Below are positions 1-64,000 of a stretch of 64,000 bases of DNA, piece by piece (within the stretch, counting starts at the first letter, position 1; every line of letters starts with the position of its first letter). The DNA comes from an uncultured Bacteroidales bacterium. GTDB lineage: Bacteria > Bacteroidota > Bacteroidia > Bacteroidales > UBA932. Under the pieces are notes generated by a model. It ran no database searches. It had not been told where the DNA came from and saw only the letters and a list, made by a program, of their open reading frames with translations. The position numbers and the translations under genes are program-made. The stretch covers positions 186,001 to 250,000 of the forward strand of contig CAMVKH010000003.1 in the NCBI GenBank assembly GCA_947168065.1. Reading direction: 5' to 3'.

Positions 1-142
1 CGTAAATGACTTTCTCGCGGCTGAACCGTTCGAGGAAATCGTAGCTGCGGCGGACACAGTCCATCGCTTCCGGGCCGATTTCCAGTTTCCGGCCTTCATA
101 GACGACCTGTTCCAGCAGGTCGAGGGTGAGTCTGTTTTCCAT
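1..142 (-). CDS. Histidine/aromatic amino acid ammonia-lyase, N-terminal 47 residues (partial)
   Basis: Only the first 47 residues lie in the window; the gene runs off the left edge on the minus strand. The translation starts MENRLTLDLLEQVVYEG and ends with FLERFSREKVIY, which matches the segment just before the INTGFG motif of the HAL/PAL family. That family uses an MIO prosthetic group formed from an Ala-Ser-Gly triad to remove ammonia from histidine, phenylalanine or tyrosine; the triad itself is outside the window, so the substrate cannot be told. The ATG at 142 lies 13 bases downstream of the gpmI stop codon, so the two are probably co-transcribed. The family call rests on a short stretch. 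Confidence 0.6.
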   Translation of the reverse strand, partial: MENRLTLDLLEQVVYEGRKLEIGPEAMDCVRRSYDFLERFSREKVIY

Positions 143-155
143 CGGAGGGCGCGGC

Positions 156-1679
156 TTAGATCAGAGGTTCCGCGGTCATGGCGGCCGGCTGCGGGATGCC
201 CATCAGTTTGAGGATGGTCGGTGCGACGTTGCACAGGGCGCCGTCTTTGACGTTCTTGACCTGGTCGCCGGCGCCGATGACGATGAACTGCACCGTGTTG
301 AGCGAGTGGGCGGTGTTGGGGCTGCCGTCGGGGTTGACCGCGAAGTCGGCGTTGCCGTGGTCGGCGGTCAGCAGCACGACATAATCCTTGGCGAGCGCTT
401 CTTCCACCACGCGGCCGACCAGTTTGTCAACGCAGGTGACAGCCTGGGTGATGGACATATACACGCCGGTGTGGCCCACCATGTCGCCGTTGGCGAAGTT
501 CAGGATGATGAGGTCTTCCTTGCCGGTACGGATCACGTCGATCAGTTTCTCGGCCACTTCGGGGGCGCTCATCTGGGGCAGCAGGTCGTAGGTCGGCACC
601 TTGGGAGAGTTGACCAGGATGCGGTCTTCGTTTTCAAACTGGGTCTCGCGGCCGCCGTTGAAGAAGAAGGTCACGTGGGCGTATTTTTCGGTTTCGGCGA
701 TGCGCAGCTGGCGCCGTCCGGCCTTGGCGACGGTCTCGCCGAGGGTATCCTGCACGAGTTCCTTGTCGAAGAGGATGTGGACGCCGGTGAAGGAAGCGTC
801 GTACGGGGTCAGGCAGCAGTAGTACAGGGGGATGGTGTGCATGCCTTCCTCCGGCATGTCCTGCTGCGTGAGCACGGTGGTCAGTTCGCGGGCGCGGTCG
901 TTGCGGAAGTTGTAGAAGATGATGGCGTCGCCTTCTTCGACCTTGGCCAGCGGCTGGCCGTCGGGACCGGTGACGACGATCGGTTTGATGAACTCATCGG
1001 TCACGTCGGCATCGTAGGAGGCCTGGATGCCTTCCGTGGCGGAGGTGAAAGCGGTGCCCTTGCCCTCGACCAGCAGGTCGTAGGCGTCTTTGATGCGGTT
1101 CCAGCGCTTGTCGCGGTCCATGGCGTAGAAGCGGCCGCAGACCGTGGCGACCTTGCCCGTGGTCTCGGCCATCTTGCTCTCCAGCTCGGCGACGAAACCC
1201 TTGCCGCTGCGCGGGTCGGTGTCTCGGCCGTCCATAAAGGCGTGGACGAAGACTTTCTCCAGACCCTGCTCCTTGGCTACCCGCAGGAATTCATACACGT
1301 GGTCGAGGGAGGAGTGGACGCCGCCATGGGAGGTCAGACCCATCAGGTGGAGTTTCTTCCCGGAGGTCTTCACATAGTCGAACACGGCTTTGATCTCCTT
1401 GTTTTCCAGCAGTTTGTGCTCACGGCAGGCGATGTTGATCTTGACCAGGTCCTGATAGACGACCCTGCCGGCGCCCAGGTTCATGTGGCCGACTTCGGAG
1501 TTGCCCATCTGGCCGTCGGGAAGACCGACCCACTCGCCGCAGGCCTGCAGGTGGCTGAAAGGGTATTTTGCCCGGAGGGCGTCTATGTTGGGTGTGCCTT
1601 GTGTCCAGATCGCGTTGGAATAGTCGTGGCGGCCTTCTCCCCAGCCGTCCAAAATCATCAAAAGAACCTTCTTATCCAT
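156..1679 (-). CDS. gpmI: 2,3-bisphosphoglycerate-independent phosphoglycerate mutase
   Basis: This 507-residue cytoplasmic enzyme interconverts 3- and 2-phosphoglycerate in glycolysis using two manganese ions and a phosphoserine intermediate. The N-terminal metal-binding motif DGWGEG is at residues 11-16, and the catalytic serine is Ser61 within [15 protein letters not shown]-terminal metal motif TADHGNAD is present near residue 440. Length is normal for the family (about 505-515). The start ATG at 1679 follows a TAATTTTG -7 box on the minus strand (1712-1719), giving a leader of roughly 25 bases. It is divergent from rnr. Confidence 0.96.
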
Positions 1680-1687
1680 ATTTTTAT

Positions 1688-1719
1688 TAATTTTGTCTGA
1701 TTGTAATGCTGCAAAATTA
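1688..1719. promoter_or_regulatory. Divergent Bacteroidetes-type -7 boxes for gpmI and rnr
   Basis: The 48-base gap between gpmI and rnr holds two TAATTTTG boxes of the TAnnTTTG type: 1688-1695 on the plus strand, serving rnr (ATG at 1728), and 1712-1719 on the minus strand, serving gpmI (ATG at 1679). They face away from each other with 16 bases between them, so the two polymerase footprints must overlap and the promoters are likely to compete. No clear -33 TTTG was picked out for either. Confidence 0.6.
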
Positions 1720-1727
1720 AGGAATAT

Positions 1728-3809
1728 ATGGCTTCATCGAATCGCAAAACCGGCAAAAAGGGAAAAAATACCAACAAAAGGGGAGAGGGTGCGCTCAAGC
1801 GGGCGAAGCGGCTGGCACGGGGAGAACAGGAGCCTGTCCGGACGAAGGAACGCCGCTCCAAGTCGGTGGAGGAATTCGAGGGGACGGTCTCCCTTTCGCG
1901 CGACGGTTTCGGCTTCGTGAAAGTGGAGGGACGCACGGAAGACATCTTCATCCCCATGCGCAAACTCCACTTCGCGCTCAACGGCGATTTCGTGAAGATC
2001 GAAGTCTCGAAGCGCCGGCTCCAGGCCGGAGCCGCGGGCCGCAGCCTCGAAGGCGAGGTGGTCAAGATCATCCGGCGCAGCACCAAGCCGCATATCGGTA
2101 TCCTGGTGGTCCGCGGGCGGCAGGTCTGGGCCATCGTCGAAAGCAAGAACATGCCCTACGATATCCGGATCGACGTCGCCGGTCCGGACGAACTTCCCGA
2201 GATCGGCGGCCTGAAAGCCGCCCACGGCATGAAGGTCGCCGTGCTGGTGACGGACTGGCCCAAGCGCAGCGCCGAGCCGGTCGGCCGCATCGTCGACGTG
2301 CTGGGTGTCCCGGGTGAGAACGATACCGAGATGCACGCCATCCTGGCCGAGTTCCAGCTGCCTTACCGTTTCGAACCCGAAGTGGAGAAGGCGGCCGACA
2401 AGATATCGGAAGCCATCACGGCCAAAGACCTGGCAGGCCGCCGCGACTTCCGCGGCGTGACGACCTTCACCATCGACCCCTCGGACGCCAAGGACTTCGA
2501 CGACGCGCTGTCCTTCCGCACCTTGGAGAACGGCAACATGGAAGTCGGCATCCACATCGCCGACGTGACGTACTACGTGACACCCGGTTCGCCGGTCGAC
2601 AAGGAAGCGTTTGCCCGCGGCACCTCGGTCTATCTGGTGGACCGTACCATCCCGATGCTGCCCGAGAAGCTCTCCAACAAGCTCTGCTCGCTCCGTCCGC
2701 ACGAGGACAAGCTCACGTTCAGCGCCGTGTTCGAACTGAACGCCAAAGCGAAAGTCATCGCGCAGTGGTTCGGCCGCACCGTCATCAATTCCGACCAGCG
2801 CTTCGACTACGAGCAGGCGCAGCGCATCATCGAGACGGGTGAGGGCCCCCTTGCCGCGGAGATCGGCCAGCTGCACGCACTGGCCACCATCCTGCGCAAG
2901 CAGCGCTTCGAACACGGAGCCATCTCCTTCGAACGGCCCGAGATGAAAGTCATCGTCGACCCGCAGGGCCGGCCGCTCGACGTCGTGCAGAAGGAGAGCA
3001 AGGAGAGCAACTGGCTCATCGAGGAATTCATGCTGCTGGCCAACCGCTGTGTGGCGGAATACGTGACCAAGCGCTGCAAGGCCAAGAATCCGACCTTCGT
3101 CTATCGTATCCACGAGAACCCCGATCCCGAGAAACTCGACAGCCTGCGCAACTTCGCCAAGAGTTTCGGCCACAAGCTGGGCGATACGTCCGACCCGAAA
3201 CAAGCCGCGGGCGCGCTCAACGACCTGATGAAGGAGGCCAAGGGCAAGCCCGAGGAAAACGCGCTGCAACTGCTGGCCCTGCGCAGCATGGCGCGCGCCC
3301 GCTACTCGACCGACAACGTGGGCCACTACGGACTTGCCTTCCAGTACTATACCCACTTCACCTCGCCCATCCGCCGCTATCCCGACATGATGGTGCACCG
3401 CCTGCTGGCGATGTACATGGACGGAGCCACTTCGCAGGACAAGCTCTACTACGAGAACTGCTGCGAGCACAGTTCCGTCCGCGAACAGATTGCCACCGAC
3501 GCCGAGCGGGCCTCCATCAAGTTCAAGATGGTGGAATTCATGCAGGACAAGATCGGCCGGATCTTCGAAGGCCACGTCAGCGGCTTGACCGAATGGGGCA
3601 TCTATGTGGAGATCGAGCCCACGAAGATCGAGGGCATGGTCTCGCTGCGCGAAATCCGCAGCGACTGGTATCAGTTTGATGAAGAGAAATATGAAACGCG
3701 TGGCAAGGCATCCGGCCGGGTCTTCCATCTGGGCGACCCGGTGAAAGTCCGTGTCCTGCGCGCCAACCTTGAACAAAAAATCATTGATTATGAACTTGTT
3801 GAAGAATAA
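1728..3809 (+). CDS. rnr: Ribonuclease R (RNase II/VacB family 3'-5' exoribonuclease)
   Basis: This 693-residue enzyme degrades structured RNA processively from the 3' end. It has a Lys/Arg-rich N-terminus (residues 1-45), cold-shock-like RNA-binding domains up to about residue 200, an RNB catalytic domain with the metal-binding cluster [10 protein letters not shown] (Asp250, Asp256, Asp258, Asp259), and a C-terminal S1 domain from about residue 610 ([20 protein letters not shown]). Length is usual for Bacteroidetes, shorter than the 813 residues of E. coli because the C-terminal basic tail is missing. Its last 20 bases overlap the start of the next gene, which suggests coupled translation. 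Confidence 0.95.
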
Positions 3810-4659
3810 TCTGATCGTATTGGCCGTCCTGCTGCTGGGCTGCTGCACTTCTACGGCGCAGGAGTCCGGGATCCTGGCCGGCGGCGACTGGTCGGAAGAG
3901 ACCGTCGCCGAAGGAATCGTCCTCCGCCGGGCTGCCTTTGCGGAGAATCTGTTCGGCGCCAACCAATATCTCTGTGTGCTGGAAATCGCGCCGGGAGCCC
4001 GGTTCGACATCGTTCCTTCGGTCGAGAAGACCCTCGAAACGACTTCGGCCCTGGCGGCCCGCTACGACGCCATCGCCGCCATCAACGGTTCATTCTTCAA
4101 CATGCGGGCACCCTATGGTTCCGTGAATTACCTGCGGGTGGACGGTGCGGAGCTGGCGCCGAATGCGCCGGATTCCTACGAGAATCCGCGCCGCGGCCGC
4201 AGCACGCGCCAGACCGGGGCCGTGGCCACCTTCCGCGGTGACATCTACGTGCTCAAGAGCGATGAGATCGCCCGCTGGGAGCGCGACATCGAAGCCGAAG
4301 ACGTAGTCACCACAGGTCCGATGCTGCTCGTGGCGGGAGAAGCCGAACCGCAGGCCAAAGACAAGTTCAACACCAACCGCCATCCCCGTACGGCTGTGGG
4401 TGTCCGTCCCGACGGCACCGTCGTGCTGCTCGTGGCCGACGGCCGCAACAAGCAGGCCGCCGGCCTCTCGATGAACGAACTGCTGCAAGTGATGCAAGCC
4501 CTCGGCTGTGCAGACGCCGTCAACCTCGACGGCGGCGGTTCCACCACGATGGTCGTCCGCGGCCAGGTGGTCAACCACCCCAGCGATAACAAGGAATTCG
4601 ACGCCTCCGGCGAACGTCCCGTCGCCAACGCCATCATCGTCCGCCAGCCGACTCCCTGA
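3790..4659 (+). CDS. NAGPA/DUF2233-type phosphodiester glycosidase lipoprotein
   Basis: This 289-residue predicted lipoprotein begins at ATG 3790, inside the 3' end of rnr; that start gives a clean signal peptide with lipobox LLGC (Cys18), whereas the upstream in-frame start would not. The body carries the hallmarks of the NAGPA fold: AAINGSFFNMR, TGPMLLVAGE, HPRTAVGVRPDGTV and the strongly conserved NLDGGGSTTMVV near the C-terminus. Members cleave phosphodiester-linked sugars such as GlcNAc-1-phosphate diesters; in bacteria the natural substrate is usually unknown, with cell-wall polymers or exopolysaccharide as candidates. It probably works in the periplasm or at the surface. Confidence 0.85.
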   Translation: MNLLKNNLIVLAVLLLGCCTSTAQESGILAGGDWSEETVAEGIVLRRAAFAENLFGANQYLCVLEIAPGARFDIVPSVEKTLETTSALAARYDAIAAINGSFFNMRAPYGSVNYLRVDGAELAPNAPDSYENPRRGRSTRQTGAVATFRGDIYVLKSDEIARWERDIEAEDVVTTGPMLLVAGEAEPQAKDKFNTNRHPRTAVGVRPDGTVVLLVADGRNKQAAGLSMNELLQVMQALGCADAVNLDGGGSTTMVVRGQVVNHPSDNKEFDASGERPVANAIIVRQPTP

Positions 4660-4680
4660 CGGCCGTCGGCCGGGGCTTTC

Positions 4681-4704
4681 GTCATGCCCGTCTTGACCGG
4701 GTCT
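4681..4704. repeat. Degenerate copy of a dispersed short palindromic repeat
   Basis: The gap between the 3' ends of the NAGPA-like gene and recO reads like a mutated copy of the 25-base palindrome seen cleanly at 9805-9829: it shares the GTCAT opening, a TCTTGACCGGG core and a trailing TCT. The inverted arms are no longer perfect. It sits between two convergent genes. Confidence 0.5.
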
Positions 4705-5373
4705 CTATGCCAGGACGGCGTGGAGGACGTCGAGGCTTTTGGCGTCTATGGTGGCGCCCAGATGGTGGGAGAGGTATTGCAGCATCCGGCGGGAGAAGGC
4801 CTGCCGGCGGGTGGCCGAGAGCGGGATGGCCATCGTTTCTTCGAAGGAGGAACCCAGGATCTTGTGGAATAACGCTTCTTCGTCCGGACTGAACATGCCC
4901 GGCGGTTCGATGGCCGCGGCGTCCGGCATGAAGCCCATCTTGACGGCATAGGACACAAGGAACCACAACGGGAAATTGGCGACGCTGCCTTCGGTGGCGT
5001 CGAGGGCGACAATCGTCTCGGAGAGCCAGTCGAAAAACTGCGGGTCGGACAATTCGTTGGTAAAGCTGCGATAGAGTACTTCGCTGACGAACATCGCTAC
5101 CGAAGCTTTGACGCGGTCGCTGCGGATGGCGTGGAGGGCCGCTGCGGGTTCCCATTCCCGCAGCCAGGCCAGCGAACTTTTGGGCGATTCACCGCTGACG
5201 ACCTCGAGCACGCTCAGGGGATGGAAGGCGGCCGTGGCGTTGCCGCGCTTGAGACCCCGCACCAGGAAACTGCGGCGCCCGCTGAGCGAATCGACGGCGT
5301 GCAGGATCAGCGCGTGGTCGGAGTACTTCGTCAGGTGCAGGACGACTAGCCGTGATTTTGCAACAGATGGCAT
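4705..5373 (-). CDS. recO: DNA repair protein RecO
   Basis: This 222-residue protein matches RecO of the RecFOR gap-repair pathway, which removes SSB and loads RecA. The N-terminal OB-fold segment reads RLVVLHLTKYSDHALILHAVDSLSGRRSFLVRGL, the usual Bacteroidetes RecO pattern; the rest is the helical C-terminal domain. No zinc cysteines are seen, as in other Bacteroidetes members. The ATG at 5373 overlaps the rdgB 3' end by 28 bases, so it is read from the rdgB promoter and probably by translational coupling. Confidence 0.88.
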   Translation of the reverse strand: MPSVAKSRLVVLHLTKYSDHALILHAVDSLSGRRSFLVRGLKRGNATAAFHPLSVLEVVSGESPKSSLAWLREWEPAAALHAIRSDRVKASVAMFVSEVLYRSFTNELSDPQFFDWLSETIVALDATEGSVANFPLWFLVSYAVKMGFMPDAAAIEPPGMFSPDEEALFHKILGSSFEETMAIPLSATRRQAFSRRMLQYLSHHLGATIDAKSLDVLHAVLA

Positions 5374-5936
5374 TGGAGCATCCGCATGGCCTTTCCGCGG
5401 TGGGAAAGTTGGTTCTTTTCTTCGATCGAGATCTCGGCAAGCGTCACATCGAGGCCGATTGGAACAAAAATTGAATCATAGCCGAAACCTTGGACCCCCT
5501 CGCTCTCCTGCAGGGCGATGTGGCCCTCGCAAGTTCCTTCAAAGACTTGGAGCGCACCGTCTTCGATGAGCGCGACCACGCAGCGGAAGCGCGCCGAACG
5601 CTTTTCGAAAGGAAGGCCCTCGAGTTCCCGGAGCACCCTGCGGCGGTTGGCGGCCGGATCCTTGTCCTCGCCTGCGTAGCGGGCGGTGTGGACGCCGGGG
5701 GCGCCGCCAAGCGCATCGATTTCCAGACCCGTGTCGTCGGCGAAGCAGTCCTGCTGGAAGTGGTTCCACACGGCGCAGGCTTTCTGGATGGAGTTGCCCC
5801 GCAGCGTATCGCAGGTTTCCGGCAGGTCGCCGGGAAGGCCTTTCGAAGCGGGGGTGACGACGTGGAAGCGGGGGCCCAGAATGGCCTGGGCTTCTTCCCG
5901 TTTGTGGGGGTTGTTGGTGGCGAAAAGGATGTCCAT
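5346..5936 (-). CDS. rdgB: XTP/dITP diphosphatase (non-canonical purine NTP pyrophosphatase, HAM1 family)
   Basis: This 196-residue cytoplasmic housekeeping enzyme hydrolyses XTP, dITP and ITP to monophosphates to keep deaminated purines out of DNA and RNA. Family motifs are complete: FATNNPHKREEA at the N-terminus, FADDTGLEIDALGGAPGVHTARYAG in the middle, FGYDSIF and SHRGKAM at the end. The start at 5936 was chosen over a longer in-frame extension because the family begins at exactly this MDILFATNN motif. A TAACTTTG -7 box on the minus strand (5960-5967) lies 23 bases upstream. Confidence 0.95.
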   Translation of the reverse strand: MDILFATNNPHKREEAQAILGPRFHVVTPASKGLPGDLPETCDTLRGNSIQKACAVWNHFQQDCFADDTGLEIDALGGAPGVHTARYAGEDKDPAANRRRVLRELEGLPFEKRSARFRCVVALIEDGALQVFEGTCEGHIALQESEGVQGFGYDSIFVPIGLDVTLAEISIEEKNQLSHRGKAMRMLQCHLLQNHG

Positions 5937-5959
5937 TGTTGGCTGGGGCTTTGCGGAAA

Positions 5960-5988
5960 CAAAGTTACGGATAAAAATGTTACTTTTG
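5960..5988. promoter_or_regulatory. Divergent -7 boxes for rdgB-recO and the S41 peptidase gene
   Basis: Between rdgB and the S41 gene there is TAACTTTG on the minus strand (5960-5967) and TACTTTTG on the plus strand (5981-5988). Both fit TAnnTTTG and leave short leaders (about 17 and 15 bases). The -33 elements are not obvious. Confidence 0.55.
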
Positions 5989-6009
5989 TAAGTTATATCA
6001 ACTCGAGAG

Positions 6010-7578
6010 ATGAAAAGAAAGATGCTTTGGACGGCGCTGGCCGTCGCGACACTGTGTGCATCGGTGTCGGTGGAAACGAAGGCGCAGAGCCAGGATTTCA
6101 AACTGGGACAGAGCCTGGAGGTGGAGTATGCCGTCCTGCGCGAGCTGGCGCAGGCCTACGTCGATACGGTCAATTTCGACAAAATGGTCATCGCAGGCGT
6201 GCGGGCGATGCTCGCCACACTCGATCCGTATACGGTGTATATTTCTGAAGATGAAGGAGAAGACTTTGAGCTGCTGACCACTGGAAACTACGGTGGCGTC
6301 GGTGCGCTGATCCGCAAGGCGCCCGGTGAAGGCGTCCGCATCATCGAGCCTTACGAAGGCTCTCCGGCCGCCAAGTACGGCCTTGAGCCCGGCGACACGA
6401 TTATCGAGATCGACGGCATCCCTGTCTATGAGGAAACATCTGAGCAGAGTTCCGGAAGGATGAAGGGCCAGCCCGGCACGGAGGTGAAATTCAAACTCAT
6501 CAAAGGCCGTACGAAAGACACGGTGGACGTGACGGTGGTCCGCGAGCGGATCCACGTGTCCGACATCACCTATGCCGGCATCTACAAAGATGACATCGGC
6601 TACATCCAGCTGACCGGCTATACCGCCAAGATGGCCGAAGAGTTCAAGGAAACGCTGCTCCGTCTCAAGGAAGCCGGCGCGAAACGCCTGGTCATCGACC
6701 TGCGCGACAATGGCGGCGGCGTGATGGACGAAGCCATCAGCCTGGTCTCGCTCTTCGTGCCGAAGGGAACCCTCGTGGTGTCTTCCAAGGGCCGCGTGCC
6801 CGAGATGAACCGGGAATACCGCACGACCGAGTCGCCCGTCGATACGCTGATGCCTCTTCTCGTGATGGTCAACGGCAACTCCGCTTCCGCCTCCGAGATT
6901 ACGGCCGGTGCCCTGCAGGACCTGGGCCGCGCCACGATCGCAGGTACCCGTTCCTTCGGTAAGGGCCTCATCCAGTCGGTCCGTCCGATGCCCTACAACA
7001 CCCAGATGAAACTCACGACCGGCAAGTACTATACGCCCAGCGGCCGCTGCGTGCAGGCCATCGACTACAGCAACCGCCACGAAGACGGTACGCTCGACAA
7101 GGATGCGAACGGCGGCATCGCCCCGGACATCACGGTCGAGGGTCATCCCTACAGCCGCCCCACGGTGTCGCTCATCTACTACGACATCCTGGGCTCCTAT
7201 GCCATCGAATACTACCTCAAACACGAGACCATCGACCGCGATTTCCATCTGACGGATGCGGAGTATGAAGACTTCGTCGCCTATGCCGCCGCCCAGGACT
7301 TCGACGCCCGCACGGCCGCCCAGACCGCGCTCGACCAGATGATCCGCGCCGCCAAGGCGGAAGATCTCTATGAGAACTACAAGGAAGAGATCGAGGCGCT
7401 CCAGAAGAAAGTCAATATGGACAAAGCGGCCGTTCTGCGCGCCAAGAAAGCGGAAATCCTGCCCTTGGTAGAGCAGGAAATCGTCACGCGCTACTATTTC
7501 AACCGTGCCAGCGTGCCGGTAGCACTGCGTTACGACGAGCAGCTTCGCGAAGCCGTCGACAAGTGGGTGTCCCAATAA
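6010..7578 (+). CDS. S41 family C-terminal processing peptidase
   Basis: This 522-residue exported serine peptidase has a signal peptide at residues 1-26, an N-terminal helical segment, a PDZ domain at about 85-175 (NYGGVGALIRKAPGEGVRI and the EPGDTIIEIDG loop), and the protease core from about 190. The catalytic serine lies within NGNSASASEI (residues 288-297) and the general-base lysine is Lys318 in RSFGKGL, the Ser-Lys dyad of the Prc/CtpA family. Such enzymes trim C-termini of exported proteins or act on cell-wall hydrolases. The last 49 bases overlap the 3' end of the convergent U32 gene. Confidence 0.93.
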   Translation: MKRKMLWTALAVATLCASVSVETKAQSQDFKLGQSLEVEYAVLRELAQAYVDTVNFDKMVIAGVRAMLATLDPYTVYISEDEGEDFELLTTGNYGGVGALIRKAPGEGVRIIEPYEGSPAAKYGLEPGDTIIEIDGIPVYEETSEQSSGRMKGQPGTEVKFKLIKGRTKDTVDVTVVRERIHVSDITYAGIYKDDIGYIQLTGYTAKMAEEFKETLLRLKEAGAKRLVIDLRDNGGGVMDEAISLVSLFVPKGTLVVSSKGRVPEMNREYRTTESPVDTLMPLLVMVNGNSASASEITAGALQDLGRATIAGTRSFGKGLIQSVRPMPYNTQMKLTTGKYYTPSGRCVQAIDYSNRHEDGTLDKDANGGIAPDITVEGHPYSRPTVSLIYYDILGSYAIEYYLKHETIDRDFHLTDAEYEDFVAYAAAQDFDARTAAQTALDQMIRAAKAEDLYENYKEEIEALQKKVNMDKAAVLRAKKAEILPLVEQEIVTRYYFNRASVPVALRYDEQLREAVDKWVSQ

Positions 7579-8798
7579 TACACCTTATCGCCCCGACGGA
7601 CGCGTTCGGGGACGGGAATGGAACAGAGGTCGCCTTTGGCGGCCTCTTCCAGTATATGGCTGTCGTCCAGGCGGATTTCAGAGACGACGGTTTCGACGAC
7701 GCCGGTGGTGGAGCCTGAGATCAGCAGGGTGTCTCCGACGCGGAAGCTTCCGGTTTCCATCAGGATCTCCGCTACGCCGTGGCGGCCGTAATAGTTGGTG
7801 ACCTTGCCCAGATAGATTTTCGTGCGCTTGGCCTGGTTGCCGTACACCTCGCTCCACTCGCCGAGCCGGGCGCCCTGGTAATAGCCGTCCCAGAAGCCAC
7901 GGTTGAAGACCGTGGCGAGGCGCTCCTTGAGCGCGGCGCCCAGCTCCGGCGTGAAGCGGCCCGCCTCGATGGCGTCGGCGGCCTCGCGGTAGGCCTGCGT
8001 GACCGTCTTCACGTATTCGGCGCTGCGGGCGCGTCCTTCAATCTTGAAGACCGTGGCCCCGGCATCTGCCATCTTGTCGAGGAACTCGATGGTGCACAGG
8101 TCTTTGGGCGACATGATGTACTGGTTGTCGATGAGCAGCTTCCGGCCCGATTCCAGGTCGGTCACTTCGTAGCCGCGCCGGCATACCTGGTAGCAGTTGC
8201 CACGGTTGGCCGAAGCGTTGTGTTCGTGGAGCGACAGATAGCATTTGCCCGAAATGGCCATGCAGAGCGCACCGTGGCAGAACATTTCGATCTGCACCGG
8301 ACGGCCCGACGGTCCGCAGATGCCCTCGCGGGCGACCGCCTCGGAGATGGCGCGCACTTGATGCAGGTTGAGTTCGCGGGCCAGGACCACCACGTCGGCG
8401 AACTGGCTGTAGAAGCGCAGACTCTCCACGTTCGACACGCTGAGTTGCGTGGAGATGTGCACTTCCAGACCGAGCCGCCGCGCCTCGGCGATGGCGGCCA
8501 TGTCGGAAGCGATGATGGCGCTGATGCCTGCCTCCCGTGCCGCCAGCAGCGTTTCGCGCATGGGAGCGAGGTCTTCGTCGTAGAGGGTGATGTTGAGGGT
8601 CAGGTAGGTACGTACGCCGTTTGCGCGGCAGATCGCGCAGATTTGCGGGAGGTCTTCCGCGGCGAAATTGTTGGCGGAATGCGAACGCATGTTGAGGCGG
8701 CCGATGCCGAAATACACGGCATTCGCTCCGCCCTGGATGGCGGCCTGCAGGCATTCGAAGTTGCCGGCAGGCGCCATGATCTCAAACCTATTTTTCAC
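7530..8798 (-). CDS. Peptidase U32 family protein
   Basis: This 422-residue protein has the U32 signature: EIMAPAGNFECLQAAIQGGANAVYFG at the N-terminus and the cysteine motif EMFCHGALCMAISGKCYLS in the middle, followed by IDNQYIMSPKDLCTIEFLDKM. Members include collagenase-like PrtC, but the better-studied relatives (RlhA, TrhP, UbiU/V) act in RNA hydroxylation or ubiquinone synthesis, so a tRNA/rRNA-modifying role is at least as likely as proteolysis. The GTG at 8798 is preferred because VKNRFEIMAPAG fits family N-termini; ATG 8777 is the alternative. It overlaps the upstream prenyltransferase stop by 11 bases. Confidence 0.85.
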   Translation of the reverse strand: MKNRFEIMAPAGNFECLQAAIQGGANAVYFGIGRLNMRSHSANNFAAEDLPQICAICRANGVRTYLTLNITLYDEDLAPMRETLLAAREAGISAIIASDMAAIAEARRLGLEVHISTQLSVSNVESLRFYSQFADVVVLARELNLHQVRAISEAVAREGICGPSGRPVQIEMFCHGALCMAISGKCYLSLHEHNASANRGNCYQVCRRGYEVTDLESGRKLLIDNQYIMSPKDLCTIEFLDKMADAGATVFKIEGRARSAEYVKTVTQAYREAADAIEAGRFTPELGAALKERLATVFNRGFWDGYYQGARLGEWSEVYGNQAKRTKIYLGKVTNYYGRHGVAEILMETGSFRVGDTLLISGSTTGVVETVVSEIRLDDSHILEEAAKGDLCSIPVPERVRRGDKVYYWDTHLSTASRSCSS

Positions 8799-9765
8799 GG
8801 TGGATGATTTCTTCGGCGAAACGCTCGAGCTGCACCGTACGGGAAGGAGCGATACCGGCCCGGGCCAGGTCGGACATGGCCTTTTTGTGCCAGACAAGAA
8901 TCTCTGCCTCAGCGGCTTCCTTGACGCCCAGCTCGACGTAGATCTGGCGCACGGCTTCGACTTTTTCGGCGCGGGCTTCCTCGCCCAGGTGCATCAGCTC
9001 CTGGAGCTTCTGCTTGCGCGCCACGTCGGCGCGGCGGAGGCATTCCACCAGCAGCCAGGTTTTCTTGTTGTTGGTGATGTCACCGCCGATCTTCTTGCCG
9101 AACACCTGCTCGTTGCCGAAGGTGTCCAGGTAGTCGTCGGTGATCTGGAAGGCGATGCCCAGCTTGTAGCCGAAATCATACAGGGCCTGGCACACTTGAG
9201 GGGAGCCGTCGCCCAGCAGCGCGCCCATCTTCGCGGCACAGGCCAGGAGAACGGCGGTCTTGAGCCCGATCATGTTCAGGTAGTCGTCCATCGTGATGAA
9301 GGGCATCGATTCGAAGTCCATGTCGTACTGCTGGCCTTCGCAGACCTGCATCGCGGTACCCGTGAACAGGTCGAGCGCCTGCGGCAGGACCTCCGGCCTG
9401 GCATACGCCAGATACTTGTAGGCCAGGATCGACATCACGTCGCCCGAAAGGATGGCGATGTTCTCGTTCCACTTCTTGTAGACGGTCAGGCAGCCGCGCC
9501 GGGTGTCGGAGCGGTCCATGATGTCGTCGTGGATGAGCGTGAATTCGTGGAAGACTTCCAGGGCCATCGCAGGGAAAATCTCCGCGTTGCGGAAGTCGTC
9601 TGTGAGCAGGTTGCAGGTCAGCAGACAAAGTTTCGGACGGATGCGTTTTCCGCCGATCGACATCATGTAGTCGAGCGGAGCATACAGGTTGGCCGGTTCA
9701 AGACGGACATGCTGCAGCTTGGCGCAGTTGTCCAGAATGTGGTCGATCTCTTCAAGGGTGTACAT
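8788..9765 (-). CDS. Polyprenyl synthetase (trans-isoprenyl diphosphate synthase)
   Basis: This 325-residue enzyme condenses isopentenyl diphosphate units onto an allylic diphosphate. The first aspartate-rich motif DDIMD is at residues 80-84, followed by the DTRRG basic site, and the second motif TDDYLD lies near residue 205, followed by EQVFGKKIGGDI. Phe75, five residues before the first motif, would favour a short product such as farnesyl or geranylgeranyl diphosphate; this is inference. The start at 9765 was chosen because upstream in-frame codons translate a dispersed repeat and the promoter. A TATCTTTG -7 box (9785-9792, minus) precedes it. Confidence 0.9.
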   Translation of the reverse strand: MYTLEEIDHILDNCAKLQHVRLEPANLYAPLDYMMSIGGKRIRPKLCLLTCNLLTDDFRNAEIFPAMALEVFHEFTLIHDDIMDRSDTRRGCLTVYKKWNENIAILSGDVMSILAYKYLAYARPEVLPQALDLFTGTAMQVCEGQQYDMDFESMPFITMDDYLNMIGLKTAVLLACAAKMGALLGDGSPQVCQALYDFGYKLGIAFQITDDYLDTFGNEQVFGKKIGGDITNNKKTWLLVECLRRADVARKQKLQELMHLGEEARAEKVEAVRQIYVELGVKEAAEAEILVWHKKAMSDLARAGIAPSRTVQLERFAEEIIHREK

Positions 9766-9784
9766 AGAACGAACAATTGTCAGA

Positions 9785-9842
9785 CAAAGATAGAAAATAA
9801 ATGCGTCATTCCCGGCTTGACCGGGAATCTTTTGTATCTTTG
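9785..9842. promoter_or_regulatory. Divergent -7 boxes for the prenyl synthase gene and rsgA
   Basis: TATCTTTG occurs on the minus strand (9785-9792) in front of the prenyl synthase gene and on the plus strand (9835-9842) in front of rsgA. The plus-strand box ends only 5 bases before the rsgA ATG, so the transcript would start at or next to the start codon. A palindromic repeat sits between the two boxes. Confidence 0.6.
9805..9829. repeat. Short palindromic repeat, clean copy
   Basis: A 25-base unit with perfect 8-base arms ATTCCCGG (9808-9815) and CCGGGAAT (9821-9828) around the loop CTTGA. The same unit, expanded to about 85 bases, occurs at 48811 and inside mutS2 at 51687, and a degenerate copy is at 4681. 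Here it lies between divergent promoters. Confidence 0.75.
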
Positions 9843-9847
9843 CGGCG

Positions 9848-10765
9848 ATGGACAAAGGTATCGCAACGGTCGTAAAGCATACGGGAAGCCACTATCTGCT
9901 CTCCGTCCTGCCGGAATGGGCGCCCTTCCCGGCCGTCATCCGCGGAAAACTCCGTCTGGCCGGCTCGAAGGCCACCAATCCCGTGGCCGTGGGCGACCGC
10001 GTCGAATTCGAAGACGGGACCATCACGAAAATCCTCCCCCGCAAGAACTACGTGATCCGCCGGTCCACCAACCTGAGCCGCGAAAGCCACATCATCGCGG
10101 CCAATCTCGACCGTGTGTTCCTGATCGTCACGATCATCCTGCCCGAAACCAAGCTCGCCTTCGTCGACCGCTTCCTGGTGACCTGCGAGGCCTATGGCAT
10201 CCGCCCCGTAATCCTGATCAACAAGGTGGATCTTTACACGGAGCCTGTGCTCCAGGAGCAACTCGCTGATTTCAAGGCGCTTTACCGTGGTGCGGGATAC
10301 GAGGTGCTGGAGATTTCCGCCCGCAGGGGGACGGGCATTTCCGCCGTGCGGGCGATCTGCCGCGAAGGGCTGACGCTCTTCTCCGGCGCGTCCGGCGTGG
10401 GCAAGTCTTCCCTGCTGAAAGCCCTCGATCCGACGCTCGATCCAAAGATCGGCGAGATTTCGCTGAGCCATCTGCAGGGGAAACATACCACCACTTTCTA
10501 TGAGATGCACCCGCTCACGGGCGGCGGATTCGTGATCGACACGCCCGGTATCCGCGGCTTCGGCCTGGTGGACATCGAGCCCGAAGAACTGAGCACCTAT
10601 TTCCCGGAAATGCTGCGCGTGATGGACAACTGCCGCTTCAAGCCCTGTACCCATACCCACGAACCCGGCTGTGCGGTCAAGGAAGCGCTGGAGACGGGCA
10701 CCATCTCGCCCGAACGCTACAGCTCCTATCTCGGGATGCTGGAAGAAGAGAAAAAGTACCGCTAA
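9848..10765 (+). CDS. rsgA: Ribosome small-subunit-dependent GTPase A
   Basis: This 305-residue GTPase acts late in 30S subunit maturation. It has an N-terminal OB-fold (residues 1-75), a circularly permuted GTPase domain with the order G4 (INKVD), G1 (GASGVGKSSL), G3 (DTPG), and a C-terminal zinc site of the form CX4CXHX5C (CRFKPCTHTHEPGC). All family landmarks are intact. The ATG at 9848 is fixed by the conserved start of the OB-fold and lies 5 bases after a TATCTTTG box, so the mRNA is probably leaderless. Its stop overlaps the next gene's ATG (TAATG). Confidence 0.96.
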   Translation: MDKGIATVVKHTGSHYLLSVLPEWAPFPAVIRGKLRLAGSKATNPVAVGDRVEFEDGTITKILPRKNYVIRRSTNLSRESHIIAANLDRVFLIVTIILPETKLAFVDRFLVTCEAYGIRPVILINKVDLYTEPVLQEQLADFKALYRGAGYEVLEISARRGTGISAVRAICREGLTLFSGASGVGKSSLLKALDPTLDPKIGEISLSHLQGKHTTTFYEMHPLTGGGFVIDTPGIRGFGLVDIEPEELSTYFPEMLRVMDNCRFKPCTHTHEPGCAVKEALETGTISPERYSSYLGMLEEEKKYR

Positions 10766-12078
10766 TGGTCTTCCGCAATCCCATCAACCGTGAAGTGGTC
10801 CGGCTGGCCGTTCCCAGCATCCTGGCCAATATTACGGTGCCGCTGGTGGGAATCGTGGATACGGCTGTCGCCGGCCACCTGGGCGACGCCGCGCTGATCG
10901 GCGGCATCGCCGTCGGCACGATGCTCTTCGACCTTCTTTATTGGAACATGGGCTTCCTTCGGGTGGGGACGGGCGGCATCACCGCCCAGGCCTATGGGCG
11001 TGGTGACTGGAAAGCCTCGATCGGGACCTTCTCGGAGGGCATCGCCACGGCGCTGGCCGTCTCGGTGCTGCTGATCCTCATCCAGTGGGCTTTCGTCGAT
11101 CTGATGCTCTGGCTGGTTCCCTGCTCGCCGCAGGTGGAGCAGGTGGCCCGCAGCTACTTCCATATCCGTATCTGGGCGGCGCCCGCCACGCTGTCGCTTT
11201 TCGTGTTCAAGGGCTGGTTCATCGGGATGCAGAACACGGTCTTTCCGATGATCACCGACCTGTGGGTCAACATCGTCAATATGCTGGCCAGTTGGCTGCT
11301 GTCGTTCTATACGCCGCTGGGAATAAATGGTGTGGCGGTCGGCACGCTGGTTGCCCAGTGGACGGGGCTGCTGCTGGCACTGCTGCTGATGCGCTCGCGC
11401 TACCGCAAGCTGATGCAGGGGACGACCATCCTGCACAGCATGAAATGGAAGTATTTCAAGCGTTTCTTCTCCATCAACATCCAGCTCTTCGTGCGCTCGC
11501 TGATGCTGGTGGTGGTCTACGAGGGCTTCACCATCATGGCCGCCCGTTTCGGCGACGTGGAACTGGCCGTCAGTTCGGTGATGATGCACCTGTTCATGCT
11601 CTTCTCCTACTTCATAGACGGTTTCGCTTATGCCGGCGAAGCCATGACGGGACGTTTCATCGGTGAAGAGAATCCGTCTTCGCTCCGGCAGACCGTCAAA
11701 TATACGTTCCTCTGGGGTGCGCTCATCGGGGCGCTCTTTACGATCCTGTATGCGGTGTTTCCCCGGGCCATCATCGGCCTGCTGACCGACAACGCCGAGG
11801 TCATCGCAGCCAGCGGCCGCTATCTTTTCTGGCTGCTGCTGATGCCGCTGTTCAGCTGTACGGCCTTCATCTGGGACGGCATTTTCATCGGCGCCACGGA
11901 GGCGCGGTCGCTGATGCTGTGCATGATCTGGGCCGCCGTCCTGTTCCTGGCCGCCTTTTTCCTCTGCGAACCGTATTTCGGGCCGCAGGCCCTGTATATC
12001 GCCTATTTCGTCAATCAGGCCGTCCGCTCACTTTATCTCACATTTTCGTGGCGAAAGATTCGTTTTCTTGCGAAATAA
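10765..12078 (+). CDS. MATE family multidrug/toxin exporter
   Basis: This 437-residue, very hydrophobic inner-membrane protein has about 12 predicted transmembrane segments in two six-helix halves, as expected for MATE (NorM/DinF-like) cation-coupled antiporters. The N-terminus REVVRLAVPSILANITVPLVGIVDTAVAGHLGD is the typical first helix and loop of the DinF branch. The ATG overlaps the rsgA stop by one base, so translation is coupled to rsgA. The substrate cannot be inferred. Confidence 0.92.
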   Translation: MVFRNPINREVVRLAVPSILANITVPLVGIVDTAVAGHLGDAALIGGIAVGTMLFDLLYWNMGFLRVGTGGITAQAYGRGDWKASIGTFSEGIATALAVSVLLILIQWAFVDLMLWLVPCSPQVEQVARSYFHIRIWAAPATLSLFVFKGWFIGMQNTVFPMITDLWVNIVNMLASWLLSFYTPLGINGVAVGTLVAQWTGLLLALLLMRSRYRKLMQGTTILHSMKWKYFKRFFSINIQLFVRSLMLVVVYEGFTIMAARFGDVELAVSSVMMHLFMLFSYFIDGFAYAGEAMTGRFIGEENPSSLRQTVKYTFLWGALIGALFTILYAVFPRAIIGLLTDNAEVIAASGRYLFWLLLMPLFSCTAFIWDGIFIGATEARSLMLCMIWAAVLFLAAFFLCEPYFGPQALYIAYFVNQAVRSLYLTFSWRKIRFLAK

Positions 12079-12121
12079 TTCGCAAATTTGCCATTCGGAA
12101 TGACATTTATCACAAAACACC

Positions 12122-13348
12122 ATGAATATCACCCCCAATGCTCAGAAGTACATCGATCTGGAAGATCGGTACGGTGCTCATAACTACCATCCGCTGCCCG
12201 TAGTGCTGGCCAAAGGCAAGGGCGCTTTCGTCTGGGATGTCGACGGCAAACGCTATTTCGACTTCCTCTCGGCCTATTCCGCCGTGAACCAGGGACACTG
12301 CCACCCGAAGATCGTCAAGGCCCTCACCGACCAGGCACAGGAACTCTGCCTGACCTCGCGCGCCTTCTACAACGACTGCCTCGGTCCCTATGAGAAATTC
12401 GCCACGGAATTCTTCGGCTACGACAAGCTCCTCCCGATGAACTCGGGCGCCGAAGCGGTCGAGACCGCCCTCAAGCTGGCCCGCCGCTGGGGCTATGTGG
12501 TCAAGGGCATCCCCGAGAACGAAGCGCTGATCATCGTCTGCGACGGCAACTTCCACGGCCGCACCATCACGATCGTCACCATGTCGAACGACCCGGACAG
12601 CTACTACAACTACGGACCGTTCACCCCGGGCTTCATCAAGATCCCGTACAACGACACCGAAGCGCTGCGCAAGGTGCTCGACGAGAAGGGCGACAAGGTC
12701 TGCGCCATGATCGTGGAACCCATCCAGGGCGAAGCCGGCGTCTATGTGCCGGAAGACGGCTACATCAAGAAGTGCTACGACCTGTGCCACGCGCACAACG
12801 TGCTCTTCGTCGCCGACGAAGTCCAGACGGGTATCGCCCGTACCGGCAAGATGTTCGCCTGCGACCACGAAGGCGTCCGCCCCGACATGATTACCATCGG
12901 CAAGGCCCTCTCGGGCGGTGTGCTTCCCGTCTCCGCCGTGCTGGCCGACGATGAGATCATGCTGACCATCAAGCCGGGTGAACACGGCTCCACGTTCGGC
13001 GGCTTCCCGCTCGCCGCCAAGGTCGCCGTCGCCGCCCTCGAGGTCATCCGCGACGAACACCTCACCGAAAAGGCCGCTTATCTGGGCAATATCTTCCGCG
13101 AGGAAATCGCCAAGATCAAGTCGCCGTACTTCAAGTCGGTCCGCGGCAAGGGTCTGCTCAACGCCGTGATCACCGAGCCGCAGAACGGCATCGAAGCCTG
13201 GGACATCTGCCTGAAGATGGCTGAAAAGGGCCTGCTTGCCAAGCCGACCCACCGCCACATCATCCGCTTCGCCCCGCCGTTGGTCATTACGGAAGACCAG
13301 CTCCGCGAAGCCATCGGCATCATCAAGGAAGTCTTCGAGACGATCTAA
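12122..13348 (+). CDS. rocD: Ornithine-oxo-acid aminotransferase
   Basis: This 408-residue PLP enzyme transfers the delta-amino group of ornithine to 2-oxoglutarate, giving glutamate semialdehyde and glutamate. The N-terminal YGAHNYHPLPVVLAKGKG is diagnostic of ornithine aminotransferase among class III enzymes; the PLP lysine is Lys261 in ITIGKALSGG, and the DEVQTG aspartate motif starts at residue 232. Length is normal. It is followed by a strong terminator and faces the arcC-argF operon, so ornithine made from citrulline there could be used here. Confidence 0.94.
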   Translation: MNITPNAQKYIDLEDRYGAHNYHPLPVVLAKGKGAFVWDVDGKRYFDFLSAYSAVNQGHCHPKIVKALTDQAQELCLTSRAFYNDCLGPYEKFATEFFGYDKLLPMNSGAEAVETALKLARRWGYVVKGIPENEALIIVCDGNFHGRTITIVTMSNDPDSYYNYGPFTPGFIKIPYNDTEALRKVLDEKGDKVCAMIVEPIQGEAGVYVPEDGYIKKCYDLCHAHNVLFVADEVQTGIARTGKMFACDHEGVRPDMITIGKALSGGVLPVSAVLADDEIMLTIKPGEHGSTFGGFPLAAKVAVAALEVIRDEHLTEKAAYLGNIFREEIAKIKSPYFKSVRGKGLLNAVITEPQNGIEAWDICLKMAEKGLLAKPTHRHIIRFAPPLVITEDQLREAIGIIKEVFETI

Positions 13349-13363
13349 GCGAACTGAACAAAA

Positions 13364-13393
13364 AAAAGAGCTGCTCAACCGGGCAGCTCTTTT
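13364..13393. terminator. Bidirectional intrinsic terminator between rocD and the arc operon
   Basis: A perfect stem (AAAAGAGCTGC at 13364-13374 with its complement at 13383-13393) encloses an 8-base loop. An A-run on the left and a T-run on the right give a usable U-tract in both directions, so the hairpin ends both rocD and the convergent operon. Confidence 0.9.
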
Positions 13394-13396
13394 CTT

Positions 13397-13984
13397 TTAC
13401 TTGGTAAGCTCTTTCTTGACCTTTTTGCTTTGCCTCAGGTCGTCCTTGGCGGACTTGACCTGGAGCCTGGCCGCTTTGATTTCGTTGCGGTTGTCCTGGA
13501 TGTCGGACTTGTGCTTCTTGATCTCGTCGCGGGCTTTCTTGATATCCTTGTCGTAGTCCTTGACTTTGTTCTGGTCTTTGCGGATATCCCGTTCCAGTTC
13601 CCTGAGATCGTTTTTCCGCTGTTTGAGCTGCTCTTTTTCGACGTTGTCCACGCCGTCGGCCTTCATCTGTTTCTCGAGTTCCTTATAGGTGGCTTTGGCG
13701 CTCTTGAGCTCTTCCTTGCGGAGCTTGAGGGCTTCGGAAGCCGTTTTTTTGGCTGCCTTGGCATCGTCGATCCGCTCTTCGGCCCGCTTGATGGCCTTCT
13801 GGCTTTGGTCGATGTTGCGTTCGCAGCGGCGGATGACTTCCTTCCGGCTCTCTTCGGCGTTCTTGAGCGCCTCCTCGTTGCGGGAAATCTCCTGGTTGAC
13901 CTGTTCGACCGGCGTCTGCGCGAAGGCAGGGGCGCTCAGGAAGAGCGCCGCTGCCAGTGCGGTAAAGTAGAAGAAGCGTTTCAT
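13397..13984 (-). CDS. Secreted coiled-coil protein of unknown function
   Basis: I do not recognise a family. The 195-residue product has a signal peptide (cleavage after APAFA, residue 22) and then an almost uninterrupted highly charged alpha-helical coiled coil rich in Lys, Glu, Asp, Arg and Gln, with no Cys beyond a single one and no Trp. It should be an elongated periplasmic or envelope-associated rod. It starts 3 bases after the argF stop and so is the last gene of the arcC-argF operon, an odd partner for cytoplasmic amino acid catabolism. Confidence 0.75.
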   Translation of the reverse strand: MKRFFYFTALAAALFLSAPAFAQTPVEQVNQEISRNEEALKNAEESRKEVIRRCERNIDQSQKAIKRAEERIDDAKAAKKTASEALKLRKEELKSAKATYKELEKQMKADGVDNVEKEQLKQRKNDLRELERDIRKDQNKVKDYDKDIKKARDEIKKHKSDIQDNRNEIKAARLQVKSAKDDLRQSKKVKKELTK

Positions 13985-13987
13985 GGT

Positions 13988-14989
13988 TTAGTCACCCAAG
14001 GTTGCAACCATGACGGCTTTGATGGTGTGCATGCGGTTCTCGGCTTCGTCGAAGACGATGCTGTTTTCGCTTTCGAAGACATCTTCGGTCACTTCGATGC
14101 CGTCGAGACCGAATTTCTCATAGACGTCGCGGCCGGCCTTGGTCTCCAGGTTGTGGTAGGAGGGGAGGCAGTGCATGAACTTGCACTTCGGATTGCCGGT
14201 GCGTTCCATCATCTTGGCGTTGACCTGGTAGGGCATCAGCAGTTTGATGCGCTCTTTCCAGACTTCGTCGGGCTCGCCCATCGAGACCCAGATGTCGGTG
14301 TAGAGGAAGTCGCAGCCCTTGACGCCGGCGTCCACGTCGTCCGTCAGGGTGAGGGTCGCGCCGGTTTCGGCCGCAATCTTGCGGCAGGTTTCTACGAGTT
14401 CCGGGTTCGGCCAGAGCGACTTGGGGGCCACGATGCGCACGTCCATGCCCATCTTGCAGCCGCCGACCATCAGGGAGTTGCCCATATTGAAGCGGGCGTC
14501 GCCCAGATAAGCGTAGGACACTTTGCTGAGCGGTTTGTCCACGTGTTCGCTCATGGTCAGGAAGTCGGCCAGGATCTGGGTGGGGTGGAATTCGTTGGTC
14601 AGGCCGTTCCACACGGGAACACCCGAATATTCGGCCAGCTGCTCGACCGTGGTCTGGGCGAAGCCGCGGTATTCGATGCCGTCGAACATGCGGCCCAGCA
14701 CGCGGGCGGTGTCTTTCATCGATTCCTTGATGCCGATCTGCGAGCCGGAAGGGCCGAGATACGTGACGTGGGCACCCTGGTCATAGGCGGCTACTTCGAA
14801 GGAGCAGCGGGTGCGGGTCGAGGTTTTCTCGAAGATCAGGGCGATGTTCTTGCCCTTGAGACGCGGCTGTTCGGTGCCGGCGTATTTGGCGCGCTTCAGG
14901 TCGCGGGCCAGGTCGAGGAGATACTGGATCTCTTTCGGGGTGAAGTCGAGGAGTTTGAGGAAACTCCGGTTTCTGAGGTTGTAAGCCAT
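13988..14989 (-). CDS. argF: Ornithine carbamoyltransferase
   Basis: This 333-residue enzyme interconverts ornithine plus carbamoyl phosphate with citrulline plus phosphate. It has the carbamoyl-phosphate site STRTR (residues 57-61), the HPTQILAD motif and the ornithine-side HCLP motif ([10 protein letters not shown]). The start at 14989 gives the family N-terminus; the longer frame adds unrelated sequence. It lies 23 bases downstream of arcC, which favours a catabolic role (citrulline to ornithine and ATP, as in ArcB) over biosynthesis, but direction cannot be proven from sequence. Confidence 0.93.
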
Positions 14990-15012
14990 TTTTAGTTGTA
15001 TAGGATGAATTG

Positions 15013-15954
15013 TTATTGTCTGACGATGCGCGTGCCGCAGGACGGGTTGTCGAGCTGGCCCGCTTCGGTGATGACGCACTCCGTGCCGCCGTTTTCCACA
15101 AAGAAGATGCCGGCGCGCACTTTCGGCGCCATAGAGCCTTCGGTGAAATGGCCTTCGGCCAGGTAGCGCTTGGCTTCCTCGACCGTGATCACGTCGAGTG
15201 CACGTTCACCGGGTTTGCGGAAATTGACATAGACTTTCGGCACGTCGGTGAGGATGAACAGTGCGTCGGCGCGGATCTGCGAGGCGCAGAGGGCCGAGGC
15301 GAGGTCTTTGTCGATAACGGCCTCGACGCCGGAGAGGATGCCGCCGTTCTCGATGACCGGGATACCGCCGCCACCTACCGTGATGACGATGTTGCCCACT
15401 TCCACGAGCTGGCGGATGATCTCGAGGTTGTTGATCCGGACGGGTTTCGGTGAGGCGACGACCTTGCGCCAGCCGTTTCCCTTGGGATCTTCGCGATAGA
15501 CGGCGCCAGTCTCGGCCTGGAAGCGTTCCGCTTGTTCCCGGGTGTAGTAGGGGCCCACGGGCTTGGTGGGGTTGCGGAACATCGGGTCGTCCTTGTCGAC
15601 GACCACTTGCGTGACCAGCGAGACGACGCGGCGCCGGTTGCCATGGCGCACCAGCACGCGGTTCATGCCCTGCTCGATGAGGTAGGCGATGGCGCCCTGG
15701 GTCTGGGCGCCGCAGTAGTCCATCGGCATCGCTTCCAGATTGAAGAGCTGACGGCCTGCCTCCTGCTGCAGCATGACGGTTCCGACCTGGGGTCCGTTTC
15801 CGTGTCCGATGACGAGGAAATAACCCTGGTCCAAAAGATTATAGAGCTGCTCGCAGGTCTGTTCGACATTGGCCAGCTGCTCCTGGTAAGTTCCTTTCTG
15901 GCCGCTTCGCAAAAGAGCGTTTCCGCCGAAGGCGACCATAGCGATTTTCTTCAT
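15013..15954 (-). CDS. arcC: Carbamate kinase
   Basis: This 313-residue amino acid kinase-fold enzyme makes ATP from carbamoyl phosphate and ADP, the last step of citrulline/arginine fermentation. Motifs include AFGGNALL at the N-terminus, [11 protein letters not shown], the [16 protein letters not shown] segment and GGGGIPVI. Length is typical (about 310). It is the first gene of a three-gene operon with argF and a coiled-coil protein. A TATCTTTG -7 box lies upstream on the minus strand (16004-16011). No arginine deiminase is present in the window. Confidence 0.95.
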
Positions 15955-16003
15955 ATATAGGTTTTTTTATTACATTTGTGTCGGTCTGTCCGATGATTCT
16001 ATG

Positions 16004-16011
16004 CAAAGATA
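16004..16011 (-). promoter_or_regulatory. -7 box of the arcC-argF operon
   Basis: TATCTTTG on the minus strand matches TAnnTTTG exactly. The transcript would start near 15997, giving a leader of about 40 bases before the arcC ATG. A -33 element is not clear. Confidence 0.6.
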
Positions 16012-16076
16012 GGATTAAATTGTAATTATAACGAGACCGATTGCACCAAAACAGCATTTTTTTATATCATTTCTGT

Positions 16077-16802
16077 ATGAAACATTATCTGGAAGCCGCC
16101 ATTGTCCTTACACTCCTGCTCCCTGCCGGAGGCATGGCCCAGAATGATGCAACCCGGTACATGGATGCCGCGCAAGGGTCGGCGTTGCTCTACCGGGGAC
16201 ATAAGGCCTTCACATACACGCAAGCGTTCAACGGTACGTATTTCTGGTCGGACCCTGCCTTCGAGACCGGTGAAGTGGTTTACAACGGGAAGCGCTACAG
16301 CGGAGTGCTCCTCAATGTGGACGCCGCCCGGCAGGACCTCCTGGTCAAGACGCCTACGGGAGAACTGTATAAGGTGCTCGCTTCGGCCTACGTGGACCGT
16401 TTCAGCATGGGCGGGCGGCAGTTCTTCAACTTGAAGAAACGCTTTGGCGGGAGTGCCCCCGACGGTTACTGGGAATTGCTCCATGACGGACGCGCGAAGG
16501 CCTTCAAGCAGGTGAGGCGCACCCTGCAGCAGGATCTCGACGGCCACCTGCGTACCGGAATGGGATACGAAGGAGGGAACTACAATCCCAAGATACACAA
16601 TATCTTCCTATACAGCGTCTCCTACTGCTATGTTTCAGAGGAGGGCCGCATCGTCCCCATAAGACGGAGAGGGCAGCTCCTGAATCAATACAAGGACAAG
16701 AAGCGGGAGATCAAAAGGCATCTGGCAGCGCTCGAGAGGAATCGATCGCTCAATTTCGAGCAGTTCTGCAAGGAGGTGCTCTCTTACGCTGAATCGCTAT
16801 GA
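16077..16802 (+). CDS. Secreted protein of unknown function, first gene of a TonB receptor operon
   Basis: I do not recognise a named family. The 241-residue product has a signal peptide (cleavage after GGMAQ, about residue 22), a central beta-rich part with FETGEVVYNGKRYSGVLLNVDAAR-type strands, and a basic helical C-terminus (RRGQLLNQYKDKKREIKRHLAALER). The start at 16077 was chosen over 16041 because it begins the signal peptide. It overlaps the TonB receptor ATG by 4 bases (ATGA), so it is translationally coupled and probably works with that receptor in the periplasm or outer membrane. Confidence 0.75.
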   Translation: MKHYLEAAIVLTLLLPAGGMAQNDATRYMDAAQGSALLYRGHKAFTYTQAFNGTYFWSDPAFETGEVVYNGKRYSGVLLNVDAARQDLLVKTPTGELYKVLASAYVDRFSMGGRQFFNLKKRFGGSAPDGYWELLHDGRAKAFKQVRRTLQQDLDGHLRTGMGYEGGNYNPKIHNIFLYSVSYCYVSEEGRIVPIRRRGQLLNQYKDKKREIKRHLAALERNRSLNFEQFCKEVLSYAESL

Positions 16803-19462
16803 GACAGTTACGCATCCTTTTCCCGCTGCTTCTGCTGCTGGGCTTCCTCCCGCTCAAGGCACAGACTCCATCCGACTCCCTCGACGTGACCAAGGCAGAG
16901 GTCCAGGACCTGATTGCATTCCTCAGGAGGGAGGTCGAACCCGATATATTCTTCCTCCGGGATTCGTCGGACATGAGGAACTACACAGTCCGCGCTCCGA
17001 GGGGGGAATTCCTCGACAAGGCGTTCTCGGCCCTGCGTGAGAGCGGCTACACGGTGACCCGCTACGACGGCCACTGGTTCGTGATGAAAGGGCGCGACCT
17101 GGCCACCGACCTCCCCGCCGGCTATTTCAGGGTGCAGCCTGCTGCGGATGCGGCTTCACTGCTCGACCATCTCGACACGCAGGGGGCTGTGATGACCTTC
17201 CAGAACAAGATCTATGAGATAGGCGACCCTGAATCCGGCCGCAAGGACGGAACCGCCACCCTGCGGGGCTATGTGCGCGACGTGGCCAACGGCGAGCCGC
17301 TTCCGGGCGTCTCGGTCTATGTGCCGGGCACCCGGTCCTACGCCACTACCGACAGCTACGGTTTCTACAAGATGGTGCTTCCGCTGGGTGAGATGAAGTT
17401 GAGCTTCAGCGGCTACTCGATGGAAGACGTCAGCCTCGACCTGATGGTCTTCGGCGACGGCTCCCTCGACGTCACCATGAAGGAGAAGGTCTATACCCTG
17501 AAAGGCGCCACGGTCACTTCCGAGAGTGCATCACATCATCGCACGCCCCAGATGGGCATCGAGAAGGTGCGGGTCAATGTCATCAAGAACGTACCGGTGG
17601 TCTTCGGCGAGGCCGACGCCCTCAAGGTGGTGATGACCCTTCCCGGCGTGAAGACAGTGGGCGAGGCCGCCAGCGGCTTCAACGTGCGCGGCGGTTCTAC
17701 CGACCAGAACCTGATCCTGTTCAATGACGGCACGATCTACAATCCCAACCACATGTTCGGCATCCTCTCGTCGTTCAACACCGATGTGATCAGCGACGTC
17801 GAACTCTACAAGAGTTCGATTCCCGCCTCGTACGGCGGGCGCATTTCCTCGGTGCTCGAGGTCAAGAGCCGGGAGGGGAACAGCAAGAAGATTCAGGGGT
17901 CGCTCGGTCTGGGACTGCTCACCAGCCGCCTGCACCTGGAAGGTCCCATCGTGAAGGACCGCACCACTTTCATCCTGGGCGGCCGCACCACCTATTCCAA
18001 CTGGCTCTTCAAGCTGCTTCCGGAAAACAGCGATTACACCGGAGGAAAGGCCTCGTTCCAGGACGTGAACCTGGGCCTGAACCACAAGATCAACGCCAAC
18101 AACTCGATACACGCCTACGGGTACTGGTCGCGCGACAAGTTCAGTTTCAGCAACGACACCACGTTCCGCTACCGCAACGTCAACGGATCCCTCAAGTGGC
18201 ACAGCCTGTTCAACGAAAATCACTCCATGACGCTGACCGTCGGATACGACAGTTACCACTACAGCCTGGAGGACAGCTACAGTCCCTATACGTCCTACTT
18301 GCTCTCAACCGCAGTTGACCAGGCGTTCGCCAAACTCCATTTCAGGTCGTCCGTCCAGGGTTCCCATACGTTGGATTATGGCGTGAACGCCACGCGCTAC
18401 GACCTCAATCCGGGCAGGCTCACCGCCACCGGCGACTCTTCGACCGTCAGTTCCAGGGCTCTCGACAGGGAAAGGGCCGTCGAAGCGGCCGTCTTCGTGA
18501 GCGACACATGGCGCATTTCGGATAATCTTTCCGCCGACCTGGGGCTGCGCTGGTCGCAGTTCTTCCAGGCAGCAGGGGAAAAGAGCTACGGAGGTCCCGA
18601 ATTCAGGATATCCGGGAAATATTCGTTCAACGATCTTACCAGCGTCAAGGCCGGCTTCAACACCATGCGGCAGTACATCCACATGATCTCGAACAGCATC
18701 AACGTCTCGCCGACCGACAGCTGGCGCCTGAGCAGTGACAGGATACGCCCGCAGACGGGCTGGCAGGCCGCTGCCGGATTCTACCGCACCTTGCTCGACA
18801 ATACGGTTGACATTTCCCTGGAAGCCTACTACAAGCGGGTGCAGCACTACATCGACTACAAGAGCGGCGCCGTGCTGGTGATGAACCCCAACCTGGCGGA
18901 CGACCTGATCGAGACGGAAAACCGCTCCTACGGCGTCGAGCTGATGGTCAAGAAGACCCTGGGCAAACTCAACGGCTGGGTCTCCTACACCTGGTCGCGC
19001 TCCCAGCTGCGCGAGATGGAAGACCGCGGCGTGCTGACCGTCAACGGCGGCAGGTGGTACAATGCCGCATACGACAAGCCGCACGACGTGAAGTTCGTGG
19101 GCAACTACAGATTCACCCACCGTTACAGCCTCTCGGTGAACCTCGACTATTCCACGGGCCGGCCCGTCACGGTGCCGATAGGCGTCTATGAGTACGGCAA
19201 CGGGACGAGACTGGTGTACTCCGAGCGCAACAGCTACCGCATACCCGACTACTTCCGGCTTGACCTTGCATTCATCATCGAGCCGGGACACTACCTCAAG
19301 CAGCTGACCCACATGTCGCTGACCTTCGGCTGCTACAACGTCACCGGCCGCAAGAATCCCTATTCCATCTACTACACACCGTATGGAAATGGCGTCAAAG
19401 GCCACATGCTCAGCGTTTTCGCTGTTCCGGTTCCTTATGTCAACTTCAATCTGAAATTCTGA
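16799..19462 (+). CDS. TonB-dependent outer-membrane receptor with N-terminal STN-like and carboxypeptidase-regulatory domains
   Basis: This 887-residue receptor has a signal peptide (to LKAQ, residue 22), an STN-like domain (about 30-105, ending in TVTRYDGHWFVMKG), a carboxypeptidase-regulatory-like beta-sandwich (about 155-240; RGYVRDVANGEPLPGVSVYVPG), a plug (about 270-365; ALKVVMTLPGVKTVGEAASGFNVRGGSTDQNLILFNDG) and a 22-strand-type barrel ending in an aromatic C-terminus (NLKF). The STN-like domain can serve sigma/anti-sigma signalling in other receptors, but no FecI/FecR pair is nearby. Arginine is often AGG, unlike the housekeeping genes. It is coupled to the DUF4249-type gene by a one-base overlap. 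Confidence 0.88.
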   Translation: MRQLRILFPLLLLLGFLPLKAQTPSDSLDVTKAEVQDLIAFLRREVEPDIFFLRDSSDMRNYTVRAPRGEFLDKAFSALRESGYTVTRYDGHWFVMKGRDLATDLPAGYFRVQPAADAASLLDHLDTQGAVMTFQNKIYEIGDPESGRKDGTATLRGYVRDVANGEPLPGVSVYVPGTRSYATTDSYGFYKMVLPLGEMKLSFSGYSMEDVSLDLMVFGDGSLDVTMKEKVYTLKGATVTSESASHHRTPQMGIEKVRVNVIKNVPVVFGEADALKVVMTLPGVKTVGEAASGFNVRGGSTDQNLILFNDGTIYNPNHMFGILSSFNTDVISDVELYKSSIPASYGGRISSVLEVKSREGNSKKIQGSLGLGLLTSRLHLEGPIVKDRTTFILGGRTTYSNWLFKLLPENSDYTGGKASFQDVNLGLNHKINANNSIHAYGYWSRDKFSFSNDTTFRYRNVNGSLKWHSLFNENHSMTLTVGYDSYHYSLEDSYSPYTSYLLSTAVDQAFAKLHFRSSVQGSHTLDYGVNATRYDLNPGRLTATGDSSTVSSRALDRERAVEAAVFVSDTWRISDNLSADLGLRWSQFFQAAGEKSYGGPEFRISGKYSFNDLTSVKAGFNTMRQYIHMISNSINVSPTDSWRLSSDRIRPQTGWQAAAGFYRTLLDNTVDISLEAYYKRVQHYIDYKSGAVLVMNPNLADDLIETENRSYGVELMVKKTLGKLNGWVSYTWSRSQLREMEDRGVLTVNGGRWYNAAYDKPHDVKFVGNYRFTHRYSLSVNLDYSTGRPVTVPIGVYEYGNGTRLVYSERNSYRIPDYFRLDLAFIIEPGHYLKQLTHMSLTFGCYNVTGRKNPYSIYYTPYGNGVKGHMLSVFAVPVPYVNFNLKF

Positions 19463-20658
19463 TGAGAAAGCTTGGAAACATCCTTTTGCTGATGACGGCG
19501 CTGCTTGCCGCGGTTTCGTGCATCTACGATTTCAACCCCGACCTGCAGGGTCGCGGGGGCGTGCTGGTGGTTGAGGGCGACATACTGATCGGGGACTTCA
19601 CGGTCGTCAGGATCAGCCGTTCGATGGACCTGACGACAGACGTGACGGCTGGAAGGCACTTTGAACATGTGTCGGCATCCTGCTTCGTGGAAGCCTCCGA
19701 CGGCACGGTTTACGGCAATGGCAGCAGCAGGATCGACACCCGTCCGGCCGACCCTTCATTGGAGTACAGGCTGGTCGTCAGGACCGAAACGGGAGAATAT
19801 GTTTCGGAGTGGGCCCGTCCGCTCAGGGCCTCCGCCATCGACAGCCTTTCCTATTCGATAAGCCCCGACGCGACGACGATGTGGGTGGAAGTCTCCGCCC
19901 ATGGCGAGCGTGACAACATCTACTATCGCTGGATCGGAGAGGAGACCTGGGAATACCACGCTCCCTTCCATGCCACGCATTATTTCGTTCCCAGGGGCAC
20001 TATCCACAAGGGAGAAGTCATGCCGCGTGACACCGTGGTCGCCTATGAACACGGGGAAGACGCCTATTTCTGCTGGCGCTCAGGCGTGGTAAACAGTGTG
20101 CTTGTGGCTTCCACGGGCGACCTTTCCGAGAACAGGCTTGTCAGGCACAGGCTCTATTCCATGGACAGGTACGACCAGAAGATTTCATACCTGTATTCGG
20201 TCGATTTGACGCAGGAGGCCCTTTCGGAGGCAGCCTACAAGTACTGGACCCTGCTCGAAAAGAACTCCAACGACGTGGGCGGGCTGTTCTCTCCCGAACC
20301 CATGGAGATGAGGGGCAACATCGTCAATGTCAACGATCCTGAAGAGATGGTGCTGGGCTATGTCAGCGTTACGGTTCCTGCCAGGACAAGGTATTTCATC
20401 GTCTCCCACGATACCTCTTTCCCGAGGACCCGGCGGAGCGACTACGATTACGAGCCGGTATATGTGCTCAAGAAAGACTGGCGGAGATACTATAGCAACA
20501 ATTACGACGTCTATATGGAGCACAATGCCGATGACCCCGGGCGCGACCAGCAGGCCAACGACGAATTCGACTGGCTTCCGGCGCGATGCGTCAAATGCTG
20601 GCTCTGGAGTTCCGGCACCAAGAACAAGCCTTCCTACTGGCCCAACGACGACAAATAG
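19462..20658 (+). CDS. DUF4249-type outer-membrane lipoprotein
   Basis: This 398-residue lipoprotein has lipobox AVSC (Cys20), then a short CIYDFNPD linker and beta-sandwich sequence (VLVVEGDILIGDFTVVRISRS) that fits the DUF4249 family, whose genes commonly follow a TonB receptor in Bacteroidetes. The role is unknown; a substrate-binding partner of the receptor is the usual guess. About half of its arginines (15 of roughly 30) are AGG. The ATG overlaps the receptor stop (TGATG). The Asp soon after the lipid Cys is compatible with surface exposure. Confidence 0.8.
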   Translation: MRKLGNILLLMTALLAAVSCIYDFNPDLQGRGGVLVVEGDILIGDFTVVRISRSMDLTTDVTAGRHFEHVSASCFVEASDGTVYGNGSSRIDTRPADPSLEYRLVVRTETGEYVSEWARPLRASAIDSLSYSISPDATTMWVEVSAHGERDNIYYRWIGEETWEYHAPFHATHYFVPRGTIHKGEVMPRDTVVAYEHGEDAYFCWRSGVVNSVLVASTGDLSENRLVRHRLYSMDRYDQKISYLYSVDLTQEALSEAAYKYWTLLEKNSNDVGGLFSPEPMEMRGNIVNVNDPEEMVLGYVSVTVPARTRYFIVSHDTSFPRTRRSDYDYEPVYVLKKDWRRYYSNNYDVYMEHNADDPGRDQQANDEFDWLPARCVKCWLWSSGTKNKPSYWPNDDK

Positions 20659-20670
20659 AACGGATTTACC

Positions 20671-22356
20671 ATGAAGAGACTTTTTTTCCTGCTTGCCCTG
20701 CTTGCCCTGCCGATGCTGCTTCCGGCCCAGGAGCGTGTGGCGGAGCGCACCTATATTTCGACCGACAAGGACGTTTTCGTCGCCGGTGACCGTATTTGGT
20801 GTTCGGCCTTCTGCGTTGACGGACAAGGGCGGCTCTCTGCCGTGAGCAGCGTGGCATACCTCGAGCTGCACAACGCATCGACGATGGTTGCCAATGCCAG
20901 GATTGCGCTCGTGGCCGGCAGAGGAGCCGGCTGGATGGAGATTCCGCCCACCCTTCCGACGGGCAATTACCGTCTGATCGCTTACACCGCCCAGAACATT
21001 GCCGAAGAGGGCTATGACTACGAGGGCCTCTCGTCGAAGACCCTGTCCGTGTACAATGTGCTCACGAACGAACGTGTGGACGGCGGAGTCGAAGTCGTAA
21101 CGCCCGAAGCATATGCAGGCCTTCCTTCGGGCATGGGACCCGATCACGACAGCGGCGTGACGCTGCACTGGGAGAACGGCCGCCTGCTGCTGGAAAACAG
21201 GAGCGGGGAGCCTGTGACGCTGAGCCTTTCGGTGTTTCATGAGGACGGGATCCGGCACAATGCCAATCCCGGCATCGCCGACTTCCTGGGAAGCGTCAAG
21301 GCGTCACATCCCGGAAAAGTCTCGGGCTCGAGGATTCCCGACTACGAGGGAGAGGTCATCCGCGGACGTATCGTGGGCTTCAGCGAAGAGATGATTCCCC
21401 ATCTGATCGGGAAATACGCTTTCATCTCCTCGCCTTCCGACAAGTCGGACGTCTATGCGGCTCCCATCATGGAGGACGGTTCGCTGACCTTCTTCACCGG
21501 AGGCATATTCGGAAACAAGGAGTGCATCTGCGAGATCGAAGGCATCGACCCGAAACTCAGCTGCCACATCGAGTTGTTCTCGCCCTACGTCAATCCCCGG
21601 GTGGCCCCGGCCCCGGTCCTGAAGATCAGCGAGTCGCTCGGCGACGCGCTCAAGGCCAGAAGCGTCGCCATGCAGATAGAGCGCCGTTTCGAGGCGGACA
21701 CACTGTACGAGTACCTGCCCCGCCGCACCGACGGTCTTTTCGACGAGAACGTCTGCGTACGCTATATCCTGGACGACTACACCCGCTTCACGACCATGGA
21801 GGAGGTCTTCACGGAGTTCGTGTCCGAAATACGCCCCCGGCGCAGGAGCGACGGCAGCCTCGACATCAAGATCCGCCTGGCGGATATCGGCGGCAATGCC
21901 GCGTATTCGTCCGAGCAGACCATGATGATGCTCGATGGCGTACCGGTGTTCAACCAGCAGAAGATCCTGGATTACGACCCGCTGCTGGTCGAATCGATAG
22001 ACATCTACCCCTATACGCATTTCATCGGGAACAGGATTTTCGAGGGTGTGGCCAATTTCGTGACCTACAAGCGCAATCTTCCGGCCTTCCGGTTCGACAG
22101 CAACGCCCGCGTCATCGACTACCAGGGCCTCTGCATCCCCATGGCCGTGACCGCTGCTCCGGTGGAAGGTAACAGCAACTATCCTGACTACCGCCAGACG
22201 CTGCTCTGGCAGCCCCTGCTGGAGATAGAAGCCGGCGGGAGCCTCACCGTGGATTGTGCCGTTCCTCTCTACACAGGCGATTTCAACGCCGTGGCAGAGG
22301 GCATGACCGCCTCGGGAAATCCCGTGTCAGGCAGTATTACGTTTGACTTGCGTTAA
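20671..22356 (+). CDS. Exported protein with MG2-like domain and a solitary plug-like domain
   Basis: This 561-residue protein has a signal peptide (to PAQ, residue 20). Residues about 25-120 resemble an alpha-2-macroglobulin MG2 domain (TYISTDKDVFVAGDRIWCSAF followed by a LPTGNYRLIAYTAQN strand). A segment at about 405-470 resembles a TonB plug (MMLDGVPVFN, then DYDPLLVESIDIYPY, IFEGVANFVTYK), but no beta-barrel follows. Such MG2/plug proteins accompany TonB receptors in Bacteroidetes; function is unproven. It is the last gene of the four-gene operon, 12 bases after the DUF4249-type gene. Confidence 0.75.
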   Translation: MKRLFFLLALLALPMLLPAQERVAERTYISTDKDVFVAGDRIWCSAFCVDGQGRLSAVSSVAYLELHNASTMVANARIALVAGRGAGWMEIPPTLPTGNYRLIAYTAQNIAEEGYDYEGLSSKTLSVYNVLTNERVDGGVEVVTPEAYAGLPSGMGPDHDSGVTLHWENGRLLLENRSGEPVTLSLSVFHEDGIRHNANPGIADFLGSVKASHPGKVSGSRIPDYEGEVIRGRIVGFSEEMIPHLIGKYAFISSPSDKSDVYAAPIMEDGSLTFFTGGIFGNKECICEIEGIDPKLSCHIELFSPYVNPRVAPAPVLKISESLGDALKARSVAMQIERRFEADTLYEYLPRRTDGLFDENVCVRYILDDYTRFTTMEEVFTEFVSEIRPRRRSDGSLDIKIRLADIGGNAAYSSEQTMMMLDGVPVFNQQKILDYDPLLVESIDIYPYTHFIGNRIFEGVANFVTYKRNLPAFRFDSNARVIDYQGLCIPMAVTAAPVEGNSNYPDYRQTLLWQPLLEIEAGGSLTVDCAVPLYTGDFNAVAEGMTASGNPVSGSITFDLR

Positions 22357-22372
22357 TTTTGTTCAAAACTTG

Positions 22373-22403
22373 TTGGCAGTTAGGAATTTTTGTCCTATCT
22401 TTG
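22373..22403 (+). promoter_or_regulatory. Promoter of the str operon
   Basis: TTG at 22373-22375, a 20-base spacer and TATCTTTG at 22396-22403 form the best-matched -33/-7 promoter in the window. A G+C-rich hairpin (CCCCGC at 22407-22412 with GCGGGG at 22418-22423) lies at the very 5' end of the transcript, ahead of a 35-base A+T-rich leader to the rpsL ATG at 22458. Confidence 0.8.
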
Positions 22404-22457
22404 CAACCCCGCAAAAAGCGGGGTAATAAAACATAAATAATAGATTTACAACTATTT

Positions 22458-22853
22458 ATGCCTACTATTCAACAATTAGTTCGCAAAGGACGCGAGGTTA
22501 TCGTCGAAAAGAGCAAATCTCGCGCGCTGGATGCTTGCCCTCAGCGGCGTGGTGTCTGCGTCCGTGTTTATACCACGACGCCGAAAAAGCCGAACTCTGC
22601 CATGCGTAAAGTGGCCCGTGTTCGTCTCACCAACCAGAAAGAGGTCAATGCATACATCCCGGGCGAGGGTCACAACCTCCAGGAACACAGCATCGTGCTG
22701 GTTCGTGGCGGCCGTGTGAAGGACCTCCCTGGTGTACGTTACCACATCCTTAGGGGCGCATTGGACACCGCAGGCGTGGAGGGTCGTACGCAGAGCCGTT
22801 CCCTCTATGGCGCCAAGCGGCCGAAAGCTGCCAAGAAAGCCGCTAAGAAGTAA
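22458..22853 (+). CDS. rpsL: 30S ribosomal protein S12
   Basis: This 131-residue protein of the decoding centre is highly conserved: [31 protein letters not shown] and [14 protein letters not shown] are all present, including the lysines at the sites where streptomycin-resistance mutations usually occur, so the sensitive form is encoded. A Lys/Ala tail ends the protein. It is the first gene of the operon and follows the strong promoter at 22373-22403. Confidence 0.98.
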
Positions 22854-22878
22854 TTCACCTATTTAAATTCTTACACAA

Positions 22879-23355
22879 ATGAGAAAAACGAAGCCTAAAA
22901 AGAGGATTCTACTTCCTGATCCTAAGTATCACGATGTACAGGTTACCCGTTTCGTGAACAATCTTATGCTGCAGGGGAAGAAGAGTATCGCGTATTCTAT
23001 TTTTTACGATGCCATCGATATCATCGGCGAGAAGATGAAAGATTCTGAACAGGCTCCTATCGATATTTGGAAGAAGGCGCTCGAAAACGTCACCCCGCAG
23101 GTCGAGGTGAAGAGCCGTCGTGTCGGCGGTGCCAACTTCCAGGTCCCTATGGAGGTACGTCCGGAAAGAAAGATCTCCCTTTCGATGAAGAACATGATTG
23201 TCTTCGCCCGCAAGCGTTCCGGCCACTCCATGGCGGAGAAACTGGCTGCAGAGATCATGGCTGCATACAACAACGAAGGTGCAGCATTCAAGAGAAAAGA
23301 GGATATGCACAGAATGGCAGAGGCCAACAAGGCATTTGCCCACTTCCGTTTCTAA
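22879..23355 (+). CDS. rpsG: 30S ribosomal protein S7
   Basis: This 158-residue protein nucleates folding of the 3' domain of 16S rRNA. The N-terminus [18 protein letters not shown] and the segment [25 protein letters not shown] are typical of Bacteroidetes S7; [16 protein letters not shown] and [24 protein letters not shown]-type C-terminal sequence are intact. It is 25 bases downstream of rpsL and 21 bases ahead of fusA in the usual order. Confidence 0.98.
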
Positions 23356-23376
23356 TCTCCTTTCAGTCTGCGTTAG

Positions 23377-25500
23377 ATGGCAAGAGACCTTACATATACG
23401 CGTAATATCGGTATCATGGCCCACATCGATGCCGGTAAGACCACGACCTCGGAGCGTATCCTCTATTATACGGGCAAGACCCACAAGATAGGCGAGGTGC
23501 ACGAAGGGGCTGCAACCATGGACTGGATGGTCCAGGAGCAGGAGCGTGGTATTACCATCACGTCGGCCGCCACAACGGCCTTCTGGCATTACAACGGGCA
23601 GCAGTACCAGATCAATCTGATCGACACCCCGGGTCATGTGGACTTCACGGTCGAAGTCGAGCGTTCGCTCCGCGTCTTGGACGGGACGATCGCCACTTTC
23701 TGTGCCGTGGGCCGCGTACAGCCCCAGTCGGAGACGGTCTGGCGTCAGGCGGACAAATACCATGTCCCGAAGATCGCCTACGTCAACAAGATGGATCGTA
23801 CCGGTGCCGATTTCCTTGCCGTCGTGGACGAAATTGTCGAGAAACTGGGCGCCCGCGCGATTCCGATCTGCCTGCCCATCGGTGCCGAAGAGCATTTCGA
23901 AGGCATCGTGGACCTGATCGCGAAGAAAGCCTACTACTACGACGGAACCAGCAAGGAGCTGGTCAACTACGTCGAGAAGCCCGTTCCCGCCGAGATGGCG
24001 GACGAGGTGGAGGAGTGGCGGGGAAAACTCATCGAATCCGTCGCCGAATACAACGACGAAATCCTTGAGAAATTCTTCGACGACCCCGACTCGATCTCCG
24101 AGCAGGAGATCATCGACGCCCTCAGGAAGGCTACCATCGACAATGCGGTGGTTCCGACCTGCTGCGGCTCCTCGTTCAAGAACAAAGGCATCCAGTTCCT
24201 CCTCGACGCCGTGATGCGTTACCTCCCTTCGCCGCTCGACAAGGGAAGCGTCAAAGGCATCGATCCCCGCACCGACCGTGAGGTCGAACGCAAGCCCATC
24301 GCTACCGACCCGTTCTGCGGCCTGGTCTTCAAGATCGCCACGGACCCGTTTGTCGGCCGCCTGGCTTTCGTCCGCGCCTATTCCGGTCACCTCGCCGCAG
24401 GGTCCCAGGTTCTCAACACCCGCTCCGGCAAGAAGGAGCGTGTCGTGCGCCTCTATCAGATGCACTCCAACAAACAGAACCCCATCGACATGGTCGAAGC
24501 CGGCGACATCTGCGCCGCCGTGGGTTTCAAGGAGCTGCGTACGGGCGACACGATCTGTGACGAGAGCCATCCCGTGGTCCTGGAATCCATCACGTTCCCC
24601 GATCCTGTGATCGGTATCGCGGTGGAGCCCAAGACCCAGCAGGACCTCGACAAGCTCGGCATCGCGCTGGGCAAACTGTCGGAGGAAGATCCGACCTTCA
24701 CCGTCCAGTCCAACCAGGAGACCGGTCAGACGATCATCAGTGGTATGGGCGAGCTTCATCTAGACATCATCGTGGACCGTCTCCGCCGGGAATTCGGCGT
24801 GGAGATCAACCAGGGTGCACCGCAGGTCAACTACAAGGAAGCGGTCACCAAGGCGTTCGTCCACCGTCAGGTGTTCCGCAAGCAGACGGGCGGTCGCGGC
24901 AAGTTCGCCGACATCCAGGTCGAACTCGGTCCGGCCGACGAAGGCGTCTCCGGCGTCCAGTTCATCGACGAGGTCAAAGGCGGGAACATTCCCAAAGAGT
25001 TCATCCCCTCCGTGGAGAAGGGCTTCAAGGCCGCCATGTCCAACGGCGTGCTGGCCGGTTATCCGATGACTTCGCTGAAAGTGCGGCTGCTCGACGGCAG
25101 CTTCCACCCGGTCGATTCGGATGCCCTTTCCTTCGAGATCTGCGCCCGTCTGGCCTTCCGCAACGCGCTTCGCAAATGCGGTCCCGTCCTGATGGAACCC
25201 ATCATGTCGCTCGAGGTGGTTACCCCCGAAGACTATATGGGCGATGTCGTGGGCGACCTGAACCGCCGCCGCGGCCAGATCGTGGACATGGACTCCAAGG
25301 GCAACGCCCGGATTGTCAAAGCCAAGGTTCCCCTTGCCGAACAGTTCGGGTATGTGACGGTCCTCCGCACGCTGACTTCCGGCCGTGCCACCAGTTCCAT
25401 GGAATTCTCCCACTACGCGGAGGTTCCGGCGAACCTGGCCAAGGAAATCATCGACAAACACGGCGGTCCGCGCAGATTCCTGGATGATGATGTAGATTAA
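23377..25500 (+). CDS. fusA: Translation elongation factor G
   Basis: This 707-residue GTPase drives translocation and, with RRF, ribosome recycling. G1 is [15 protein letters not shown] (about residues 16-30), switch II contains DTPGHVDF, and G4 is NKMD; domains II-V follow with no gaps (for example [14 protein letters not shown] in domain IV and [17 protein letters not shown] in domain V). It lies in the str operon after rpsG. Codon use is strongly biased, consistent with high expression. Confidence 0.98.
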
Positions 25501-25521
25501 AATTGTTAAAAAATTAGAATA

Positions 25522-25827
25522 ATGAGCCAGAAAATCAGAATTAAACTCAAGTCTTACGACCACGCCCTCGTTGACAAGTCGGCCGACAAGATCGTCAAGA
25601 CGGTAAAGGCTACCGGTGCTGTCGTCAGCGGTCCGATTCCGCTTCCGACGGACAAGAAGATCTTTACGGTGAACCGTTCGACTTTCGTCAACAAGAAAGC
25701 GCGCGAACAGTTTGAACTGAATTCCTTCCGCCGCCTCCTGGACATCTACAGCTCCACGCCGAAAACCGTGGACGCCCTGATGAAACTGGAACTCCCCAGT
25801 GGCGTCGAAGTAGAGATTAAAGTGTAA
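25522..25827 (+). CDS. rpsJ: 30S ribosomal protein S10
   Basis: This 101-residue protein has the standard S10 core: [21 protein letters not shown], then [20 protein letters not shown] and a C-terminal [15 protein letters not shown]10 also acts as the transcription factor NusE. It is 21 bases after fusA. In most Bacteroidetes rpsJ is followed directly by rplC, rplD and the rest of the S10 cluster; here it is the last ribosomal gene and is followed by a spacer and a tRNA. Confidence 0.97.
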
Positions 25828-25950
25828 ATAGAAAAGTCTCCCTGATCGGCTGATACCCAAGCGGCATCAGCCGCTAGCGGAGGCCGTTGCGAAAGCTTGT
25901 GGAATAACAGGCCGTAGCGGCAGGGTTCGGGGCAGCGCCCCGGTAACTCA
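25828..25950 (+). other. Densely structured spacer between rpsJ and the tRNA gene
   Basis: This 123-base spacer has no ORF but several strong inverted repeats: CGGCTGAT/ATCAGCCG (25847-25854 with 25866-25873), the palindrome CCGCTAGCGG (25871-25880) and CGGGGC/GCCCCG (25928-25933 with 25937-25942). AGGCCGT is also repeated directly (25881-25887 and 25909-25915). No U-tract follows the hairpins, so a simple terminator is unlikely; an RNA leader or processing region before the tRNA is possible. Confidence 0.4.
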
Positions 25951-26024
25951 GGTCCCTTAGCTCAGTCGGTCAGAGCAGCGGACTCATAATCCGTGGGTCG
26001 CAGGTTCAAGTCCTGCAGGGACCA
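25951..26024 (+). tRNA. tRNA with CAT anticodon, probably tRNA-Ile2 (lysidine type), else elongator tRNA-Met
   Basis: A complete cloverleaf is seen: acceptor stem GGTCCCT/AGGGACC, D arm with AGCTCAGTCGGTCAGAGC, anticodon stem GCGGA/TCCGT around loop CTCATAA (anticodon CAT), and T arm GCAGG-TTCAAGT-CCTGC. Discriminator base is A, and CCA is not encoded. The acceptor and T-arm sequences resemble E. coli tRNA-Ile2, whose C34 is changed to lysidine by TilS so that it reads AUA, more than elongator tRNA-Met; the absence of CC at the acceptor start argues against initiator. Identity cannot be settled by eye. Confidence 0.9.
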
Positions 26025-26076
26025 CGAGCAATAATAAAGGACAGCCCATCGGGCTGTCCTTTATTATTGCTCGTGG
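26022..26076. terminator. Perfect 26-base inverted repeat overlapping the tRNA 3' end
   Basis: The left arm (26022-26047) and right arm (26051-26076) are exact reverse complements over 26 bases with a 3-base ATC loop. The left arm begins with the last three bases of the tRNA. The hairpin lies between the tRNA and a convergent lipoprotein gene ending at 26082. A GGACAGCCC/GGGCTGTCC stem followed by CTTTATTATT gives a plausible U-rich tract in both directions, so a bidirectional terminator is the simplest reading. Confidence 0.8.
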
Positions 26077-26081
26077 CAGTG

Positions 26082-27887
26082 CTAAGGTGTAGCGGGGGTG
26101 ACTGTGACGGTGCAGGTGGCGGAGTGGCGGCCGGCGGTGGCGGTGATGGTGCAGGTGCCGGGGGCGACGGCTTTCACTACGCCGCCGTCGGTGACGGTGG
26201 CGATCTTCGCGTCGGAGGTTTTCCAGGTGACGGTGTCGGTTGTGCCGCCGGGCGAGACCGTAGCCTTGAGTGTCGAGGAGGCGCCGACCTTCAGTGAAAG
26301 GGTAGCAGCCGAGAGGGCGACGGCGGTGGCCGGGATGACACGACGGAAGGACACGACCTTCATGATCGTCTTGTTCTGCCACGACAGGAAGACGGCGATG
26401 CGGGAAGGATACGCGGTATTCCACTGGTTCATCGGTCCCGTGGTGAAACGTACGTCGAAGATGAAGTCGTACGAGACATAGCCGTGCGTCGTCATGTGGG
26501 TCGTATCGGAATACATGCTGACCACTTCGATGCTGCTCACGTAGCCATCGTCGATGGCGACGGCTTCCAGCTTCGTGCCGGAGGCTTCCTGATAAGCTTC
26601 AAAGGTTTCGCTGGGGGCTTTCTGCTGCAGCGTATCCTTGACGAACAACAGCAGCTGGTAAGTGTAGCTGGTGGCCGCCTGCACGTTCTCGTCGCGGAGC
26701 GAGTAGGTGACGCTGGGCGTATAGACCCGGCCGCGCGGCAGGCGGACTATCGTGCCGTCGGAGAGGGTCAGTACGACACAGTCGGGATCCGATATGTCGG
26801 CGGATGTGAAGAAGTCGGGAACAAGCCGGCCGGTGGCGGGAACGGGGTTGCCGTCGGCGTCACACATGATCTCGGTGGGACCGTCGCCGTAGGTGATGGT
26901 CAGGTAGAGGACGCCGAGTGAGTCGGTGATGCCGATCTGGGGGGTGATGGTCTCCAGGGAGACGCAGACCATCTTGCCCTTATAAAGGAGCCACTGGTAT
27001 TCTTCTTCCGACCGGTTGCGGTATGCCCAGTAGTATTTGCCGTCCGTATAGGCCTTGGCGCTCAGCAGCACGGAGTCGCGGCTGTCGAAGCCGTTGCGGA
27101 TAGTCAGCACCTGGCCGTCTCCGAGGGTGATGCGCGCACCGCTGACGCCGTCTTCCTTGAACTCGGCGACCGACTGGACGAAGATCGACGAGTCGGTCTG
27201 GCTGATCAGGTCGGTGTAGGTCTTGAACAGGTTGTTGATCTCCTCGCAGTTTTTCGTGAACTGGTCGACAGCTTCCTGGGTCGGAATCTGGAAACGCGTG
27301 TTGTCGGTCAGGAGGAAGGTCACATAGTAGGGATTCGACGTGTCGATGCTCGAGAAGAAAGCCGTACCGGCCTGGCCCTGGGCGGCGACCCAGGTGGTCT
27401 TGTTCCAGTAGCTTCCGTCGAAGCTGTACCACCAGACGCCTTCTTCGATCTTCAGCTGGGGGGTCCAGCTGGTGGCGCGCACGCGGCGGCCGGAACTGTC
27501 GGTCATCCAGACGGCTTTGCCGTTCGGTCCCCACTGGATGGTCCAGTAGTAGGCGTCGTAGTCTTCGTTGTAGCGGACGCCGACGATGGGTTTCACGCCG
27601 TCGAGGCCGTTCTGCAGCCGGAGGGTCGTTCCGCTGGAGAAGGAGATCTGGTAGCCGGTCATATCGAGCAGCGACCAGGGTTTGATGCCCGTGATATGGT
27701 CGTTCTTTTCCAGGGCGGAAACCAGCCCGGACAGGGAGGCGATGTTGTCGTTGAGGTTGGACACCTGCTGTTCCAGTGCGGAGACGTCTTCCTTCAGCTG
27801 GGCGATGCGGTTGTCGATTTCCTCATGGCAGCCGCCCAGCAGCAGGGCGCCGGTCAGCAGGATGAAAGGGATGAGTTTTCTTTTCAT
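26082..27887 (-). CDS. Coiled-coil lipoprotein of DUF4988 (PL29 N-terminal domain) type with C-terminal Big_2 domain
   Basis: This 601-residue lipoprotein has lipobox LGGC (Cys20) followed by HEEID, an acidic stretch compatible with surface export. Residues about 22-62 form a coiled coil (heptads in IDNRIAQLKEDVSALEQQV). Repeated beta modules with WTIQWG, YYWAYR and PQLKI motifs follow, as in the N-terminal domain of PL29-type lyases; no catalytic lyase domain is seen. Residues about 520-600 are a bacterial Ig-like Big_2 domain (SLKVGASSTLKATVSPGG, ending TCTVTVTP). It is the last of three paralogs in a five-gene operon, 15 bases after the previous one. Confidence 0.72.
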   Translation of the reverse strand: MKRKLIPFILLTGALLLGGCHEEIDNRIAQLKEDVSALEQQVSNLNDNIASLSGLVSALEKNDHITGIKPWSLLDMTGYQISFSSGTTLRLQNGLDGVKPIVGVRYNEDYDAYYWTIQWGPNGKAVWMTDSSGRRVRATSWTPQLKIEEGVWWYSFDGSYWNKTTWVAAQGQAGTAFFSSIDTSNPYYVTFLLTDNTRFQIPTQEAVDQFTKNCEEINNLFKTYTDLISQTDSSIFVQSVAEFKEDGVSGARITLGDGQVLTIRNGFDSRDSVLLSAKAYTDGKYYWAYRNRSEEEYQWLLYKGKMVCVSLETITPQIGITDSLGVLYLTITYGDGPTEIMCDADGNPVPATGRLVPDFFTSADISDPDCVVLTLSDGTIVRLPRGRVYTPSVTYSLRDENVQAATSYTYQLLLFVKDTLQQKAPSETFEAYQEASGTKLEAVAIDDGYVSSIEVVSMYSDTTHMTTHGYVSYDFIFDVRFTTGPMNQWNTAYPSRIAVFLSWQNKTIMKVVSFRRVIPATAVALSAATLSLKVGASSTLKATVSPGGTTDTVTWKTSDAKIATVTDGGVVKAVAPGTCTITATAGRHSATCTVTVTPATP

Positions 27888-27902
27888 GTTCGTATCCTCC
27901 TT

Positions 27903-29372
27903 TTAGCTGGCAGGCACAATGATGATGGAAATATTCTTCATCGCTCCATAGCCGTTCGACACCAGCAGGTCGAGATGGCTGGTCGAAGGGGCGATGAAGG
28001 GCATGGGTGCCCTGACAGTAATCAACCAGGTGGATTGACTGGTCCGTTGGGCCGAAGCGTAAAAGTAGTCATGGGCGACCGGCAGGACATCCGCATTGCT
28101 GTCGGCGTTGGCCACGATGCACTCGAAACTGGTGAGTCCGCCCGACAGCATGGTCAGGGTATTGCCCGAGACAGGTGAGCCCAGGGTGACGACGAGGGCT
28201 TTGGCCATCGGGATGAAGAAGCTCATGCCGCCGTTCAAAGTCACATAGACCAGATCGTCCCGCACCTGGACCATGTTCTGTACCACGGTTTCAGGCACGT
28301 CGACGTTGGCTTTGACCTTCTGGCCGTTGTAAAGCAGGAACTGGGGCTGTCCGTCTCCGTAGGCGACGGCCCAGTACCAGGCCGGATCGCCCTTGGTCTG
28401 CTGGAGCGAGAGATGGGGCGATTCAGCGTCCTGACCGTTGGCCTGGATCTTCTCGCCGTTCTCGTTGAGGATCCACTGGAAGGGATCGTTGCCGTACTGG
28501 ATGGTCCAGTACCATTTGTCGTCGGAGGGATCGTCGGTCAGGCGGCGGGCGCCGATGACCGGGACGTTCGTACCCGTTCCGTTGTAGAACGAGTAGGCCT
28601 TGCCGTCCGAGAGGACGATCTTCATACCGATCGTATCGATGCCGTTGAGGATGGGGACCAGGTTGTTCACATAGACTTTTTCCGAGAAGGTCTTGGCCAG
28701 GTTGGTGAAGGTCTCGAGATTCTCATTGGCCGTAACGAGAGACTCCTTCAGTTTCTCGAAAGCTTCCATGGTCGGGGCCTTGATGACCGTTCCGTTGATC
28801 ATGTTGAACTGGATGTAGTCGCCCATGTTGGTCACGCTCTCGAAGTAGGAGGCTCCGTCTTCGCCGGTGGCCTTGCCCAGGTTGCGCCAGATCTCGCCGT
28901 TGTCGTAGGTCACGTACCAGTAGCCGTTTTCGATCTTGAGCTGGGGCGAGATGGCCGAGGTGGTGATCCGGACGCCGAATTCGTCGGTGATGAACACCGG
29001 TTCGGGATCGGAAGGATATTGCACCGTCCAGTACCAGACGCCGTCTTCTCCCTTGGCTACGCCCAGGATGGGTGTCTCGGCGTCGGTTCCGTTGTAAAGC
29101 GTCACCGGGTCGGAGTGGGTGAAGTTCAGCATATAACCGATGGTCTGTCCGTTTTCGGTGAGGGGCTGGACACTGGTCAGGAAATCGTATTCCTGCAGCC
29201 TTTCCATGGTGGTACGCAAACCCGAGAGCGTGGTGTTGAGTTCCTCGCAGCGCGCTTCAAGTTTCTGGATGCGCCGCTCCAGGACGTTCAGGTCGCTTTC
29301 GATCTCGTTGGTGCAGCCGCCCAGCGCCAGCAGGGCCAGGACGGTCAGGAAGATATATTTGCGAAGTTTCAT
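27903..29372 (-). CDS. Coiled-coil lipoprotein of DUF4988 type, paralog 2
   Basis: This 489-residue lipoprotein has lipobox LGGC (Cys20) followed by TNEIESD, then a coiled coil (LNVLERRIQKLEARCEELNTTL). The body repeats a module with aromatic strands: WYWTVQYPSDPEPVFI, SPQLKIENGYWYVTY, WYWTIQYGNDPFQWIL and WYWAVAYGDGQPQFLL. The C-terminal 90 residues form a different beta-sandwich ending ISIIIVPAS. It shares architecture with both neighbours but not close identity. Start and upstream stop are only 3 bases apart, so translation is likely coupled. Function unknown; adhesion or glycan binding at the surface is possible. Confidence 0.72.
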   Translation of the reverse strand: MKLRKYIFLTVLALLALGGCTNEIESDLNVLERRIQKLEARCEELNTTLSGLRTTMERLQEYDFLTSVQPLTENGQTIGYMLNFTHSDPVTLYNGTDAETPILGVAKGEDGVWYWTVQYPSDPEPVFITDEFGVRITTSAISPQLKIENGYWYVTYDNGEIWRNLGKATGEDGASYFESVTNMGDYIQFNMINGTVIKAPTMEAFEKLKESLVTANENLETFTNLAKTFSEKVYVNNLVPILNGIDTIGMKIVLSDGKAYSFYNGTGTNVPVIGARRLTDDPSDDKWYWTIQYGNDPFQWILNENGEKIQANGQDAESPHLSLQQTKGDPAWYWAVAYGDGQPQFLLYNGQKVKANVDVPETVVQNMVQVRDDLVYVTLNGGMSFFIPMAKALVVTLGSPVSGNTLTMLSGGLTSFECIVANADSNADVLPVAHDYFYASAQRTSQSTWLITVRAPMPFIAPSTSHLDLLVSNGYGAMKNISIIIVPAS

Positions 29373-29375
29373 CGT

Positions 29376-30833
29376 TTATTCCTCCTCCTCGATGGTGATG
29401 GTTTTGATGACGGTCACCGGTGCGGTGGACGTGGCGAAGGTGAAGACCGCCATGACTTTACCGGTGCCGGATTGGAAGGAGCCGGGCGAATGGACCTTGA
29501 TGCACGGGTCGCCGTTTTCCAGATATTGCTTGTCGGCGGTAAATCCGCCCTGCGCCAGCAGCGAAAGCCCTACGTCGGGACCGTTGGCCGTATAGCGGAT
29601 ATAGAAGTCCGAATTGTTCTTCATGGTGATTGATTCGCCGATGGCGTTGCCCTGGACGTCGGTGAGGGATACCGTGTACTGCTTGGGCAGGACGAACTTG
29701 GTGCTGTCCTTGAGCATGACGACCAGTGAATCGCGATAATCGTTCACGGACAGGAAGACGCGCTGGACCGAATCGACGGCGTGGGGAGCCCATCCGTCGC
29801 TGACGCGGGTGCGGAGGAACTCCGTGGAGCCGTTCGTGGTCACGGTCCAGTAGAAATTGCCGTCGCTGCCGCGCTGGACGGAGAGCGTCGGGATCTCGGC
29901 TTCCTCACTCTCGGCGGGAATCATCTGCCCTTCGGGCGAGAGGACCCATTTTTCGCCGGAGTCGCCGATGGAGTAGGCCCAGTAGAGATGGCCGTCCGAG
30001 TGTTTCTTGATGAAGATGGACGGGCTCAGCGAGGAGGTCCAGTCGTGGATGCTAAGGCTCCGGCCGTTCGACAGGGTGACGGTCAGACCGGTGGTGTCGC
30101 CGGCGTTGAGGATCGGCCGGATGGAGGTGATCCAGACCAGGCGCTTGCGGGCGGCCGTCACGATGTCCATCTGGGCGGCAGCGTTGTCGTTGACTTTCTG
30201 GTATTCGTCCTGGAGCTTCAGGAACGTGGTGTAGTAGGGGATCTGCAGCACCTGGCCGTTGGTGAGCCGGATGGCCACGTAGTCTTCGTAGCGCACGACC
30301 GAGTGGAACATCTGGTCGCCGTTTTCGCCGTCGGCCTTGCCGAGCTGCGTCCAGTTCACGCCGTCGGTGGTGATGTAGAAGTAGCCGTTGCGGATGGTGA
30401 TCTGGGGCAGCACGCCGATGGCCAGCATCAGGCTTCCGTCGGCGGCCTGCAGCCATTTCCAGTCTTCGTCGCCGTACTGGACAGTCCAGTAGTAGTTGCC
30501 GTCGACGGCGTATTCGCGGCTCGAAACGATCGGAACCAGTCCGTTTTCACCGTTGGTGATGGTCACCGGTTCGTGTTTGACGAAGTTGATCTTGTAGCCG
30601 ACGGTGGTCGTGCCGGAGCGGATCTCGGTCACGCCTGTGATCATGTCCTGGCTCTGGATGACCTCGACCAGGGCCTGGACGGTCGCCAATTCCTTGTTCA
30701 GCTTCTCACACAGGATGGTCAGGTCGTCGACGCGGCCTTCCAGTTCGTCCAGCTTGTTGTTAATTTCGTCGTAGCACCCGGGCGGCAACAGGAATGTCAC
30801 CAGGAAGAGTATCGACCAAATCAGTTTTTTCAT
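29376..30833 (-). CDS. Coiled-coil lipoprotein of DUF4988 type, paralog 1
   Basis: This 485-residue lipoprotein starts at 30833, which places Cys20 after LLPPG, a slightly unusual lipobox, followed by YDEIN. A coiled coil follows (KLDELEGRVDDLTILCEKLNKEL), then repeats of the aromatic beta module (YYWTVQYGDEDWKWL, LPQITIRNGYFYIT, LYWAYSIGDSGEKWVL, FYWTVTTNGSTEFL). The C-terminal domain ends in acidic IEEEE. It lies 26 bases after the Omp85-like barrel gene. The lipid-anchored Cys is at residue 20 in all three paralogs. Confidence 0.72.
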   Translation of the reverse strand: MKKLIWSILFLVTFLLPPGCYDEINNKLDELEGRVDDLTILCEKLNKELATVQALVEVIQSQDMITGVTEIRSGTTTVGYKINFVKHEPVTITNGENGLVPIVSSREYAVDGNYYWTVQYGDEDWKWLQAADGSLMLAIGVLPQITIRNGYFYITTDGVNWTQLGKADGENGDQMFHSVVRYEDYVAIRLTNGQVLQIPYYTTFLKLQDEYQKVNDNAAAQMDIVTAARKRLVWITSIRPILNAGDTTGLTVTLSNGRSLSIHDWTSSLSPSIFIKKHSDGHLYWAYSIGDSGEKWVLSPEGQMIPAESEEAEIPTLSVQRGSDGNFYWTVTTNGSTEFLRTRVSDGWAPHAVDSVQRVFLSVNDYRDSLVVMLKDSTKFVLPKQYTVSLTDVQGNAIGESITMKNNSDFYIRYTANGPDVGLSLLAQGGFTADKQYLENGDPCIKVHSPGSFQSGTGKVMAVFTFATSTAPVTVIKTITIEEEE

Positions 30834-30859
30834 ATCGTAATGGATGTGTTTTTTTGTCA

Positions 30860-32164
30860 TCAGAAGAGGAAGCCCGTGTTGAAATAGAGCGAGCCGCCCC
30901 GGCGGTTGTCCTGCCGGTTGAAGGCCTGGCCGTAGTCCAGGGAGATGATGAAGTTGCGGTTGAGGATGGCGCGCAGGCCGCCGCCGGCCGACAGGTGGAA
31001 GGACTCAGGTGCGCCCTTGACAAGCTGTTCGGGAATCTTGCCTGCGGCAAGGGGAACCTTCCAGGTATCCGCATCGACGGAGACATCGGTGTATTCCTTC
31101 AGGACACGGCCGCCGTCGAAGAAGATGTTGGCTCCGAAAGCGAGGTCCTGGTCCAGGACGCGGGTTTCGAAGAACTTCCAGCGCAGCTCGGCGTTGAAGT
31201 AGCAGACGCTCTGTCCTTGCAGGCGGCCGCGCATCACGCCGCGGATGGTGTTGTAGCCGCCGAATCCGTCGTGGTCCCAGCCGGGGCCGCCGAGAACGGA
31301 TTCAAAAGGCAGCACGTAGAATGCGGGTTTGCCGATATAACCCTGGATGCCGGCACGGTAGGCCAGTACCAGTTTGTCGCGCATGAGCGGGAAGTACTGT
31401 CGCAGCACGGCGCTGTAGCTTCCGTAGGGTTTGTTGGTCCCCATCCACTTGGGGGCCCATTCCATGAAGGCGTCGGCCCACAGGCCGCGGCTGGGCGCGG
31501 CCTCGGCGTCGCGGCTGTCGTACGACAGGCCGGCGCGCCAGGCGCTGGTCATGCCGCCGTTGAACTCGTCGGCCGCGATGAAGCCCAGGTCCTGGTACCA
31601 TTCGAAGAGACTCTTCTTGAAAGGAAGCTCTTCCAGGGCGTCACCATCGAATTCGTCGAGGATGAAGTAGCGGAAGTGATAGCCGAATTTCCAGTAGAGC
31701 TTGCCGAAGATCTTGCCCGTAAAGTCGATTTTGCCGACAGGCATCTTGCGGCTCATCTTGTAGTAGCCCGTAGGCAGGGAGGCGTCGTAATAGGATGCGT
31801 AGCCGCCGAAGCCGTAGAAGTCATAGGCCTTTTCGTCGGCATACTGTGCGGTGAAGGTGAAGCGGATGCCGGGAATCAGGAAGCGGTTGTCGTAGCTCAG
31901 GGTATAGAGCTGCGAACCTTTCAGGTACCAGGAGGCCTCCGTATAGATGGTCTGCCGCGGGTTGGGATACCAGCCTTCGCGGCCGAAGTCATAGACGTTG
32001 CCCTGGACACCGAGCCGCATGCCCATGTCCGGGTCGTAGCCCAGGATCGGGAAGCCGCCTCCCGTGAAGCCGGTCCTGGCTTCTTGCGGGGCGGCCGCTT
32101 CCTGCGCGAAGGCGCGCAGGGTCAGTGTCAACAGGACCAGTATCGTTGCGAAGCGTTTCTTCAT
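30860..32164 (-). CDS. Short Omp85/BamA-TamA-like outer-membrane beta-barrel protein
   Basis: This 434-residue protein has a signal peptide (to AFAQ, about residue 21) and then, without any POTRA domain, a barrel of amphipathic strands that ends FNTGFLF with a terminal Phe, the BAM recognition signature. Segments GGPGWDHDGFGGYNTIRGVMRGRLQG and ELRWKF resemble the last strands and the RG-rich lid loop of the Omp85 (D15 surface antigen) family. Its ATG overlaps the stop of the acyltransferase gene (ATGA), so the two are translationally coupled. Possible roles are lipoprotein or lipid export across the outer membrane. Confidence 0.75.
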   Translation of the reverse strand: MKKRFATILVLLTLTLRAFAQEAAAPQEARTGFTGGGFPILGYDPDMGMRLGVQGNVYDFGREGWYPNPRQTIYTEASWYLKGSQLYTLSYDNRFLIPGIRFTFTAQYADEKAYDFYGFGGYASYYDASLPTGYYKMSRKMPVGKIDFTGKIFGKLYWKFGYHFRYFILDEFDGDALEELPFKKSLFEWYQDLGFIAADEFNGGMTSAWRAGLSYDSRDAEAAPSRGLWADAFMEWAPKWMGTNKPYGSYSAVLRQYFPLMRDKLVLAYRAGIQGYIGKPAFYVLPFESVLGGPGWDHDGFGGYNTIRGVMRGRLQGQSVCYFNAELRWKFFETRVLDQDLAFGANIFFDGGRVLKEYTDVSVDADTWKVPLAAGKIPEQLVKGAPESFHLSAGGGLRAILNRNFIISLDYGQAFNRQDNRRGGSLYFNTGFLF

Positions 32165-33459
32165 ATTTCCAATTGTCTCAAATCCAACATAATCTGCTCC
32201 TTTTGCCGGCGGAGCTTGCCGTTGAAAAGATAGCGCCAGGCCGAGGCGGTGCGCCGTACCAGCTCGAAATAGTCGTAGGTGAGCAGCGGAGCGGGGAACA
32301 GCAGCACGACGGCCAGCAGGGCCCAATACCATTTGACCGTACAGAACAAGACGATGGCCGCGATTGCCGCCAGGACGGACCACAGGATGATCATGGTCGC
32401 GCAGCGGAACGAGTTGCGGAAGGTCCGGTCCTTCGGGCGGGAGGCCAGCACTTCGGCCGTGACCCAGCCGGGCAGCGAGGCGGTACCGAGCACCAGGGCG
32501 AAGGGCAGGAACACCAGCGTACGGAGTGTGTACCACAAGGCGGACAGGAAAGGTCTGCGGGTGTGGATGGCGTGCAGGCTGATGCGTGTGCGCTTGCGCT
32601 CCTGCGCGAATGCCAGGGCCTTTTCAAAGAACTTGGCAGCTTTTTCGGGCGCCTCTTCGCGGAGCTTTCCGAGCTTTCCGACGGCCTCGCGGTTGGCGTC
32701 GAGCCGCTGCTGCAGTCTGCATTCAGGAATGCTGCCGCTTGCGAGCCGGGCCAGTTCCCACTTGGCGTCGTAATCCTCGTCGTCGGGGATATAGACGATG
32801 TGCTGCTTCATGCCTTCGGCCGTCCGGTTCTTGATCTCGACCAGCATTTCGGGTTCGCTCATTTCGGGATGGGCTTCCATGAGCGCCGTCACGTCGATCG
32901 GTTCGCCGACCGTGGCCAGGAGGGTGGAGCGGTAGCGGAAATAGTCGCCGTACTCGCAGCCGATCGGCACGATGTACACGTGCTGGCCGTCTTCCATCCC
33001 TTTCACGGCTCCGTAGGCAATCCGCGACAAGCCCTTGCCCAGCGGGAGCAAGCTATGCTTGGGGCGGTGCATTCCTTCGGGTAAGATGCAAAAAGGGACC
33101 CGATTGTTGAGTACCTCGATGGAATTTTCGATGGTTTTTTCGGAGTCGAGCACGCTGCGGAAGCCGTCGCGGACCCGGTTGATGGGCATAATCTTGAAGA
33201 AAGTCAAGATTTTGCGGATCATGGGTTTTTTGAAGATGTCGGCGCGGGCTACGAACACTTTCTTGGCGGGGTTCATGGCCAGTACGGCGAGCGGGTCCAT
33301 CAGGGCGTCGCAGTGGTTGGGGGAGAAGATCACGGCACCGTCTTTCGGAATCCTTTCCAGCCCTTCGTACCGGATCTTCTTGAAGGATCCGCGGATGTAC
33401 CGGTCGGCGATGAAGCGCACGAAGGTGTACCACGGGTCGTTTTCATATATTTTCTTCAT
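32161..33459 (-). CDS. PlsC-like 1-acyl-glycerol-phosphate acyltransferase family protein
   Basis: This 432-residue membrane enzyme has the acyltransferase motif I HX4D (NHCDALMD, about residues 48-55), motif II around INRVRDGFRS and motif III FCILPEGMHRPKHSLLPLGKGL. The usual TRS after PEG is replaced by MHR, and the protein is much longer than PlsC (about 240), with a C-terminal half carrying two or three transmembrane segments (residues about 310-400). It is the first gene of a five-gene operon. A role in making an unusual lipid or acylating a partner lipoprotein is inference. Confidence 0.82.
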   Translation of the reverse strand: MKKIYENDPWYTFVRFIADRYIRGSFKKIRYEGLERIPKDGAVIFSPNHCDALMDPLAVLAMNPAKKVFVARADIFKKPMIRKILTFFKIMPINRVRDGFRSVLDSEKTIENSIEVLNNRVPFCILPEGMHRPKHSLLPLGKGLSRIAYGAVKGMEDGQHVYIVPIGCEYGDYFRYRSTLLATVGEPIDVTALMEAHPEMSEPEMLVEIKNRTAEGMKQHIVYIPDDEDYDAKWELARLASGSIPECRLQQRLDANREAVGKLGKLREEAPEKAAKFFEKALAFAQERKRTRISLHAIHTRRPFLSALWYTLRTLVFLPFALVLGTASLPGWVTAEVLASRPKDRTFRNSFRCATMIILWSVLAAIAAIVLFCTVKWYWALLAVVLLFPAPLLTYDYFELVRRTASAWRYLFNGKLRRQKEQIMLDLRQLEI

Positions 33460-33545
33460 GGGCGAAAATTCACCTATTTAAATAATAACTCGCTAAGGTA
33501 GAAAAAACCGTCGAATTTTCACAGATTTTTGTTTACATTTGTAGT

Positions 33546-34511
33546 ATGGCTTACACCTTCATGTTCTATAACCTGGAGAATCTCTACGATACCCTGGACG
33601 ATCCGTCCACGGACGACGACGAATACACTCCCATGGGCGACAAGCGCTGGACGCGCGACAAATACGAAAAGAAACTCTCCAACCTGAGCGAGATCTTCTC
33701 GGCCGTGTCCTCGGCGCACAACGGTTTTCCGGTCGTGGCGGGCGTTTCGGAAGTGGAGAACCTCAAGGTGTTGCGCGACCTGGTGGCCCAGAAGCGCATG
33801 TCGGGCGCCCACTACAAGTGCATCCATTTCGAGTCGAACGACGCCCGCGGCGTGGAGGTGGGCATGCTCTACCGTCCCGACAAGTTCACGCTGATGGGCT
33901 GCGAGCCGCTCAAGCTCGAGCTGCGCAGCGGTCGCGAATACATCGGCCGCGACATCCTCTCGGCCTGGGGCTCCATCGAAGGTGAGATGTTCGCTTTCTA
34001 CATCTGCCATTTCCTTTCCCGCCGGGGCGGAGTCGCTTCCTCGTCGGGTTTCCGCCGGGCCGGCGCCGAAACGGCCCGCGACCACGCCGAGGAACTGCGC
34101 AGGCAGTATCCCGACATCAAGGTGGTCATCATGGGCGATATGAACGACAACCCTTCCGACGAATCGCTCTCGGTGCTCCTCAGGGCCCACAAGACCATCT
34201 TCAACGTGCCCGAAGGCGAGTATTTCAACCCGTTCTGGATGCTGGCCGAAGAAGGGAAGGGCACCAGTATCCACAACCACCGCTGGGTGCTCTACGACCA
34301 GCTCATCGTGTCGTACAACATGCTGCCCACCTACCCGTCGCTCAAGGGTTTCCGCGTGGTGCGGCTTGACGGCAAAAACCACTACGGCGAGATCTTCTGC
34401 CGCAATTTCATGCTCCGCAAGGGCGCTCCGCGCCGCAGCTACTACGGCAACACCTTCGACAACGGCTACAGCGACCATCTCCCCGTGCTGATCAAGATCG
34501 ACAGGCGATGA
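33546..34511 (+). CDS. Endonuclease/exonuclease/phosphatase family protein
   Basis: This 321-residue protein opens with FMFYNLENLYD, the N-terminal Asn motif of the DNase I-like fold, and has the metal-binding Glu in GVSEVENLKVL, catalytic GDMNDNPSD and the terminal SDHLPVLIK His motif. All active-site positions are present. No signal peptide is seen, so it is cytoplasmic; many Bacteroidetes homologs are exported. Substrate could be DNA, a phosphoester or inositol phosphate. A TACATTTG box (33534-33541) ends 4 bases before the ATG, so the transcript is likely leaderless. It overlaps the HAD gene by ATGA. Confidence 0.88.
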   Translation: MAYTFMFYNLENLYDTLDDPSTDDDEYTPMGDKRWTRDKYEKKLSNLSEIFSAVSSAHNGFPVVAGVSEVENLKVLRDLVAQKRMSGAHYKCIHFESNDARGVEVGMLYRPDKFTLMGCEPLKLELRSGREYIGRDILSAWGSIEGEMFAFYICHFLSRRGGVASSSGFRRAGAETARDHAEELRRQYPDIKVVIMGDMNDNPSDESLSVLLRAHKTIFNVPEGEYFNPFWMLAEEGKGTSIHNHRWVLYDQLIVSYNMLPTYPSLKGFRVVRLDGKNHYGEIFCRNFMLRKGAPRRSYYGNTFDNGYSDHLPVLIKIDRR

Positions 34512-35134
34512 AATACCGTCATTTCGTGTTCGACATCGACGGCACGCTCCTCGACACGGAGCGCACCGGCGTGCTGTCGCTCATCCAGACGGTGCGCGAA
34601 CTGATGGGCGAGGAACTCCCCTACGAGAAGGCTTATCATTTTTTTGGGATCCCAAGCGCAAAAGCCTCCGGGATACTGGGTTACGACGATGCGGCGCGTT
34701 TCGGCGAGGTCTGGGAAGAGCATTTCCAGGAACTGATGCACCTGGTCAAGCCTTTCCCCGGTGTGGCGCAGGTGCTCTCCGACCTGCGGGCGCGGGGATA
34801 CCATACGGGCGTGGTCACGTCGCGCTCCCGGACGGAGATCAACTACGATCCGCACCTGGCGGTCCTGCTGCCCTTCTTCGAAGTGGTCATCGGCTCGGAG
34901 CAGAGCGAACGGCACAAGCCTTTCCCCGACCCGATGCTCGCCTATCTCAAAGCGGCTGACGCCCGGGCTTCGGAGACGCTCTATCTGGGCGACACGATGC
35001 ACGACTACCGCTGCGGCCACGATGCGGGCTGCGATTTCGCCCTGGCCGACTGGCGGGGCAGGGGTACGCAGGGCATCCCGGCGGACTACGTGTTCACCGA
35101 TGAAGCGGGCCTCAGGGCGTTGCTGGCGTTGTAG
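34508..35134 (+). CDS. HAD superfamily phosphatase (phosphoglycolate phosphatase-like)
   Basis: This 208-residue haloacid dehalogenase-type hydrolase has motif I DIDGTLLD (Asp9 nucleophile, Asp11 acid/base), a four-helix cap (about residues 17-80), motif II VTSRS, motif III Lys near KPFPDP, and motif IV YLGDTMHDYRCG. It fits the PGP/beta-phosphoglucomutase branch; substrate unknown, a small sugar or glycolate phosphate most likely. Its ATG overlaps the stop of the preceding nuclease-fold gene, so the pair forms one unit. Confidence 0.88.
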   Translation: MKYRHFVFDIDGTLLDTERTGVLSLIQTVRELMGEELPYEKAYHFFGIPSAKASGILGYDDAARFGEVWEEHFQELMHLVKPFPGVAQVLSDLRARGYHTGVVTSRSRTEINYDPHLAVLLPFFEVVIGSEQSERHKPFPDPMLAYLKAADARASETLYLGDTMHDYRCGHDAGCDFALADWRGRGTQGIPADYVFTDEAGLRALLAL

Positions 35135-35140
35135 GGAGGA

Positions 35141-35542
35141 TCAGAGACCGCGTTCCTGCATCCGTTTGTCGCGGCGCTTCTTCTCTTTTCCGTAGGAGGA
35201 TTTGAGGTATTTTTGCCACTGCTCTTCCGTGAAGATCTTCTGGAAGGCATCGTCGGTGGCGGCCATCCATTTGTCGGAGATGAGCTGGAAGGTCTCCTGG
35301 TTGCTGGCGCCGGTCTTGCGCGTCTGCTCGAATTCCTCCGTCATCGCAGGGAAGTTGTACTGGAGGACCGAGTCGACGAAGAAGACCTGCACTTCGTCGA
35401 GCTTGAACGTGCGCGTCAGGTTTTCGAGCTGGGTGTTGATGATCTTGTCCATGTCGGGCTCCTGGGGGTTCTGGGCCCAGGCGGCCGGAGCGGCTGCCAG
35501 CAGGAGCGTTGCGGCGAGTATCGTGGTGAGGAAACGGTTCAT
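35141..35542 (-). CDS. Small secreted protein of unknown function
   Basis: This 133-residue product has a clear signal peptide (cleavage after AWAQ, about residue 24) and a mature helical region of 109 residues (NTQLENLTRTFKLDEVQV, EEQWQKYLK) ending in a basic tail (KEKKRRDKRMQERG). The pattern resembles small Bacteroidetes periplasmic helical-bundle proteins with a Spy/CpxP-like look, but I cannot name a family. A TATCTTTG -7 box (35563-35570, minus strand) lies 20 bases upstream. It is convergent with the HAD gene, 6 bases apart. Confidence 0.7.
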   Translation of the reverse strand: MNRFLTTILAATLLLAAAPAAWAQNPQEPDMDKIINTQLENLTRTFKLDEVQVFFVDSVLQYNFPAMTEEFEQTRKTGASNQETFQLISDKWMAATDDAFQKIFTEEQWQKYLKSSYGKEKKRRDKRMQERGL

Positions 35543-35617
35543 GTCTTTGACGCTTGATTTGGCAAAGATACGCTAATTTTTTATCTTCGTAGGCAAAACT
35601 GAAACAAAACTCGTTCC

Positions 35618-37282
35618 ATGAAAAGACTCTCAGCTCTTCTGGCGTGCCTGCTCCTGCTGGTGACGGCCCGCCCTGCGGCAGACGCCTGCACCAATGTGAT
35701 CATTACCAAGGGGGCTTCGGCCGACGGTTCCTGCATGGTGACCTATGCGGCTGATTCCCACCAGCTCTATGGCGAACTCTATTTCCACCCTGCCGCCAAC
35801 TGGCCGGTCGGTTCGAAGCTGGACGTCTACGACTGGGACAGCGGCTACTACCGCGGCAAGATCGCCCAGGTGCCCCACACCTTCCAGACCGTGGGCAATA
35901 TGAACGAGCACCAGCTCATCATCATGGAAACCACTTTCGGCGGCCGCGAGGGCCTCTCCAACAAGGACGGCATCATCGACTACGGTTCACTGATCTACAT
36001 CACCTTGCAGCGCGCCCGCACGGCCCGCGAAGCCATCCGCACCATCGACGAGCTGGTCCAGACCTATGGCTATTGCTCTGAAGGCGAGACATTTTCAATC
36101 GTCGACAAAGACGAGTGCTGGATTTTCGAGATTGTGGGCAAGGGGGAGCAGAAAGGCGCTGTCTGGGTGGCGGTCCGCATCCCCGACGGGATGATTTCGG
36201 CCCACGCCAACCAGAGCCGCATCCATCATTTCCCGCTCAACGACCCGGAGAACTGCCTCTATACGCCCGACGTGATTTCCTTCGCCCGCGAGAAGGGTTT
36301 CTTCAACGGGAAGGATGAGGATTTCAGTTTCTGCGACGCCTATTGCCCCGCCGACTGGGGTGCCCTCCGGGGTTGCGAGGCGCGCGTCTGGTCGGCCTTC
36401 CGCCTGCTGGGCGGCAGCAATTTCGACGATGCGAAGTATCTCGATTTCGCCTCGGGCGAGAATCCCGCCAACAAGATGCCGCTCTGCATCCGTCCCGAGA
36501 AGAAAGTCTCGGTCAAGGCCCTGGCCGACGTGATGCGCGACCACTATGAAGGCACTGCCTTCGATTTCAGTGAGGAAGCCGGCGCGGGTGTAAGCCGGGT
36601 TCCGTACCGCTGGCGCCCGATGAGCTTCGAGCTCGACGGCAAGGAATATATGTTCGAGCGGGCGATCGCCACGCAGCAGACCGGTTTCTGGTATCTGGGC
36701 CAGGCCCGCAGCTGGCTGCCCGACGAGGTGGGCGGTGTGCTCTGGTTCGGCGTGGACGATGCCGCCACCAGTGCCCTGACCCCCATCTACACCTGCATCA
36801 GCCAGGTGCCCGAGTGCTTCCGCGAAGGCAACGGTTCCATGCTCGAATACAGCCCCACCTCCGCGTTCTGGCTCTTCAACCGCGTGGCGCAGTTCTCCTA
36901 CCTGTTCTACGACCGCGCCGAGCCCGAGATCCGCGCTGCGGCCGACTGCTACGAGAACGAGAACGTGAAACTGGTGGCCGAGCAGGATGCCATGGCCCTC
37001 AAGATGCTGGAAGGCGGCAACCGCGGCCAGGCGGTGCGGATGCTCACCGAGTTCTGCGCCCGTCGCTCCCAGACCTTGTTCAACACTTGGAACGACTTGA
37101 GCAACTATCTGCTGGTCAAATATATGGATGGAAACGTGAAGCGGCAGAACGAGGACGGAAGCTTCCAGGACAACGGCTCCGGCAAGCCCATCCCCGCCTC
37201 GCCGATCCATCCCAAATTCCGCGAACGCTGGCTGCGCGCCGTGGTCAAGGACCATGGCGACGTGATGGAAGTCAAGCGTTAG
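35618..37282 (+). CDS. C69 family dipeptidase
   Basis: This 554-residue N-terminal-nucleophile hydrolase has a leader of 23 residues followed by Cys24 in DACTNVIITKGAS; in the PepD/C69 family that Cys becomes the nucleophile after processing. Conserved blocks include GNMNEHQLIIMETTFGGRE, RTAREAIRTIDELVQTYGY, FSIVDKDECWIFEI and HANQSRIHHFP. The signal-like leader suggests a periplasmic or outer-membrane enzyme that splits dipeptides. Single gene with a near-consensus TATCTTCG -7 box (35582-35589). Its 3' end is 4 bases from the convergent BACON-like lipoprotein gene. Confidence 0.9.
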   Translation: MKRLSALLACLLLLVTARPAADACTNVIITKGASADGSCMVTYAADSHQLYGELYFHPAANWPVGSKLDVYDWDSGYYRGKIAQVPHTFQTVGNMNEHQLIIMETTFGGREGLSNKDGIIDYGSLIYITLQRARTAREAIRTIDELVQTYGYCSEGETFSIVDKDECWIFEIVGKGEQKGAVWVAVRIPDGMISAHANQSRIHHFPLNDPENCLYTPDVISFAREKGFFNGKDEDFSFCDAYCPADWGALRGCEARVWSAFRLLGGSNFDDAKYLDFASGENPANKMPLCIRPEKKVSVKALADVMRDHYEGTAFDFSEEAGAGVSRVPYRWRPMSFELDGKEYMFERAIATQQTGFWYLGQARSWLPDEVGGVLWFGVDDAATSALTPIYTCISQVPECFREGNGSMLEYSPTSAFWLFNRVAQFSYLFYDRAEPEIRAAADCYENENVKLVAEQDAMALKMLEGGNRGQAVRMLTEFCARRSQTLFNTWNDLSNYLLVKYMDGNVKRQNEDGSFQDNGSGKPIPASPIHPKFRERWLRAVVKDHGDVMEVKR

Positions 37283-37286
37283 GAAG

Positions 37287-37655
37287 TCAGTCTTCCGGAT
37301 CCGAAGGTTTTCCCTCCTGCATGACGATCAGGTTGTGCTGGAGGGATTCCGATTTGAAAGGGATGACCGCGCTGCGCGAACGCGTGGTCTCGTTTTCCCA
37401 TACGTGGATGGTCACGACGGTGTTTTCGTCCATCCATGCGGGGTCGGCGTAGAGCCAGCCGGCGTTTTCCGGTTCGGCCGTGGTGATTACGTTGGTGGTC
37501 AGATTTACCACCTGCGAATCAGCTGCGGCGCTGAACCAAAGCGTATCGGGCGATATGCTGAGGTCGGGCAGGACGTATTTTTCGCAACTCAGGAACTGGG
37601 AGGCGAAAAGCAGCGTCAGCAGGGCCGAAATGAGTAGGGTCGGGAGTTTGCGCAC
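37287..37655 (-). CDS. Small BACON-like lipoprotein
   Basis: This 122-residue lipoprotein starts with GTG at 37655, the only in-frame start that gives a signal peptide; lipobox is FLSC (Cys24). The mature part is a single beta-sandwich with LSISPDTLWFSAAADSQVVNLTTN and a C-terminal SLQHNLIVMQEG strand, the usual pattern of one BACON domain, although the central Trp-x-Val segment is altered. It is divergent from the next operon, with a near-consensus -7 box TACCTTCG on the minus strand (37675-37682). Confidence 0.65.
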   Translation of the reverse strand: MRKLPTLLISALLTLLFASQFLSCEKYVLPDLSISPDTLWFSAAADSQVVNLTTNVITTAEPENAGWLYADPAWMDENTVVTIHVWENETTRSRSAVIPFKSESLQHNLIVMQEGKPSDPED

Positions 37656-37696
37656 ATCATTATTATTTGGGATGCGAAGGTATGAAAAAAAAATGA

Positions 37697-37704
37697 TAAT
37701 TTTG
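37697..37704 (+). promoter_or_regulatory. -7 box of the BACON/FISUMP/TonB receptor operon
   Basis: TAATTTTG ends 4 bases before the ATG at 37709, so transcription should start at or just before the start codon. It is the only strong -7 box found ahead of the five-gene run 37709-45238. Confidence 0.55.
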
Positions 37705-37708
37705 CGGT

Positions 37709-38326
37709 ATGAAAAGATTTATGCTCCTTGCGGTACTCTGCCTTGCAGCGCTTTCCTGCACACAGGAGGCTGAGTTGACCATTGCGCCCGACGTGGGTTC
37801 CTTCCAGCTGGGCGCCGAAGGCGGCCAGTTCGACGCCATCATCCTGACCAACGGCCTGTGGACCGCCACCTGCGAAGACGGATCGGTCAGCTTCAGTCCG
37901 GAATCGGGCGATTATTCCCTGCCTATCCACGTGAACGTGGGGCCGAACGAGGAGCACTATACCAAGGTAATCCGCATAGCCCTGACGGCCAAAGTCGACA
38001 AGCTGACACGCACCAACCGGATCGTCGTCACGCAGCAGTGCCGTCCCTTCATCATCTGTGACGAAACGGAGAAGACGGTCGGGCCGGAAGGCGACATCGT
38101 CCGTTTCGAAGTCAATTCCAACGACAGCTGGCATGCCGTGCGTGTTGACGGGACGGATGCCTGCCTGTTCGAGCCGGAGGAGGGAGGACCCAACCGTACG
38201 GATTTCGCGATGCTGATTCCTGAGAACCCGGACGGCGGCATCTATGCCGTCCGTCTGGTGCTCGACCATTCCCCTGCGACGGAGATCGTGCTTACGGTCG
38301 AACAGCTCCCCGAGGGCTGTCTCTGA
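37709..38326 (+). CDS. BACON-domain lipoprotein (two domains)
   Basis: This 205-residue lipoprotein has lipobox ALSC (Cys17) and two tandem BACON-type beta-sandwiches: residues about 22-108 (IAPDVGSFQLGAEGGQFDAIILTNGLWTA, ending IVVTQQC) and about 110-200 (EKTVGPEGDIVRFEVNSNDSWHAV, ending LTVEQLP). BACON domains are thought to bind glycans, mucin or proteins. First gene of the operon; the next starts 37 bases downstream. Confidence 0.78.
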   Translation: MKRFMLLAVLCLAALSCTQEAELTIAPDVGSFQLGAEGGQFDAIILTNGLWTATCEDGSVSFSPESGDYSLPIHVNVGPNEEHYTKVIRIALTAKVDKLTRTNRIVVTQQCRPFIICDETEKTVGPEGDIVRFEVNSNDSWHAVRVDGTDACLFEPEEGGPNRTDFAMLIPENPDGGIYAVRLVLDHSPATEIVLTVEQLPEGCL

Positions 38327-38363
38327 TGGCAGGTATCAAACTGTAACTTAAATGATAACACAT

Positions 38364-39734
38364 ATGAAAAGAGTCTTTTCCTTTGTAGCATTGTGTCTGT
38401 TCGTCCTCTCTGCCTGCGAGCCGGAGCCGGTCCTTTCGCTCGACAAGGAGTCGATTGAATTCGACCAGAACGGCGGCAGCCAGACCGTCGCCGTGACGGC
38501 CAACAATACCTGGAATGTCGTTGTCGACAACAGCGGTTTCTACTCGGTCACGCCGATGAGCGGTACCGAAAACGGTTACATCACCATCCAGGTCGATCCC
38601 AATGCTTCTGCATCCAGCCGCAACGCCCAGGTGGCGGTCATCTGCAGCAGCCGTGACATGTCGGTCACCAAGGTCGTGCGCATTTCGCAGACCTGCCCGG
38701 CCGGCAGCATCCGTCTGGACGGGGTCGCTGTCAACGGAGACAGCAGTCTGCGTGAGGTTCCCGCCGAAGGCGGCACGATGGAGTTCACCCTCACGGCCAA
38801 CAGCAAGTGGACCATCTCCTGCAGCGAGCCCGACGTGACCCTCTCCGCCACGGGCGGCGAGGCCGGCAGCGGCCTGAAGGTCACGGCGACCGTTCCGGCA
38901 TGCCCGGTCTTCGAAGGCCGTTCGATTCCGATCGCACTTTCTTGCACTACGCAGTCCGGCGGCGTGAATGAGACGCTTTCGTTCGCCCAGCTGGGCGGTG
39001 TCCTCGCCTATGAAGGCGAAGTCTATCACGCAGCCCTGATGGGTGACGGCAAGTGGTGGATGACCGAGAACCTGCGCTATATCCCCGCCGGCCTGACGCC
39101 GAGCGACGATGCCTCCGCGGTCAACAGCGGCGTCTGGTATCCGCTCGTGATCGACGTGCTCGACGAGAGTACGGCGACCGTGAAGTTCAGCACCGACGCT
39201 GCCGTCATCAAGGCGAACGGTTATCTCTACAGCACCGAAGTGGCCCTGGGCCTGAAACCGGGCGAGATTACGGCCGACAACGCCGGAAGCTTCGAAGGTG
39301 CACAGGGCATCTGCCCGAGCGGCTGGCATATCCCGACCAAGGCCGACATCGTAGGCCTGGTGGGCAAGACGGCCGACAAGGCTGACACCAATCCCGACGC
39401 ACCGTACTATGACGCCGAACTGAACGGCGGCAACGGCAGCGCCGCGCTCCTCAATGCAGCCGGCTTCAACGCCGGTGCCTGGGGTGCCGTTTCCATCGCC
39501 AACACTGCCGCAACCAAGGGCACGGCGATGGGCGCCATCAAGGCTTATCAGGGGGGTATGAACACGGGCTACATCGCCGGTTCGTCGATGCGCCAGGTGA
39601 CCACCAACGATGACGGTTCGCTCAAGAACGTCCAGTTTGTGGGTCTGATGCCGAACATGAACAACGGCACGTACAACGGCGCCTGGAACAACTACCGCAA
39701 CGGCGTCTCCGTGCGTTGTGTGAAGAACAACTAA
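38364..39734 (+). CDS. BACON and FISUMP domain lipoprotein
   Basis: This 456-residue lipoprotein starts at 38364 (signal peptide with lipobox LSAC, Cys18). It has two BACON-type sandwiches (about 25-115 and 118-215) and a C-terminal FISUMP domain (about 220-456), recognised by KWWMTENLRYIP, GICPSGWHIPTKAD and the final NGVSVRCVKNN. FISUMP is the Fibrobacter succinogenes major paralogous domain, found on surface proteins and related to C-type-lectin-like folds. The stop is one base before the TonB receptor ATG, which suggests a surface-exposed partner of that receptor. Confidence 0.82.
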   Translation: MKRVFSFVALCLFVLSACEPEPVLSLDKESIEFDQNGGSQTVAVTANNTWNVVVDNSGFYSVTPMSGTENGYITIQVDPNASASSRNAQVAVICSSRDMSVTKVVRISQTCPAGSIRLDGVAVNGDSSLREVPAEGGTMEFTLTANSKWTISCSEPDVTLSATGGEAGSGLKVTATVPACPVFEGRSIPIALSCTTQSGGVNETLSFAQLGGVLAYEGEVYHAALMGDGKWWMTENLRYIPAGLTPSDDASAVNSGVWYPLVIDVLDESTATVKFSTDAAVIKANGYLYSTEVALGLKPGEITADNAGSFEGAQGICPSGWHIPTKADIVGLVGKTADKADTNPDAPYYDAELNGGNGSAALLNAAGFNAGAWGAVSIANTAATKGTAMGAIKAYQGGMNTGYIAGSSMRQVTTNDDGSLKNVQFVGLMPNMNNGTYNGAWNNYRNGVSVRCVKNN

Positions 39735-39735
39735 A

Positions 39736-42606
39736 ATGCGCTGCGGACACTTCACAAGGGTCCGTTTCGTAATGCTGCTTGCCATCTTCCTGGCAGGCAG
39801 CTTTGCGCTTTTGTCTGCTCAGACGCCCGCCCGCTACAAAGTCTCGGGCACGGTGGTGGAGCAGGGGAGCGGCGAACCCGTTGTGATGGTATCCGTGATT
39901 ATCAAGGATTTGGGTCTGTGGGCGGTCAGTGATGCCGACGGCCGTTTCGAACTCACCGGCGTTCCGGCCGGAACGCACGCGCTCGAGTTCACGCTGCTGG
40001 GCTACGAAACCCGGAAGCTGCCTGTCACCGTCAAGGGCGACGTGAGCCGCCTCCGCGTGGAGCTGGCCGTGTCGAGCCTCTCGCTCGACGCCGTGGTGGT
40101 GACGGCCCGCGAAGGCGGCGAAATCACCTCCGCCTCCAAGATCGGCAAACAGACCATCGAGCACATCCAGCCCTCGAGCCTGAAGGACGTGATGCAGCTG
40201 CTGCCCGGCAGCATCACGGAGAATCCTACCCTTACCCAGGTGGGTGCGCTGTCCATCCGCGACGTGGGCACCAATGCCGCCAATGCGGCCGGCACGGCGC
40301 TGATCGTGGATGGTGCCACTGTTTCGAACGATGCCAATCTGCAGATGCTCTCTACGGCCACGGCGATGAGCGGCAGCGAGAGCAACGTGGCCTCCACGGC
40401 CGGCGGTGGCGTTGATACGCGGCAGATTTCGACCGACAACATCGAGAGTGTCGAAGTCATCCGCGGCATCCCCTCGGTGGTCTATGGCGACCTGACTTCC
40501 GGCGCCGTGGTGGTCAAGACCAAGGCGGGCGTGACGCCCTGGGAAGTACGCCTGAAAGCGGACCCGCAGCTCAAGCAGGTCTCCTTCGGCAAAGGTTTCC
40601 AGCTGGGCGAGAAAGCCGGCGTGCTGAACTTCGACGCCGACTATGCCCACGCTTACAGCGACGTCCGCACGCCCTCTTCGGCCTACAACCGCTTCAATTT
40701 CCAGACAGGCTGGTCGGGGAATATCCGCAAGAAGTTCACGATCAACGCCAAGTTGCGCGGCAACTGGTCCAACGCCACCAATACCAGCGATCCCGACCTG
40801 GTGCTCGACGAGCTCTCGCAACAGCGCGACCGCGGTCTGCGCCTGGGCGTGAACGGCCGCTGGATCATCAACAAGCCGTGGCTGACGAACATCGAGTATC
40901 TGGTCTCGGGCAGCATCACCGACCAGTTCTCCCGCAGCCGTATCTATCAGGGATCCGCGGGCCGGACGCCCACTTCCTCCGCGATGTACGACGGCGAGAA
41001 CGAAGCTTTCTTCACGCCGGCCCAGTATTATTCCGACGTGAAGGTCTATGGCCGTCCGGTCGATGCACAGGCCAAGCTGACCCTCCACCAGATAGGGAAA
41101 TATGGTCCCGTGACCAACAAGGTGCTCGCTGGCGCTGAGTGGCGGAGCCAGGGCAATATCGGCCTGGGCAAGGTTTTCGACGCCACGATGCCGCCTTCGC
41201 CTGGTTCTGCCTCCGCTTTCCGTGAACGCTCTTTCCGCGACATCCCCTTCCTGCATTCGCTCACGGCTTATGCGGAAGATAATCTGAAGCTGCCGCTGGG
41301 TGGCACGGAGCTGGAAATCCAGGCCGGCGCCCGTTTCAATGCCATTTATGCCTCTGGCATCAACACCTCCGCTTTCACGGGCATCGAGCCCCGCCTGAAC
41401 GGCCGCTACACGCTCCTCCGCCGGCCGTCCGGCCTGCGGGAACTGGTGCTGCGCGGAGGATGGGGCCGTTCGTTCAAGATGCCGTCGATGATCTATCTCT
41501 ATCCGGAACCGGTGTACAAGGATATGGTGTCGTTCTACTACAACGACTTCGACGCCAACGGCAGCGGCCTGGCCGTTATCACGACGCGTCGTGTGGAGCC
41601 CCAGCCCGCCCTCCGGCCGCAGCAGACCCGCAACATCGAAGCCGGCATCGAGTTCAACGCGGGTGCCGTGAGCGGGTCCGTGGTCTGGTTCAACGAGCAC
41701 ATGAAGGATGGCTACGGCTTCTCTACCGTCTATACGCCCATGGTTTACAACCGCTATGGCTACACCTGGCGGAACGGGACGACGCCCGCCCAGGTGGTCC
41801 TGCCATCGGGTGCGGACCTGAAGTGGCGCGTGGGCGGCGTGACGGCGGGTGGGGAATCGCTCCCCTTCATTACCGATACGACCTTTATGGCCATCTCCGT
41901 CCCGACCAGCAATATCGCCTCCGACAAGTGGGGCGTGGAATTTACGCTCGACGTGGCGAAGATTCCGTCGCTCGGGACCTCCATCAACGTGAGCGGCGCC
42001 TACATGAATGTGACCACCTGGAACAACGGGACGACGCAACGGCTGTACGCCGGTACGGTCAATGGCCGTACCTATCCGTATGTGGGCGTCTATGCCGGAA
42101 CGTCCACGACTTCCAATGTGACGGTCCGCGAACGCCTGAGCACCAACGTGCGGCTGATCACCCATATCCCGCAGCTGGCGATGGTGGTGACCCTCACCAC
42201 GCAGCTGGTCTTCATCGATGCTACGCGTAACAACCATATCTCTGGCGGACAAGAAGATGCCTGGTACGACGAAAAGGCCGGGACCTGGTGCGTAGCCCCG
42301 GTCTATTATCTGGACAGGGCGGACCGTCTCCGACCTTTCGACCGCTCGATGGCGGACGACCCGCAGTTCCGCAACCTGATCCTGACGACGAACACCGACA
42401 CGTATTATGTGCGGCAGGGCTATCCGTTCTACGGAATGCTGAACCTGCGGCTTTCGAAGGAGATCGGGCAGCTGGCCACGGTCTCGTTCTATGCCAATAA
42501 CTTCCTGAATCTGCGGGGACGCGTGCGCAACAGCGTCACCCATTATCCCAGCGACCGCAACACGCCGATCTATTTCGGCGCCGAGGTCAAAATATCCATC
42601 CGGTAG
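39736..42606 (+). CDS. TonB-dependent outer-membrane receptor with carboxypeptidase-regulatory domain
   Basis: This 956-residue receptor has a signal peptide (to LLSAQ, residue 29), a carboxypeptidase-regulatory-like domain (about 34-118; YKVSGTVVEQGSGEPVVMVSVIIKDLG, ELTGVPAGTHALEFTLLGYE), a plug (about 125-265; SLKDVMQLLPGSITENPTL and SVEVIRGIPSVVYGDLTSGAVVVKTKAG) and a full barrel ending VKISIR. ATG 39736 is used; ATG 39772 would also leave a signal peptide. Genes downstream encode DUF4876- and DUF6850-type proteins, an arrangement seen with some Bacteroidetes receptors; the ligand is unknown. Confidence 0.9.
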   Translation: MRCGHFTRVRFVMLLAIFLAGSFALLSAQTPARYKVSGTVVEQGSGEPVVMVSVIIKDLGLWAVSDADGRFELTGVPAGTHALEFTLLGYETRKLPVTVKGDVSRLRVELAVSSLSLDAVVVTAREGGEITSASKIGKQTIEHIQPSSLKDVMQLLPGSITENPTLTQVGALSIRDVGTNAANAAGTALIVDGATVSNDANLQMLSTATAMSGSESNVASTAGGGVDTRQISTDNIESVEVIRGIPSVVYGDLTSGAVVVKTKAGVTPWEVRLKADPQLKQVSFGKGFQLGEKAGVLNFDADYAHAYSDVRTPSSAYNRFNFQTGWSGNIRKKFTINAKLRGNWSNATNTSDPDLVLDELSQQRDRGLRLGVNGRWIINKPWLTNIEYLVSGSITDQFSRSRIYQGSAGRTPTSSAMYDGENEAFFTPAQYYSDVKVYGRPVDAQAKLTLHQIGKYGPVTNKVLAGAEWRSQGNIGLGKVFDATMPPSPGSASAFRERSFRDIPFLHSLTAYAEDNLKLPLGGTELEIQAGARFNAIYASGINTSAFTGIEPRLNGRYTLLRRPSGLRELVLRGGWGRSFKMPSMIYLYPEPVYKDMVSFYYNDFDANGSGLAVITTRRVEPQPALRPQQTRNIEAGIEFNAGAVSGSVVWFNEHMKDGYGFSTVYTPMVYNRYGYTWRNGTTPAQVVLPSGADLKWRVGGVTAGGESLPFITDTTFMAISVPTSNIASDKWGVEFTLDVAKIPSLGTSINVSGAYMNVTTWNNGTTQRLYAGTVNGRTYPYVGVYAGTSTTSNVTVRERLSTNVRLITHIPQLAMVVTLTTQLVFIDATRNNHISGGQEDAWYDEKAGTWCVAPVYYLDRADRLRPFDRSMADDPQFRNLILTTNTDTYYVRQGYPFYGMLNLRLSKEIGQLATVSFYANNFLNLRGRVRNSVTHYPSDRNTPIYFGAEVKISIR

Positions 42607-42608
42607 CC

Positions 42609-43805
42609 ATGAAACGCAAGATCTTCATCCTGTTCGTCTTCTTGCTTCCGGTCCTTTCGTGTTACCGGGAAGAGCCTTCGGTGGCCCATCTGACCGTACA
42701 GTTGCGGCTCGATGACGCCCCTGTGGCTGTCGATCTGACCCAGCTCGAAGTGCGGTTGCAGAACAAAGGCGCGGATTTCTCCTATACGGAGCATCCCGAT
42801 GCCTCCGGGAAGGTACAGTTCGACGTCCAGCCGGGCAAGTACGACGTAGTGGCGTCCGCCTGGTTCAAGTCTACACGGATTGCCGTGAACGGCGCCAGCG
42901 AGGAGTTCCTCCTCTCGGCCGAAGGCCTGTGGGATGCACACGGCGAGTTTCGAGCCCCGCTGCTGGAGATTCCCCTTCACGTCGCCGTACCCAATCCGCT
43001 CATTATCCGGGAAGTCTATTTCCACGGCAGTACGACGCTCGAAGGGGCGAACTACACGAAAGACACGTACGTCGAACTCTACAACAATGCGGGTCCGGGC
43101 GGCCAGACCGTCTATCTCGACTCCCTTTGCCTGGCCACGGTCTTCCCGTATAATTCCACGACCGGCAACAATGCCTGGGCCGGCCGGGATACCATCCCGA
43201 TCGCCCAGATGTACTGGATGTTCCCGGGTGAGGGCCACAGTTATCCGCTTGCGCCGGGCGAATCGGCCGTGGTGGCCTGTGTCGCCGCGGTGGACCACGG
43301 CGGACGGGCCACCTCGGCCCTTGCGCTCAATCGCGCACACTTCGGCTGCTGGTCGGAGCTCCTTCCCCGCCACGAGATTGCGGCAGGCGTAGTCCCGATG
43401 GTGCTCACTATGACCGGCCAGGGCAACCAGTGGGCCGTTTCGGTCCACAGCCCGGCTTTCGTCATCTTCCGGCCTTCGATGGGCGTGGCCGCTTATCAGG
43501 CGCAGGGTGCCGTTTGGGAAAACTACGAACCGGGCAAGAGTTCCGGCTCCAAATACTGGCATATCGACAAAAATTGGATTCTCGATGGCGTAGAATGCGT
43601 GGACTCGCCTTCCTCGGCCATCAAGCGCCTACCCGGCACGATCGACGCTTCCTATGTCTGGATGCGTTCGGGCCACTACTCCGGCAAATGCGTCACGCGC
43701 AAACTGGACTTCACGGAAGACGGCATCGACGTCTTCCAGGACACGAACAATTCAGATGCGGATTTCATCCCCGACAGTAACCCTTCCCCCCGACTCAAGC
43801 CATGA
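42609..43805 (+). CDS. DUF4876-type lipoprotein
   Basis: This 398-residue lipoprotein has lipobox VLSC (Cys18) followed by YREEP. An N-terminal beta-sandwich (about 25-115) is followed by a domain resembling a lamin-tail-like fold (IIREVYFHGSTT, DTYVELYNNAGPGGQTVYLDSLCLA), the pattern I associate with DUF4876. It starts 2 bases after the receptor stop and overlaps the next gene by ATGA, so expression is coupled to both. It may sit on the receptor as a lid or capture ligand outside; this is inference. Confidence 0.75.
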   Translation: MKRKIFILFVFLLPVLSCYREEPSVAHLTVQLRLDDAPVAVDLTQLEVRLQNKGADFSYTEHPDASGKVQFDVQPGKYDVVASAWFKSTRIAVNGASEEFLLSAEGLWDAHGEFRAPLLEIPLHVAVPNPLIIREVYFHGSTTLEGANYTKDTYVELYNNAGPGGQTVYLDSLCLATVFPYNSTTGNNAWAGRDTIPIAQMYWMFPGEGHSYPLAPGESAVVACVAAVDHGGRATSALALNRAHFGCWSELLPRHEIAAGVVPMVLTMTGQGNQWAVSVHSPAFVIFRPSMGVAAYQAQGAVWENYEPGKSSGSKYWHIDKNWILDGVECVDSPSSAIKRLPGTIDASYVWMRSGHYSGKCVTRKLDFTEDGIDVFQDTNNSDADFIPDSNPSPRLKP

Positions 43806-45238
43806 GAACGCGCCGTTTTGTCTTTCTGACCGGGCTGACCGTGCTGCTGGCTTTGTCCTCCGCCGCTTCGGCAGGCGCGCAGGAGCGGAACATGGCCCGA
43901 CTCGTGCTGGAAGACACCACTTACGTGGATGTATCGATGGGCCTGCAGGGAGAGACCGGTCGGCTCCGCGATATCTTTGACCCCGAACAAGTGCTGGCTG
44001 GCGCTCTGGAGGCAAGCTCCCGCCGCAAGCTTGGCGCCGTGAGCCTCTACGGCCACTTCGGTTATGGATACGATTATGGCCGGGGCAGCACCTGGCGCGG
44101 ATGGATCAACCCATACGAGACGCCCTTCATGCTGGCTGACTCGATTCCGGGCGCACTTTCCCTGGAGCGATTCTCTATGCAGGCTGGTGCCGGACTGCCG
44201 CTGGGTTCGAACTGGTCGGTGGGCCTGGACCTGGCCTATGACGTGGCTTTGATGGCCAAGCACAAGGATTTGCGGAACAAGAATACCGCGATGAACTTCC
44301 GCTTGGCGCCCGGCATCCAGTGGAGGGGCGAACAGCTGGGCCTGGGCCTGGACCTGGGTTATGAGCGCAGTACCGAGCGCGTGGAGTATATGCAGGTATC
44401 TTCGAATCTGGAGCACGTGCTCTTCGACATCTACGGACTGTGGCTCTATCATGCGAGTGGCTTTGGCAGCGCCGAGGTGCGCCGCTTCAAGGAAAACAAT
44501 CGCTTTTTCGGCGACTTCCAGCTGGATCTGGACCTGGGAGGCGTGTCCTTGGAGAACAGCCTGGGTGCCTCGTGGCTGCTGGACAATCAGTCTGAAGTGG
44601 GTTACAACAACCTGCAGTTCGGCTTGACGCGTACCCTCACCTGGAGCGACGAACTGACACTCCGCATCGGCGAGGCGCACGTCGTTGAGGCCTCTTTCTC
44701 GTTCAGCTCGACGCAGGGCTTCCGCCCGCTGCAGCGGCAGGAACTTGATCCGGATTCCCGCATCCGGATCTGGGTGACCTGCGGCGAGCCCGTGTTCTGC
44801 TACTGGCGGCAATATCACCATGAGTCCGTCCGCTATACTTTCGGCAGGTCGTGGAAGCTGTCGGCAGGCCTCGTGGACTGGGGCATGGAGCACAGTTACA
44901 CGGAGTATCCGAGGCGGTTTGAACAACACATCCATAATATGACGCCTTCGCTGTCCGCTGAGATACCTATCGGGAATTTCAAGATAGTGCCTTTGATCGG
45001 CCACACGTTCAGTTATCATTCCTACACCGACGAGACCGAGTGGCAGTTGGTCGAGCCCTTGCGTAAGCAGTGGGACCTCTGGGATGGAAGCAGTAACCTG
45101 GGCGGGCTTGATGTGGACTGGACTTCCGCGAGCGGCCGGACCTATGTCAAGGCGCACTACAGCGTCGAGGTGTCTACCGAGTTGGCTGAAGAAGGATCGC
45201 GCCACGTGGCGGGCCTGACCCTGGGCTTTGTGTTTTAA
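43802..45238 (+). CDS. DUF6850-type outer-membrane beta-barrel protein
   Basis: This 478-residue protein has a signal peptide (to AGAQE, about residue 27) and then mostly amphipathic beta strands with aromatic girdles (VSLYGHFGYGYDYGRGSTWRG, NNRFFGDFQLDLDLGG) and a terminal Phe (LGFVF), as for an outer-membrane barrel of about 14-18 strands. Its place directly after a DUF4876-type gene fits the DUF6850 family. No function is established. It is the last gene of the coupled run; the S46 peptidase gene begins 36 bases further on. Confidence 0.72.
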   Translation: MRTRRFVFLTGLTVLLALSSAASAGAQERNMARLVLEDTTYVDVSMGLQGETGRLRDIFDPEQVLAGALEASSRRKLGAVSLYGHFGYGYDYGRGSTWRGWINPYETPFMLADSIPGALSLERFSMQAGAGLPLGSNWSVGLDLAYDVALMAKHKDLRNKNTAMNFRLAPGIQWRGEQLGLGLDLGYERSTERVEYMQVSSNLEHVLFDIYGLWLYHASGFGSAEVRRFKENNRFFGDFQLDLDLGGVSLENSLGASWLLDNQSEVGYNNLQFGLTRTLTWSDELTLRIGEAHVVEASFSFSSTQGFRPLQRQELDPDSRIRIWVTCGEPVFCYWRQYHHESVRYTFGRSWKLSAGLVDWGMEHSYTEYPRRFEQHIHNMTPSLSAEIPIGNFKIVPLIGHTFSYHSYTDETEWQLVEPLRKQWDLWDGSSNLGGLDVDWTSASGRTYVKAHYSVEVSTELAEEGSRHVAGLTLGFVF

Positions 45239-45274
45239 TCAGATAGTATTGAAAATTAGATAGTTATATTGCAT

Positions 45275-47248
45275 ATGAAAAAGGTTTTACTGGTCGCGGC
45301 GCTGCTGCTATGCGCCCTGAACGCCTTCGCCGACGAGGGTATGTGGATGATCCAGACCATCGACCGTGCCCTCGAGAAGCGGATGAGGGTGGCAGGCCTC
45401 AAGATCGACGGCAAGATGATCTACGACGAGGAGAAGGAGAGCCTCTCCGACGCCGTGGTGGCCCTGTCGTTCAGTTGTACGGGCAGTATGATCTCACGCG
45501 ACGGCCTGATGATCACCAACCATCACTGCGCTTACAGCGACATCCACGCCTTGAGCACGCTCGACCACAACTATCTGGAAGACGGTTTCTGGGCCATGAA
45601 CCGCGAGGAGGAGCTGCCGGTCAAGGGCCAGGCGGTCTATTTCCTCAAGAAGGTTTTCGACGTGACCCCGGAAGTGGACCGGCTGCGCGATTCGCTCGAC
45701 GTGGCCTCGCGTCCGATGGCCATGCGGCGCGTCTATAAGCTTCTTGAGGACAAGTATTCGCTCATCTACGCGGGACAGGGCGAACTCATCTGCTCGTCGT
45801 ACTACAACGGCAACAAGTACTATATGGCGCTGTACCAGGTGTATCGTGACGTACGTTTGGTGGCCGCCCCGCCGGTGAGCGTAGCGTCCTTCGGCGGCGA
45901 TACCGACAACTGGGAGTGGCCGCAGCACAAGGGCGATTTCGCCATCTACCGCATCTACACGGCACCGGACGGCTCGCCGGCGGAGTATTCCCCGGAAAAT
46001 GTGCCGATGCATCCCCGCAAGATCCTGAAGATCTCGCAGAACGGGCTGAGCGACGGCGACTTCACCATGGTCATCGGCTATCCCGGCCGAACCAACCGCT
46101 ACGCCTCCTCCTATGCCGTTGAGGAGATCGTCCAGGTCCAGAATCCCATCCAGGCGACCTTCCGGCTCGACCAGATGAAGATCATCGACAAGTGGATGAA
46201 CGAGGACGTGGCCGTGCGGCTCAAGTATGCCGACCGTTATTTCAGCCTGAGCAACGTGCAGGAAATCCGCGAGGGCGAGATCTATTGCTACAACCGTTTC
46301 GGCGTGGTCGAAGCCAAGCGGGCTGAGGAGCAGCGGCTCCAGAAGTGGCTCGGCAACTCCGACCTGATCTATCGTCTGGGCGAGAAATACGACGATGTGG
46401 CGGGCATCAACCAGCAGATTGTCTATTTCCAGGAAACGATCATCCGCGGCACCAATCTGTTCCGTTACGCCAACGCGCTCTCGCGCGGGGACTCGGCCAT
46501 CGTCAAGCGGGAGCTCGCGCAGCTCGACATGCGGGTCGAGCGCGACCTGCTGCGCTACAGTCTGAATCAGTTCTTCAAATACGTTCGCCCGGTGTATTGG
46601 GGTGACTATCTGACGGATCTGCATACCCGCTACAAGGGAGACGTTGATGCGATGCTCAACGAAATCTTCGACGGGCATCTCTACGAGGCGCTGACTTCCT
46701 GCCGGATCACGTCGTTCAACCAGCGTCGCGACCAGATCGAGGCCGGCGTAAGCAAGAATTCCCTCGAGAAGGAATTCAAGGATGCGGTTTACCGGATGAA
46801 GCTTTCGCGCAAGGAGCCGATGTACCCGGATGCGAACTCCACGATGCGCATCACCTACGGCAAGGTCCGTCCGCTGCAGCCGCGCGACGCGATTTCGATC
46901 GCGGCGCGGACCCGTTCGGAAGGTATCCTCGAGAAATACAATGCCGACGATTACGAGTTCACGCTCAAGGCGGACTTCCGGGAACTGCTCGAGAAGAACC
47001 GCAACATTCCGGTGAACTTCCTGACGGACAACGATATCACAGGCGGCAACTCCGGCTCTCCGGTGCTCAACGCCCGCGGTGAACTGGTCGGTCTCGCCTT
47101 CGACGGCAACAAGGAATCCCTCGCCGGCGACACCTACTTCGTCGAGGCCATGAACCGCTGCATCTGCGTCGACATCCGCTACGTCCTCTGGATCCTCCGC
47201 ACTTACGCCCACATGGATCCTCTCCTCGCCGAGATCCTGGAACAGTAA
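45275..47248 (+). CDS. S46 family dipeptidyl peptidase, DPP7 type
   Basis: This 657-residue periplasmic serine exopeptidase removes dipeptides from peptide N-termini. The signal peptide ends at about residue 19 (NAFA), and mature DEGMWMIQ is typical. The catalytic His lies in GLMITNHHC (residues 78-85; His84) and the Ser is Ser593 in GGNSGSP. The residue 18 positions after the Ser is Gly611 (AFDGN), the position that is Gly in DPP7 and Arg in DPP11; a hydrophobic P1 preference is therefore predicted. The ATG at 45275 is chosen over an upstream TTG because it starts the signal peptide. Confidence 0.93.
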   Translation: MKKVLLVAALLLCALNAFADEGMWMIQTIDRALEKRMRVAGLKIDGKMIYDEEKESLSDAVVALSFSCTGSMISRDGLMITNHHCAYSDIHALSTLDHNYLEDGFWAMNREEELPVKGQAVYFLKKVFDVTPEVDRLRDSLDVASRPMAMRRVYKLLEDKYSLIYAGQGELICSSYYNGNKYYMALYQVYRDVRLVAAPPVSVASFGGDTDNWEWPQHKGDFAIYRIYTAPDGSPAEYSPENVPMHPRKILKISQNGLSDGDFTMVIGYPGRTNRYASSYAVEEIVQVQNPIQATFRLDQMKIIDKWMNEDVAVRLKYADRYFSLSNVQEIREGEIYCYNRFGVVEAKRAEEQRLQKWLGNSDLIYRLGEKYDDVAGINQQIVYFQETIIRGTNLFRYANALSRGDSAIVKRELAQLDMRVERDLLRYSLNQFFKYVRPVYWGDYLTDLHTRYKGDVDAMLNEIFDGHLYEALTSCRITSFNQRRDQIEAGVSKNSLEKEFKDAVYRMKLSRKEPMYPDANSTMRITYGKVRPLQPRDAISIAARTRSEGILEKYNADDYEFTLKADFRELLEKNRNIPVNFLTDNDITGGNSGSPVLNARGELVGLAFDGNKESLAGDTYFVEAMNRCICVDIRYVLWILRTYAHMDPLLAEILEQ

Positions 47249-47256
47249 ACGTCCTT

Positions 47257-47348
47257 CGTCCGGGCTCCGCGGGCTCTGGTTTTGGGTTGGACGGCATTTT
47301 TCTGCCGTCCAGAACAAAAACCACCTGCCGCTACGCCCTCATCGGCCG
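47257..47348. repeat. Left member of an inverted repeat pair with palindromic core
   Basis: This 92-base element follows the S46 peptidase stop by 8 bases. It has a left flank (47257-47277), a 45-base core (47278-47322) with inverted arms GGACGGCA (47289-47296) and TGCCGTCC (47303-47310) around a T-rich loop, and a right flank (47323-47348). The partner element is at 48712-48805: its flanks match these as reverse complements (20/21 and 24/26), but its core is in the same orientation as here. Confidence 0.85.
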
Positions 47349-47374
47349 ATTTCATTCGCCTGATAGCACAACTA

Positions 47375-47453
47375 TCCAAGGTTTCTGGCGGTTTTTTTGG
47401 ACAATTGCTGTCAAAACCTGCTTCTGTCCAAGATTTACGGCCGTTTCTTTGGA
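47375..47453. repeat. Two 27-base direct repeats with TCCAA/TTGGA ends
   Basis: 47375-47401 and 47427-47453 are similar 27-base units at 52-base spacing. Each begins TCCAAG and ends TTTGGA, so each is also a small inverted repeat, and they share the pattern TCCAAG-TTT-GGC-GTTT-TTTGGA. They lie between the convergent 3' ends of the S46 gene and comF. Function unknown. Confidence 0.6.
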
Positions 47454-47479
47454 TGGTTTTGTGGGTTGTCGAAGGAGGT

Positions 47480-48214
47480 TCAGGCGACGAAGGCGAGGGT
47501 GGTGCAGCTGAGGCGGAAGGAGGAGGCGAGGAGCGAGGTGGCGCAGGCGGCGAGGGTGCTGCCGGTGGTCAGGACATCGTCGACCAGGAGGAGATGATGG
47601 ATGCCGTCGGCGTGGAGAGCGGCGGCGCGGCGGGGGTCGGTGCGGAAGGCACCCTGGACGTTGCGGGACTTGGCGGCGCCGCTCAGTTTTGTCTGTGTTT
47701 TCGTATAGCGGATTCGCCGAAGAAGATGCGTCTCGAGCGGCAGGCCCATCGCCTGTGCGATGCCTTTGGCGATCTCTTCGGCCTGGTTATAGCCGCGCTT
47801 CCAGCGTCGCAGCGGATGCAGCGGTACGGGGACGACGGCCTGGCAGCCGCTGAAGGCGCGGCTTTTCGCCAGACAGGTCCCCAGCAAGGCTCCCATCTGC
47901 CGGCCCAGGCGTTTCCGGCCGCCGTACTTGATGCCGTACAGGATCTTCCGATAATCGCTTTCCGCGCCGAAGAAGAACAGCGCCGCCGCATCCTCCACCT
48001 CGAACCGCCGCGCCAGCCGCTCGAACGCCGCATTCTGCACGATATCCCACTGATACGTCAACGGCAGCTCCTCCAGGCACGCCCCGCACAAATCCCGCTC
48101 ATCCATCCCCAAAAACTTCCTGCAAACCACACACCTCCGCGGGAAAAACAACTCCCGCAGTCCTTTCGCCGCCGGAATCAATTTGGTTTTAAGATTATGA
48201 TCAAATCCACACAT
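47480..48214 (-). CDS. ComF family protein (phosphoribosyltransferase fold)
   Basis: This 244-residue protein has an N-terminal cysteine cluster likely to bind zinc (CVVC, then CGAC about 16 residues later), the central KYGGRKRLGRQMG block, PVPLHPLRRWKRGYNQAE, and a PRTase-type PRPP loop LLLVDDVLTTGSTL. This is the ComF/GntX architecture; in competent bacteria ComF helps bring single-stranded DNA into the cytosol, but many carriers are not known to be competent. ATG 48214 is preferred over 48241 by family N-terminus. It is divergent from the PNPOx-fold gene. Confidence 0.88.
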   Translation of the reverse strand: MCGFDHNLKTKLIPAAKGLRELFFPRRCVVCRKFLGMDERDLCGACLEELPLTYQWDIVQNAAFERLARRFEVEDAAALFFFGAESDYRKILYGIKYGGRKRLGRQMGALLGTCLAKSRAFSGCQAVVPVPLHPLRRWKRGYNQAEEIAKGIAQAMGLPLETHLLRRIRYTKTQTKLSGAAKSRNVQGAFRTDPRRAAALHADGIHHLLLVDDVLTTGSTLAACATSLLASSFRLSCTTLAFVA

Positions 48215-48272
48215 ATCTCTCGCCTCGATAGTTTGATGCAAGGTAGGGCTTTTTTATGAAAGGGCAAAATCG

Positions 48273-48280
48273 TAATTTTG
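48273..48280 (+). promoter_or_regulatory. -7 box of the PNPOx-fold gene
   Basis: TAATTTTG matches TAnnTTTG and ends 5 bases before the ATG at 48286, implying a leaderless or nearly leaderless transcript. Confidence 0.55.
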
Positions 48281-48285
48281 CGGCT

Positions 48286-48711
48286 ATGATCGACAGCCGG
48301 ATATTGGATTTTATCGGGGAGCACCATGTGCTGACGGTGGCTTGTGCCTCGCGCGACGGGGAACTGTGGTGCGCCAATGCCTTTTATGTGTTTGACAAAG
48401 AGGAAGAAGGATTCATCATTACGTCGGAGGCCAAGACGCGTCACGCGCAGCTTTTCCTGGAAAACCCGCAGGTGACGGGTTCCGTGGTGCTCGAGACGGA
48501 AGAGATCGGAAAGATCCGCGGCCTGCAGTTCGCCGGAACGGTGCGCCGCTGCGACAGCGGTCTCTTCGACCGCTGCCGCCTGAAATACCTCAAACGCTTC
48601 CCCTACGCCGTCTTCAAAGGCGGCGAAGTATGGCTCATCATCCCCGACCGGATGAAATACACCGACAACCGCCTGGGTTTCGGCAAGAAACTCCTTTGGG
48701 AGAGGGGATAG
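48286..48711 (+). CDS. Pyridoxamine 5'-phosphate oxidase-fold flavin-binding protein
   Basis: This 141-residue protein has the split-barrel pattern of the PNPOx-like family: ILDFIGEHHVLTVACASRDGELWCANAFYVFD at the start, TSEAKTRHAQLF, and a C-terminal half like the YhbP branch (LKYLKRFPYAVFKGGEVWLIIPDRMKYTDNRLGFGKKL). Such small members bind FMN, F420 or haem and are poorly understood. The start at 48286 is favoured by the family N-terminus and by the promoter; the ORF could be extended to 48256. An inverted repeat element begins at the base after its stop codon. Confidence 0.78.
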   Translation: MIDSRILDFIGEHHVLTVACASRDGELWCANAFYVFDKEEEGFIITSEAKTRHAQLFLENPQVTGSVVLETEEIGKIRGLQFAGTVRRCDSGLFDRCRLKYLKRFPYAVFKGGEVWLIIPDRMKYTDNRLGFGKKLLWERG

Positions 48712-48805
48712 CGGCCGATGAGGGCGGAGCGGCGGGTGGTTTTTGGGCTGGACGGCATTTTTTCTGCCGGCCAGAACAAAAACCAGAGCCAGCGGAGCCC
48801 GGACG
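48712..48805. repeat. Right member of the inverted repeat pair with palindromic core
   Basis: This 94-base element begins at the base after the PNPOx-fold stop codon. Flanks 48712-48737 and 48785-48805 are reverse complements of the flanks at 47323-47348 and 47257-47277. The core (48738-48784) matches the other core in direct orientation, with a six-T instead of five-T loop and two substitutions. A long-form dispersed repeat follows 5 bases later. Confidence 0.85.
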
Positions 48806-48810
48806 ATGAC

Positions 48811-48897
48811 GAGATTCCCGGGTCAAGCCGGGACCCGAGCGAAGCGAGAGCCGCAACCAAAGGGAGCGAATGACGAGAGAGTCAAGCCGGGAATGAC
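48811..48897. repeat. Long form of the dispersed palindromic repeat (copy A)
   Basis: The first 65 bases (48811-48875) match 51687-51750 inside mutS2 with a single-base insertion as the only difference. The unit starts with GATTCCCGG and contains TCAAGCCGGGA, then a CGAGCGAAGCGAG segment, and closes with a second TCAAGCCGGGAATGAC (48882-48897). Its first and last parts together form the short palindrome seen at 9805-9829. It ends just before the cdaA promoter. Confidence 0.85.
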
Positions 48898-48908
48898 GAT
48901 TTTTTTGT

Positions 48909-48916
48909 TATCTTTG
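48909..48916 (+). promoter_or_regulatory. -7 box of cdaA-mutS2
   Basis: TATCTTTG ends 7 bases before the cdaA ATG at 48924. It lies 11 bases downstream of repeat copy A. Confidence 0.6.
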
Positions 48917-48923
48917 TACGAAT

Positions 48924-49703
48924 ATGTTCGATTTCATAGACATATCATTCATCGATGTGCTGGATGTGCTGATGGTCGGCTTGCTGATCTATTGGCTGAT
49001 CCGGGTGGTGCGCGGTACGTCGGCGGTCAATATCTTCCTGGGCGTCCTGCTGCTCTATGTCATCTGGATCGCTTCGCGGGCGCTGGGGATGAAGTTGCTC
49101 TCCTTCATTCTGGGACAGGTGCTGGGCGTAGGAGTCGTGGCGCTGCTTGTGATCTTCCAGCCGGAGATCCGGCGCTTCCTGCTGCGCATCAGTTCGAGCA
49201 CGACGGTGGCGCAGAAAGGCTTCTTCAACAAGTTGTTCCGCCATACGAAGACAGGCGGCATGCAGTCTCATGAGCTGGAAGAACTGACGGCGGCTTGCCG
49301 CAAGATGGCCGAGACCAGGACCGGCGCCCTGATCGTGCTTCGGCACGGATCGGCGCTGGCCGACATCATCGACACGGGCGACGAAATCGATGCCCGCATC
49401 AACCGACGCCTGATCGAGAATATCTTCTTCAAGAATTCCCCGCTCCACGACGGGGCCATGATTGCATCGGAAGACCGTATCCTGGCAGCCCGCTGTACGC
49501 TGCCCATCACGCAGCGGCAGGATATTCCGGCCCATTACGGCATGCGCCACCGCGCCGCGATCGGTATTTCGGAGGTCTGCGATGCCTCTGTCATCGTGGT
49601 TTCGGAGGAGACGGGCGACATCTCCTTCGTATCGGGCGGGCAGATCAAGACCATGGAAAGTATCACGGAACTTCGCCTGGCCATCGAGAATTCATACAAA
49701 TAG
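48924..49703 (+). CDS. cdaA: Diadenylate cyclase CdaA
   Basis: This 259-residue membrane enzyme makes the second messenger c-di-AMP from two ATP. Three N-terminal transmembrane segments (about residues 14-80) are followed by the DAC domain with its two signatures DGA (residues 176-178) and RHR (208-210, MRHRAAIGISE). c-di-AMP controls potassium and osmolyte uptake and cell-wall homeostasis. It is 15 bases ahead of mutS2 and probably co-transcribed; no CdaR-like regulator is next to it. Confidence 0.95.
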   Translation: MFDFIDISFIDVLDVLMVGLLIYWLIRVVRGTSAVNIFLGVLLLYVIWIASRALGMKLLSFILGQVLGVGVVALLVIFQPEIRRFLLRISSSTTVAQKGFFNKLFRHTKTGGMQSHELEELTAACRKMAETRTGALIVLRHGSALADIIDTGDEIDARINRRLIENIFFKNSPLHDGAMIASEDRILAARCTLPITQRQDIPAHYGMRHRAAIGISEVCDASVIVVSEETGDISFVSGGQIKTMESITELRLAIENSYK

Positions 49704-49718
49704 GAGTGTTGCGTCGGG

Positions 49719-52286
49719 ATGGTGCTGGAACAGAAAATCGGCTTTGACAAGGTTCGCGAGAAAATCGCGGCCAAGTGCGCCACGCAGTATGCGGCGCGCA
49801 AGGTGGCCGCGGAGCAGATCTCGCACGACGGCGGCGAGATCATGTTCCGGCTCCGGCTGACCGACGAGATGCGCCTGATCTGTCTGTTTGAAGACAGCTT
49901 CCCGGCCGGCGGCTATCACGACACGAAAGCCTTCCTGCTGCCCCTGCAGGCCGAGAACACGAGCATCGACCTGCCTTCGATGCGCATCCTGCGCACCAGC
50001 CTCGACACCCTTCGCCGCATCCTGGCCTTTTTCCGCGAGTGCAAGGACGACCTGTATCCCACGCTCCGGCAGATTTCCGCGTCGGTGAGCTACGAGCCCG
50101 AGATCGGGCGGCGCATCGAGGCGATCCTCGACCGCAACGGCGAGGTGCGCGATACGGCTTCGCCCGAGCTGGGCGAAATCCGCCGGGCCCTCCGCTCCAA
50201 GGAGGGGCAGGTGTCCCGCCGGATCGGCAGCATCCTCACCCAGGCCAAGAGCGAGGGACTGGTCGATACCGAAGCGGAAGTGGTGGTGCGGGACGGACGG
50301 GTGCTCATCCCGATCCCGGCGGGCAGCAAGAAAAAGCTGCCCGGCATCGTCTATGACGAATCGGCTACCGGCAAGACAGCCTTCGTCGAGCCGCTCGAAA
50401 TCGTGGAGCTGGAGAACCAGATCCGCGAACTGCAGTTCGACGAACAGCGCGAAATCGCCCGTATCCTGATGGAGTTCACGGAGTTCCTGCGTCCGTACCT
50501 GGGCGGCCTCATCGCTGCCTCGGAATACATCGGCGAGATTGATTTCATCCGCTCGAAAGCCCTTGTGGCCCTTGATATGATCGCCGGCATGCCGATCCTG
50601 TCGGACAATGGGGAACTGAACTTGCGCCGGGCCCGGCATCCGCTGCTGGAGGCCTCGCTGCGCCGGGAGAAGAAAGAGATCGTACCGCTGACCCTGTCGC
50701 TGAACAAAGAAAAGCACATCCTGCTGATCTCCGGCCCGAATGCGGGCGGTAAATCAGTGTGCCTCAAGACCGTAGGTCTGCTCCAGTATATGTTCCAGTG
50801 GGGTATGCTCATCCCCACGTCCGAGGTGAGCGAGATGCTGATCTTCGACAGCATCTTCATCGACATCGGCGACGACCAGTCGCTGGAGAACGACCTGAGT
50901 ACCTACAGCTCCCACCTGCAGAACATGCGGGAGATCCTCACGCACGCCACCGCCTCGTCGCTCGTGCTGATCGACGAATTCGGCAGCGGCACCGAGCCGG
51001 CAGCCGGCGGCGCCATCGCCGAGGCCGTGCTCTCGCGCCTCGACGAGATGGGCGCCTACGGCGTGATCACCACCCACTACACGAACCTGAAACTTTACGC
51101 CGACAAGAGTTCCGGCGTGATGAACGGCGCGATGCTCTTCGACGGTGCCGCCATCAAGCCGCTCTTCCAGCTGCAGCAGGGTATGCCGGGCAATTCCTTC
51201 GCTTTCGAGCTGGCGCGCAAGATGGGCCTGCCGGCCGAGGTGGTCAAGGACGCCGAAGAGCGGGCGGGCAGCGAATTCGTCAACATCGAGCGCAATCTGC
51301 GCCAGATCGCCCGCAGCCGCCGCGTCCTCGACGAGAAGCTGGCCCGCATCAAAACCACCGACAAGACGCTCGAGAGCCTGACCGACAAGTACCAAAAAGA
51401 GCTGGGCGAGGTCAAAGCGCTGAAAAAGAGCATTCTGGAAGAGGCTAAAAAGGAGGCGCAGGAGATCCTCGACAGCGCCAACAAAGAGGTGGAGCGCACC
51501 ATTCGCGAGATCCGCGAAGCCCAGGCCGACCGCGACAAGACCAAGGTCGCCCGCGAGAACCTGAGTAAGTTCAAGGAAGGGCTCCGGGAGGAAAAACCCA
51601 GCGAGAACGACGCGGTGATCGAGCGCAAGATGCAGCAGATCATCGCGCGCAAGGAGCGGGAGCGGGCAAGGAAGGAAAAACGGGGCGAGATTCCCGGTCA
51701 AGCCGGGACCCGAGCGAAGCGAGAGCCGCAACCAAAGGGAGCGAATGACGGAAGTCAAGCCGGACCGGAAGGGAAAGAATCCCGGAAGGAGAAGGCGGCC
51801 GTCGACAATTCACCGCTGAAGGTGGGCGACAAGGTGCGGCTGAAGGACAACGACATGGTGGGCGAGGTGACGCAGGTGGCGGCCAAGTATGTTTCGGTGT
51901 CGGTGGGCAGCATCATCTCGAAACTGGCGCCCGGAAAGGTGGAAAAGATTTCCAATCAGCAGTATAAAGACAAGACCCGCAGCACTTTCCGGCCTGTCAT
52001 CCATTACGACAGCGAATCCATCAGCCGGCGGAAGCTCGATTTCAAGCCTACGATCGACATTCGCGGCGAGCGCCTCGCCGATGCCCTGGACATCGTGATG
52101 CACTTCATCGACGATGCCACGATGGTGGGTGTCGGGCAGGTGAAGATCCTCCACGGCAAGGGCAATGGCGTGCTGCGCGAGGAGATCCGCAAGTACCTGA
52201 AGACCGTGCCGGCGGTCAAGTCGTTGCGCGACGAAGCCGTCCAGCAGGGCGGGGCCGGCATCACGGTCGTCGAAATGGACATTTAG
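49719..52286 (+). CDS. mutS2: MutS2-type ATPase/endonuclease with an in-frame palindromic repeat insert
   Basis: This 855-residue protein has the MutS2 order: helical core (1-330), ATPase with Walker A GPNAGGKS (339-346), Walker B region LVLIDEFGSGTEP, a long coiled coil (about 515-655), a KOW-like segment (LKVGDKVRLKDNDMVGEV) and a C-terminal Smr nuclease domain (about 780-855; IDIRGERLADAL, LHGKGNG). MutS2 suppresses recombination and helps rescue collided ribosomes. Residues about 657-678 (IPGQAGTRAKREPQPKGAND) are encoded by the dispersed repeat seen also at 48811, placed in the flexible linker between coiled coil and KOW. The frame stays open. Confidence 0.93.
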   Translation: MVLEQKIGFDKVREKIAAKCATQYAARKVAAEQISHDGGEIMFRLRLTDEMRLICLFEDSFPAGGYHDTKAFLLPLQAENTSIDLPSMRILRTSLDTLRRILAFFRECKDDLYPTLRQISASVSYEPEIGRRIEAILDRNGEVRDTASPELGEIRRALRSKEGQVSRRIGSILTQAKSEGLVDTEAEVVVRDGRVLIPIPAGSKKKLPGIVYDESATGKTAFVEPLEIVELENQIRELQFDEQREIARILMEFTEFLRPYLGGLIAASEYIGEIDFIRSKALVALDMIAGMPILSDNGELNLRRARHPLLEASLRREKKEIVPLTLSLNKEKHILLISGPNAGGKSVCLKTVGLLQYMFQWGMLIPTSEVSEMLIFDSIFIDIGDDQSLENDLSTYSSHLQNMREILTHATASSLVLIDEFGSGTEPAAGGAIAEAVLSRLDEMGAYGVITTHYTNLKLYADKSSGVMNGAMLFDGAAIKPLFQLQQGMPGNSFAFELARKMGLPAEVVKDAEERAGSEFVNIERNLRQIARSRRVLDEKLARIKTTDKTLESLTDKYQKELGEVKALKKSILEEAKKEAQEILDSANKEVERTIREIREAQADRDKTKVARENLSKFKEGLREEKPSENDAVIERKMQQIIARKERERARKEKRGEIPGQAGTRAKREPQPKGANDGSQAGPEGKESRKEKAAVDNSPLKVGDKVRLKDNDMVGEVTQVAAKYVSVSVGSIISKLAPGKVEKISNQQYKDKTRSTFRPVIHYDSESISRRKLDFKPTIDIRGERLADALDIVMHFIDDATMVGVGQVKILHGKGNGVLREEIRKYLKTVPAVKSLRDEAVQQGGAGITVVEMDI
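51687..51750. repeat. Dispersed palindromic repeat inserted in frame in mutS2 (copy B)
   Basis: This 64-base block is identical to 48811-48875 apart from one missing G. It lies in the linker of the mutS2 reading frame and is followed by a diverged second TCAAGCCGG (51754-51762). The neighbouring coding sequence resumes Lys/Glu-rich linker on both sides, as if the element had been inserted there. Confidence 0.9.
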
Positions 52287-52643
52287 CTTATGAAAAAGAT
52301 TGTCATCCTTGCGCTTGTGGCGCTGTGCCTGCTTCCGCTCGCGGCTTGCGACCGGACGGAAGAACGGGTCGAAGCCGTGTCTGAAACGTTTTTAAACGCG
52401 TATTACACGGCTGAATATGAAAAGGCGGCCGCGTACTGTACGCCCTCCCTGGCGGCGCAGGTGGCAAAAGGAGCCCGCGCCCAGGCGCTCGTGCCTGAGC
52501 TGGCCGAAAAAATGAAAGAGGCCGTCCGTGCGACCTCTTTCAAAATTGTTTCCATTGCCGTTGACAAGGACGCCGCGCGGGCGACGGTCCGTTACGACCT
52601 CCTGGTTCCGGGCCTGGACAAGCCTGTGCCCAAGGCCCTGCAG

Positions 52644-53885
<1,242 letters not shown>

Positions 53886-53938
53886 AATTTTTAGCCTTTT
53901 TTAGAGAGGTTGGCAAGCAGTCAAATCCATCCTCTTGG
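53886..53938 (-). ncRNA. SAM-II-type riboswitch upstream of metK
   Basis: On the minus strand the metK leader shows the SAM-II arrangement. P1 is AGAGG (53935-53931) with CCTCT (53909-53905). The L1 loop contains GATTTGACTG then TTGCCAA, matching the conserved GAUUURAC-G-UUGC-AA of the class. After P1 comes CTAAAAAAGGCTAAAAA, ending in the diagnostic GCTAAAAA (53895-53888). GCC in the loop (53914-53912) can pair with GGC (53896-53894) to form the pseudoknot. The motif ends 2 bases before the metK ATG, so SAM binding should hide the initiation region. Confidence 0.82.
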
Positions 53939-53948
53939 TTTTCGGGCG

Positions 53949-53956
53949 CAAAGGTA
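53949..53956 (-). promoter_or_regulatory. -7 box of metK
   Basis: TACCTTTG on the minus strand lies 10 bases upstream of the riboswitch P1 helix, so transcription would start just before the aptamer. On the plus strand another TACCTTTG (53988-53995) serves the divergent nuclease lipoprotein gene. Confidence 0.6.
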
Positions 53957-54019
53957 GATATTCTTTTTCAGAAACAAAAAATATTGATACCTTTGCACGG
54001 ATATTCCAACGTGTATTCG

Positions 54020-56086
54020 ATGAAAGCCGTCAGACTGCTGATCTGCCTTGCCGCAATGGCGTCCCTCCTGGTTTCGTGCCATGAGCCCGAGCCTGAGAAA
54101 GAGCCGGTTACGGTATCTGTCTCCCCTTCATCCCTGTCGTTTGGCGCCGAAGGAGGGTCAGCCGCGCTCAACGTTTCTTCCAACGGATTGTGGTATGCCC
54201 GCGCCGATGCATCGTGGATCAACCTCTCTTCCACCTCCGGTTCCGGCGCCGCGACCCTGCAGGTAACCGCCTCTCCCAACAGCGGTGACGCCCGCACCGG
54301 CACGATTACCTTCGAGACCTCCGACCAGACGGCTACGGTCAGCGTTTCCCAGCTGATGTTCGTCAAGGCCGATCCGGTCCAGAAGACCATCCGCGAAGTC
54401 CGCGCCCTCTACCCGGGCAAAGATTACACGATCACCGAGGATATCTTTGTGGAAGGACTGGTAATCAGCGATTACCGTCGTGATACCGACGGCGGCCTGA
54501 ACAACTACTCCTCCGCCAAGACCATCATCATCTCCGACGGCGACGCCGGCCTGATGCTCTACTGCAAGGCCGACAACAAGACTTTCGCCCGCGGCCAGCG
54601 GGTGCGCGTGAACCTCAAGGACCAGATCCTTTCGGTCTATGCGGAAGGCGCCATCCAGGTAAACGGGCTTCCGCTCGACAACATCCTTTTCCTGGGCACG
54701 GCCACGCCCGAACCCAAGACCATCACGGTCGAGCAGCTCCTGACCGGTGAGTATGAATGCACCTACGTAGCCATCAAGGACGTGCAGGTCCGCTCCGAGT
54801 ATATGGGCAAGACCTTCTACACGGCCGCTGACAAAGGCACGATCGGCTTCGAAGACGCTTCCGGCCGGCAGTTCGACCTCTTCACTTCGCAATATGCGAT
54901 CTTCGGTGCGGACGCCGTCCCTACGGGCAGCGGCACGCTCAAGGGCATCGCCGGCAAGTATTCTTCCCGCATCCAGGTAACCATCTCGGATAAAAACGAC
55001 TACGCCGGTCTCACCGGTGCCCGCTACGATACGGGCAGCTATTTCTCGCTCAAGCAGACGGAAGCCTCCGTCAGCGGCGACGCCGGCTCGTTCAGCGTCC
55101 TGCTTGCGGCCAACGTGCCCTGGAAGGCCTCCTCATCCCATTCCGACTTTACCGTGACGCCCGCTTCCGGCCAGACCGGCGGCGTGGTATCCATCGCATA
55201 TACGGAGAACCCGAGCACGAGCGAGTCCCGTTCGGCCGTGATCACCTTCACGACCGAAGACGCGTCTGTCAGCACGAAGGAACTCCGCTTGACGCTCACC
55301 CAGCAGCCGCTGGAGGCCCTGGTCGAGAGCCAGGTGCAGCCTTGGCTGGAGCTCCCCGCCGTCAAGAAGGAGGAGGGGAAGGGTTTCTTCAGCCACGACA
55401 TGACCTTCAACGACCAGCTGGTGCGTAACTACTCGTTCTGGTACGACCTCTCGAACCGCGTCTCCCTCTGGGTGGCCTATCCGCTCTATGACGGATTGAC
55501 CCGGGGTACTTCCCGTACCGACAAGTGGGATTACGATCCGATCGTCCCGCGCCGCTACCAGGGCGACGCCTCGCGCAGCTACACGGGCTACGACCGTGGC
55601 CACCAGCTGCCTTCGGCCGACCGTCTCTGCAACGCCGCGGCCAACGAGCAGACCTTCTACTTCACCAACATCACGCCGCAGAACGCCAATCTCAACCAGG
55701 GCATCTGGGAGACGCTGGAGTCACAGGTGCGCGGGCTCGTTTCCAGCTGCGACACGCTCTACGTGGTCACGGGCTGCGTGCTCACCACGGCGAATGATAC
55801 CGATATCCAATATGTGAAAGACGTGCAGGGCCGCGACGTGGCGGTGCCCAAGGCCTACTTCAAAGCGGTGCTCCGCTACAAGGCCGGCGAGGCCAACGGC
55901 GGCTATTCGGCCATCGGCTTCTGGCTCGAGAACAAGAGCTACGGCAGCCAGGTCATCAGCCGCAGCCAGGCCTTCAGCGTGGCCGAGATCGAGAAACGTA
56001 CCGGCTTCGACTTCTTCCACAACCTGAACGATACTTATGAAAAAGAGGCAGAGTCGAAATACGACCCTGCCGCATGGGGACTATAA
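54020..56086 (+). CDS. Lipoprotein with BACON, DUF5689-type and NucA-like nuclease domains
   Basis: This 688-residue lipoprotein starts at 54020 (lipobox LVSC, Cys20, then HEPEPEKEP, an acidic stretch compatible with surface display). Domains in order: BACON (about 28-112; LSFGAEGGSAALNVSSNGLWYARADASWINLS), DUF5689-type OB-like region (about 118-330), a second BACON-like sandwich (about 335-440), and a DNA/RNA non-specific endonuclease (about 445-688). The nuclease has the DRGH motif (Asp525-His528) and FTNITPQNANLNQGIWETLE, the Asn/metal region of the NucA/Serratia nuclease family. The promoter is TACCTTTG at 53988-53995. The next gene is an Oar-like TonB receptor 43 bases downstream. Confidence 0.88.
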   Translation: MKAVRLLICLAAMASLLVSCHEPEPEKEPVTVSVSPSSLSFGAEGGSAALNVSSNGLWYARADASWINLSSTSGSGAATLQVTASPNSGDARTGTITFETSDQTATVSVSQLMFVKADPVQKTIREVRALYPGKDYTITEDIFVEGLVISDYRRDTDGGLNNYSSAKTIIISDGDAGLMLYCKADNKTFARGQRVRVNLKDQILSVYAEGAIQVNGLPLDNILFLGTATPEPKTITVEQLLTGEYECTYVAIKDVQVRSEYMGKTFYTAADKGTIGFEDASGRQFDLFTSQYAIFGADAVPTGSGTLKGIAGKYSSRIQVTISDKNDYAGLTGARYDTGSYFSLKQTEASVSGDAGSFSVLLAANVPWKASSSHSDFTVTPASGQTGGVVSIAYTENPSTSESRSAVITFTTEDASVSTKELRLTLTQQPLEALVESQVQPWLELPAVKKEEGKGFFSHDMTFNDQLVRNYSFWYDLSNRVSLWVAYPLYDGLTRGTSRTDKWDYDPIVPRRYQGDASRSYTGYDRGHQLPSADRLCNAAANEQTFYFTNITPQNANLNQGIWETLESQVRGLVSSCDTLYVVTGCVLTTANDTDIQYVKDVQGRDVAVPKAYFKAVLRYKAGEANGGYSAIGFWLENKSYGSQVISRSQAFSVAEIEKRTGFDFFHNLNDTYEKEAESKYDPAAWGL

Positions 56087-56129
56087 CAACTATTTACTAT
56101 ACCTAATTATTTAACTTTTAAGAGCCTTT

Positions 56130-59100
56130 ATGAAAAAAACATTGAAGTGTTTTCTGGCTGCAGCAGCTTTCCTGCTGATGATTTTCCCGGCCATGGCACA
56201 GGTGACCACCTCGAGCCTCGCCGGCCAGATCGTCGATGAAAACGGCGAGCCTCTCATCGGTGCGGCAGTCATTGCCGTCCACACCCCTTCCGGCACGCAG
56301 TATTATGCCGTGACCAACGAAGACGGTCGCTATGCCATCCAGGGTATGCGTACCGGCGGTCCGTACGAAGTCACGATGTCGCTGATCGGTTGCCAGACCG
56401 TCGTTTTCCCCGACATCGTCCTTTCGCTGGCTGAGACGTATCAGCAGAACGCCGTGCTGAAGACCAGCACCGAGCTTCTTGCCGAGTCGATCGTCGTCGC
56501 CTCCGCTTCTTCGAAGTTCTCCACCGAGAAGACAGGTGCAGCCACCAACATCAACAATTCGCAGATCGTCAACCTGCCGAGCGTCTCGCGTTCCGTTACG
56601 GACGTGACCCGTCTGTCGCCGTACGGCGGCAACGGCATGAGCTTCGCCGGTAGCGACGGCCGTCTGGCCAACTTCACCGTTGACGGTGCGAACTTCAACA
56701 ACAACTTCGGTCTGAGCTCCAACCTCCCGGGCGGCGGCAACCCGATCTCCATCGACGCCATCGAAGAGCTCCAGGTCGTGATCTCGCCCTACGACGTCCG
56801 TCAGACCAACTTCATCGGCGGTGGTGTGAACGCCATCACCAAGTCGGGTACGAACACCTTCAAGGGCAGCGCCTACGTCTATCACCGCAACGAGAACATG
56901 CGCGGTGACACGGTCGAAGGCGAGCAGATCGGCGGCGCCCGCGCCAAAGACCGTTCGACGACCTACGGCTTCACCGCCGGCGGCCCGATCATCAAGAACA
57001 AGTTGTTCTTCTTCATCAACGGTGAGTATTCCAAGGTTCCGACGGTGGTCAACCGCTGGCAGGGTTCCGCCAACGGCGTAGCCGACCCGACCAACTACAT
57101 CTCCCGCACCCGTCTGGCCGACCTGCAGCGCGTGTCCGATTTCGTGAAGAGCAAATATGGCTATGACACGGGTTCCTGGACCGACTTCCCGGCCAACGAG
57201 AACAACATGAAGATCCTGGCCCGCATCGACTGGAACATCAGCAGCAAGCACAAGCTGGCCCTGCGTTACAACTACACCCGCAACAACGTGTGGAACTCGC
57301 CCAACGGTTCTTCGATGGACGGTGGCACGCGTATGTCCGGCGCCCGTATGTCGCAGTATTCCATGTCGTTCGCCAACTCGATGTATTCGATGAACAACCT
57401 GGTGAGCACCTGGTCTCTCGACCTCAACAGCCGTTTGACCGACAACCTGTCGAACCAGTTCCTGGCTACCTTCTCCAAACTCGATGACGTCCGCGGCACG
57501 AACTCCGACCAGTTCCCGTTCATCGACATCCTCGACGACACCCAGAGCAACAACTACATGGCCCTCGGTTATGAGCTGTTCACCTGGAACAACGCTGTCC
57601 ACAACACCATCGCCAACGTGAAGGACGATATCACCTGGTACAAGGGCGCCCACAAGGTGACCGCCGGTATCAGCTACGAGTACCAGATGGCTGACAACCA
57701 GTATATGCGTAACGGTACGGGTTACTACCGCTACCGTACGGTCGATGACTTCCTCAACGGTGCCGCTCCGGAAGTGGTCTGCTTGACCTACGGTTACGAC
57801 GGTGAGCAGTATCCTGCCGCCCGCGTCCAGTTCCACAAGGCCGGTATCTATGCCCAGGACGACTGGAACATCAACGACCGCTTCAAACTGACCGCCGGCA
57901 TCCGCTTCGATGCCCTGATCTTCGACAACGGCGACCTGATGACCAACAAGGCCATCTACGACCTGAACTACTATCCGAAGAAATATGACTACCAGGAGAC
58001 GCACATCGACACCGGTAAGTGGCCTACCTCGAAGGTGACCATCTCGCCGCGCGTGGGCTTCAGCTGGGATGTCTTCGGCGACAAGAGCTTCAAGGTACGT
58101 GGCGGTACGGGCCTCTTCTCGGGCCGTCTCCCGCTCGTGTTCTTCACCAACATGCCGACCAACGGCGGTCTGGTGCAGTATCAGGCACAGATCAACGCCC
58201 GCAACGCGGCTTCCCGCGGCTTCACGATGGACGAATTCGCCGGTGGCCTGGTGACCGATTCCCAGGGCAAGGCTACCATCGAGGCCCTCTACAACAAGCT
58301 GATCAAACTCGGTTATCCGAGCACGGTCCGTCCTGAGGACGGTACGGTTCCTTCCGCCGTCAACGGCGTGGATCCCAAGTTCAAGATGCCGCAGGTCTGG
58401 AAGAGCTCCATCGCTTTCGACTTCAGCCTCCCGACCTCCTTCCCGTTCACCTTCTCGGCTGAAGGTATCTTCAACAAGACCATCAACGCAGTCGCCATCT
58501 CCGACTGGAGTATGAAGGATGTGGCCGGTTTCGCCCGCTTCAACGGCGTCGACAACCGTCCGATCTATCCTGCCGGCTTCCGCAATGCCACCAAGGCCTT
58601 CGTCCTGGAGAACACCGATAAGGGTTACGGCTGGAGCGCCAGCGCCCAGGTCAACATCCGCCCGATCGAGAGCCTGAGCTTCATGGCCGCCTACACGCAT
58701 ACCGTGAGCAAGGAAATCACCGGTATGCCGGGTTCGGCTGCCGAGTCTGCCTTCACCTATGTGCCGACCAACGAAGGCCCGAACTACATCAAGCTGCACA
58801 ACTCGCAGTATGTGACGCCGGACCGCGTGGTTGCATCCCTGACGCACCACGACAAGAGCGGCAACCACTACAGCTTCATCTATGAGGCCTGGCGTGGCGG
58901 CTACAACTACAGCTACATGACCACCAACGATATGAACGGTGACGGCTACAACTACGACGCCCTCTACATCCCGACCGAGGATGAGGTCTCCAGCCGCCAG
59001 TTCCGCTTCGTCTCGATGGACGACCAGAACCGTTTCATGGACTTTGTCCGTCACGACAAGTACCTGAGCAAGCACATGGGTCAGTATGCGGAAGGTTACA

Positions 59101-59432
59101 GCGTCTACAGCCCGTGGGTCCACCGCGTTGACCTGAGCTACAAGCACGACTTCACCGTGAAGTGCGGCAACAACACCAACACGCTGCAGCTCTGCCTCGA
59201 TGTGAAGAACGTCCTCAACCTGTTCAACTCCAGCTGGGGTGTGAGCAAGTACCTCAACCCGGAAATCGGTTCCGACGCCCGTATCCTCAAGTATGAAGGT
59301 GTCGACGCCGACGGTTACGCTACCTTCTCCACGCCGAAGGCGGTCAGCGGCTCCACCGCTACCTTCGTTCCGAACCACGGAATCGGCCAGTGCTGGTATG
59401 CTTCTGTAGGTATCAAATATCTGTTCAACTAA
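56130..59432 (+). CDS. Oar-like TonB-dependent outer-membrane receptor
   Basis: This 1100-residue receptor has a signal peptide (to PAMAQ, about residue 24), a carboxypeptidase-regulatory domain (about 28-115; SSLAGQIVDENGEPLIGAAVIAV), a plug (about 118-235; SVTDVTRLSPYGG, FTVDGANFNNNFGL) and a large barrel that starts FIGGGVNAITKSGTNTFKGSAYVYH and ends SVGIKYLFN. This is the Oar/OmpA-type layout, distinct from SusC. Codon use is unusually uniform (GGT, CGT, AAC, GAC), as for a very highly expressed protein. It lies between a nuclease lipoprotein and an OB-fold lipoprotein, so nucleic acid fragments or nucleosides are candidate ligands (inference). Confidence 0.92.
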   Translation: MKKTLKCFLAAAAFLLMIFPAMAQVTTSSLAGQIVDENGEPLIGAAVIAVHTPSGTQYYAVTNEDGRYAIQGMRTGGPYEVTMSLIGCQTVVFPDIVLSLAETYQQNAVLKTSTELLAESIVVASASSKFSTEKTGAATNINNSQIVNLPSVSRSVTDVTRLSPYGGNGMSFAGSDGRLANFTVDGANFNNNFGLSSNLPGGGNPISIDAIEELQVVISPYDVRQTNFIGGGVNAITKSGTNTFKGSAYVYHRNENMRGDTVEGEQIGGARAKDRSTTYGFTAGGPIIKNKLFFFINGEYSKVPTVVNRWQGSANGVADPTNYISRTRLADLQRVSDFVKSKYGYDTGSWTDFPANENNMKILARIDWNISSKHKLALRYNYTRNNVWNSPNGSSMDGGTRMSGARMSQYSMSFANSMYSMNNLVSTWSLDLNSRLTDNLSNQFLATFSKLDDVRGTNSDQFPFIDILDDTQSNNYMALGYELFTWNNAVHNTIANVKDDITWYKGAHKVTAGISYEYQMADNQYMRNGTGYYRYRTVDDFLNGAAPEVVCLTYGYDGEQYPAARVQFHKAGIYAQDDWNINDRFKLTAGIRFDALIFDNGDLMTNKAIYDLNYYPKKYDYQETHIDTGKWPTSKVTISPRVGFSWDVFGDKSFKVRGGTGLFSGRLPLVFFTNMPTNGGLVQYQAQINARNAASRGFTMDEFAGGLVTDSQGKATIEALYNKLIKLGYPSTVRPEDGTVPSAVNGVDPKFKMPQVWKSSIAFDFSLPTSFPFTFSAEGIFNKTINAVAISDWSMKDVAGFARFNGVDNRPIYPAGFRNATKAFVLENTDKGYGWSASAQVNIRPIESLSFMAAYTHTVSKEITGMPGSAAESAFTYVPTNEGPNYIKLHNSQYVTPDRVVASLTHHDKSGNHYSFIYEAWRGGYNYSYMTTNDMNGDGYNYDALYIPTEDEVSSRQFRFVSMDDQNRFMDFVRHDKYLSKHMGQYAEGYSVYSPWVHRVDLSYKHDFTVKCGNNTNTLQLCLDVKNVLNLFNSSWGVSKYLNPEIGSDARILKYEGVDADGYATFSTPKAVSGSTATFVPNHGIGQCWYASVGIKYLFN

Positions 59433-59448
59433 TTAGCAAGACTGCGAT

Positions 59449-60948
59449 ATGAAAATCAAGAATATCCTTGTTTCCCTCGTTGCCACTTTGGCTCTCGCAG
59501 CCGGTTGCAACCAGCTTGAACCCGATCACTATCTCAGTGAAGTGAAGGTATCTTCTTCCTTCGTGGCCCTCAATATGGACGGCGGCTCCACCAGCATCAC
59601 GGTCGATGCGACGGAAGGCTGGTCCATCCCTACGGCTCCCGACTGGCTGACCATCAGCCCGACCTCGGGTGGCGCAGGTTCCGCGAACGTCACGTTCTCC
59701 GCAGGCAAGACGCTCGATGGCCGTACGGCTACGGTCGTCATCAACTGCGGTGGCAAGACCCAGAACATCAACATCATCCAGGGCCTGGCAGTGGTTTCCC
59801 CCGCTACCTGCGCCGAGGTGATCGCCGGTCCGGACAGCAAGACCTACCGGGTGACCGGTATCTGCACCAGAATCGCCAACACCAACTATGGCAACTGGTA
59901 TCTCCAGGACGCTACCGGTGAGATCTATATCTACGGTACGGTCGATGCCACGGGCAAGTACAACTGGGCCAGCTTCGGTATCGAAGTCGGTGACGAAGTG
60001 ACCGTCGAAGGTCCGAAGACCACCTACAGCGGTACGGTCGAGCTCGTCGACGCTTCGGTCATCAAGGTCAACAAGAGCCTCATCAAGGTCGCCGAGATCG
60101 ATCCGGAAAGCGCCGAGCTTCCGATCGAAGGTGGCGAATTCACCGTGAAACTCTCCAACAAGGGCTCGGGCGTGTATGTCGATGTCCCGGCTGATGCAGC
60201 CTCCTGGCTCTCCATCTCCTCGATCGCCGGCAATACCGTGAAGTTCAACGTTGCGCCCAACGAAGGCGGCGACCGCGCTACGACGATCGTCTTCAAGACC
60301 ACCGACGGCAAGAAGCAGTATTCCACCGAGCAGGCTATCTCACAGAAGGGTGCCATCATCGCATGCCCCATCGCCGACTTCCTCGCCGCTGAGGTAGGCA
60401 ATACCCAGTATCGCCTCACCGGTATCATCACCAGCGTGGCCAACGCCAGCTATGGCAACGTTTACATCCGCGACTGGTCGGGTGAGGCCTATGTCTATGG
60501 CATCGGCGCGAAGGGCGACTTCGAGAAACTCGGCCTGAAACCTGGCGACATCGTTACGCTCGTAGGCAAGCGCGGTGAGTACAAGGGCTCTGCCCAGATG
60601 ACCGGCGCACAGTTCGAAGACGTGATCCCCGTGACGGAAGTCAGCATCGCCGACTTCCTCACCAAGGAAGACAGCAAGGATGTGTACTATATGGTGAGCG
60701 GTGTGATCGATGAGATTGCCAACGACACGTACGGCAACCTCTACATCAACGACGGCGCGGGCAACCGCCTCTATGTCTATGGCTGCTACTCGGGTTATGG
60801 CGCTTCCGGCGACAACCGCAAGGGCTTCCTCGCAGAGGCAGGCATCGCTGTCGGCGACCAGTTGACGATGATCGGCTACAAGGATACCTACAAGGGCACC
60901 ATCGAGCTCTGCGGCGGTATCTACTTCAGCCACGTTCCGGCGAACTAA
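59449..60948 (+). CDS. BACON lipoprotein with three OB-fold-like repeats
   Basis: This 499-residue lipoprotein has lipobox AAGC (Cys20), a BACON domain (about 30-108; SSFVALNMDGGSTSITVDATEGWSI) and three repeats of an OB-like module: TYRVTGICTRIANTNYGNWYLQD, QYRLTGIITSVANASYGNVYIRD and YYMVSGVIDEIANDTYGNLYIND, each followed by a YVYG and a GDxxTxxGxKxxYKG strand. A second BACON-like sandwich lies between repeats 1 and 2 (about 210-300). OB folds often bind nucleic acids or oligosaccharides. It starts 16 bases after the Oar-like receptor and ends at a strong terminator. Confidence 0.82.
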   Translation: MKIKNILVSLVATLALAAGCNQLEPDHYLSEVKVSSSFVALNMDGGSTSITVDATEGWSIPTAPDWLTISPTSGGAGSANVTFSAGKTLDGRTATVVINCGGKTQNINIIQGLAVVSPATCAEVIAGPDSKTYRVTGICTRIANTNYGNWYLQDATGEIYIYGTVDATGKYNWASFGIEVGDEVTVEGPKTTYSGTVELVDASVIKVNKSLIKVAEIDPESAELPIEGGEFTVKLSNKGSGVYVDVPADAASWLSISSIAGNTVKFNVAPNEGGDRATTIVFKTTDGKKQYSTEQAISQKGAIIACPIADFLAAEVGNTQYRLTGIITSVANASYGNVYIRDWSGEAYVYGIGAKGDFEKLGLKPGDIVTLVGKRGEYKGSAQMTGAQFEDVIPVTEVSIADFLTKEDSKDVYYMVSGVIDEIANDTYGNLYINDGAGNRLYVYGCYSGYGASGDNRKGFLAEAGIAVGDQLTMIGYKDTYKGTIELCGGIYFSHVPAN

Positions 60949-60968
60949 ACAGCTACGCCTGAATCTCA

Positions 60969-61004
60969 GAAAGGACGATCCCTCGTGGGTCGTCCTTTCT
61001 TTTT
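60969..61004 (+). terminator. Intrinsic terminator of the nuclease/Oar/OB-fold operon
   Basis: A 10-base perfect stem (GAAAGGACGA at 60969-60978 with TCGTCCTTTC at 60990-60999), extended by CCC/GGG inside the loop, is followed by five T residues (61000-61004). This is a textbook intrinsic terminator 20 bases after the stop codon. Confidence 0.92.
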
Positions 61005-61091
61005 GCCGCAACTTTTTTGGGTTATCCTTTTGGCCTACCCCTTTTTGTGCGCTGCAATGTACGCATCAGTCAATCAACGCCTTATGGAACC

Positions 61092-61118
61092 TGATCCCCC
61101 TCTTTTTGAGGGGGATCA
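61092..61118. repeat. Perfect 11-base hairpin upstream of the shortened Oar paralog
   Basis: TGATCCCCCTC (61092-61102) and GAGGGGGATCA (61108-61118) are exact reverse complements around a TTTTT loop. It lies in the 237-base gap between the terminated operon and the next gene, about 50 bases upstream of the TATCTTTG box at 61171-61178. It could be a second terminator, an operator or a small repeat. Confidence 0.7.
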
Positions 61119-61185
61119 ACTGTTGTAAACAACTGATTGTCAATTGCGTCCGTTGCAGCGAAAAAAGTGTTATCTTTGTGGAACC

Positions 61186-62979
61186 ATGAAAAGAATATTC
61201 CTTCTGACCTTCCTGCTGCTTGCGCTGCCGATGGCGGCGCAGGTGACGACGGCCTCGATCGGCGGCCGCGTCGTCAATGAGAACGGCCCGCTTGAGGGTG
61301 TGACGGTAGTGGCTATCTATCAGCCGACCAACGCGCAGTATTACGCCACGACCGACCGCCATGGCTGGTACCAGCTCCTCGACGTGCAACCGGGCGGCCC
61401 CTATACGGTCAGGATTTTCTATATCGACAATAAACCGCTGACGGTCAGAAACCTATATACCTATTCCGGACAAAACACCCTCATCGACGCCGATCTGGAC
61501 GCCGGCACGACGCAGGTCCGTGTCGACGAGGCGGCCACTTCGCTTCGGCTGGGCCGGGACATGGGCGGTGGCGCGGTGCCCGTCTCTCCGCTGGGCTTCG
61601 ATCTGGTCAGCCAGCGGATCTACTCGCCGGTGGTCTTTGACGTACGGCAGGAAGCGCCGCTCGCAGGCGCGGCGCAGCAGTGGACGGTTCCCACCGGCGC
61701 CAATACCTTCCACGGCTCAGCCTATGGCTTTTATGGGATGGGGATTATGCCCGATGCGTATTCTTCCTATGCTCCTCCGGAGGGCCTGCCTGAAACGATC
61801 CGTCAATTGGGTCTTGGCGGCCTGACGCTGGCTTTGCCGCTCGGGAGCGAAGACTATCAGCTGTTTGGCGGCGTGGAGTATGGGACTGGCGGTTTGAGTG
61901 CGGCGGGTCGCTTTGACGGGCGGATCAATTCGGAGAATCGGCTGGAGATTTCGGGCGGCCGGCTGGCCGGGGGCCTGGGGGCCGCGGCCGGCGGAGCCGG
62001 CGCGGCTGGGCCGGAGGCCTGGGCGGCCGCGGCCTTCACCTCGCTGTTGGGCGAGCGCTCGTCCAACCGGGCGCAGGCCGGTTGGTACGGCTCGCCGATG
62101 GCGCGCCAATTGCGGCTGGCCGACGATTATACGCTGGCGGCGGGCCCGCAGCGGCTGCTGGCGGGCTTTCAACTTGCCCACCAAAACTTCCTGGCGGTCG
62201 ATTCGGCGGCTACCCGTTTCGACTTCTATCTGCAGGATGTCGTACGTCTTGGTCGCCGTATGACGATCCTCGGCGGCGTACGTTTCAGTTTTCCCTTCGC
62301 TTTCTCGCCGCGCCTGAGTCTCAACTATGATCTGCTGGGCAATGGCATTCTGGTGATGCGGGCCGGTACGGCCGTCTATGGCCGCCACGGCGAAGGTACC
62401 ATCTGGAAGAATCTGGCCGCAGTCGACACGCGGCTCCCGCTCGACATCCGTCTTACGCTCGAAGGCATCCTCGGCCAAAGCTGGCAGAAAGCCTTCCATA
62501 TCTCCAAACGCAATGTCCTCGACAGTCACTATGCGCTGACGGCTCGTCTCGAACGGCCTTTCTCGGATAATTTCTGGGCCCTGGCCTCCTATACGCACAG
62601 CGACGGGATGCCCTTCAACTGCCTTTCCGACAACGCCATGCAGGCGGCTGCCCTTACGCAGGGCGACCGCCCGGTCCGCGACCGCCTGATGGCCGGCTTC
62701 TCCTATAAAGTCGCATACCTGAGTCGGCTGGCCACGACCCTGGCCGTCTTCTACGACGGCTGCAATTTGACCGACAACCTCTCGCCGGCCTCCTTCTCCT
62801 GGCAGAACAACTACGAAGCCCGTCTTTCTCAAGACATTATCTTCTCCGCTGCCGGCCGCGACCATACCCTCCAGCTCACCGGCTATGTCCGCCGCGGCCC
62901 TTCTGTTGTACCTACCGTCTCTACCGGAATCACCGCACCGACCACCACCTTCCTCGTCGGTCTGCGCTATTTCCTCTGA
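61186..62979 (+). CDS. Shortened Oar-like outer-membrane protein with reduced plug domain
   Basis: This 597-residue protein is a diverged paralog of the receptor at 56130. The N-terminus aligns closely (VTTASIGGRVVNENG against VTTSSLAGQIVDENG, then AQYYATTDRHGWYQL), and TGANTFHGSAYGFY matches the barrel start SGTNTFKGSAYVYH. Between these the usual plug of about 110 residues is reduced to about 48, without the VDGAN-type motif. A Gly/Ala-rich insert (about residues 262-285) lies in the barrel part, which ends LVGLRYFL. The start at 61186 gives the signal peptide; a TATCTTTG box ends 7 bases upstream. It may be a passive pore or decaying receptor. Confidence 0.75.
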   Translation: MKRIFLLTFLLLALPMAAQVTTASIGGRVVNENGPLEGVTVVAIYQPTNAQYYATTDRHGWYQLLDVQPGGPYTVRIFYIDNKPLTVRNLYTYSGQNTLIDADLDAGTTQVRVDEAATSLRLGRDMGGGAVPVSPLGFDLVSQRIYSPVVFDVRQEAPLAGAAQQWTVPTGANTFHGSAYGFYGMGIMPDAYSSYAPPEGLPETIRQLGLGGLTLALPLGSEDYQLFGGVEYGTGGLSAAGRFDGRINSENRLEISGGRLAGGLGAAAGGAGAAGPEAWAAAAFTSLLGERSSNRAQAGWYGSPMARQLRLADDYTLAAGPQRLLAGFQLAHQNFLAVDSAATRFDFYLQDVVRLGRRMTILGGVRFSFPFAFSPRLSLNYDLLGNGILVMRAGTAVYGRHGEGTIWKNLAAVDTRLPLDIRLTLEGILGQSWQKAFHISKRNVLDSHYALTARLERPFSDNFWALASYTHSDGMPFNCLSDNAMQAAALTQGDRPVRDRLMAGFSYKVAYLSRLATTLAVFYDGCNLTDNLSPASFSWQNNYEARLSQDIIFSAAGRDHTLQLTGYVRRGPSVVPTVSTGITAPTTTFLVGLRYFL

Positions 62980-62994
62980 TTTTAAAACAGTTGT

Positions 62995-64000
62995 ATGATG
63001 AAACGATTGGCAACGATCCTATCTGTCCTTATGTTGTTTGGAATGGCAGCGGCTTCCTGCGGGCAGCGGGAAGAGCCTTTCCGGGCCTATGCCTGGATGT
63101 CGGGAAAGGTCAGCATGACCGATGAAGTGTTGGAAGACTATTTTTCCCGGGCGGCCGATGCCGGCCTGTCTGGTATCTTCCTGGAGTGCCACGGCGGTTA
63201 TCCGGAAGTGCTGGGCGACAGCACGGTATTCCGCGACAGCGCCGCGCTGGTAATCCTGCGCCGCGCCGTCCCCGTCGCACAGAAGTACGGACTGGAACTC
63301 CACGCCTGGATGTGGACCACCAATCGCTGCGAACACGCCCTGCTGGAAGCCCACCCCGACTGGTACGAGGTGAACGGACTGGGCGAATCGCTCGCCGAGA
63401 TCGAGATGTACAACCGCAAGCACTACCGCTTCCTCTGCCCGACGCACGATGGCGTCGCTGAGTACTTGAAAGACAGGGTCCGCGAACTCGCCGAAGTGGA
63501 AGGCCTGACAGGCATCCATCTCGACTTCATCCGCTATCCTGACGCGATCCTGCCCTACGGGCTCCACGAATCGCGCGGTGTCGTACAGGACAAAGTCTAT
63601 CCGCAGTGGGACTGCTGCTACTGCGACCAGTGCCGCGCCGCTTTCAAGGCGCAGACCGGCATAGACCCGCTGGAACTGGAAGATCCCACCGCCTGCCCGG
63701 AATGGATGCAGTTCCGCTGGGACGCGATGGCCAAGTTGGCCGACGGCCTCCTGGCTGAGATCCGCGCCTGCGGCAAAGTCGCCTCGGCGGCCGTCTTCGC
63801 CACGCCCGAAGAATCAAAGAAACTGGTCCGTCAGGACTGGGTGCAGTTCCGTCACGCCGACGCGCTCCTGCCGATGATCTACTATTCTTCCTACGCGCAG
63901 CCGCGCGAATGGGTCGAGACGGCCTCGCGAGAGGGCGTCGAGGCCCTGGCCGCCGCCGGCAACATGGCACGCCTCTACGCCGGCGTGCCCGTCCCCCGCG
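62995..64000 (+). CDS. Family-10-like glycoside hydrolase lipoprotein (GHL10/DUF187 type), partial
   Basis: The reading frame is open from ATG 62995 (or 62998) to the right edge, giving 335 residues. It has a lipoprotein signal (lipobox ASC at about residue 22) and a TIM-barrel-like sequence: SGIFLECHGGYPEV, LELHAWMWTTNR and GIHLDFIRYPD, the last being the hallmark of the GHL10 family, related to glycoside hydrolases that act on bacterial or host polysaccharide. A cysteine pair-rich loop (CCYCDQCRAAF) follows. It begins 15 bases after the shortened Oar paralog, so the two may be co-transcribed. The C-terminus is missing. Confidence 0.8.
   Translation, partial: MMKRLATILSVLMLFGMAAASCGQREEPFRAYAWMSGKVSMTDEVLEDYFSRAADAGLSGIFLECHGGYPEVLGDSTVFRDSAALVILRRAVPVAQKYGLELHAWMWTTNRCEHALLEAHPDWYEVNGLGESLAEIEMYNRKHYRFLCPTHDGVAEYLKDRVRELAEVEGLTGIHLDFIRYPDAILPYGLHESRGVVQDKVYPQWDCCYCDQCRAAFKAQTGIDPLELEDPTACPEWMQFRWDAMAKLADGLLAEIRACGKVASAAVFATPEESKKLVRQDWVQFRHADALLPMIYYSSYAQPREWVETASREGVEALAAAGNMARLYAGVPVPR

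Follow-up and report, generated by a model that had tools for sequence, protein, structure and literature searches.

A nuclease lipoprotein, an Oar-type barrel and an OB-fold lipoprotein form a Bacteroidales operon with a possible role in nucleic-acid acquisition

We analysed a 64,000-nucleotide stretch of DNA from an uncultured Bacteroidales bacterium, here called the window, and confirmed that three of its genes, A, B and C, make up one plus-strand operon. We propose, with a probability of roughly 50%, that the operon encodes a surface module for acquiring nucleic acids and that it is one member of a broader, modular group of Bacteroidota loci. The tethered nuclease A would cleave DNA or RNA in the vicinity of the cell. 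The OB lipoprotein C, as partner of B, would retain strands or fragments at the barrel's mouth, and B itself, powered by TonB, would move fragments into the periplasm, where they would be broken down to supply phosphate, nitrogen and nucleosides. Loci of this group would combine CarboxypepD_reg barrels, OB or DUF5689 lipoproteins and extracellular nucleases, and one branch of the group is apparently the pair on which natural transformation depends in Riemerella anatipestifer. Nucleic acid is the presumed ligand of C and B, and import through B, its dependence on TonB and nutrient use are presumed as well.

Genomic organization of the locus

The features of the locus, numbered by position in the window, are as follows.

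52644..53885, minus strand: metK, divergent; synteny marker
53988..53995, plus strand: TACCTTTG, promoter-like, matching the Bacteroidetes promoter element TANNTTTG, 24 bp upstream of gene A
54020..56086, plus strand: gene A, lipoprotein BACON-DUF5689-BACON-Endonuclease_NS, 688 aa
54380..55000, plus strand: DUF5689 domain of A, residues 121-327 (PF18942, E 3.3e-30)
55418..56032, plus strand: NucA/Serratia/EXOG-type nuclease domain of A, residues 467-671 (PF01223, E 1.6e-46)
55592..55603, plus strand: DRGH motif of A, residues 525-528
56130..59432, plus strand: gene B, Oar-type TonB-linked barrel, CarboxypepD_reg and OMP_b-brl_4, 1100 aa
59449..60948, plus strand: gene C, lipoprotein BACON-OB-BACON-OB-OB, 499 aa
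59791..60087, plus strand: OB1 of C, residues 115-213
60352..60945, plus strand: OB2-OB3 tandem of C, residues 302-499
60968..61000, plus strand: intrinsic terminator 3' of gene C (dG -22.7 kcal/mol, z -5.75)
61186..62979, plus strand: gene D, 597 aa, short barrel-like protein with CarboxypepD_reg; a separate TATCTTTG lies at 61171

The preliminary description of this DNA had proposed three successive plus-strand genes ending at a single terminator, and this layout holds. Gaps of 43 bp (A/B) and 16 bp (B/C) separate the genes, and the terminator, which a general scan left out, was revealed by direct folding, where none of 200 shuffles equalled its dG. The element TANNTTTG, which we take to be the Bacteroidetes -7 element, occurs 28 times in the window, where 9.5 matches would be expected; the window motif scan placed none of them in the A/B or B/C gap and one further match inside gene A, at 54442. 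Gene D is part of the wider locus and lies outside the A-B-C transcript. Of 13 A-type loci, 10 have a relative of D close to C, in two cases on the opposite strand, and in the three that remain the sequence stops short. Neither DUF5689 nor gene D (61186-62979) had been named previously.

High codon adaptation had been claimed for the two later genes, and it is evident in our ranking of 29 window genes picked by hand, where B comes second (codon index 0.806), C third (0.757) and A twelfth (0.698). The reference was seven ribosomal genes of the same genome, which themselves score 0.555-0.837.

Domain content of the three proteins

Gene A encodes a lipoprotein, with Cys20 as the lipoprotein cysteine by reading, that belongs to both the Endonuclease_NS family (PF01223, 159.2 bits, cut-off 23) and the DUF5689 family (PF18942, 106 bits, cut-off 28.6) and matches BACON twice in Pfam. 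Its nuclease fold matches EXOG, NucA and Serratia nuclease at E values of about 1e-15 to 1e-14. Residues R526, G527, H528, N550, N559 and E567, among which we assume the catalytic residues to lie, are invariant in all 24 aligned linked nucleases, while the D of the DRGH motif varies. The complete NucA-like domain described earlier, with DRGH at residues 525-528, is upheld, with RGH as the constant part of the motif. A shares this complete domain with the non-specific endonucleases of the NucA/Serratia/EXOG type, but differs from them in being lipoprotein-tethered and in carrying BACON and DUF5689 N-terminal to the nuclease. The model of the M949_1556 lipoprotein gave a partial match to A, 29.9 bits, far under its cut-off of 475.

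Gene B matches CarboxypepD_reg (6.7e-18, 65.3 bits) and OMP_b-brl_4 (1.5e-50, 172.9 bits), the latter being presumably the Oar type, and we therefore assign it to the Oar-type barrels; a plug match is weak and under cut-off. It had been called a very large Oar-like TonB receptor; the Oar likeness stands, and 1100 aa is an ordinary size for receptors of this type. Sequence search found no solved structure for B.

Gene C encodes a lipoprotein whose Cys20 is invariant (37 of 37). Pfam recognizes BACON (6e-19) and an OB match (tRNA_anti-codon) that is weak and under cut-off. The structure model (mean pLDDT 88.9) has OB topology three times, at about residues 115-213, 302-395 and 396-499, in agreement with the three OB-fold-like repeats described before, and by structure comparison these match HIN-200 and RPA, placing them among the OB folds. 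This assignment is based on model topology and the HIN-200/RPA matches and not on Foldseek, whose listed matches to C are mainly Ig-like repeat proteins; by sequence, the solved structures matching at E <=0.001 are BACON-bearing glycosidases alone. Comparison with known binders gave a divided answer: the modelled repeats resemble nucleic-acid-binding OB folds and have conserved aromatic residues, but they are acidic, a charge that speaks against nucleic-acid binding. C was also considered as a remote DUF5689 protein, which was not accepted at 19% probability over 74 columns in profile comparison.

Conservation of the B-C pair and linkage to nucleases

We examined 80 B loci, the best 80 of 422 confirmed stretches (B at least 69% identical in the best segment), a sample that leans to close kin because it was so chosen. 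C lies directly 3' of B, 3-62 bp away, in all 78 testable loci; in the other two, L041 and L104, the sequence runs out no more than 145 bp from B. Neighbours were scored over all reading frames, as longest-ORF calling picks antisense frames. Among 35 genomes with a B match (E 1e-60), drawn from a sample of the order with one genome per family, C (E 1e-20) was found in 3 and not in 32, and of 20 Oar loci further removed and listed in full, most showed no labelled partner. B and C are a fixed pair among close relatives of B, and distant relatives of B are mostly without C.

An EndoNS or EEP nuclease lies within 6 kb, on the same strand, in 25 of the 53 loci having at least 3 kb on both sides. 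In the remaining 28 none was seen; the titles of 12 of these name Prevotella, Prevotellaceae or Muribaculaceae. Linkage to a nuclease is genuine, but it follows lineage, occurring in the window's group and its kin. The expected co-occurrence of all three genes gave a mixed result: it is borne out for B with C at close range, for the nuclease in part of the loci, and not for C across the order.

EndoNS is immediately upstream of B in 13 loci and shares its gene with DUF5689 in 11, the other two being contig-end fragments; in the other arrangement it is downstream of C, with BACON/OB or choice-of-anchor J. Across linked loci the nuclease is fused variously to DUF5689, BACON/OB or choice-of-anchor J domains, and in L053 its fusion partner is C's own BACON/OB unit (Cfam 120 bits). 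A tree places 41 linked nucleases on one side of a branch and 18 unlinked ones, chosen by distance from B and from the ~910-aa barrel discussed below, on the other (SH-aLRT 88, not starred), with one linked row, L056_8833, on the opposite strand; the A-type branch has SH-aLRT 98 and is starred.

Beyond the class, an Oar homologue lies within 5 kb of a DUF5689 gene in at least 12 of the 65 phylum-sample genomes that have both (in-class genomes included), against about 0.6 expected at a rough rate, with up to three B candidates scored per genome. All 12 are outside the class, among the matches listed. Two of these Oar-adjacent DUF5689 genes were scanned and both are DUF5689-EEP nuclease fusions; the EEP model was built with one frame, L182, that is unlikely to be EEP.

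Relation to the Riemerella transformation pair

In R. anatipestifer the CarboxypepD_reg barrel RA0C_RS04915 and the DUF5689 protein RA0C_RS04920 form one operon and are essential for natural transformation; the pair is without counterpart in known transformation machinery, and the barrel has been reported from Flavobacteriaceae only (PMC8459023). The Riemerella lipoprotein consists of DUF5689 and choice-of-anchor J, and the same architecture is found in the DUF5689 partners of a ~910-aa barrel that is also present in 9 of the 80 B loci. A model of 13 class-level barrels of this length scores 674-975 bits to five Bacteroidales barrels. Judging from domains, order and adjacency, these barrels probably belong to the RA0C_RS04915 family, which would mean that putative full-length Riemerella-type homologues, with DUF5689 partners, are now found in Bacteroidales; the label 'Flavobacteria-like' for same-class genomes is likewise a putative one.

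A-B-C, like the Riemerella pair, joins a CarboxypepD_reg barrel and a DUF5689 protein (here A) in one operon, and both sorts of module share a single cluster, B-C-EndoNS-EEP-910 barrel-DUF5689, in L247, a relative from the window's family. It differs in that the Riemerella barrel would be of another, ~910-aa family, whose model gives no match to B or D at E 10, in that the DUF5689 protein here carries a nuclease and precedes the barrel, and in that the barrel is followed by an OB/BACON protein as its partner. B was rejected as a ~910-aa barrel itself, as full-length homology was not found and the signal and CarboxypepD_reg part alone aligns. The 910 cluster and A were never seen together in the 37 genomes of the window's genus, a comparison that takes neither ancestry nor missing genome parts into account. 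A metK-like gene, so named by its sequence, also adjoins the B-C cluster in L247.

Possible functions of the module

The nucleic-acid theme is strengthened by the nuclease-DUF5689 and nuclease-OB fusions and by the presence of the Riemerella-type pair in a shared cluster, whereas the acidic OB domains and the many B-C pairs without a nuclease stand against the module reading. The joint capture and import function first suggested is partly supported; joint import, and service as a main nutrient route, are presumed. The same opposing facts suit a view that we consider unlikely, though it deserves serious weight, in which B-C would act as a major receptor for a nutrient of another kind (glycan, peptide or cofactor), with a lipoprotein that has OB and BACON domains by chance, and the nuclease would be a neighbour with a separate use: B and C also exceed A in codon adaptation, and BACON is present in glycan-cutting enzymes (PDB matches GH5 and GH16). 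A mere neighbour sits poorly, however, with linked nucleases that form one branch, with the fusion in L053, and with Oar adjoining DUF5689-nuclease fusions outside the class.

Uptake of DNA for natural transformation, as by the Riemerella pair, seems improbable to us. The two systems have domains and clusters in common, a comF-like gene lies within the window (by reading), and tonBA and tonBB mutants of R. anatipestifer transform less often according to PMC8383284, whose authors ascribe the tonBB effect to iron shortage. Against this, 33 of the genus's 36 other genomes have the ComEC Competence domain, but its frames there span about 350-500 aa, whereas elsewhere in the order most span 527-771 aa (L287, L288 versus L291); neither this domain nor the 910 barrel was found in G000 (77% complete), and incoming DNA would presumably be cut by a tethered nuclease. 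Because ComEC is shortened in the window's genus, nutrition is the more likely purpose of the module. Still less credible is a role of the nuclease in defence or biofilm control, acting on extracellular DNA, traps or phage DNA with no import. Such roles are known for extracellular nucleases elsewhere (PMC6085458), but they would account neither for a nuclease so closely joined in one operon to a TonB-linked barrel and an OB lipoprotein nor for the one-branch linkage of the nucleases.

Returning to nucleic-acid acquisition, Bacteroidota are named as widespread DNA degraders (PMC8289736), and the module bears on the route by which DNA or its fragments might cross their outer membrane. We suggest tentatively, and with less conviction than for A-B-C, that the phylum as a whole shares a kit of parts for bringing nucleic acid through the outer membrane without a pilus, one in which Oar and 910 CarboxypepD_reg barrels, OB/DUF5689 lipoproteins and surface nucleases are reshuffled into loci; the Oar-OB form of gut Bacteroidales would serve feeding, the 910 form of Flavobacteriia would take up transforming DNA, and A-B-C would replace the 910 cluster. 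B-C is a defined receptor pair open to purification, and DUF5689, so far a family without an assigned function, gains a candidate role beside nucleases.

Comparison with Sus-like and ExeM/NucH-type systems

A search of the literature, with subscription papers and preprints mostly outside its reach, found no paper on the A-B-C locus. The resemblance to Sus-like systems noted at the outset, with nuclease and OB parts in place of glycosidase and SusD, holds for the layout: a TonB-linked barrel, a partner lipoprotein and a surface lipoprotein enzyme share one operon, but A-B-C is without a SusD-like domain or glycosidase and its barrel is Oar-type, not SusC/RagA. Pfam matches of A, B, C and D up to E 1 include no SusD family (PF07980 or kin), and we therefore rejected filing A-B-C as a Sus system. 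To our knowledge, ExeM/NucH-type enzymes are without a barrel partner, and they differ from the nuclease of the A-B-C operon; EEP nucleases and an ExeM-like lamin-tail part nevertheless recur in related clusters.

Organization of the A-B-C locus

The genome containing the window is 2.02 Mb and 77% complete. The preliminary description placed three consecutive plus-strand genes before one terminator, and this was confirmed, with gaps of 43 bp (A/B) and 16 bp (B/C) and a terminator (dG -22.7) beyond C.

Features of the window discussed in the text
33546-34511: EEP nuclease (PF19580, 277.7 bits), 20 kb upstream
47480-48241, minus strand: comF-like gene, 6 kb from A
54020-56086, plus strand: gene A, nuclease lipoprotein
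56130-59432, plus strand: gene B, Oar-type barrel
59449-60948, plus strand: gene C, lipoprotein with OB domains
61186-62979: gene D, shorter CarboxypepD_reg protein (597 aa), with its own TATCTTTG at 61171

A TANNTTTG element, a motif over-represented in the whole window (28 matches, 9.5 expected), lies 24 bp upstream of A, and none is found in either gap of A-B-C; together with the strong terminator 3' of C (z -5.75), this makes a single transcript the most likely arrangement. Gene D, whose Pfam barrel match is weak, is placed past that terminator. Relatives of D were seen near C in 10 of the 13 loci with a nuclease just before B (A-type loci), and a second B paralogue sometimes stands between C and the D relative (loci L035, L040 and L049).

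Conservation of the B-C pair and linkage of the nuclease

A scan with B gave 422 relatives; in the best 80, which were kept and are all at least 69% identical to it, C lies downstream of B on the same strand, 3-62 bp away, in the 78 loci with room; in the remaining 2 the sequence stretch ends before C could appear. Across the order, sampled as one genome per family (n=119), B was matched in 35 genomes (E 1e-60) and C in 3 (E 1e-20), directly after B in all 3, so that C is mostly missing where the barrel is a more distant relative of B.

The proposal of a three-gene module for extracellular nucleic acid capture and import held in part for its nuclease. Of 53 loci having at least 3 kb on both sides, 24 carry an EndoNS gene on the strand of B no more than 6 kb away, 11 carry an EEP gene so placed, and 25 carry one or the other; the remaining 28 had neither within that distance and strand, and the titles of 12 of them name Prevotella, Prevotellaceae or Muribaculaceae. 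The nuclease stands immediately 5' of B, as in the window, in 13 loci, 11 of which also contain DUF5689, the other 2 being contig-end fragments; elsewhere it is placed after C. Its domain is fused to DUF5689 in A, to a BACON and OB unit resembling that of C in L053, and to choice-of-anchor J in L044. A tree built from 59 nuclease domains has one branch (SH-aLRT 88, not starred) that separates the 41 linked to a B-C or 910-barrel cluster from 18 unlinked ones, and A-type nucleases form a starred branch of their own (SH-aLRT 98). These counts, fusions and the tree split show the nuclease to be an evolutionarily lasting part of such loci, although B-C does not require its presence.

The window genome's own second nuclease falls among the 18 unlinked domains, and such a copy was seen in many genomes of the genus. 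Several genus members have an EEP gene approximately 12-23 kb from B.

Features of related loci and genomes
G000:C5, locus L259:8807-9619: second EndoNS nuclease of the window's genome, unlinked, on the other tree branch
L072:12139-15315: long C-like protein, 1059 aa, before the nuclease in the cluster
L289:1696-3750: long C-like protein, 685 aa, before the nuclease in the cluster
L287:1663-2703: shortened ComEC, window's genus
L288:1742-2821: shortened ComEC, window's genus

The 910 barrel, DUF5689 and the Riemerella pair

Markerless R. anatipestifer mutants of RA0C_RS04915, a CarboxypepD_reg barrel, or of RA0C_RS04920, which carries DUF5689 and DUF5017/choice-of-anchor J, lose transformation (PMC8459023). 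In 17 flavobacteria-like loci of the same class drawn from a DUF5689 search, gene lists place a barrel of approximately 850-960 aa immediately 5' of the DUF5689 gene in 16, and many of these pairs adjoin an EEP nuclease. The nine DUF5689 partners scanned resemble the published RA0C_RS04920 architecture: choice-of-anchor J exceeded its cut-off in five and DUF5017 in two, and the NCBIfam M949_1556 lipoprotein family was matched above cut-off by two (717 and 753 bits) and below it by the other seven. We infer that the same-class pair is the Riemerella pair, having matched it to the published architecture rather than to Riemerella sequences. Five Bacteroidales barrels that were compared scored 674-975 bits against a model of 13 same-class barrels and are 27-38% identical to three same-class ones, which places this barrel family, the 910 barrel, in that order too.

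The 910 barrel is on the same strand in 9 of the 80 closer loci. In L247, from the window's family, one strand carries B-C-EndoNS-EEP-910 barrel-DUF5689, with a B that is distant (35% identical), and the cluster shares with the window's locus a metK-like neighbour; L289 has the order C-like-EndoNS-EEP-910 barrel-DUF5689. In the window's genus, 6 genomes out of 37 have the 910 barrel, which was not found in the 77% complete window genome. Within the genus 16 genomes have A and none has both, where 2.6 would be expected (p 0.023, ignoring ancestry and missing genome parts), as if A and the 910 barrel stand in for each other. In a phylum sample, an Oar homologue lies within 5 kb of a DUF5689 gene in 12 of 65 genomes having both (approximately 0.6 expected), all 12 outside the class; the two Oar-adjacent DUF5689 genes scanned (L190, L255) are DUF5689-EEP fusions.

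Predicted function and relation to known systems

In the likeliest mode of action, A would cut nucleic acid, C would hold it, and B would import the fragments, to serve as nutrient. Cutting has a firm basis in what A's enzyme family does; holding and import are suggested by fold, pairing and company. The many B-C pairs without a nuclease weaken the nucleic-acid reading, as do the acidic OB domains. The DUF5689 lipoprotein family takes its name from M949_1556 of R. anatipestifer, for which a part in O-antigen biosynthesis and in antigenicity is cited (PMC5294843, PMC12566107), so DUF5689 lipoproteins may have a role in surface make-up, which also weakens that reading. Transformation, the process lost in the Riemerella mutants, appears less likely in the window's genus, judging from its ComEC (Competence domain) frames: these are short, approximately 350-500 aa in 33 of 36 other genomes of the genus, and many stop within the domain match, whereas the frame in L291 has 707 aa and those elsewhere in the order mostly 527-771 aa; none was found in the incomplete (77%) window genome. 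Pfam recognized no more of the comF-like gene than its zinc ribbon at 1e-5, and the name ComF comes from reading the sequence.

Every single domain of A-B-C is already known. In its parts the locus comes closest to the Riemerella pair, from which it differs in that B lies outside the barrel family taken as the Riemerella one. Sus is nearest by layout; membership was rejected for lack of a SusD match. We file A-B-C as a variant form of TonB-linked surface acquisition loci. An open-literature search found no description of the locus. Bacteroidota are named as DNA degraders in PMC8289736, from whose main text the word TonB is absent, and the proteins detected in a rumen metaproteome include a carboxypeptidase regulatory-like protein of Prevotella ruminicola, a possible B homologue (PMC7035244).

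Elsewhere in the window, a peptide like PGQAGTRAKREPQPKGAND occurs at 48743-49273, in a frame between genes, and again in frame within the MutS2-Smr protein (inside 49719-52286). This pattern would fit the insertion of a short dispersed repeat.
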